From IMG/VR virus record IMGVR_UViG_3300022752_003934, positions 1 to 26,551 of that record: 26,551 nt of DNA, one strand, 5' to 3'. The DNA is from a virus. The notes beneath the pieces were generated by a model, which was not told the DNA's origin, did no database searches, and was given only the letters and a program-made list of their open reading frames with translations. The position numbers and the translations under genes are program-made. Shown here in pieces: positions 1 through 26,551 of this stretch (position 1 is the stretch's first letter; each line of letters begins with the position of its first letter).

Positions 1-111
1 TCCTCAGGTAGTCTCTGAACCTTTCTCAGATGTATCTGAGACTTGGCTGCTGATTGCCCACTTGGGGTTTCCAGCAATTCATCCGATTTAAAGAGCGCAA
101 AGCACAACTTG
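1..111 (-). other. Group I intron in psbA, 5' part
   Basis: D1 coding stops matching the family right after the codon for Arg335 and is followed by typical group I intron sequence. The last six exon bases GAGCGT pair perfectly with an internal guide GCGCTC (plus positions 93-98), ending in the U.G wobble that defines a group I 5' splice site. Next come a P-like element (AATTGCTGGAAACC), a Q-like element (AATCAGCAGCC), an 8-bp hairpin TCTCAGAT/ATCTGAGA fitting P6, and the R element GTTCAGAGACTA of P7. The S element, P8/P9 and the 3' splice site lie before position 1. A psbA group I intron is known from cyanophage S-PM2; the identity of the insertion site here is inferred from memory. No homing endonuclease is encoded in the visible part. 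Confidence 0.88.
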
Positions 112-1116
112 ACGCTCGTGCATTACCTCCATCCCAAGACCTGCTCTGTTAAGAACATCAGCCCAAGTAGGAATAACACGATTTTGACTATCAATCAGTG
201 ACTGGTTGAAGTTGAATCCATTCAGGTTGAATGCCATGGTGCTGACACCTAGAGCAGCAAACCAGATGCCCACAACAGGCCAAGCAGCAAGGAAGAAGTG
301 CAGCGAACGGGAGTTATTAAACGAAGCATATTGGAAAATAAGGCGTCCAAAGTAACCGTGAGCAGCAACGATGTTATAAGTCTCTTCCTCTTGACCGAAC
401 TTGTAACCATAGTTCTGGGACTCGTTCTCAGTAGTTTCACGCACCAGTGAAGAAGTCACCAGCGAACCGTGCATCGCACTGAACAGAGAACCACCGAAGA
501 CACCAGCAACTCCAAGCATATGGAAGGGGTGCATCAGAATGTTATGCTCTGCCTGGAACACAAGCATATAGTTGAACGTACCAGAGATACCAAGAGGCAT
601 TGCATCAGAGAAAGAACCTTGACCGAAAGGATAGACCAGGAATACAGCAGATGCGGCAGCAACAGGAGCACTATATGCAACGCAGATCCAAGGACGCATA
701 CCTAGACGGTAGGAAAGTTCCCATTCACGTCCCATATAAGCATAAATGCCAATCAGGAAGTGAAAGACAACAAGTTGAAAAGGACCACCGTTATAGAGCC
801 ATTCATCAAGACTTGCTGCTTCCCAAATAGGATAGAAGTGAAGTCCAATAGCGTTGCTAGATGGAACAACAGCACCAGAGATGATGTTATTACCGTACAT
901 GAGTGAACCAGCAACAGGTTCACGAATACCATCAATGTCCACCGGAGGTGCGGCAATGAAGGCGACGATGAAACATACGGTTGCAGCAAGCAACGTAGGA
1001 ATCATCAGAGTTCCGAACCAACCAACATAAAGGCGGTTGTCGGTTGAAGTAACCCACTGGCAAAATTGTTCCCAGGAGTTAGTAGAAGATTGTCTTTGTG
1101 CAATAGTAGCAGTCAT
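112..1116 (-). CDS. psbA: Photosystem II D1 protein, 5' exon
   Basis: Encodes residues 1-335 of D1, the PSII reaction-centre core subunit of the thylakoid membrane, which carries TyrZ, QB and most Mn-cluster ligands. Phage copies are known to replenish D1 during infection. Visible landmarks are the start [10 protein letters not shown], the [11 protein letters not shown] segment, GREWELSYR (Glu at the canonical position 130, the high-light D1 form), [11 protein letters not shown] with TyrZ and Asp170, the [10 protein letters not shown] histidines, and the end MHER with Mn ligands His332/Glu333 in canonical numbering. The ATG at 1116 is chosen because it gives the canonical D1 N-terminus; a frame extension to a GTG at 1173 lies inside a leader hairpin. 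No clear Shine-Dalgarno is seen. The final residues, including Asp342 and the C-terminal Ala344 ligand, must come from a 3' exon after intron splicing. Without splicing the frame adds nine foreign residues and stops at 88. Confidence 0.97.
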
Positions 1117-1280
1117 TTTTCGTAAAAGGGTAAGTAAAGTCCAGGGGGAACTGGATAATACGGTATTTCCCACACCACCCTCCAGTGTGGGTATGAGGGA
1201 CTGTGTTTAACCTCCCCATAGGTCCCGGTTAGGTAGAGGAACTCTGTTACGAATTATGAGAATTCGTAACATTTGTTTAC
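1117..1280 (-). promoter_or_regulatory. Structured psbA 5' leader (PhotoRC-II-like candidate)
   Basis: About 164 bases separate the predicted psbA start of transcription from its ATG, with no ORF. In transcript order they hold an 11-bp hairpin (1271-1245), a possible H-type pseudoknot (TAACC 1231-1227 with GGTTA 1212-1208, crossed by GGGAC 1226-1222 with GTCCC 1201-1197), a 7-bp hairpin CCCACAC/GTGTGGG (1191-1169, 9-base loop), and a 5-bp hairpin TCCAG/CTGGA (1155-1140). Conserved leader RNAs called PhotoRC-I and PhotoRC-II are known upstream of psbA in marine cyanobacteria and cyanophages. I suggest this is such an element from position and structure, not from a covariance match. Confidence 0.5.
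1245..1271. repeat. 27-base perfect inverted repeat upstream of psbA
   Basis: TGTTACGAATT, a 5-base centre, then AATTCGTAACA: 11-bp perfect arms. It sits just downstream of the predicted psbA transcription start, so it could be a 5'-end RNA hairpin protecting the message or a protein operator. The stem is AT-rich and is not followed by a minus-strand T-run, so it is unlikely to be a terminator for the gene upstream. Confidence 0.8.
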
Positions 1281-1281
1281 T

Positions 1282-1289
1282 TATTTATT
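1282..1289 (-). promoter_or_regulatory. Late-promoter-like box before psbA
   Basis: Minus-strand AATAAATA, one base from the T4 late consensus TATAAATA and a fit to the NATAAATA form reported for T4-like cyanophages. It overlaps the -10 of the sigma70-type promoter, so psbA could be read both early and late. The box is short and AT-rich, so chance occurrence is possible. Confidence 0.45.
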
Positions 1290-1315
1290 GTAGCATTGTC
1301 AGGAAATCCTGTCAA
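1287..1315 (-). promoter_or_regulatory. Sigma70-type promoter for psbA
   Basis: On the minus strand TTGACA (1315-1310), a 17-base spacer and TACAAT (1292-1287), which is 11 of 12 consensus bases. Predicted start is near 1280. The -35 and spacer lie in an imperfect 9-bp inverted repeat (1296-1315, one mismatch). The -10 box overlaps the late-type box annotated separately. Confidence 0.75.
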
Positions 1316-1328
1316 TAAGCAAAATGAC

Positions 1329-1493
1329 TCATATCCTATATTCGTCAATTTTGTCTAGAACCTTGTTAAGATATTGATGTGCCAACCATTTTGGATCATA
1401 ACCAGATTTATTCATCCACTCTTTATCCAATTCTGCTTTTATTTTAAGAACTTCACATTTAACAATATCCTTAGTCAGTTGTCCCCTTGGCAT
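1329..1493 (-). CDS. Small conserved cyanophage protein, 54 aa
   Basis: A 54-residue soluble, lysine-rich protein beginning MPRGQLTKD and ending LDKIDEYRI, with aromatic/charged motifs KEWMNKSGYDPKW and LAHQYLNKVLDKID. It resembles a small protein family I associate with T4-like cyanophages; no function is known to me. It lies alone between the hli terminator and the psbA promoter. The ATG is only a few bases after the terminator T-run and no Shine-Dalgarno is visible at normal distance, so its expression probably depends on readthrough or an unrecognised promoter. It is too short for common ORF cut-offs and easily missed. Confidence 0.75.
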   Translation of the reverse strand: MPRGQLTKDIVKCEVLKIKAELDKEWMNKSGYDPKWLAHQYLNKVLDKIDEYRI

Positions 1494-1497
1494 AATA

Positions 1498-1532
1498 CTA
1501 AAAAACTCTGCCCCTTATTTAGAGGCAGAGTT
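1498..1532 (-). terminator. Intrinsic terminator after the hli operon
   Basis: On the minus strand a 9-bp stem AACTCTGCC/GGCAGAGTT (arms 1532-1524 and 1512-1504, 11-base loop) runs straight into a T-tract of six. It follows the second hli stop by 20 bases. The loop contains TCTAAATA, one mismatch from the late box TATAAATA. Confidence 0.88.
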
Positions 1533-1552
1533 GAATGTTATGAAGAATTATA

Positions 1553-1672
1553 TCAGAATACACCAGGAATTACTTGCCCGGTGATCAGATATGCGCCAAC
1601 AGCAGCAACAAATCCAAGCATAGCCAAACGTCCATTCAGGCGCTCTGCTGCTTCAGTAAAAATTTTGTCCAT
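1553..1672 (-). CDS. hli: High-light-inducible protein (short Hli), 39 aa
   Basis: A single-helix chlorophyll-binding-type (CAB/ELIP/HLIP) protein of the thylakoid membrane, thought to protect photosystems of the infected cell from excess light. The core ERLNGRLAMLGFVAAVGAYL at residues 10-29 holds the Hli signature ExxNGRxAMxGF, with the Glu and Asn/Arg that ligate and brace chlorophyll, followed by the membrane helix. At 39 residues it is among the shortest forms, typical of phage hli genes. A good Shine-Dalgarno (GAGGAG, 7 bases before the ATG) lies inside the end of the preceding gene, whose TAA overlaps this ATG (TAATG). It is last in a four-gene coupled operon and is followed by an intrinsic terminator. 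Confidence 0.95.
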   Translation of the reverse strand: MDKIFTEAAERLNGRLAMLGFVAAVGAYLITGQVIPGVF

Positions 1673-1833
1673 TAGTTTTCTCCTCTTTTAGTAATGTTTT
1701 GAATAACTATAAATTTGTCTTTTGGAAGGGTGCCTGCTACACATACTTTGAGTTCGTCTTCATTAGACCAGGCACCACTTTCTACGAGTTCCTGAAGGGC
1801 AAGAGAAAGTTGCCCAAGCATTCCAGCAGTCAT
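1672..1833 (-). CDS. Unknown small soluble protein in the hli operon, 53 aa
   Basis: Not recognised. It starts MTAGMLGQLSLALQELVESG and has an acidic middle (SNEDELKV), then CVAGTLPKDKFIVIQNITKRGEN. No membrane segment. Both junctions are overlapping: its ATG shares bases with the TGA of the 28-aa peptide gene (TGATG) and its TAA with the ATG of the following hli (TAATG), so it is very likely translated together with two Hli proteins. The end of the gene carries the Shine-Dalgarno of that hli. A role linked to photosystem protection is guilt by association only. Confidence 0.75.
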   Translation of the reverse strand: MTAGMLGQLSLALQELVESGAWSNEDELKVCVAGTLPKDKFIVIQNITKRGEN

Positions 1834-1919
1834 CAGTAAGTTTCTGCGACTTTCTCTACAGCATAACTCAAAAGCACAAAAAATGCAACTGAGGTAATGG
1901 TAAAAATTGCTTCAGTCAT
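1833..1919 (-). CDS. Single-helix membrane micropeptide in the hli operon, 28 aa
   Basis: A 28-residue peptide, MTEAIFTITSVAFFVLLSYA then a short polar tail ending ETY. Residues about 4-20 form one hydrophobic helix, with acidic residues at both ends. Size and layout resemble the tiny single-helix subunits of PSII and cytochrome b6f (PsbT, PsbM, PetN and others), but I see no match to a specific one and do not assign it. It is joined by TGATG overlaps to the hli upstream and the 53-aa gene downstream, which argues strongly that it is translated. Well below usual ORF thresholds. Confidence 0.7.
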   Translation of the reverse strand: MTEAIFTITSVAFFVLLSYAVEKVAETY

Positions 1920-2113
1920 CAGAAGATTCCGAAGAAGAAGTTGCCAGTGAGAGTATAAGAAATAATCCCAGCAACAAAACCGACCATTGCCCAGCGTCCA
2001 TTAGTGCGCTCCTTGACTTCGTTGGGGGTCAACATCCCATAGTTTTCATAATACATGGTGGGTTCTTTTGCCCACATGTTTTGTTGTCCGTATTCATTAG
2101 TTGTTACAGTCAT
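1919..2113 (-). CDS. hli: High-light-inducible protein (long Hli), 64 aa
   Basis: An Hli protein with a 30-residue polar, tyrosine-rich N-terminal extension followed by NEVKERTNGRWAMVGFVAGI at residues 31-50, which carries the ExxNGRxAMxGF chlorophyll-binding signature and helix, and the end TGNFFFGIF. The pair of Hli proteins in one operon differ in type (64 and 39 residues), so they are not a recent duplication. I choose the ATG at 2113 because it lies about 20 bases after the predicted transcription start; the frame continues upstream to 2152 but that would place the start inside the promoter. No convincing Shine-Dalgarno. The stop codon overlaps the next ATG. Confidence 0.93.
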   Translation of the reverse strand: MTVTTNEYGQQNMWAKEPTMYYENYGMLTPNEVKERTNGRWAMVGFVAGIISYTLTGNFFFGIF

Positions 2114-2140
2114 TGTACATTCGTTAAGAATTGTTACACA

Positions 2141-2169
2141 ATTATATAGCAAAAATAAAGGGGTGTCAA
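2141..2169 (-). promoter_or_regulatory. Perfect sigma70-type promoter of the hli operon
   Basis: Minus-strand TTGACA (2169-2164), exactly 17 bases, TATAAT (2146-2141), all 12 consensus bases. Predicted start is near 2134, giving a leader of about 20 bases to the hli ATG. The -35 lies in the loop of the terminator of the glycan operon and the spacer contains that terminator's T-tract. Confidence 0.9.
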
Positions 2170-2175
2170 GCCCCC
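2151..2175 (-). terminator. Terminator of the glycan operon, overlapping the hli promoter
   Basis: Minus-strand GGGG, an 8-base loop GCTTGACA, CCCC, then TTTATTTTT, 37 bases after the stop of the last glycan gene. The stem is only 4 bp but all G-C and is followed by a good U-tract. The -35 hexamer of the next promoter is in the loop. Confidence 0.6.
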
Positions 2176-2211
2176 ATCTGTAAAAAATTATACTTATTAA
2201 GTTAAGATTTG

Positions 2212-3003
2212 CTAACCTTCGGGATTTGATGATTCAGAAATTCTACCTACATATGGATCATATTCCATGAGTTCTCGAATTTTCATATTACATCCATGAT
2301 TTTGCCAATAATTAAGTAAGGCATCATGACTTCCTTTATGATAAATTTCAATATGCTCAGGGTGAATTGCCGACCCAAGATCAAGACGATAAAGAAAAAG
2401 AGGAATCGAATAAGTTTTTCCAGAACCAAAAATAGTATCTTCAGAAACTGCTCTTGGTTTTACACCATTATCTAATTTAAATTTATCTCCACGAACATGA
2501 TTTTTAATAATTTTTGCTGCATGATGTCTAGTAATCAAATATGCTGCTGCAGAGAAATCATTAATAAAATAATGATGAAGTCTGATATGAATATTTCCTG
2601 TTGAAATAGTAGTTAATTGAACACAGTCCCAATCGTGAGGAAGATGAGAAATAAAATCTTTCCAAGAAAAATTCCAATACTTTACAATATCTAAAACAAC
2701 ATCATCTTCAAAAATGAGAGCATAATCGTCCGTGCTATTTTCATAAAAATGTTTTATAGCTTTCAAATGTGACATACAGCATCCAATTTCATTCGGACTC
2801 ATATTGTCTGGAGCACGTCCACTTAAATGCTCACATACGTCGTCAACTCTACCATCAAATCCAGCAATACGAGTATGATTTTCAATCTCCCAATATTTAA
2901 ATTGCCCTTCCATATACTCACGACGATGAGTATCATTGTCTAGATTCAACCATAGAATCTGTGGGAGACCTTTGATTTTAAATACAGATTTATTGCGGTC
3001 CAT
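2212..3003 (-). CDS. Glycosyltransferase family 25 (LPS-type)
   Basis: Resembles GT25, the family of LPS beta-galactosyl/glucosyltransferases such as LgtB and LpsA, acting in the cytoplasm on the growing lipid-linked glycan. Visible signatures are the N-terminal LNLDNDTHRREYM strand, GCCMSHLKAIKHF (family SHxxxW/F-like block), the acidic EDDVV motif at residues about 99-103 for metal and sugar-nucleotide, and a later DNGVKPRAVSEDTIFG block. Length, 263 residues, is normal. I choose the ATG at 3003, which overlaps the preceding gene by 14 bases, an overlap size also seen at two other junctions; an in-frame ATG at 3024 is possible. It is the last gene of the island and ends just before the terminator/promoter element. 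Confidence 0.85.
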   Translation of the reverse strand: MDRNKSVFKIKGLPQILWLNLDNDTHRREYMEGQFKYWEIENHTRIAGFDGRVDDVCEHLSGRAPDNMSPNEIGCCMSHLKAIKHFYENSTDDYALIFEDDVVLDIVKYWNFSWKDFISHLPHDWDCVQLTTISTGNIHIRLHHYFINDFSAAAYLITRHHAAKIIKNHVRGDKFKLDNGVKPRAVSEDTIFGSGKTYSIPLFLYRLDLGSAIHPEHIEIYHKGSHDALLNYWQNHGCNMKIRELMEYDPYVGRISESSNPEG

Positions 3004-3814
3004 CGTTAATTCTTGTCCATTCATCGGGAATTAAATCTTTAGTATCGTGATCTTTAGTATAACCTATTTTTCCAAACCATTCAATAGGAGCAATTACCTT
3101 TTTATCCTTATTTAAGGATAACCAAGCCCCCCACCAGGAATATGAAGAGTTGGCAATAATAAAATCAGAGCAAAGTGTCATGAGACACAAATCAACTCTA
3201 TTGTCAGTATTTTCAGAAATTAAAAATCTATCTTCAGAAAACAATTCTTGTTCATTACACCATTTTGGATCATCAGAAAAAACAATTACATTTCGATCAG
3301 ATTCAAAATGAGATAAAGCATGTTCATAATATTTTAAAGAAAGATTATGATGATTTTCAGCATTTTTAAGATAATCAGTTCTACGAATATGGAGAGCAAT
3401 TGGATTCTCAACTGATTCAATCATCTCTTTACACGGATTAAGAACTTCATCCATGAATGTAAAATCTTCACGAATCTCATTTTCAATATGTTTGAAATAT
3501 TTCTCAGACTGAAAATATCCTTGCAAACTTACATGATCTGGGCATAATGCAAAAAGTTCCTCGTCAAAATGAAAATGTCTTTCATGAACAACTGGAGCAT
3601 GTCCATTATTTAATAATCCAACATTTACTTTCAAATCAAAACTATCAAAAAGTTCTGTTCTTAATTTATTTCCAATTCCATCATCTACTGCATCCTTATA
3701 ATAAGGAATAATAATATCTGCACCTATATTTCTGGCAATACCTTTGAGAGATGCATACTGAAACATCTGATTTGCCAGACGACCCATTCTACCAAGAGCA
3801 TTAAATCCAATCAT
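2990..3814 (-). CDS. GT11 alpha-1,2-fucosyltransferase-like enzyme (copy 1)
   Basis: Family GT11 transfers L-fucose, or L-colitose or L-galactose in some members, from GDP-sugar in alpha-1,2 linkage. Signatures seen are GRLANQMFQYASL at residues 11-23, the donor-binding HIRRTDY at 142-148 (the HxRRxDY motif), VIVFSDDPKWC, and the C-terminal NSSYSWWGAWLS block. Length 274 is normal. Shares the frame of motifs and His142 with the second GT11 gene about 2.5 kb upstream, including a near-identical QSEKYFKHIE segment, so the two are paralogues. The donor could be supplied through gmd, the ColD-like enzyme or the GDP-mannose 3,5-epimerase of this operon. It overlaps the preceding SDR gene by 14 bases and has GAGG as ribosome site. 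Confidence 0.9.
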   Translation of the reverse strand: MIGFNALGRMGRLANQMFQYASLKGIARNIGADIIIPYYKDAVDDGIGNKLRTELFDSFDLKVNVGLLNNGHAPVVHERHFHFDEELFALCPDHVSLQGYFQSEKYFKHIENEIREDFTFMDEVLNPCKEMIESVENPIALHIRRTDYLKNAENHHNLSLKYYEHALSHFESDRNVIVFSDDPKWCNEQELFSEDRFLISENTDNRVDLCLMTLCSDFIIANSSYSWWGAWLSLNKDKKVIAPIEWFGKIGYTKDHDTKDLIPDEWTRINDGPQ

Positions 3815-4655
3815 GTTTCATTTCCTCGAATACTTTTGCGATTCCTTGATCAAGTGGAGTTTTGGGCATCCACCACCCAGTAATATAAGTGTCTGCTTCA
3901 TTTCGCTTATCCATTTGAACGCTGTCTTTAGCGATACCTGGTTTTATCTTTACGTCATACTTGCCAATTAGATTAAACTGACCCTGAATCATTTCAGCAA
4001 CAGATTTAATTGAATCATTTCTAAACGAAGTAATATGCAATGGATCTGTTGGTTTGAAATTATCATAACAATTCATCACCGTTTCCAAACCTTCACAGCA
4101 ATCTTCAGCGTAAAGGAATTGTCGTTCTTCTGTTCCGTCAGTTAGCATCTCAAATTCACCTTCTTCAAATCCTTTGCGAATAAGGTCAGTAATTACGTGA
4201 GACTTTTCAGCATCTTTTTCTACACCATAGACATTCCAGAACTTAACAGTTAGTCCACCAAGAGTTTGAGTATAAAGTTCTCCCACCCTTTTCAATACAC
4301 CATAAGGAGAATGACTCATATTGCTCATTTGAGATGAGGCAAATACAAACGGTTTACGGTATTCAGCAAGATACTGAAATACATTTGCCATAAGACGGAT
4401 GTTATTATTAATAAAGTCATAGGTATGCTGATACTTTTTCAGATACCTAGATCCACCTACATCAAATGCAAGAAAGAAAACAAAGTCAGAAACACGAATG
4501 TCATGCATTAGTTTGCTGTTCGGAATCTTGGTTAGATCTTCTTCTTCACCATTTACAATATCAAACTCCGAAACTTCATAACCTTTCTCACGAAGATATT
4601 CTGTCAGATAAGCACCGATCTGACCACTAGATCCAAGAATTAATATTTTTTTCAT
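3801..4655 (-). CDS. NAD(P)-dependent sugar epimerase/dehydratase (extended SDR)
   Basis: An extended short-chain dehydrogenase acting on a nucleotide sugar. The N-terminus MKKILILGSSGQIGAYL holds the GxxGxxG dinucleotide site, and SSQMSNMSHSPYGVLK holds the Ser and the catalytic Tyr118-x3-Lys122 pair. A later RQFLYAEDCCEGL segment fits the family R-x-F-x-hydrophobic-x-D sugar-domain motif. 284 residues is somewhat short, and the usual third glycine pattern is kept. Substrate is unknown; in this context a GDP- or dTDP-linked keto-sugar or an epimer of it is plausible. Start and stop overlap its neighbours (ATGA with the GT2 gene, 14 bases with GT11). Confidence 0.82.
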   Translation of the reverse strand: MKKILILGSSGQIGAYLTEYLREKGYEVSEFDIVNGEEEDLTKIPNSKLMHDIRVSDFVFFLAFDVGGSRYLKKYQHTYDFINNNIRLMANVFQYLAEYRKPFVFASSQMSNMSHSPYGVLKRVGELYTQTLGGLTVKFWNVYGVEKDAEKSHVITDLIRKGFEEGEFEMLTDGTEERQFLYAEDCCEGLETVMNCYDNFKPTDPLHITSFRNDSIKSVAEMIQGQFNLIGKYDVKIKPGIAKDSVQMDKRNEADTYITGWWMPKTPLDQGIAKVFEEMKHDWI

Positions 4656-5461
4656 TTTAATATTTGCATTCTACGGTTTTTAACATAGTCCTGTTTTTCA
4701 TAATACTGCACTAATTGTGTTTTGTCAAATGTCTTGATTGTATTCCAGAGAGACCAGTTGTTGTTAAAATTTGGATTACTGAACCAAGAATTATATGTTC
4801 TACCATGCTCCAAATGATAGACATAATTATCAACTCTAGCAATACGTCTCCCAAGACAACTCATTCGATAATAAAACTCATCATCTTCACAACCCCAAGA
4901 AACAAAGTTTTCATTCATCATGTAAGAATCAATATAAGTTTGACGATCAATAAATTGCGTCCAACCAATTGTTGAATTTGATAAGGTCTTATTTTTATCC
5001 AATACACTAGTATCTAGTTCACTTATAAAAGTCTCAAAAATTTCACTGGTATATTCTGCTTTCCATTGATAAACTCCACACCCATAAGGATAGACAACAT
5101 CAGCTTGCCCTTTATCAATTAATTCATATGCCTCATGATAAGATGAAATTGGTAAAATGCAATCAGCATCGTAGTTAGCGACAATTTTTGTATCGGCAGC
5201 AAGAATTAAATCATTTAAAACTTTACTCTTGCAAAAAAGATTATCATTAGTTTGCTCAAAAATATAGTCTAGATTAGAAGTATCGACATGTTTTTTAATT
5301 TCAGGTAAAGCTCTGAATTTAAATGTTGCATGTGAAGAAACTTCTTTTACAAGAACTTTAGCAGGTATATGCTTTAACAAATAAGAAACAGAAGATATAA
5401 TATTTCTCAATCTATCTTCTGTTTCAATTCTTGTTGGAATGATAAATGTTAAATCCATCAT
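4652..5461 (-). CDS. Glycosyltransferase family 2 with GT7C-type region
   Basis: A GT-A-fold inverting glycosyltransferase. It opens DLTFIIPTRIE, has the metal-binding DAD at residues 98-100 in VANYDADCILP, and a C-terminal VSWGCEDDEFYYRM block at about 187-200. That block is the galactosyltransferase (GT7 C-terminal) signature found in GT2-like chondroitin/LPS polymerising or galactosaminyl/galactosyl transferases. Ends with a histidine/aromatic cluster (YHLEHGRTY). No membrane helix, so probably cytoplasmic on a lipid-linked acceptor. The ATG overlaps the stop of the GT11 gene upstream (ATGATGG, either ATG possible). Confidence 0.85.
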   Translation of the reverse strand: MMDLTFIIPTRIETEDRLRNIISSVSYLLKHIPAKVLVKEVSSHATFKFRALPEIKKHVDTSNLDYIFEQTNDNLFCKSKVLNDLILAADTKIVANYDADCILPISSYHEAYELIDKGQADVVYPYGCGVYQWKAEYTSEIFETFISELDTSVLDKNKTLSNSTIGWTQFIDRQTYIDSYMMNENFVSWGCEDDEFYYRMSCLGRRIARVDNYVYHLEHGRTYNSWFSNPNFNNNWSLWNTIKTFDKTQLVQYYEKQDYVKNRRMQILK

Positions 5462-6387
5462 AGTTCATTTTCAGAAGCAGTATATTCTTTATCAATAAAT
5501 TCCTCTGGAAGATGCCCTCTAATCCATCCGTCAGGATACAAATCTTTCAGGTCTCTATAACAATCATGTTGATCCGTAAAGAAAGGTCCAAAATAAGGAT
5601 GTTGATAGACGGTTGAATACTTTTTGTTTTTCTGCAACCAAGATCCCCACCAACCATAGGTACTATTTGGGAAAATAGATCCATTACAAAGAGACATCAA
5701 ACATAGATCAATCCAAGGAGATAGACTATATTCCATCTTCCCTCTACCGTTCCAAACCGCTTGAGTTGAATATTCTCTCTGCTCTGATATAAAAAATCTA
5801 TCTTGCTTAAATAAATCCTGTTCTTGAACCCAGTCTAACTTATCGGTTAAAACAAGAATGGGAACATCATCCGAAAAATTTTCCTTCAACATTTTTTCGT
5901 ACCATTCAATACCAGCGACAGGGTATTGATGAGGTCTTCCAGTAGCATCCGCTCTTCTTACGTGGAGGAAAATAATATTATCATCGAATTGTGATATGAA
6001 CTCTTTGCATGGTTCATAGATATCATCAACAAATTCAAAGTCTTCTCTGATTTCCTTTTCAATATGTTTGAAATATTTTTCAGATTGTCTAAATCCCTCA
6101 AGATTTATATTGTCTGGACAATTTTCAAAAAGTTCTTCATCAAAATCATGACATGGTTCATCACGTGTTGGGAAATTTTCCGGAACAAATCCAATATTAT
6201 TCTCTTTCACATGAGGAAGTTTAAACCCATCCATTAAAATGTATTCTGCCATTTGATAGGTCTGCCTATTTCTTGGCGGAATGCACCAGTCATATCCATG
6301 TTTTGCTGCAATGCCTCTTAATGAAGCATACTGAAACATTTGGTTTGCTAGGCGCCCATTAATACCTAGTCTATTGTATCCAATCAT
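5458..6387 (-). CDS. GT11 alpha-1,2-fucosyltransferase-like enzyme (copy 2)
   Basis: Second GT11 member, 309 residues, with GRLANQMFQYASL at 11-23 (identical to copy 1), QSEKYFKHIE, the donor motif HVRRAD at 142-147 (HxRRxD; the usual following Tyr is replaced by Ala in this protein), VLTDKLDWVQEQ, and NSTYGWWGSWLQ near the C-terminus. It is longer than copy 1 by an insert before the WGSWL block (AVWNGRGKMEYSLSPW) and a longer tail. Two paralogues of different length point to different acceptors or donors rather than redundancy. It is coupled by ATGA to the HisC-like gene upstream and by ATGATG to the GT2 gene downstream. Confidence 0.9.
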   Translation of the reverse strand: MIGYNRLGINGRLANQMFQYASLRGIAAKHGYDWCIPPRNRQTYQMAEYILMDGFKLPHVKENNIGFVPENFPTRDEPCHDFDEELFENCPDNINLEGFRQSEKYFKHIEKEIREDFEFVDDIYEPCKEFISQFDDNIIFLHVRRADATGRPHQYPVAGIEWYEKMLKENFSDDVPILVLTDKLDWVQEQDLFKQDRFFISEQREYSTQAVWNGRGKMEYSLSPWIDLCLMSLCNGSIFPNSTYGWWGSWLQKNKKYSTVYQHPYFGPFFTDQHDCYRDLKDLYPDGWIRGHLPEEFIDKEYTASENEL

Positions 6388-7418
6388 TTATTCATCACAT
6401 CCAAAATTTTAATAATTTGTTTTTTAGATCCTATTGTTATTCTAACACAGTTATCTAAATTTTGAAAAGAACTTCTGTCTCTAATAAGAATTTTGTTCTC
6501 TTTCATTTTATTTAACAGAGTTTTAGAATCGGGTGTTTTAACAAGAACAAAATTAGCAGAACTATCTACTGCACGGTATTGGTTGGGTAGATTATCCATG
6601 AAAAACTTTTTAGCATCATTCATTTCAGAAATGCAAAAATCCAAATAATCTAAATCATTTAAACAAGCGACACCGCAAAGTTGTGCAAGAGCATTTACAG
6701 ACTTACCATTTCTAAACTTTCTAAGATGTACAAGTAAATCTGGGTGAGCAATGATATATCCTAAACGAAGAGCTGCAAGACCAAATGCTTTTGAAAAGGT
6801 TCTAGTTATAATTAAATTTTTATTCGATACAACTAAATGGCAACAAGATTGTTTGGCAAATTCATAATAAGCTTCATCAACTACAAATAAAACATCTGGT
6901 AGAGATGTAATTAATTTTTCAATCTCTTTGGTATTCAACAACTTACCAGTAGGGTTATTTGGATTTACAAGATAAACAACGTCGGTGTATTTACAATGAT
7001 CAAAATCATATCGGTGTTCACCTAAAGGATCTTCAATTTGAATCCGCTCATAGTTATCAGTGTTTGTGGTAATGAAAGTATCAACCTGAGTATAAGAAGG
7101 TTGATAAGATAATACCTGAGTATCTTTATCCACAAAGACTGTAAAAATATCCCTTAAAGCATCGTCAGACCCATTATAAACTTCAATAAAATCTTCTGAG
7201 ACGGAAGTATATCTAGAAAGATTTTCCTTCAATTTTGAAGTTGCAACATCTGGGTATCTTTCATAACGATAGAATCTTTTGACAACATCAAAAACTTTAT
7301 TTGATGGAGGAAACTCAGATTCATTCCAATCAAAACATTCCCATTCCGAAGAAAGATTTCTTCTCCCACCAACATTATATTCTTCAAGTTGCTTAATAGA
7401 TTCTCGAACTTTAATCAT
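6384..7418 (-). CDS. HisC-like class I/II PLP aminotransferase
   Basis: Fold-type I PLP enzyme related to histidinol-phosphate aminotransferase and threonine-phosphate decarboxylase (CobD-like). Seen are NPNNPTG (about 152-158), DEAYYEF with the pyridine-binding Asp181, and TRTFSKAFGLAALRLGY with the Schiff-base Lys210. In a sugar cluster the relevant relatives are the Campylobacter capsule enzymes that make serinol phosphate or ethanolamine phosphate; the neighbouring dehydrogenase, CapK-like protein and HAD phosphatase fit that idea, but it remains a hypothesis. I start at the ATG at 7418, which overlaps the stop upstream (TAATG); the frame runs back to a TTG at 7436 without a better ribosome site. 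344 residues, normal length. Confidence 0.87.
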   Translation of the reverse strand: MIKVRESIKQLEEYNVGGRRNLSSEWECFDWNESEFPPSNKVFDVVKRFYRYERYPDVATSKLKENLSRYTSVSEDFIEVYNGSDDALRDIFTVFVDKDTQVLSYQPSYTQVDTFITTNTDNYERIQIEDPLGEHRYDFDHCKYTDVVYLVNPNNPTGKLLNTKEIEKLITSLPDVLFVVDEAYYEFAKQSCCHLVVSNKNLIITRTFSKAFGLAALRLGYIIAHPDLLVHLRKFRNGKSVNALAQLCGVACLNDLDYLDFCISEMNDAKKFFMDNLPNQYRAVDSSANFVLVKTPDSKTLLNKMKENKILIRDRSSFQNLDNCVRITIGSKKQIIKILDVMNK

Positions 7419-8644
7419 TATGAGAGAACTCCCCAAAAATCAATGAACACTTTATTGGATGTATCAAGAGAAGCAAATGCTCTATTAGGATGCATAATAA
7501 TAATTACATCAGACTTATCTACACACTGCTGTGCAGAATCACATTTAATTACAAAATCCAATAGACCATTTAGATTATCATATGTTTGTGGAAGTTCATC
7601 ATAAACAAAAACTCCAACTCCTTGGTTGGTGAGTTTTTCAATCAACTTAACTGAAGGAGATCCTATAGTGACTGGAGATGCTGGTTTAAAAGATACACCA
7701 AGAATACCAACATTCTTGTATCCACTACATTTTCTCAACAAATCCTCATGAAGACTTTCATTTACTTCGTCAGCAAATTTCAAATGCTTTGCTTCTTTAC
7801 CTCTGTTCTCTGCAAATTTAATAAAGGCAGAAGTATCTCTTGGGAAACACGTGCCACCATAAGGAGTCCCATAACCAAAGAAGTATGGTGAAATTCTTTT
7901 ATCCAAACCTATAGTTTCAGTAATGTTATGGACATTTACATTATCTATACCATCACAAAGTTGACCTAGGAAATTTGCAAATGTAATCTTATTAACAATA
8001 AATGCATTCAAAGCGACCTTAGCAATCTCCGCCTCTTCCAATGAAAGAATTTTTTTAGGGGGATTATTGGTATGAAACTTAGACCAAATAGTTTGTGTTT
8101 GAGAAATATCCCGACTATTATTGGATCCAATCAAGAAAAATTCAGGATTTAAAAAGTCTTTAATGACATTACCAAGTTTTACAAAATCTGGAACATATGA
8201 AAATCCAAATCCCCGACCATACTTTCTACCAGAAATTTTTTCAACTAAGTGGATCAACTTGTTAATTGTTCCAGGAAGAACTGTCGATGAAAGAACAATC
8301 AAATGATAGTCTTTTTTACTTCTTTTTAAATTAACAGACAAATCTGTGAGAGCAGACTCGACAAACTCTGCAGAATATCCACTATCTCCAAGTTGGGTAT
8401 TCACTAGAATGATTGATGCTTCTGTTTCTTCTACAGCTCTGGCATATGAATCTGTAAATCCAATAAAGTTTTCATGAGGAAAGATATCAGACAATCCTGG
8501 TTCATAAAAAGGAAGTTCTTGATTGTTTAACTTCTCAAGAATGTATTCATTTTTATCTACACCCAGGATTTTATTTCCACTCTTTGCCAAACAGCAAGCA
8601 AGAGGTAATCCTAGTTTTCCAAGTCCAATAAAACTAACATTCAT
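7418..8644 (-). CDS. UDP-glucose/GDP-mannose 6-dehydrogenase family
   Basis: NAD-dependent four-electron oxidation of a nucleotide hexose to the uronic acid. N-terminal Rossmann site SFIGLGKLGLPLA, the middle domain with EEAEIAKVALNAFIVNK (Lys209, Asn213, Lys219) and the catalytic Cys266 in TPYGGTCFPRD, the GGxCxPxD signature. C-terminal domain with GVSFKPASPVTIGSPS, a variant of the usual GxxFKxxTxDxRxS, so substrate recognition may differ from standard UDP-glucose dehydrogenase. 408 residues. If it makes UDP-glucuronate or a similar uronic acid, the adjacent CapK-like adenylating enzyme could act on its carboxyl group, which is inference. Joined by ATGA upstream and TAATG downstream. Confidence 0.9.
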   Translation of the reverse strand: MNVSFIGLGKLGLPLACCLAKSGNKILGVDKNEYILEKLNNQELPFYEPGLSDIFPHENFIGFTDSYARAVEETEASIILVNTQLGDSGYSAEFVESALTDLSVNLKRSKKDYHLIVLSSTVLPGTINKLIHLVEKISGRKYGRGFGFSYVPDFVKLGNVIKDFLNPEFFLIGSNNSRDISQTQTIWSKFHTNNPPKKILSLEEAEIAKVALNAFIVNKITFANFLGQLCDGIDNVNVHNITETIGLDKRISPYFFGYGTPYGGTCFPRDTSAFIKFAENRGKEAKHLKFADEVNESLHEDLLRKCSGYKNVGILGVSFKPASPVTIGSPSVKLIEKLTNQGVGVFVYDELPQTYDNLNGLLDFVIKCDSAQQCVDKSDVIIIMHPNRAFASLDTSNKVFIDFWGVLS

Positions 8645-9975
8645 ACCTTAACCTCATTAATGATGCTTCTAATTTTGTTTGTTTTTAGATCTCTTTTTAT
8701 TTCATCAACTCGATTGATTGTATAATTCATTTCACCCAGGCGAGAAGATAATCCCTTTATTATATCACTTTTTATATCATCACCGCAATCAGAATTTTGA
8801 ACATAGTTGAAAACAATGTCTTTCTCGGATTTCTGAATAATCTGAAACATTTTAATTGCTGGCATTTTTTTATCAATCCAACTATAAAAATTAACACCAG
8901 GCAATCTTGATCCACTAGCAGAGACTAAAATATCACTACTTCGCCCATTAATTTCTTTAACTACACCATTCTCTAAAACAAAAGTATCCTCTGTCTGATA
9001 ACGAATGAATGGCATGTAATAGTTTAAAAAACCAGTGGCAATCAATCCAAAAGTTCCATCTCCATTATCATAAAATTCATCAACACCATATTCGTAGTTT
9101 TGTTTATAATCTCTAGATTCTTCGGTCTGGTGCATGAAGGATACCTTTTCCATTTGACCATAATGACCACACGGAACAATACCCAAAGTTTCAACTACTT
9201 TATCATACCACTGATTCAACATTTTTTCTGAGGTGACATGAATCTTTTTTACATTGTTTAAACGCAAATTGTTTTCTTCACATAAACAGGAAAGAATGTA
9301 AGCAGACGATGGATACGTGCATATTGTTTGATAATTGCCAGAATTAATCTTATTAATATACAGTTTAATTGTTTGAGAATTCAAATGATAAGCAGACATG
9401 TATAAACGTTTGAGTTCATGATCGTAATACCACAGGGGTGAATCACTATCTTTTGGAACATAACGCCTCAACCAAACACTAGGAGTATCATACAATTTAG
9501 CACCTTGCTCAAGGTATGCTCTCATATTAAAGGCAGCTTCTTTTTTAAGAGTATCATCATCCACAAAAAACTCTAGTTTATCGCCACTAGATCCACTTGT
9601 TGTAATTGGGTATGCTCGATCAAGTTTTCTATTATCAGCAATTAAACGATCACGATTTTCAATAATAATTTTTTTAGTTAAGACTGGAAAATTTTTTAAG
9701 TCTTCAACTGTTTTAAAATCTCTTGGATCCCATTTATTTTCAATAAAAATATCTCTATAGTACGGAACATTTTCATAGCAATATAATAACAAAGATTTTA
9801 ATTCCATCAATTGATAGAACTTTCTTTCTTCTTCATTCCACTCAGAAGTATAAAGCAAAAAATCAAGTGTTTCCTTATACACTTTCCCATACCTCTTATG
9901 AAAAGGTACAAGATTGTAATAGGACCACTTGATAAAGTTGGGTGATTTTTTAACAATTTTATTAACACTTCCCAT
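8641..9975 (-). CDS. CapK-like adenylating enzyme (phenylacetate-CoA ligase family)
   Basis: Member of the CapK/PaaK/F390-synthetase group of the ANL superfamily, common in capsule and O-antigen loci. Visible are YENVPYYRDIF near the start, the phosphate loop TTSGSSGDK at about 125-133, HYGQMEK at the A5-like region, and NYYMPFIRYQTEDTFVL with the A7-like Asp. These enzymes activate a carboxylate as acyl-AMP; the substrate in sugar clusters is mostly unproven. The ATG at 9975 is preferred (GAGGA about 8 bases upstream) over an in-frame GTG at 9990, and gives a 14-base overlap with the HAD gene. 444 residues. Confidence 0.85.
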   Translation of the reverse strand: MGSVNKIVKKSPNFIKWSYYNLVPFHKRYGKVYKETLDFLLYTSEWNEEERKFYQLMELKSLLLYCYENVPYYRDIFIENKWDPRDFKTVEDLKNFPVLTKKIIIENRDRLIADNRKLDRAYPITTSGSSGDKLEFFVDDDTLKKEAAFNMRAYLEQGAKLYDTPSVWLRRYVPKDSDSPLWYYDHELKRLYMSAYHLNSQTIKLYINKINSGNYQTICTYPSSAYILSCLCEENNLRLNNVKKIHVTSEKMLNQWYDKVVETLGIVPCGHYGQMEKVSFMHQTEESRDYKQNYEYGVDEFYDNGDGTFGLIATGFLNYYMPFIRYQTEDTFVLENGVVKEINGRSSDILVSASGSRLPGVNFYSWIDKKMPAIKMFQIIQKSEKDIVFNYVQNSDCGDDIKSDIIKGLSSRLGEMNYTINRVDEIKRDLKTNKIRSIINEVKV

Positions 9976-10282
9976 TAAAAAAATCCTCACTATTTACTGC
10001 CTTATCATCAATATAATAATCTGCCGCATATTTTACACCAGTTCTTAATGTATGGAATTTCAGACCCCAAGAACGAAGTTGATCGAAAGTTTTTTCATAG
10101 TGATTAATTTTCGAATTACAACCTCTAGCAGTCTCAATAATAATTGTATGTCCTTCTTCCCAAAGTTGATTCACTTTTTGAATTCTATCATGATAAGGAA
10201 TAGCTTCAAAATATTTCCAATTATTATTTTCTCCCCTTTCAATATTACAAAGAGTGTGATCTAAATCAAAAACATAAATCAT
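9962..10282 (-). CDS. Small HAD-superfamily phosphatase
   Basis: Only 106 residues but with all HAD loops: FDLDHTLC with nucleophile Asp6 and Asp8 (DxDxT), Thr51 in ETARG, Lys84 in TGVKYAADYYIDDKA and the acidic pair Asp92/Asp93 for Mg. No cap domain, so a small phosphorylated sugar or amino-alcohol is a reasonable substrate. Such minimal HAD proteins are regularly found in capsule clusters beside aminotransferases and nucleotidyl enzymes. Overlaps the GT10 gene (ATGA) and the CapK-like gene (14 bases). Confidence 0.85.
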   Translation of the reverse strand: MIYVFDLDHTLCNIERGENNNWKYFEAIPYHDRIQKVNQLWEEGHTIIIETARGCNSKINHYEKTFDQLRSWGLKFHTLRTGVKYAADYYIDDKAVNSEDFFNGKC

Positions 10283-11124
10283 TTGCTAAATTTTTCCTTC
10301 AAATAATTTTCCCAAATGTAATCTTCAAGAACTTCCATTTTCTTAGCTCTTTCTAGGTTATCTTTAATTGCATCCATTTTACTATAATACAACTCATCAG
10401 AAATATAAAATTCATCAGAGATCGTTATAATCCCATCCATATTAAAGTGCTCACCAATAGTGGGATCACCCAAATAAATGGGAATCGTTCCTGTAGCAAA
10501 ACAATCAAGAATCTTCTCCGTGAAGTATCCAGGAACTTCACAGTTCTCCATTGCAATTGAGAACATGTAATCACAAAGTCCTTCTTCTTTCCAATCTATC
10601 CATTTAAAACCATTTCCAAAATGGTCTACTTGATCTCTGAACTTCTCAACATATTCCAATCTTTTCTTATGACCTTCACACATTACTTTGTTTGAAGTAA
10701 TCATAGAAATCATTTTAGACTTCTCATAAATTTTTGGTTCACGAATCCAAAATCCTTGGGCAGGAACCCACTTAAACTGAGGGCTCAACTTCAGTAATTC
10801 TTTTTCAAAGACAAAAATATATTCAAACTTTTCCAGAAATGCATCCAAGTTATCTCTCAAGAATCGAAACAGATCTGGAACAATAGGTTTCGATTCCAAA
10901 AACCAAGCATACTTGATTTCATCAGAATCATCATTAAATGCTTCAAGAATTCTACGGTCCGTATAAAACTTCGCTACACCACTACCATCAGTAACCCACT
11001 CAAGGTATTTGGATTCTTTTGCATGAACAGAATATCCTTTATTTGGGATTGGAAGTCTACCTCCATCCAAATGCGAAAAGGTACTATCCACTAAGTTAAA
11101 CTTTACTCTTTCAGTCACAATCAA
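10279..11124 (-). CDS. GT10 alpha-1,3/4-fucosyltransferase-like enzyme
   Basis: GT10 transfers L-fucose from GDP-fucose in alpha-1,3 or alpha-1,4 linkage (Lewis-type, as in Helicobacter). The family signature is clear at residues 187-218: YMFSIAMEN with Glu193/Asn194, then GYFTEKILDCFATGTIPIYLG, including the TEK motif that binds the GDP-sugar. N-terminal half is divergent, as usual for acceptor domains. 281 residues, without a membrane anchor or heptad repeats. Together with two GT11 genes it makes three fucosyltransferase-type enzymes in one island although no dedicated GDP-fucose synthase is obvious, so the donor may be GDP-colitose, GDP-L-galactose or host GDP-fucose. A 12-base gap separates it from the gene before. 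Confidence 0.9.
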   Translation of the reverse strand: MIVTERVKFNLVDSTFSHLDGGRLPIPNKGYSVHAKESKYLEWVTDGSGVAKFYTDRRILEAFNDDSDEIKYAWFLESKPIVPDLFRFLRDNLDAFLEKFEYIFVFEKELLKLSPQFKWVPAQGFWIREPKIYEKSKMISMITSNKVMCEGHKKRLEYVEKFRDQVDHFGNGFKWIDWKEEGLCDYMFSIAMENCEVPGYFTEKILDCFATGTIPIYLGDPTIGEHFNMDGIITISDEFYISDELYYSKMDAIKDNLERAKKMEVLEDYIWENYLKEKFSK

Positions 11125-11136
11125 TCTCCTTTAATA

Positions 11137-11868
11137 CTAATTACAATAGATCCAATTTGAATTTCTATAGACTAAATTTATTGCTCTATAATATGTATTT
11201 TCTTCTTCAGACTGTCTTTTTTCATACATGTACATTTTATTATTGCAATACTTATCAATAAGATAGCAAATAGAAGTCTCTACAGTGTGAATTTCTGAAG
11301 CGTTTTCTAAGGCAGAAATCCAATCAAAAATATGAAATCCATTCTTTTTATCTTCGTCAATATTCATTACATGAACTTTAACATCTGAATCGACTTCTGG
11401 AGTAATATTTCGGTCTTTAGAATCTGTTCCAAAAGATTTATTAACTAGTACATAATCTCCATATAAGTTATAAGTATTAATTAATTTTTCTTCTCTTTGA
11501 TAATTCCTAATTAACTTAAAATGTTTTCTATAATCAGAAATGGGAATAGAAAGAAAATAATACTTAGATATCATTACAGGGCATTTTGGCAAATACCTAT
11601 CAGCGTATCCTACAGGAATATACAACTCATTCTCAGTCTGATGGAAATTAGGGTTTCCGTAGTATTGTTTTAAAGGGAAGTTATCAGACTCTTTCACCCA
11701 GATTAAATTTTTCTTTTTAATGTATTGGGATACAATATCATAATAAACAGATCCAACAGGATAATATACAACATACCCCTCAGATATCATTACATCTACA
11801 ATTGGTTGAATCCAAATAATATCACCCAATCCAAGGGGTTGATAGATTAAACAAGTTTTATTCTGCAT
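11137..11868 (-). CDS. Putative GT-B-fold glycosyltransferase, GT9/heptosyltransferase-like
   Basis: Weakly recognised. The N-terminus NKTCLIYQPLGLGDIIWIQP has the G-x-GD-hydrophobic pattern of ADP-heptose:LPS heptosyltransferases, in which the Asp is catalytic. The C-terminal part WISALENASEIHTVETSICYL resembles the region of GT-B enzymes that binds the nucleotide sugar (an alternating 'observe/time' helix with a TS/ETS loop). At 243 residues it is well short of ordinary GT9 (about 320-350). The start overlaps the end of the SDR gene by 11 bases. Could also be a degenerate GT41-like protein; function unproven. Confidence 0.6.
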   Translation of the reverse strand: MQNKTCLIYQPLGLGDIIWIQPIVDVMISEGYVVYYPVGSVYYDIVSQYIKKKNLIWVKESDNFPLKQYYGNPNFHQTENELYIPVGYADRYLPKCPVMISKYYFLSIPISDYRKHFKLIRNYQREEKLINTYNLYGDYVLVNKSFGTDSKDRNITPEVDSDVKVHVMNIDEDKKNGFHIFDWISALENASEIHTVETSICYLIDKYCNNKMYMYEKRQSEEENTYYRAINLVYRNSNWIYCN

Positions 11869-12679
11869 GATTTAAATAATGCTGATAACATTTTTTAATT
11901 GAAGTTTCAAGACCATCAAGATTCAAATCCAATTTAGAAAGTTCATATCCAGATGCAGAATAAGATTTTTCATATCCCGATTCAAAAATATCAATAGGCA
12001 CTTTATAATCAGATAAATTATTAATCATTGCTGCAACTTCAGAAAGATAATAACTTTCAGAGTATACAAGATTAAGTTCTTTAGGCAAATTTTTATCTCC
12101 AGAAAGGTACAAATCTACAACCTTTTTGGTATCATCGATTCCAAAAAAATCCATTAATCGATCTTTAAAGATAACAATTTCTTTTTTGTTAATATAGTTT
12201 CTAATATTAGCAGTGGTGAACATATCCTTTGGAGATTCTGGACCGAAGACATTGAAGAATCTCAGATTGTAAACATGCCTCATTTGACGAGAACGATATG
12301 TAATCAAATATTTTGACAAACCATAGTAATCATCAGGAATAACCTTTCCAAAATCTTTTTCATCTACTTTAGCGATATCTCTTTTTCTCCCATAAGAAGC
12401 ACCGCTACAAAAATTAATCATGGGAATTGCTTGAGATGCTAAACACTCAAACATGATTAGATTATTATAAAAATCCTCAGGAAGATCTTGACGCACTCTA
12501 CGACCCCCACGGATAGCAGAGTGTATAATAAAATCAAATTCTCTATTACGAAAAAATTGATTTACATTTTCAATACTGGAATAATTAACGTCATAATATT
12601 GAACATCATGATTCTCTTTGAGATATGGAATAAGTTCTCTACCAAGAGTTCCTTTATGTCCAGTAAACAAAATTCTCAT
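11858..12679 (-). CDS. Extended SDR, possible GDP-fucose/colitose synthase-like reductase
   Basis: NAD(P)-binding MRILFTGHKGTLGREL (GxxGxxG) and catalytic Tyr119-x3-Lys123 in DDYYGLSKYL, with Ser in NFCSGASYG. The run IIHSAIRGGRRVRQDLPEDF followed by a dense helix is reminiscent of GDP-L-fucose synthase (WcaG) and the related ColC, which act right after Gmd or ColD, but the match is loose and the protein (273 residues) is shorter. It could supply the missing 3,5-epimerase/4-reductase step of the GDP-sugar branch; equally it may be an RmlD-like or unrelated sugar reductase. Overlaps the transketolase-like gene by ATGA. Confidence 0.78.
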   Translation of the reverse strand: MRILFTGHKGTLGRELIPYLKENHDVQYYDVNYSSIENVNQFFRNREFDFIIHSAIRGGRRVRQDLPEDFYNNLIMFECLASQAIPMINFCSGASYGRKRDIAKVDEKDFGKVIPDDYYGLSKYLITYRSRQMRHVYNLRFFNVFGPESPKDMFTTANIRNYINKKEIVIFKDRLMDFFGIDDTKKVVDLYLSGDKNLPKELNLVYSESYYLSEVAAMINNLSDYKVPIDIFESGYEKSYSASGYELSKLDLNLDGLETSIKKCYQHYLNHAE

Positions 12680-13146
12680 CGTCTAAGATTAATATAAGAT
12701 GGTTTATCCGAATAAAGAAATTTTTTAATGTCAACTTCTTCTGCAGACTGTGGATGGTACACTTCAATGTTTGGGAGTGCCTTTAAGACTTGCAAATCTT
12801 CACAGGCATAATGACTGAATCCACAAGGACCATAATCATCATTGCGTCCACTACCTACAAGTTTAACAGGAATCTGTTCATAATGCAAGTAATTACGGAT
12901 AAACTCAAATGGGCGATAGAGAACAAAAGGTGTAATTGAATAGCAGACAGGAATTTTTCCTTCTAAAGCAAATCCAACTCCCATGCCAATCATAAGTTGT
13001 TCTGCAGCACCTGGATTAATAACTCTTTGGGGAAACTCATCACGAAGATGATCAAAAACTTTATATCCAACATCACCAACTAAGAGAACAATATTATCAT
13101 TTGCTCTCATTTCTTCAGTAAGAAGTTCTTGAAATCTTCTTCTCAT
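12676..13146 (-). CDS. Transketolase-like protein, pyrimidine-binding subunit
   Basis: Second half of a split TPP-dependent transketolase. NPGAAEQLMIGMGVGFALEG carries the GxAEQ motif whose Glu49 activates the TPP aminopyrimidine ring, then SITPFVLYRPFEFIRN and GFSHYACEDLQVLKALPNIEV, matching the Pyr domain. The protein stops at 156 residues, right after this domain (SDKPSYINLRR), so the usual C-terminal domain of about 130 residues is absent. The genes for both halves overlap (ATGA) in order PP domain then Pyr domain. In sugar clusters split transketolases transfer two- or three-carbon ketol units, but which sugar is built here is unknown. Confidence 0.88.
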   Translation of the reverse strand: MRRRFQELLTEEMRANDNIVLLVGDVGYKVFDHLRDEFPQRVINPGAAEQLMIGMGVGFALEGKIPVCYSITPFVLYRPFEFIRNYLHYEQIPVKLVGSGRNDDYGPCGFSHYACEDLQVLKALPNIEVYHPQSAEEVDIKKFLYSDKPSYINLRR

Positions 13147-13760
13147 AACGATCCAACTGCCTCCAGATATTGTTGTTCTGTAAAATTTGTATAGTGAGCA
13201 TCTAATCCAGAAAGACCAAAACTCTCTACAGTTGTTCTGACAAAATTTACCTCTGGATTAAAGGCTTTGATTCGGGTTTCCAAATAATCCAAATCAACTG
13301 CATCATATGCCGCCCAACCATTTGCATTCACATAGATTTTCAAATTATCAACTTTGTTTTCATGTGAAAACCTAAGTGCTTCCCAAATAGATCCTTCAGC
13401 ACATTCTCCATCAGAAATCATACAATATACATTGCGATTAGGATTAGCAAGTGCTCTCCCAACAGCGACAGTAATTCCCATACCAAGACTTCCAGTTGAA
13501 CAATAAATTTTGTCCAACTCGTTTCTTTTAGGATGCTCACCATACTTATCCAATAACTCTTGTGCATTCAAACCGTAATACTCTTCAAGTATTACATACA
13601 GTGCAACAACAGCATGTCCATTAGAAAGAATGAAAATATCATCTTCATTCATTTCACTGTAAATTTGATTTAAAATTTCTAAGCAAGAAAAATAACTTCC
13701 TAAATGGTGAAGTTTATTTTCATAACAAATGTCAAGTAATCTACGATAAAGTTTTTTCAT
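13143..13760 (-). CDS. Transketolase-like protein, TPP diphosphate-binding subunit
   Basis: First half of the split transketolase. LHHLGSYFSCLEILNQIY and DDIFILSNGHAVVALY match the N-terminal substrate/TPP region, TGSLGMGITVAVG the conserved SLG-G loop, and SDGECAEGSIWEALRFS followed by NAN the TPP/Mg motif (GDGExxEGxxWEA...N-x-N; here SDG instead of GDG, Asn at about 145 and 147). It has 205 residues against about 270-280 for typical N-subunits, so both halves are trimmed. The ATG at 13760 overlaps the preceding TGA (TGATG); the frame extends one codon further to a TTG. Confidence 0.9.
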   Translation of the reverse strand: MKKLYRRLLDICYENKLHHLGSYFSCLEILNQIYSEMNEDDIFILSNGHAVVALYVILEEYYGLNAQELLDKYGEHPKRNELDKIYCSTGSLGMGITVAVGRALANPNRNVYCMISDGECAEGSIWEALRFSHENKVDNLKIYVNANGWAAYDAVDLDYLETRIKAFNPEVNFVRTTVESFGLSGLDAHYTNFTEQQYLEAVGSL

Positions 13761-14470
13761 CAATAAACTAACATACTATCAAATTGAAGTTTTTCTACTG
13801 TTCTTCCCCAAGCCTTAAACTGGTCCTGGATCTTATTAAAATTATAACTCATTTTACCAAGATCTTCATAATCATGCACCTCAACATAGATCGCATCTAC
13901 TTTTGAAACTGCATCTTCAAATGAAGGTTCAAAGACAACTTCATTCTCAAATCCTTCAATATCCATTTTAACAAAACCAACTTTTGAATCAAGATTCAAA
14001 GAGTCAATATAACTATTCAAAGTTTGAGTTTTTACTTTTACAATCTTTCCACTATGAGGATCAGTCCTGTGTTGGACAAAAGAATTCATAGTAGAATTTC
14101 TTTCATGAATATGAAAATCACATTCCCCATCTTCCAGTCCAATTGCAACCTGATGGGTTTCTATATTTTGTTTTTGAGTTAAAGAAATAACTTCGTTCAA
14201 TAATTCAAAATGAGAAGGAGTTGGTTCAACTGCAAAAATTTTCTCAGCAATAGGAGAAACATACAGAGAGAATAAACCAACATTTGCACCCAAATCAATG
14301 ATATTGAGTTCTTCCTGACCACGAAGGAAGTAATAAAAATCATTATTAAATTGATCGATTATAGCAATCGTGCAAGAATGCTCTGCAAGTGCATGTTGCT
14401 TATAATTTTCGGATGAAGAAAGGTCTATGATATTTCCAGAAATATCAGCAAATTTAAGAACGTCAGTCAT
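13760..14470 (-). CDS. FkbM-family methyltransferase
   Basis: SAM-dependent methyltransferase of the FkbM type, which O-methylates sugars or polyketides. SAM loop NIIDLGANVGLFSLYVS, then IFAVEPTPSHFELL (acidic ribose contact) and GFVKMDIEGFENEVV, the MDIEGxE signature of FkbM. C-terminal VDAIYVEVHDYEDL also fits. 236 residues, full length. Such enzymes commonly cap or decorate LPS/O-antigen sugars, which could alter receptor recognition by other phages (inference). Coupled by ATGA to the GT8-like gene upstream and TGATG to the transketolase downstream. Confidence 0.9.
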   Translation of the reverse strand: MTDVLKFADISGNIIDLSSSENYKQHALAEHSCTIAIIDQFNNDFYYFLRGQEELNIIDLGANVGLFSLYVSPIAEKIFAVEPTPSHFELLNEVISLTQKQNIETHQVAIGLEDGECDFHIHERNSTMNSFVQHRTDPHSGKIVKVKTQTLNSYIDSLNLDSKVGFVKMDIEGFENEVVFEPSFEDAVSKVDAIYVEVHDYEDLGKMSYNFNKIQDQFKAWGRTVEKLQFDSMLVY

Positions 14471-15324
14471 GATGTTATTTTTTTAATGTATTCGAAAGTT
14501 TCATTTGGAACAACAGTCTCTAACCAATTGTAGAGACCACCATATCTCCTATTTAGTTCGCTACCGAGACCCCCACCTGCTCGGTGCATAACTTTGATCC
14601 ACATTGGATCGCCACTAGTTGGATCATCTATGTAAAGTCTATCATCTTTTACATAGATTTGGCTCCAACTCTCCCAATGATTATTGGGGTCGTTTCCCCA
14701 AGTATTACAAAGTCCATAAGAAATATTTGAACCTATTGGATCAATTATCTGAGAATTATATTTTTCCCAATGGAATAATTGATTTAGAGTATCATTTTCA
14801 TCTCCAAGTCCATGAGCACATGGATTAACTTCTCTTTTAATACGTGCTGCCTCTTTGTTTAGGTTTAACCAATCATACCAGAATTCTTTTCTGTTTACAC
14901 CAACCAATCCAGCATTAATAAATTTTTGGACAGGTAATGGAGTTCCATCGCCAAATGGTTGCAAATGAGCAATTGTAATTCCGTTATGAGATCCTGCTTT
15001 ATGAAAGCTATTATTGTTTCTAACTCCTATAACATCCGCTTCACTTTCAAATAATTCATCAAGAGGTCCAGTTACAACACAATCAGCATCCAAATGGACA
15101 ACCATATCGTAATCATCAACAAAAGGAATGCATGTAGGTGGCATCATCCACACAGGACTTAACCAAGAATATTCCGCATAAGCCTTTTCTGTCATTTCAG
15201 TATTAAAAATGACATGATCTACATTAGGATGAAAATACTTAACTGAGTTTACTAATTTTTGTACACTCAAAAAATCAGCATAATCATCCGTACACCATGT
15301 AGATATTAGAATTTTTTTGGACAT
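14467..15324 (-). CDS. GT8-like glycosyltransferase
   Basis: GT-A-fold retaining-type transferase resembling family 8 (glycogenin, LPS galactosyl/glucosyltransferases). DYDMVVHLDADCVVTGPLDE at residues 72-91 contains the metal-binding DAD at 79-81 and the typical LDxDxxV..PLdeLF context, followed by FINAGLVGVNRKEFW (family NaGv motif), then a cysteine/glycine-rich middle part. The end has MWIKVMHRAGGG, matching the late His that completes the metal site. 285 residues. Host of the acceptor unknown. Overlaps the methyltransferase-like gene by TAATG and FkbM by ATGA. Confidence 0.78.
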   Translation of the reverse strand: MSKKILISTWCTDDYADFLSVQKLVNSVKYFHPNVDHVIFNTEMTEKAYAEYSWLSPVWMMPPTCIPFVDDYDMVVHLDADCVVTGPLDELFESEADVIGVRNNNSFHKAGSHNGITIAHLQPFGDGTPLPVQKFINAGLVGVNRKEFWYDWLNLNKEAARIKREVNPCAHGLGDENDTLNQLFHWEKYNSQIIDPIGSNISYGLCNTWGNDPNNHWESWSQIYVKDDRLYIDDPTSGDPMWIKVMHRAGGGLGSELNRRYGGLYNWLETVVPNETFEYIKKITS

Positions 15325-15962
15325 TAGGATACATCCCCAACAACTAGGTTTCCAATTTCATTGGTAATATCAACACTCAGAGGGAATAGGATAATAAATC
15401 CTTGGGCATTATAAGATCTAATAACGTAATGAGTATCCTCAAACAAATCATCCACAAAGTCTATATTATCCGCACCGCAGGTAGATCTTTTATCCCAATT
15501 TCCACCTTCATAAGGACCTTCCTCATAGATCCAAAGATCATCTAGGACAAAGATATCGTTTTTAACATCTTTATGACTCAAGATAGTTTCCAATTCTTTC
15601 TTTAGTGGAAGTCTTTTATCATAATCTTTTTCATCTTCATAGGAAGCAAATCCAAAATCTGCTCCTGGAAAATGAGCATCCATCCAAAACAAAGTATTTG
15701 ATTTGAGATTTGGAAGAATATTTGGGAGAACTTCAATCGAAGATCCCAAATGCCAGTTAACATTTTTAAGATAACTATAACTTATCTTATTTCTATTATA
15801 CAGTGGTTCAATAATTTCAATTGTATGGATGTCCAGACTTTCTTTCATTGAAGAAACATCTCTAACCACTTCGGCAGCTCCCGTGCCAGTTTCAACAAAG
15901 CTATTGACGTTATAAAAGTCAATAACATTTTTAATTTTAATTGCTTGGTTTAGTTGTCCCAT
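15324..15962 (-). CDS. Putative class I SAM-dependent methyltransferase
   Basis: Weakly recognised. NSFVETGTGAAEVVRDVS looks like the glycine-rich SAM loop of a class I methyltransferase (E-T-G-T-G), IHTIEIIEPLYN like the acidic strand beta2, and NTLFWMDAHFPG plus DIFVLDDLWIYEEG like beta4/beta5 with acidic active-site residues. The pattern is reminiscent of small phage and LPS-locus methyltransferases, but I cannot name a family. 212 residues. Its TAA overlaps the ATG of the GT8-like gene; there is a 23-base gap to the DUF6165 gene before it, one of few breaks in the operon. Confidence 0.55.
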   Translation of the reverse strand: MGQLNQAIKIKNVIDFYNVNSFVETGTGAAEVVRDVSSMKESLDIHTIEIIEPLYNRNKISYSYLKNVNWHLGSSIEVLPNILPNLKSNTLFWMDAHFPGADFGFASYEDEKDYDKRLPLKKELETILSHKDVKNDIFVLDDLWIYEEGPYEGGNWDKRSTCGADNIDFVDDLFEDTHYVIRSYNAQGFIILFPLSVDITNEIGNLVVGDVS

Positions 15963-15985
15963 GGTTGTTATAAGTAATTTTATGA

Positions 15986-16354
15986 TTAGTATTGGGGGAG
16001 TATTTTTTGCTCGTTTATTTGACTATTAGTATACTTGTTAATTTTTGATTTAACATGAAAACGTTCATCATTATTATAGTACACATCCCTTGCAAGTTGA
16101 ATAAATTTTTCATCAAATTGCTTATTCTTTTCACACAAACGAATACTATCTTCAGTATCCCAGATTTTTTGATTGACCGCTTGAAGTTCATCAATCATTT
16201 CCTGAGGTACATTCAAACTATCAACAATAGGAACAAGATACTCCATTTCTTTGAGAATTTGTTCAGTCTTTGAATCACTATCAGAATTTTCTAATTTGAT
16301 TTTAAGAATGGTAAGTTTATCAACAATCTCACCATTTGCTACTTCGATTTTCAT
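15986..16354 (-). CDS. DUF6165-like protein of glycan clusters
   Basis: A 122-residue soluble, charged, mainly helical protein. The start MKIEVANGEIVDKLTILKIKL matches the recurring opening of small proteins found in LPS/capsule clusters of bacteria and phages (DUF6165 as I recall it), followed by predicted coiled/helical segments with many Glu/Lys. No catalytic motif. Function unknown; presence is a good marker of surface-glycan loci. It starts within the stop of the broken FkbM gene (ATGA), so its translation may be affected by the frameshift upstream. Confidence 0.75.
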   Translation of the reverse strand: MKIEVANGEIVDKLTILKIKLENSDSDSKTEQILKEMEYLVPIVDSLNVPQEMIDELQAVNQKIWDTEDSIRLCEKNKQFDEKFIQLARDVYYNNDERFHVKSKINKYTNSQINEQKILPQY

Positions 16355-17167
16355 AACGCTACGAATCCAGGTGTATTATTTTGCCAATGAAATTGTTGCG
16401 TTCCAGGTTGCTGGAACGAACAGTGTTTTTCCAAATATCCTTTACCCCAAACTTCATCACCAAAATTAATGTCAACAAATGGAGTATGTTCTTTATCTTT
16501 TCTAACAAAAACAGAATCTCCCCATCCTTCATTATTATAAGATGAAGACATTTCCTTAATTTCAAATCCTCTCTGACGCAACCATGCAACAATTATTTCA
16601 TGGGTACATCCACTTATATGCTTATCAACGAAAGATGTTTCCATATCAATAACATTGATATATGGAAGATATTTTTCAAAACCTTTGAGGACATCCAGTT
16701 CCGATCCTTCAGCATCGATGTTTAGAAAGTCATACTGATTCATATCAATATTATTTTCTTCAATTAATGTAGAAAGAGTTTTTGTCTTTACAGAAATTCC
16801 ATTTGTTCTGTTCCATTCTGGTTGACCCTGATAAAAACTAGATCCTTCACCGTGAAGGTAAAAATCTTTTTCTTCACCATCAGTATCAGAAACACATTCG
16901 TTAAATGACAGTATCCCCCCATTTGTCAGCAGTAGGTTTTGACATATACTTATATGTTCTAGGATCTCCCTCAATCCCTATTACTTTATTTCCAACGAGT
17001 TTTGCGTAGCAAAACATTTCACAGAAGTCCCACATACCAACATGTATAACTCCCTTTGGTTGAATATTAATCCTTTCAAATATACCAACATACTTTGAAG
17101 TTGGTGTAATTTGAACGGCATATCCAGTTGCTTCATTGTAAGAAGCATATGGACCAAGCATACTCAT
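16351..17167 (-). pseudogene. FkbM-family methyltransferase split by a frameshift
   Basis: Two frames make one FkbM-like protein. The first (ATG 17167, Shine-Dalgarno AGGAG 7 bases before) carries MSMLGPYASYN, GVIHVGMWDFCEMFCYAKLV and VIGIEGDPRTYKYM and stops at 16901. The second continues from LSFNECVSDTDGEE through FLNIDAEGSELDVLKGFEKY (FkbM DxEGxE signature) to FVAL at 16351. They meet in a run of six G (plus-strand C 16915-16920). With five G the frame reads KWGILSFNECVSD, a smooth family match, so one G is extra. No other disruption is seen over the following 190 codons, so the change is recent, an assembly or sequencing error, or a slippage-based switch. Intact product would be about 271 residues. 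Confidence 0.85.
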
Positions 17168-17177
17168 GATATGACTC

Positions 17178-18113
17178 CTATGGAACAATAAGATCTAACT
17201 GTCTCACATCAAATTCTGATGTCTTAATATCTATATGGTTTTTTGTGAAGGGTGTATTGTGCAAATGTGCATTTGGATATCCAGCTCTTGTTGGATCAGG
17301 CATACTGGGATCAGACCCATCACTACCAGCAAAGATCATAATTTTCAAGCAACTAAGATACTTAAACAAGTCAAATATTCCACAACACTGTCCAATGATA
17401 ACAAGATTTTTATGGCGAACAATATAGTCCATTAGATCTTGCAGTTCATATTTGTCTAGGGGTTCAGTTCCCTCAAAAGTTTTTTGATTTTTAAAGATTT
17501 TTGTTTTTTTAGTCATATTAACAAAAACTCTATAATCCTTTTCCTTCATCTTATCGACAATGCTCTGCCAGAAGTCATCCTGCATTTGCCAACTATCTCC
17601 TCTTTCTGGAAACAAGATGCAGGTTTTTTCTTCAATATCTTTTGTTGCCTTAAGATCATAATCATATGCTTTTTGCAACACACCAGTATTTTGAATGTTG
17701 CTGCAAAAGTCCCAATAATTGAAAGGCATATGGGGGACTTTCAATCTACCATATCGATGAGCTTCTTCCATACAGCGTGGGTCTTGAGGGAAGAATCCAT
17801 TGCAGGACATCATGATTTCTTTTTGATCAAAAGGATATCCCAAATATAGCTGGAAATCATCAGGATAAATTACAATCTCCGTACATTTGTGAGGAGAAGG
17901 TGTATAGTTATCCAGGATGAATTTAATACCATTAAAAATTCTTTTTTGGCAAAGAATCTTGTAGGGAACTGGGGAGCGAGATTCTAGGAAAAGAGTAGCT
18001 GCTGTAGCATCTCCCATTCCCCAACAAAATAGATACCAATTTTCTCTAACAAATATTGATCGATCAATATTTAAAACTTCTTCTTCTGTAATTTCGCTAA
18101 CTTTTATATTCAT
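17178..18113 (-). CDS. Unknown protein, probably GT-B-fold glycosyltransferase
   Basis: I do not recognise a named family. The C-terminal half EKTCILFPERGDSWQMQDDF, DYRVFVNMTKKTK, TEPLDKYELQDLMDYIVRHK and LVIIGQCCGIFDLFKYLSCL has the strand order of the nucleotide-sugar domain in GT9/GT41-type GT-B enzymes, where a short loop (here GQCCGIFD) contacts the donor phosphates. The end GSDGSDPSMPDPTRAGYPN is unusual and probably specific. The N-terminal half lacks the classical G-x-GD-hydrophobic opening of GT9 but begins an aromatic ENWYLFCWGMGDATAATLF, a possible G-x-GD equivalent. 311 residues. Linked by ATGA to the heptosyltransferase-like gene upstream. Confidence 0.55.
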   Translation of the reverse strand: MNIKVSEITEEEVLNIDRSIFVRENWYLFCWGMGDATAATLFLESRSPVPYKILCQKRIFNGIKFILDNYTPSPHKCTEIVIYPDDFQLYLGYPFDQKEIMMSCNGFFPQDPRCMEEAHRYGRLKVPHMPFNYWDFCSNIQNTGVLQKAYDYDLKATKDIEEKTCILFPERGDSWQMQDDFWQSIVDKMKEKDYRVFVNMTKKTKIFKNQKTFEGTEPLDKYELQDLMDYIVRHKNLVIIGQCCGIFDLFKYLSCLKIMIFAGSDGSDPSMPDPTRAGYPNAHLHNTPFTKNHIDIKTSEFDVRQLDLIVP

Positions 18114-18997
18114 GAATTTAAGATCTTTGTTAGTTCTGAAAATGTTTCTGGAGTTGTTCTAGTATGAATGTTAGTTGCTTTATATAAATTGCGATTATAA
18201 AAACACTCTAAATCCGAAACATGAACATTATCTTGCGTTTGACACACAAGAATTTTTTTATGATCCATAACATTTTTATTCTGCATGGATATTGCCTGAA
18301 AAGCTCCAGAGTTCTTTGCTACTATTATATCACAAAATGTGCTCAAATATGAGTTGTGAATAATATCTGATTTATGCTCACCAAAAATAGTTGGGGTATG
18401 AATAACATTATAATTTTTTAGACCATAACTTTCACTATTTGTATAATAATAATCAAACTCTGGGTATAAAGATGCAAGTTGATCTATACTTGGCAACCAA
18501 TCTTCATTATCAGTTTGCCCAGATCTACCTTTAATATTAACAAAAAGGATTTTTTTACGTGAATTATTTTTTAGAGTAGAAATTAATTCTAGTGATTCTT
18601 GGTCTAGAATTGATTCAAAATCAAAATCCATTCCGATACTATCAGGAATTTCTATATCAAATCCACATGAAGAATAGATATGTTTCCAAAAATATTTTTG
18701 ATTAGATACCATATCATATGGATACAAATTCTCAAGAACTTGTTCCGTATTCATATGAAGTGGTATATAAACTGGATTGCAAAACCATGTTGGAATAACC
18801 AGATCTCCTTCCAATTCTTCTGTTGGAATTAAATTTGGTACGGTTTTGAAAAAAATATCAGGGTACACAGTACCCTGAGATCCATAAATGTATTGATAAT
18901 ATTCATTATCAGGATACTTTTCAATCAATAACTTTAAAAAGGGAATTGTAATAATAAAATCACCAAGATGACCTTCAGTATAAAAACATACTTTCAT
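18110..18997 (-). CDS. Putative GT9/heptosyltransferase-like glycosyltransferase
   Basis: Begins MKVCFYTEGHLGDFIITIPF, the opening of ADP-heptose:LPS heptosyltransferases (G-x-x-GD-x-hydrophobic-x-TP), with the catalytic-type Asp13. The second domain has KKILFVNIKGRSGQTDNEDW, DYYYTNSE and FCDIIVAKNSGAFQAISMQN, the last resembling the donor-binding loop preceding NSG/xxH in GT-B enzymes. 295 residues, slightly short. Sugar donor unknown; cyanobacterial LPS often lacks heptose, so the donor may differ from the name. One base separates it from the preceding GDP-mannose epimerase stop. Confidence 0.65.
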   Translation of the reverse strand: MKVCFYTEGHLGDFIITIPFLKLLIEKYPDNEYYQYIYGSQGTVYPDIFFKTVPNLIPTEELEGDLVIPTWFCNPVYIPLHMNTEQVLENLYPYDMVSNQKYFWKHIYSSCGFDIEIPDSIGMDFDFESILDQESLELISTLKNNSRKKILFVNIKGRSGQTDNEDWLPSIDQLASLYPEFDYYYTNSESYGLKNYNVIHTPTIFGEHKSDIIHNSYLSTFCDIIVAKNSGAFQAISMQNKNVMDHKKILVCQTQDNVHVSDLECFYNRNLYKATNIHTRTTPETFSELTKILNS

Positions 18998-18998
18998 A

Positions 18999-20066
18999 TC
19001 AAACAGGATGATACATTACAGTATCCTTGTAAACTTGAACGTTAATCCACTCATACGTTTTACGAATACCTTCTTCAAGAGTTTGAGAATAATCCCAACC
19101 CAGTTTCTCACGAATAAGATCGTTATTTGAATTACGACCACGGACACCAAGAGGACCGTCAATATGCTTCTTGGTAATTTCCTTGCCTGCAACTTTAGCA
19201 GCAGTATCAGCAAGAGTATTGATTGTGACCATTTCTTCAGAACCAATATTTACAGGACCAAGAAAATCAGACTGCATTAAACGACGAGTTGCTTCAATGC
19301 ATTCATCAATATAAAGGAATGAACGAGTTTGCTCACCATCGCCCCAGATTTCAACCTCACCACCACCAGGAGGAAGTTCAGCAACTTTACGACACATAGC
19401 AGCAGGAGACTTTTCTCTACCGCCAGTCCAAGTTCCTTCAGGTCCAAAGATATTATGATAGCGAGCAATTCTTACAGGAATCTTGTGATTACGATTGTAG
19501 GCAAGATACATACGCTCAGAGAACAACTTCTCCCAACCATACTCAGAATCTGGTCCAGCAGGATAAGCATCAGTTTCCTTTAGACCTGGATTATTAACGT
19601 CCATCTGTGCATATTCAGGATACATACAAGCAGAAGAAGAATAGAAGATCTGAGTCTTGTTTTGATCTTTGATCTGATTCAATTCTTTCTGACACTCAAG
19701 AATATTCAAGTTAATTTGAATAGAGTTGTGCATGATTTCTGCATCATTATCACCACTAAAAACAAATCCTGCACCGCCCATATCAGCAGCGAACTGATAG
19801 ATCTCATCAAAAGGTTCTACAAATTTATCAATAATTGAATGATAATAGTTTCTCTGATATCCAGCAAAACGGATACAGCGTTTGACAGTATCAAGATCTC
19901 TCAGATCACCTTGAACGAATTCGTCTGCGGCGGTTTCCGAATATTCTGGGCGCTTTAGATCTACACCACGTACCCAATATCCTTCACTTTTAAGTCTACG
20001 CACCATGTGACTTCCAATGAACCCACCAGCGCCACACACAAGAGCAGTCTTTTGTCTTGTTGTCAT
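18999..20066 (-). CDS. gme: GDP-mannose 3,5-epimerase
   Basis: Converts GDP-D-mannose to GDP-L-galactose (and GDP-L-gulose), best known from plant vitamin C synthesis but present in some bacteria. Match is strong all along: CGAGGFIGSHMVRRL (NAD), FAADMGGAGFVFS, YSSSACMYPEY with Cys147, Tyr176-x3-Lys180 in SEYGWEK, YHNIFGPEGTWTGGREKSPAAM with Lys219, QTRSFLYIDEC, PVNIGSEEMVTIN and GPLGVRGRNSNN. Cys147 and Lys219 line up with the acid/base pair Cys145/Lys217 of the Arabidopsis enzyme. 355 residues. Good ribosome site (AGAGG). Provides an L-galactose donor that the GT10/GT11 enzymes might use. Codon and base use look less AT-rich than the genes around it, hinting at a separate origin. Confidence 0.92.
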   Translation of the reverse strand: MTTRQKTALVCGAGGFIGSHMVRRLKSEGYWVRGVDLKRPEYSETAADEFVQGDLRDLDTVKRCIRFAGYQRNYYHSIIDKFVEPFDEIYQFAADMGGAGFVFSGDNDAEIMHNSIQINLNILECQKELNQIKDQNKTQIFYSSSACMYPEYAQMDVNNPGLKETDAYPAGPDSEYGWEKLFSERMYLAYNRNHKIPVRIARYHNIFGPEGTWTGGREKSPAAMCRKVAELPPGGGEVEIWGDGEQTRSFLYIDECIEATRRLMQSDFLGPVNIGSEEMVTINTLADTAAKVAGKEITKKHIDGPLGVRGRNSNNDLIREKLGWDYSQTLEEGIRKTYEWINVQVYKDTVMYHPV

Positions 20067-20100
20067 ACAGTTAACCTCTGTTGCAATTTAATCTAGGTAT

Positions 20101-20128
20101 ATTATACACCCATCAGGGTGATAAGTCT
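20101..20128 (-). promoter_or_regulatory. Possible weak internal promoter before gme
   Basis: Minus-strand TATAAT at 20106-20101 overlapping the stop of the ColD-like gene, but the position for a -35 (GACTTA) is poor. A small hairpin CACCC/GGGTG lies between. Listed because this 35-base gap is one of few in the operon. Confidence 0.25.
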
Positions 20129-21259
20129 ATCGATCTGGCGCTTTGTCACAAATTGACTATTGCCGACATATAAACCGTTATTATGTAGAATAGAAACATT
20201 AGACACTTCTTTGTTAGTGCAAAGTTTATATTTCTTAAATGCAGGATGTAAAAGCAGATTACCACTAATAATAGGGCGATATTCAATACCATTTGCCTTC
20301 AATTCCTTTTTCAACTCTACACAAGCAGATTGATCTTTTGAAATTATAGGAAAAGAAAAACTACTATTACCTTTTTGATATTCTGGAATTAAATAGTCCT
20401 CTGACTTATAAATTTGATCCCACCAATATTTGAAATTTTCTCTACGAATATTAATATTCTTATCCAGTTTTTTAATCTGTGATAGTCCAAGTACAGCACA
20501 AACTTCATGATTACGGAAGTTATATCCATCAGTCATGAACAGAAACGCTGGATCAATATTGGGATTTTGCTTTTTATAAGTTTCGAAAACTTCTTTAGAT
20601 GCTTCACGTGCCATGCCATGACTACGCTTCATTCTCATTAACTCATAAAGTTCGGTATTGTTTGTACAAACAACTCCCCCTTCAATTGTCGTAATATGGT
20701 GTCCAAAATAAAAACTAAAAGTAGATCCTACACAATCAACTCCACGTTTTTTGCCATTGGAATCTTCAACGCCATGTGATTCACAAACGTCTTCTAAAAT
20801 AAGAGCATTGGGAAAAATTTCACGAACTTTTTCTACATTTGATGAAAGACCAATCAGGTGTGTAATAAACACTGCCTTAATATCTGGATGTTGGGTAACA
20901 ATGTACTTTAATTGCTCTTCATCAAAAGAAAAGTTTTTTAGATTAATATCACAAAAAATTGGTTTAAGACCTGACTGAAAAATAGGAGCGACATTAGTCA
21001 TCCAAGTCGTTGCAGGAACTAGAACCTTATCATTATTCTTCAACTTATAAAGTTCCTTCACTGCAGAAACTAAAAGTGAATTTGCAGTAGATCCACTAGA
21101 AACATACAAAGAGTGTTTAACACCTAACCACTCAGACCACACTCTTTCAAACTCACGAACCTTAGGTCCATTAGTCAGTCTGCTGCTTGTTAGAATGAAA
21201 GCAGCCATTTTAATACGATCTTTTAAAGTAATCGTATCTTTCATTAAAGGCCAATACAT
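20102..21259 (-). CDS. ColD-like GDP-4-keto-6-deoxymannose 3-dehydratase
   Basis: DegT/DnrJ/EryC1-fold protein in which the PLP lysine is replaced by histidine: SFYFGHHITTIEGG with His188 where sugar aminotransferases have Lys. That substitution, at the same residue number, marks ColD of E. coli, which with PMP and glutamate removes the C3 hydroxyl from GDP-4-keto-6-deoxymannose on the way to colitose. Other landmarks: YVSSGSTANSLLV (phosphate cup), LILEDVCESHGVE with the pyridine Asp157, MRMKRSHGMAREA, and FMTDGYNFRNHEVCAVLG. 385 residues against about 388 for ColD. gmd, which makes its substrate, is 16 bases upstream. Shine-Dalgarno GGGAGAAG. Alternative: a PMP dehydratase for a related NDP-ketosugar such as RfbH, but the size and lack of an iron-sulfur cysteine set favour ColD. 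Confidence 0.88.
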   Translation of the reverse strand: MYWPLMKDTITLKDRIKMAAFILTSSRLTNGPKVREFERVWSEWLGVKHSLYVSSGSTANSLLVSAVKELYKLKNNDKVLVPATTWMTNVAPIFQSGLKPIFCDINLKNFSFDEEQLKYIVTQHPDIKAVFITHLIGLSSNVEKVREIFPNALILEDVCESHGVEDSNGKKRGVDCVGSTFSFYFGHHITTIEGGVVCTNNTELYELMRMKRSHGMAREASKEVFETYKKQNPNIDPAFLFMTDGYNFRNHEVCAVLGLSQIKKLDKNINIRRENFKYWWDQIYKSEDYLIPEYQKGNSSFSFPIISKDQSACVELKKELKANGIEYRPIISGNLLLHPAFKKYKLCTNKEVSNVSILHNNGLYVGNSQFVTKRQIDRLITLMGV

Positions 21260-21275
21260 TTAACTTCTCCCAAAT

Positions 21276-22283
21276 TTAAAATTTTATTTCATTCAGACAC
21301 ATATCTCGAACCAACTCATCAAATGAGATCTTTGGTTCCCATCCAAGTTTATTTCTTGCCTTAGAAGAATCACCAACAAGAGTGTCAACTTCAGAAGGTC
21401 TGAAATACTTATCACTCACACGAATTATAACCTGATCACTATTGGTGTCAATGCCAATCTCATCAAGACCTTCTCCTTGCCACTCAATATTCATTCCAAA
21501 ATAAGGAGCACACTTTTCAACAAACTCACGCACTGAGTGTTGTTCTTCAGTAGCAATAACATAATCATCTGGTTCTTCTTGCTGAAGCATTAACCACATT
21601 GCATCAACAAAATCCTTAGCATGACCCCAATCACGCTTAGCATTCAAATTACCCAAAGGAAGATAATCTAAAAGACCTGCTTTAACTTTTGACAGACCAA
21701 TTGAAATTTTACGAGTCACAAAAGTTTCACCACGACGAGGAGACTCGTGATTAAATAAAATGCCAGAACTCGCATGAATACCCATCGATTCTCTATAATT
21801 TTTGGTGATCCAATGACCATAAAGTTTTGCTACACCATAGGGTGAGCGTGGATAAAATGGGGTGGTTTCTCTTTGAGGAATCTCTTGAACCATACCAAAC
21901 ATTTCCGAAGTAGATGCCTGATAAAAACGTACATCTTTCTCCATGCCAAGAATACAAAGACTATGAAGAATTCTCACAGCACCCAATGCATCTACTTCAG
22001 CAGTATATGCAGGCATTTGGAAAGAAACTTTCACGTGGCTTTGTGCCGCAAGATTATAAATCTCAGTTGGTTCTACTTCCTGAATAACATGCAGAATATT
22101 TGTAGAATCTGTTAAATCTGCATGATGGAGAACAACGTCTTGGGAAAGATGATCAATCCTGGCATTATTGATAGTAGAACTTCTCCTAATTGTTCCATGA
22201 ACTTCGTATCCCTTACTCAGGAGGAGTTCAGCAAGATACGAACCGTCTTGCCCCGTTATTCCAGTTATTAAAGCTCTTTTCAT
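21276..22283 (-). CDS. gmd: GDP-mannose 4,6-dehydratase
   Basis: Extended SDR that makes GDP-4-keto-6-deoxymannose, precursor of fucose, colitose, rhamnose and perosamine. [15 protein letters not shown] (NADP loop), [39 protein letters not shown] with the catalytic Ser126/Glu127 pair, and Tyr149-x3-Lys153 in [12 protein letters not shown]; then [17 protein letters not shown] and [20 protein letters not shown], all diagnostic of Gmd. 335 residues, full length. No clear Shine-Dalgarno; a promoter candidate lies just upstream. The product most likely feeds the adjacent ColD-like enzyme. Confidence 0.96.
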
Positions 22284-22307
22284 ACAAAATGAAATACTAT
22301 AGTTATA

Positions 22308-22336
22308 ATTCTAACACATAAGATTTTATTGGTCAA
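22308..22336 (-). promoter_or_regulatory. Internal sigma70-type promoter before gmd
   Basis: Minus-strand TTGACC (22336-22331), 17 bases, TAGAAT (22313-22308), 10 of 12 consensus bases. The -35 lies in the last codons of rmlB. Predicted start is near 22301, 18 bases before the gmd ATG. Would allow the gmd, ColD-like and gme genes extra transcription. Confidence 0.5.
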
Positions 22337-23246
22337 GATAATACTTGATTGTTTTATCGAGACCAAATTCAAGATCAAATCGAGGAGACCAACCAATCTC
22401 ATTTTCAATTTTTGAAATATCTGTCGAATACCTACGATCATGACCTGGACGATCTTTAACAAACTCAATAAGATTTTCGTCTTTACCCATAAGATTTATA
22501 ATCTTTTTAAGAAGGTCAATATTTTTAATTTCATATTCACCTCCAATATTATATTTTTGACCTACCTTACCTTTAAACCAAATTTCTATTAATGCTTCAC
22601 AATGATCCTGAACATATAACCAATCTCTAATTTGTTTTCCATCACCATAAATTGGAACTTTTTTATTATTCTTAAGGTTGTTGATTATAGTTGGAATTAA
22701 TTTTTCAGTATGTTGTCTAGGACCATAATTATTAGAACAATTTGTAATTATTGCAGGAAGACCATGTGTATTATGGTATGCCATTACAAAGTGATCAGAT
22801 GCTGCCTTTGATGCAGAGTATGGATTTTGTGGAGAATAGTTTGAGTTCTCTGTGAAATATCCATCGTTAATAGATCCATAAACTTCATCTGTAGAAATAT
22901 GAATAAACTTTTGAACTTCGTATTTCAAAGAAAGATTTAAAAGATTAACTGTTCCATTAATATTTGTATGAATGAATTCTCTACAATCTTTAATTGAATT
23001 ATCTACATGACTTTCTGCAGCAAAGTGAAAGACAGTAGATGGTTTATGTTTTTTAAAGACAAACTCACAATTATGTTCGTCTACAATATCAGTAGTATAT
23101 AACTTTACACTATCTGGAATATTATCAGGATCAGCAGCATATGTTAATTTATCAATACAAATTACCTCTTCATTTGTACAAGTAATCAAATGTTCTAGAA
23201 AATTACTCCCAATAAACCCAGCGCCACCAGTAACTAAAACAGTCAT
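22326..23246 (-). CDS. rmlB: dTDP-glucose 4,6-dehydratase
   Basis: Makes dTDP-4-keto-6-deoxyglucose, the branch point to rhamnose, fucosamine, quinovosamine and others. VTGGAGFIGSNF (NAD), DKLTYAAD, HFAAESHVDNSI, ISTDEVYG with Thr119/Asp120/Glu121 and Tyr143-x3-Lys147 in NPYSASKAASD; then NNYGPRQHTEKLIP and GDGKQIRDWLYVQDHCEA. At 306 residues it is shorter than typical RmlB (about 340-355), mostly by a trimmed N-terminal domain between strands, but all catalytic residues are present. Overlaps rmlA by ATGA. rmlC and rmlD homologues are not evident in the window. Confidence 0.95.
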   Translation of the reverse strand: MTVLVTGGAGFIGSNFLEHLITCTNEEVICIDKLTYAADPDNIPDSVKLYTTDIVDEHNCEFVFKKHKPSTVFHFAAESHVDNSIKDCREFIHTNINGTVNLLNLSLKYEVQKFIHISTDEVYGSINDGYFTENSNYSPQNPYSASKAASDHFVMAYHNTHGLPAIITNCSNNYGPRQHTEKLIPTIINNLKNNKKVPIYGDGKQIRDWLYVQDHCEALIEIWFKGKVGQKYNIGGEYEIKNIDLLKKIINLMGKDENLIEFVKDRPGHDRRYSTDISKIENEIGWSPRFDLEFGLDKTIKYYLDQ

Positions 23247-24115
23247 TCTTCATCATCCACAATAGATCTGAGATACTCACCATATCCGCTTTTTCTAAAG
23301 GTATCTGCTATGTTTAACAATTGTTCTTTACTAATCCATCCTTTTCGATAAGATATTTCTTCAGGACATGAAATTTTTTTACCTTGTAGTTTTTCAACTG
23401 TTGAAATAAAATTAGATGCCATCAGTAAAGAATCAAAAGTTCCAGCATCTATCCATGCCATACCTCTACACAAAGGGATAACATTCAATTCTCCATTTGA
23501 CAGATATAAGTTGTTAATATCTGTGATTTCAAGTTCTCCTCTGTCAGAAGGTTTTATTTGTTTGGTGTATTCAATAACTTTATTGGTGTAAAAGTACAAT
23601 CCTACAATGGCACGATTTGATTTTGGATTTTTGGGTTTTTCTTCAATGGCAAGTATCTTTTTATTTTTACCATACTTAACAACACCAAATCTATGTGGAT
23701 CTTTAACTTCATAAGAAAGTAAAGTTGCACCATTGTTTTCTTGACAAGTTTTGAGAACCTTTGTCAATTCATTGCCATATAAAATATTATCACCAAGAAT
23801 CAAACAAACATTATCTTCACCAATAAAATTCTCAGCAATCAAAAATGCATCTGCGATTCCCTTTGGTTCTTCTTGAACAGCATATGAAAAATTGATTCCC
23901 CACTGAGACCCATCACCCAAAAGATTTTTAAATTGATTAATATATTCTGGACCAGAAATAATCAAGATATCTTTTATTCCAGCAATCATTAATGTGGAAA
24001 TAGGATAGTAAATCAATGGTTTATCGTAAACATTCATTAGTTGTTTTGAGACAACTAATGATGATGGATACAATCTAGTTCCTTGACCACCAGCCAATAT
24101 AATTCCTTTGTACAT
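23243..24115 (-). CDS. rmlA: Glucose-1-phosphate thymidylyltransferase
   Basis: Couples glucose-1-phosphate with dTTP to give dTDP-glucose, the first step of the RmlB branch. IILAGGQGTRLYP is the nucleotidyltransferase signature (GGxGTRL), followed by VVSKQLMNVYDKPLIYYP with the signature Lys, LILGDNILYG with the metal Asp, VIAVEEKPKNP-type substrate loop (here ILAIEEKPKNPKSN) and GMAWIDAGTFDSLLMA. 290 residues, full length. First gene of the 26-gene glycan operon, directly behind the terminator/promoter element; leader only about 16-18 bases, with no clear Shine-Dalgarno. Confidence 0.97.
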   Translation of the reverse strand: MYKGIILAGGQGTRLYPSSLVVSKQLMNVYDKPLIYYPISTLMIAGIKDILIISGPEYINQFKNLLGDGSQWGINFSYAVQEEPKGIADAFLIAENFIGEDNVCLILGDNILYGNELTKVLKTCQENNGATLLSYEVKDPHRFGVVKYGKNKKILAIEEKPKNPKSNRAIVGLYFYTNKVIEYTKQIKPSDRGELEITDINNLYLSNGELNVIPLCRGMAWIDAGTFDSLLMASNFISTVEKLQGKKISCPEEISYRKGWISKEQLLNIADTFRKSGYGEYLRSIVDDEE

Positions 24116-24138
24116 ATAATCTGGTAAGTGTATTTTTA

Positions 24139-24167
24139 ATTATACTAAAAAAGGTGGGTTTATGCAA
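24139..24167 (-). promoter_or_regulatory. rmlA: Sigma70-type promoter of the glycan operon
   Basis: Minus-strand TTGCAT (24167-24162), 17 bases, TATAAT (24144-24139), 10 of 12 consensus. Predicted start near 24132. The -35 is formed by the end of a terminator arm plus the loop, and the spacer holds the T-tract, exactly as at 2141-2175. Confidence 0.65.
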
Positions 24168-24176
24168 CCCACCTTT
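24147..24176 (-). terminator. Intrinsic terminator before rmlA
   Basis: Minus-strand 11-bp stem AAAGGTGGGTT/AACCCACCTTT with 5-base loop GCATA, then a T-tract (six in total). It ends the transcript of the 71/84/75-aa genes and their stem-loop tail. On the plus strand the stem is also perfect but lacks a comparable T-run. Confidence 0.92.
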
Positions 24177-24192
24177 GGTAACTCAGGCTCGC

Positions 24193-24323
24193 CACTTGCT
24201 CTTTAACTGGAAGCAAGAAACCAGGCGGGAGAGAGTCCCATCCGCACCACTTGCTCTTGAGAGAAGCAAGAAACTCATAATAGGGTCATATTGACTCCAC
24301 CACTTGGTTTTACGAAACCAAGA
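24193..24323 (-). repeat. Three tandem stem-loop repeats (noncoding, structured 3' region)
   Basis: Three units spaced 53-55 bases apart. Each has the plus-strand core CACTTG(C/G)T, a 4-11 base loop, A(G/C)CAAGAAA (stems 24195-24200/24212-24217, 24250-24255/24265-24270, 24303-24310/24315-24322), preceded by a G/C-rich second hairpin in at least two units. The core is conserved while the loops and second stems differ. The first unit in transcript order contains the stop codon of the 75-aa gene in its loop. The region is otherwise noncoding and ends at the terminator, so it is a structured 3' UTR or a small RNA. It matches no RNA family I know. Confidence 0.75.
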
Positions 24324-24537
24324 AAAGTTGGGTTAACTTTGATATTTCGGTGATACCAAAGAATGCTATCAGAAATAGCACATCCCAAAGTTTGAGTTTG
24401 ATAGCAAAAGGAATACCGAGTAGTCCCCCGATAAACTTAATTGCTAGACCAAACTTGAAGTTTCCCCATAACATAACTTGATAACCAAGCATTAGGAGAA
24501 AGTTCCCAAGATACCTTAGGATACTTGATTTAGACAT
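24310..24537 (-). CDS. Small membrane protein, 75 aa, unknown
   Basis: Hydrophobic protein with two to three membrane segments: about residues 8-24 (YLGNFLLMLGYQVMLWG), 28-47 and 49-64 (DVLFLIAFFGITE). Positively charged N-terminus MSKSSILR suggests the N-end in the cytoplasm. I associate proteins of this type with T4-like cyanophages but know no function; it is not a recognisable holin, though the size would permit one. The last codons and stop lie in the first of three tandem stem-loops, which could modulate message stability. A 26-base gap separates it from the 84-aa gene. Confidence 0.75.
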   Translation of the reverse strand: MSKSSILRYLGNFLLMLGYQVMLWGNFKFGLAIKFIGGLLGIPFAIKLKLWDVLFLIAFFGITEISKLTQLFLVS

Positions 24538-24563
24538 AAGGGGTTTGCTCCCGACCAGTGCTG

Positions 24564-24818
24564 TTATAGACCATCCGTGTCTTCTTCATCGTCTCTCACA
24601 TAACAAGGAACTCTATCTGGATCTAACCATTTCGCATATTCAATATCCTCCATTGCAGTAGAACATTGTAGAACATTATCAAAAAGATAAATGTCATTCC
24701 AGCGTTTGGTGTAGTAATTTTGCTTTTGCAAACGATAATCGGGTTTACCGTTTATCTCAAGAATACCTGCCTCAACGAAACGGTATCCTTCACGCTCCAG
24801 AAGAACTTTGGTTTTCAT
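24564..24818 (-). CDS. Small soluble phage protein, 84 aa, unknown
   Basis: Starts MKTKVLLEREGYRFVEAGIL, is rich in aromatic and charged residues (QKQNYYTKRWNDIYLF) and ends in a strongly acidic tail (RDDEEDTDGL). No motif recognised. Its ATG overlaps the TGA of the preceding 71-aa gene (ATGA), so the two are co-translated under the consensus promoter at 25054-25082. The base composition is less AT-rich than the glycan island and fits phage backbone genes. Confidence 0.8.
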   Translation of the reverse strand: MKTKVLLEREGYRFVEAGILEINGKPDYRLQKQNYYTKRWNDIYLFDNVLQCSTAMEDIEYAKWLDPDRVPCYVRDDEEDTDGL

Positions 24819-25030
24819 GCAACTTCAATAGTTTCAAGATCGACTGCGATGTGCTCCATAAGCATTTCGTAATCGTCAAGGGGGTCGCCAGAAAATACGA
24901 CACCTTCATTTTCGTAAAAACGACGAACCTTTTTATAAAGTTTCGGACTCTTTACATCAAGGTAGATTTCCCCGTTAGCAGCAGAACGAAGAGTGCTAAC
25001 ATCTTTCTTGAATTTTTGGATCAGAGACAT
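24815..25030 (-). CDS. Small soluble phage protein, 71 aa, unknown
   Basis: MSLIQKFKKDVSTLRSAANG followed by EIYLDVKSPKLYKKVRRFYE and an acidic C-terminal half (PLDDYEMLMEHIAVDLETIEV). Basic N-terminal half and acidic C-terminal half suggest a two-part structure, possibly nucleic-acid or protein binding, without a recognised domain. First gene behind a perfect promoter with a leader of about 17 bases rich in TTTTG/CAAAA repeats (AACAAAACAAAACA) and no Shine-Dalgarno. Confidence 0.8.
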   Translation of the reverse strand: MSLIQKFKKDVSTLRSAANGEIYLDVKSPKLYKKVRRFYENEGVVFSGDPLDDYEMLMEHIAVDLETIEVA

Positions 25031-25053
25031 TGTTTTGTTTTGTTTGCTCTAGT

Positions 25054-25082
25054 ATTATAAGGTGTTTGGGTCTTTGTGTCAA
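25054..25082 (-). promoter_or_regulatory. Perfect sigma70-type promoter
   Basis: Minus-strand TTGACA (25082-25077), 17 bases, TATAAT (25059-25054), all 12 consensus bases. Predicted start near 25047. Drives the 71-, 84- and 75-aa genes. A 6-bp hairpin TGCCAG/CTGGCA (25105-25086) sits between it and the tRNA-Pro 3' end. Confidence 0.9.
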
Positions 25083-25108
25083 GTGTGCCAGTGAAGTAAC
25101 TGGCAAGT

Positions 25109-25181
25109 CGGGCATACAGGATTTGAACCTGTGACCTTCCCGCCCCAAACGGGACGCGCTACCAAACTGCGCTAATGCCCG
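25109..25181 (-). tRNA. tRNA-Pro (UGG)
   Basis: Full cloverleaf of 73 bases: acceptor CGGGCAT/ATGCCCG, D arm GCGC/GCGC with AGTTTGGTA loop, anticodon stem TCCCG/CGGGA with loop TTTGGGG (anticodon TGG), T arm ACAGG/CCTGT with TTCAAAT. C1-G72 is typical for bacterial tRNA-Pro. Discriminator A; CCA is not encoded. UGG reads CCA/CCG, useful for an AT-rich phage genome. Confidence 0.96.
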
Positions 25182-25185
25182 AAAT

Positions 25186-25205
25186 CACCGTTATTTATTT
25201 CGGTG
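25186..25205 (-). promoter_or_regulatory. Hairpin with a late-promoter-like loop before tRNA-Pro
   Basis: Minus-strand CACCG, loop AAATAAATAA, CGGTG: a 5-bp stem whose loop contains AATAAATA (25199-25192), a match to the T4-cyanophage late box. It also contains the stop of the 45-aa gene. It may act as a weak terminator, a processing signal before the tRNA or a late promoter. Confidence 0.35.
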
Positions 25206-25332
25206 TATAAGCATTATACCCATAATCGGCACAATCGTCAAGCCTGCCCCACAAAGACCCAACCAAATCGGACTTGCTGCGAGCACTTCCACTAAATGAA
25301 AAATCATCGTCCTCTCCAATTCTTATATTCAT
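25195..25332 (-). CDS. Small acidic phage protein, 45 aa, unknown
   Basis: MNIRIGEDDDFSFSGSARSK then SDLVGSLWGRLDDCADYGYN and a short end. Soluble, acidic and Gly/Ser-rich. I start at the ATG at 25332 because it resembles a normal N-terminus; the frame stays open back to 25377. It overlaps the 65-aa gene by 29 bases. No function known to me and no Shine-Dalgarno evident, so moderate confidence. Confidence 0.55.
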   Translation of the reverse strand: MNIRIGEDDDFSFSGSARSKSDLVGSLWGRLDDCADYGYNAYTPK

Positions 25333-25501
25333 AGTAAAAATATTGATCCACCTCATCAAGACCCGATAGAGGGGCATCTACTTGCCAATCAGACCATTTT
25401 AAACAAAACTGCCTTATTGACCAATCAATTTTCTGAAAACCATACATTCTAGAAAAAGCAGATAAGGCGAAGTGATATCTCTGCTTATTGTGGATATGCA
25501 T
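25304..25501 (-). CDS. Small phage protein, 65 aa, unknown
   Basis: MHIHNKQRYHFALSAFSRMY followed by a tryptophan-rich middle (DWSIRQFCLKWSDWQVD) and DEVDQYFYYEYKNWRGR. Strongly aromatic, no membrane segment. It overlaps the 29-aa peptide gene by 17 bases and the 45-aa gene by 29 bases in different frames. No recognised family. Confidence 0.65.
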   Translation of the reverse strand: MHIHNKQRYHFALSAFSRMYGFQKIDWSIRQFCLKWSDWQVDAPLSGLDEVDQYFYYEYKNWRGR

Positions 25502-25574
25502 GAGTGAGTCCCCAATACATAAAAATTCCGATTAGTCCAAAAATAGTCATCGCATTAAAAATTATTCTACTCAT
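25485..25574 (-). CDS. Single-helix membrane micropeptide, 29 aa
   Basis: MSRIIFNAMTIFGLIGIFMY followed by WGLTHAYPQ: one hydrophobic helix at about residues 4-22 with a basic N-terminus. It overlaps the acidic 37-aa gene (8 bases) and the 65-aa gene (17 bases). Support is the compact coupled context and clear helix; no function can be given. Confidence 0.55.
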   Translation of the reverse strand: MSRIIFNAMTIFGLIGIFMYWGLTHAYPQ

Positions 25575-25680
25575 CTTCTTCATCCTCATAGGTTGAAGGT
25601 TCTTCGAATAATTCGTCTATTTTTTGTTGTAAAACTCTTTGTTGAAGTTCTTGTAAATCTTTTTCCGTAATTATTACCAT
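25567..25680 (-). CDS. Small acidic protein, 37 aa, unknown
   Basis: MVIITEKDLQELQQRVLQQK then IDELFEEPSTYEDEEDE. A short amphipathic or coiled-coil-like helix rich in Gln/Leu, then a very acidic tail. The ATG overlaps the stop of the 68-aa membrane protein (TAATG). Likely translated by coupling. No family recognised. Confidence 0.6.
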   Translation of the reverse strand: MVIITEKDLQELQQRVLQQKIDELFEEPSTYEDEEDE

Positions 25681-25886
25681 TAGTTTAAAGTAATTTTAAG
25701 AAATGGAAGTAAAGGTGGAATCACACCTACAAGTCTTAAAAGTCCCTCAGCAAATAAAGCAAGAACCACCCAACCGATGCACATACTAATGATAGAAGCA
25801 TTGCGGTTGTGTCGTCGTATTGCGGCATCAATCATCTCCTGCACTTCTGTGCGAGTTACATAATCATCGTCAAAAGGTTCCATCAT
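25680..25886 (-). CDS. Small membrane protein, 68 aa
   Basis: An acidic/basic N-terminal half MMEPFDDDYVTRTEVQEMID with an amphipathic helix (AAIRRHNRN), then two hydrophobic segments, about 32-50 (IISMCIGWVVLALFAEGLL) and a proline-rich end VGVIPPLLPFL. A GGAG ribosome site lies before the double ATG. Its start overlaps the stop of the 49-aa gene and its TAA the next ATG. Function unknown. Confidence 0.72.
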   Translation of the reverse strand: MMEPFDDDYVTRTEVQEMIDAAIRRHNRNASIISMCIGWVVLALFAEGLLRLVGVIPPLLPFLKITLN

Positions 25887-26032
25887 TTCTCGTCTCCAAG
25901 AAACTTTGCCAGAGGATCTTTTCTGGTCTTAACTATCTCAACTGCTCTCTTATAGAACATATTATCGGTGTTCCCAGAGGCTTCAAAAGTCTCCTTGATC
26001 TTCACCCAATTATCGTAGGTGTGTTGATCCAT
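25883..26032 (-). CDS. Small conserved cyanophage protein, 49 aa
   Basis: MDQHTYDNWVKIKETFEASG then NTDNMFYKRAVEIVKTRKDP and LAKFLGDEK. Soluble, helical, and similar to a short protein family I associate with T4-like cyanophages (opening D-x-H-T-Y-x-N-W). Below common ORF cut-offs. First gene of the micro-gene block, behind a promoter with an inverted repeat over the -10. Confidence 0.75.
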   Translation of the reverse strand: MDQHTYDNWVKIKETFEASGNTDNMFYKRAVEIVKTRKDPLAKFLGDEK

Positions 26033-26051
26033 ATGGTTTAGGTCCAATACT

Positions 26052-26086
26052 ACTAGTTATACTAGTCAGTAGTTTGAACCTGTCAA
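26052..26086 (-). promoter_or_regulatory. Sigma70-type promoter with operator-like inverted repeat
   Basis: Minus-strand TTGACA (26086-26081) followed 19 bases later by TATAAC (26061-26056), a long spacer; with TAGTAT the spacer is 16. The -10 lies in ACTAGT-ATA-ACTAGT (26066-26052), whose arms extend to TACT/AGTA with one extra G. Predicted to drive the 49-aa gene and following micro-genes. Confidence 0.5.
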
Positions 26087-26144
26087 CTATGTGTTGATAC
26101 AAAAATATAGATTAAAAAGTTTAAATTTCTGTAACATTTATAAC

Positions 26145-26230
26145 GGAAACGACTGGATTTGAACCAGTGGAGGTTTTACCCTCATTTGTTTTCAAGACAA
26201 ACGCAATAAACCGGACTCTGCCACGTTTCC
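26145..26230 (-). tRNA. tRNA-Ser (UGA)
   Basis: Type II tRNA of 86 bases: acceptor GGAAACG/CGTTTCC, D arm region GCAGAGTCCGGTTTATTGC, anticodon stem TTTGT/ACAAA with loop CTTGAAA (anticodon TGA), long variable arm GAGG/CCTC, T arm ACTGG/CCAGT with TTCAAAT. Discriminator G as in serine tRNAs. CCA is not encoded. Reads UCA/UCG codons. Confidence 0.95.
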
Positions 26231-26241
26231 AATAAAAGTCC

Positions 26242-26499
26242 TCAACGGACTTCAAAATCCAATCGTCTAACTTTACGTTGACGACGTGCCTCTTGCCAAG
26301 CAATATCTTCACTTGTAAGGACACCAGACTTTGATTTATGACTGTAAGAGTTTAGCATAACAATCGAAGATAAGTCAACTGCTGAAATCTTATCTCCACG
26401 AATTGTTGCCATATTTGGACACCCACACGTTACCATTTTACTATGATGCCCTTCTAACTCCATACCACAAGAGCGGCATCTGATTCTTAAATTTTCCAT
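26242..26499 (-). CDS. Zinc-ribbon-like phage protein, 85 aa
   Basis: N-terminal MENLRIRCRSCGMELEGHHS with Cys8-x2-Cys11 and later TCGCPN with Cys25-x-Cys27, a four-cysteine zinc ribbon or knuckle. The C-terminal half is basic (WQEARRQRKVRRLDFEVR), suggesting nucleic-acid binding. I associate this type with T4-like cyanophages; role unknown. The ATG at 26499 has a weak AGAG 4-5 bases upstream. It stops 12 bases before tRNA-Ser. Confidence 0.8.
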   Translation of the reverse strand: MENLRIRCRSCGMELEGHHSKMVTCGCPNMATIRGDKISAVDLSSIVMLNSYSHKSKSGVLTSEDIAWQEARRQRKVRRLDFEVR

Positions 26500-26515
26500 C
26501 TCTATAATAAGTTAG

Positions 26516-26551
26516 TTATTTTTCAGTAAATGATCGAAGCATCCAAACGAA
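26516..26551 (-). CDS. Possible 3' end of a gene cut by the window edge
   Basis: Open frame from the edge to TAA, giving FVWMLRSFTEK. All three frames are open here for a few codons, so the choice is weak. Spacing to the zinc-ribbon ATG (16 bases) fits a preceding phage gene. Confidence 0.2.
   Translation of the reverse strand, partial: FVWMLRSFTEK

Follow-up and report, generated by a model that had tools for sequence, protein, structure and literature searches.

A predicted transketolase-type enzyme without the C-terminal domain, encoded by a two-gene pair in a cyanophage sugar gene island and in related phages and bacteria

Two short adjoining genes in a virus record raise the question of whether a transketolase can be reduced to a pair of small subunits and still be a complete enzyme, and what such an enzyme would make in a phage. 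The stretch of DNA analyzed (here called the window) is a 26,551-base IMG/VR record of a marine virus, with its cyanophage origin taken from a psbA gene at one end that matches those of Synechococcus T4-like phages at ~79-84%. A minus-strand island of sugar and glycosyltransferase genes sits between psbA and a group of nucleotide-sugar genes. The original prediction of a 361-residue, two-subunit transketolase at positions 12676 to 13760 held, with minus-strand open reading frames for a PP subunit (N-terminal, diphosphate/Mg-binding; 13143 to 13760, 205 amino acids from an ATG) and a Pyr subunit (12676 to 13146, 156 amino acids), each assigned by Pfam, AlphaFold2, and fold matching. The two genes share a 4-nucleotide overlap, and a TTG one codon ahead of the ATG at 13760 gives a PP frame of 206 amino acids (13143 to 13763). 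Directly upstream, an FkbM-type methyltransferase gene (13760 to 14470, minus strand; PF05050, 1e-11) overlaps the PP start, and on the other side the start of an SDR gene (NAD-dependent epimerase/dehydratase fold; 11858 to 12679, minus strand, 273 amino acids; PF01370, 4.2e-16) overlaps the Pyr stop by 4 nucleotides. Because of these successive overlaps, the genes look translationally coupled. The SDR is proposed to be the partner reductase or epimerase of the pair.

Other minus-strand genes of the window encode a small HAD-type phosphatase-like protein (9962 to 10282; PHROG 1238, 9.3e-22), a DegT-fold protein of the ColD/RfbH sugar 3-dehydratase type (20102 to 21259; NF011936 RfbH, 4.4e-56, below that model's cut-off), a GDP-mannose 4,6-dehydratase (Gmd; 21276 to 22283; TIGR01472, 524 bits against a cut-off of 415), and a dTDP-glucose 4,6-dehydratase (RmlB; 22326 to 23246; TIGR01181, 413 bits against a cut-off of 365). 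A histidine replaces the PLP lysine in the DegT-fold protein, which we take to be the mark of a ColD/RfbH-type 3-dehydratase, and Gmd is a possible source of an NDP-4-keto-6-deoxy sugar. Elsewhere in the window, neither Pfam nor PHROG gave a match at E 0.01 for a 449-residue protein (8641 to 9990); judged by eye, it presumably resembles PaaK/CapK-type adenylate-forming enzymes.

Both subunits fall among transketolases by sequence and by predicted fold. Pyr matched Transket_pyr (PF02779) at 1.4e-19 (70.9 bits, cut-off 27) and PP matched Transketolase_N (PF00456) at 1.1e-9 (38.2 bits, cut-off 22); given these E values, and the same architecture in 93 distinct loci, the assignment is more than chance. 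AlphaFold2 models were confident (pLDDT of 92.1 for PP and 86.5 for Pyr, in which residues 106 to 112 fall under 50). Of the chains that were re-aligned, the closest to the PP model was 6yak, the split transketolase of Carboxydothermus (Z 23.3, rmsd 2.0 Å, 206 aligned), and the closest to the Pyr model was DXS (Z 21.6, rmsd 1.8, 154 aligned), with 6yaj at Z 20.2 (rmsd 2.0 Å, 149 aligned), in a fold comparison that does not itself rule out families and leaves room for folds absent from the listing. Homology holds for both subunits at the sequence level too.

The Pyr frame had been predicted to end right after its domain, and the subunit indeed ends at the arginine that aligns with R520 of E. 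coli TktA, with the SDR gene overlapping the stop and therefore leaving no room for an in-frame tail or C-terminal extension. A Pfam search of the pair gave no match to Transketolase_C (PF02780), the TKC domain. Truncation by sequencing error or decay was rejected because the same kind of stop recurs across 93 loci together with the overlap of the next gene. A hidden third subunit supplying the domain was likewise rejected, as far as fragments allow. Among virus records, which are fragments, PF02780 was missing from the window's own (0 of 1) and from the related ones (0 of 37 at E≤1), and the search detected 14 of 14 controls. In the 12 cellular genomes with a trimmed pair, no stand-alone PF02780 was found; all 32 matches lay in frames of at least 311 amino acids and are therefore parts of larger proteins. 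The absent domain and a shortened PP subunit might instead point to a decaying or inactive remnant. Most viral members shown are missing a ~28-residue segment of PP, which is kept by the Patescibacteria pairs and one viral pair (L033). However, the same architecture and invariant catalytic residues persist in 93 loci down to ~50% identity, and a remnant is hardly credible.

Residue positions were mapped onto E. coli TktA, in which R358, S385, H461, and R520 bind phosphate, across the 93 distinct loci (Pyr in 93, PP in 91). In the window, S117-D118-G119...N148 and E49 correspond to TktA G154-D155-G156...N185 and E411, placing the predicted TPP motif (SDG...N) and catalytic glutamate at D155, N185, and E411. 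Across loci, the predicted TPP/Mg set was complete (E411 in 93/93, D155 and N185 each in 91/91), F437, D381, and H473 were kept in all 93, and H26, H66, H100, and H261 were kept in all 91. The motif read SDG rather than GDG in 91 of 91, and Y440 was kept in 87 of 93, with Phe in the other 6. A D...N metal motif in PP, a catalytic Glu in Pyr, and invariant catalytic histidines are all features of the transketolase type, as is the gene order, PP before Pyr in 91 of 93 loci, the other two being cut by contig ends. With a TPP site complete by sequence and two confident models of transketolase-type fold, the pair is predicted to be a complete transketolase-type TPP enzyme minus the TKC domain. By our own estimate it is very probably active as some form of TPP-dependent carbon-carbon transferase, and PP and Pyr probably assemble as an alpha2beta2 tetramer.

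Changes on the substrate side show, at the sequence level, that the canonical sugar-phosphate pocket has been remodeled, with H461, S385, and D469 altered and R101 new. The phosphate-binding set is only partly retained: R358 was kept in 92/93 and R520 in 87/93 (Lys in 6), S385 was replaced by Gly, Lys, Arg, or Tyr in 92/93, and H461 was Gly in 93/93. D469 was retained in only 24/93, and H258 of TktA was not kept in trimmed pairs. Among aligned rows, Gly occupied position 461 in 45/45 full-length sugar-cluster relatives, 42/42 viral-type rows, and 4/4 Patescibacteria rows; the residue was Ala in 8/8 Bacteroidota-phylum rows and His in 3/3 ordinary transketolases. R101, which adjoins the lost H461, was present in 42/42 viral-type rows, 3/4 Patescibacteria rows, and 0/45 full-length relatives.

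These residues also bear on an acyloin-type TPP enzyme, which would decarboxylate a 2-keto acid and couple it to a sugar, like YerE or enzymes of the 2-oxoacid dehydrogenase type. Decarboxylase-type models matched PP weakly, the replacement of D469 in most members is compatible with such chemistry, and the analogous branching from pyruvate by YerE is described in PMC12247030. Transketolases, however, were the best sequence matches of both subunits, and the transketolase histidines H26, H66, H100, H261, and H473 are invariant, making an acyloin-type enzyme improbable.

Similarly trimmed pairs, whose existence in glycan clusters had been raised as a check on the original prediction, turned up in 93 distinct loci, many with nucleotide-sugar neighbors. 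These comprise 84 viral loci, the window, and 8 loci from genome contigs; a 94-locus set used for one tally includes the duplicates L086 (= L031) and L103 (= L032). A single-protein Pyr scan alone found 37 IMG/VR loci at 50-98% identity, with PP present in 36, the remaining locus (L016) starting inside the operon, and an alignment-based scan found relatives in at least 267 (Pyr) and at least 386 (PP) IMG/VR contigs. Pyr was 149 to 184 amino acids long in all 93 loci, and PP was found in 91 of 93 at 197 to 252 amino acids (the shortest cut by a contig end), both misses (L016 and L123) starting near contig ends. The 4-nucleotide PP/Pyr overlap was present in 15 of 15 loci inspected, and the trimmed pair also occurs on viral contigs of 220 to 357 kb.

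A tblastn search of 50,697 phage records, from which very near records were possibly left out, found no match in an isolated cyanophage. It gave Pyr matches at 26-35% identity in 12 records and PP matches at 30-36% in 15, mostly on unannotated gut or Listeria-labeled contigs that may be bacterial, and among plasmids (372 records) the best was 38.6%. In cells, trimmed pairs were found in 3 of 239 genomes of a Patescibacteria MAG's phylum (the centre itself, G038, plus G146 and G266), in a second named MAG (L045), and in 8 of 395 genomes of a Flavobacteriaceae MAG's phylum, excluding the centre's own virus-type contig. Of 398 genomes in an Alphaproteobacteria MAG's phylum, 31 had a match at E≤1e-30, all listed matches lying in open frames of at least 306 amino acids except that of the centre, G309, which lies on the contig of L044 and is probably viral. 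Alongside the trimmed pair, two Patescibacteria-type genomes encode an ordinary Pyr subunit whose frame spans 319 to 333 amino acids. Virus-type copies also appear on short contigs in archaeal and bacterial MAGs (L039 to L041, L043, L044, and L046), probably because contigs of viruses were binned there.

When 104 Pyr domains were placed in a maximum-likelihood tree, all 54 C-domain-less rows grouped as a single clade (94/98; 94% of bootstrap trees) that excluded the full-length rows; E. coli TktA and L220 were on long branches whose exact place is unsure. The 49 full-length split rows keep 132 to 162 residues past the Pyr domain. Within the clade, Bacteroidota-phylum rows were sister to Patescibacteria plus viruses (100/99), and the latter two were partly interleaved, indicating that genes probably moved between them. 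According to PMC7661550, ordinary transketolases, DXS, and PDH have the TKC domain in common, making loss the simpler reading. The tree indicates that the domain was lost once, and the trimmed pair is today distributed across phages and a small number of bacterial groups.

The trimmed clan groups with sugar-cluster relatives and apart from ordinary transketolases, and this placement bears on the idea that the pair is an ordinary transketolase which, as other carbon-metabolism genes of cyanophages do, raises flux through the pentose-phosphate pathway or Calvin cycle of the infected host. A photosynthetic host and psbA in the window would suit that role, but the loss of H461 and S385, the position of the pair inside a sugar/glycosyltransferase island, and its occurrence in many other gene settings add to the tree in making it very unlikely.

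Gene neighborhoods vary with lineage. Among 34 loci of full-length cellular relatives, a set that includes two outside the clan or at its edge (L215 and L220), rfbF and rfbG occurred in the retrieved region in 12, rfbH in 6, and a related SDR in 8, by author-set score thresholds. One such operon (L399) has the order rfbF-rfbG-PP-Pyr-SDR-rfbH and by analogy looks like the yersiniose route with a transketolase replacing YerE. The window SDR matches the SDR beside the full-length split transketolase in L211 and L399 (blastp 2.6e-28), and on a Paenibacillus plasmid an SDR is fused to a transketolase PP subunit beside rfbF/rfbG (L218, 6097 to 8004). In 76 of the 84 viral loci, a gene of the SDR cluster sat no more than three genes from Pyr; this cluster is broad, and some of its Pyr-adjoining members are 4,6-dehydratase-like. 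A 4,6-dehydratase motif lay within the same distance in 40 of 84 viral loci, compared with 22.5 ± 3.2 for open reading frames drawn at random from these loci (0 of 2,000 draws as high), and in 23 of 38 representatives compared with 12.6 ± 2.5 (0 of 2,000), although this control is weak because loci were centered on Pyr.

His-type DegT genes gave a weak signal under the same control, with 17 of 84 loci compared with 10.8 ± 2.0 (3 of 2,000 draws as high) and 9 of 38 representatives compared with 5.7 (63 of 2,000). In control viral Gmd loci without a transketolase (L221 to L300), 41 of 44 DegT genes were His-type too, so this gene was dropped as a specific marker of the transketolase substrate and kept as a possible supplier. 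Viral contigs lacking the transketolase commonly pair Gmd with a His-type (ColD/RfbH-like) 3-dehydratase. In 39 of 94 loci, PP was closely preceded by an FkbM-cluster gene; the 94 include two duplicates, and the tally leaves out L120, whose PP and Pyr frames overlap.

The loss of H461, the SDR shared with the rfbFGH operon, the SDR-PP fusion, and the 4,6-dehydratase enrichment together favor two-carbon transfer to a nucleotide 4-keto sugar. Split-gene transketolases have been proposed, so far without proof, to move hydroxyacetyl onto keto sugars (PMC12247030). In the scheme we infer, a ketose phosphate or hydroxypyruvate would donate a two-carbon ketol unit, which PP/Pyr would attach at the keto group of an NDP-4-keto-6-deoxy(-3-deoxy) hexose. 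Gmd/RmlB would supply this hexose, either alone or together with the His-type 3-dehydratase. The adjoining SDR would then reduce or epimerize the product to a C4-branched sugar, and phage glycosyltransferases would attach it to a glycan. This branching of a nucleotide 4-keto sugar is the best reading of the data, with a chance just short of even. Several results count against it: the window Gmd and 3-dehydratase are 7 to 10 kb away from the pair, a DegT match is absent from 32 of 58 transketolase records (some >90 kb), 13 of 84 viral loci have neither a 4,6-dehydratase nor an HldE-like context within the flanks covered, the random control is weak, and other viral loci have HldE-like neighbors instead.

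Those HldE-like neighbors favor a heptose-type route, together with clusters of the Bacteroidota phylum. Here the product of the trimmed transketolase would be sedoheptulose 7-phosphate or a variant of this ketose phosphate. Isomerization, phosphorylation at C1, dephosphorylation, and nucleotidylation would follow to give an NDP-heptose-like sugar, and the SDR would serve as final epimerase. In 21 of the 84 viral loci, an HldE-like kinase and nucleotidyltransferase lie no more than three genes from Pyr, usually without a nearby 4,6-dehydratase, in the order PP-Pyr-SDR-rfaE2-rfaE1-HAD-cupin; 3 of 84 loci contain, at any position, rfaE1 along with a 4,6-dehydratase or a His-type DegT. Cellular trimmed loci lie near a GmhA-like isomerase in 6 of 11 cases and an HldE-like protein in 7 of 11, all in the Bacteroidota phylum. 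The mostly kept R358 and R520 and a weak match of the window SDR to a heptose epimerase model (2.4e-9) point the same way. Against this route, H461 is lost in all 93 loci and S385 is replaced, a GmhA-type isomerase (SIS) was found in just 1 of 58 transketolase records, leaving the canonical ADP-heptose pathway incomplete, and the window gene list, on a cyanophage branch without HldE-like genes, contains none. Hosts also already produce sedoheptulose 7-phosphate. The heptose-type route is a serious rival, though on balance unlikely. As a putative product, either a branched sugar or an unusual ketose, as first suggested for the pair, fits the neighboring genes.

Further arrangements were seen among these loci. 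In ~20 viral loci (L008 and L011 to L030; for example, L021) a compact SDR-rfaE2-rfaE1-HAD-cupin operon follows the trimmed transketolase, with HldE split into two small genes (~130 and ~250 amino acids). In a viral branch comprising L031, L108, and L118, a small PfkB-type kinase (~224 amino acids) and a KdsC-like HAD lie near the pair, with a nucleotidyltransferase-like gene also present in L031 and L108. One bacterial cluster (L393; G1010 contig C19) contains both forms, ~10 kb apart: the full-length split transketolase has an RfbH-like gene nearby, and the trimmed one has GmhA-like and HldE-like genes.

Split transketolases are already known, as are TPP enzymes with two domains and TPP enzymes that branch sugars. 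Searches of open-licence literature found no description of a C-domain-less transketolase or of this viral family; within that literature, a once-derived clan of this kind in phages appears not to have been described. The fullest account we entertain is tentative, and less probable than the branching chemistry taken by itself: a once-evolved TKC-less clan with a complete TPP site carrying SDG, retuned to a nucleotide-sugar ketone and present in hundreds of phages, would make a branched sugar that remodels the host or virion glycan during infection. Extra domains of TPP enzymes, TKC among them, are in many cases of obscure function according to PMC2831816, and a natural, conserved TKC-less enzyme of transketolase type makes the need for TKC directly testable. 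Ketone-accepting transketolases have been proposed but none characterized in vitro, with the 13 listed all coming from streptomycetes (PMC12247030); the clan adds many ketone-acceptor candidates from phages and bacteria that are small enough for engineering. The loci also suggest that phages encode whole rare-sugar pathways. Pelagimyophages carry LPS-type genes including rfaE, often in host-recognition regions, according to PMC7029224, in which the word "transketolase" is absent.

Among known systems, sulfopyruvate decarboxylase (ComDE) has two small PP/Pyr-only subunits of similar total length (a beta model of 182 positions). The suggestion that the pair is among the smallest TPP enzymes of its type therefore stands among transketolases and fails as an absolute record, since these subunits are as small. 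ComDE is of another lineage: no match of the window proteins to its NCBIfam equivalog was listed, and the sole, weak match was to a Patescibacteria PP (23.4 bits against a cut-off of 221.5). YerE, the yersiniose branching enzyme of LPS clusters, likewise depends on TPP and adds its branch to a deoxy keto sugar (PMC12247030), but it is a pyruvate-using member of the decarboxylase family with another domain order, whereas the trimmed pair is transketolase-like with PP before Pyr; neither the decarboxylase-family sequence nor that domain order was found in the window pair. E. coli TktA has all the TPP/Mg residues and H26, H66, H100, H261, and H473 in common with trimmed pairs, but it is a single chain of 663 amino acids with a linker and TKC, and its H461, S385, and H258 are lost in them. 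The split transketolase of Carboxydothermus hydrogenoformans (6yak and 6yaj) has separate PP and Pyr chains of the same folds as the window pair, at 309 and 341 amino acids compared with 361 in all here, and the window pair differs in having SDG for GDG and Gly for H461. According to PMC7661550, that enzyme is an alpha2beta2 assembly that binds TPP between chains and keeps the TKC domain. Split-gene transketolases are also proposed for miharamycin and amipurimycin, their own chemistry being unproven (PMC12247030). The nearest full-length relatives are the split transketolases of sugar clusters (rfbFGH-type LPS clusters), which have the change of H461 to Gly and the NDP-sugar and SDR neighbors in common with the trimmed pair but keep the 132 to 162 residues after the Pyr domain that the trimmed pair has lost.
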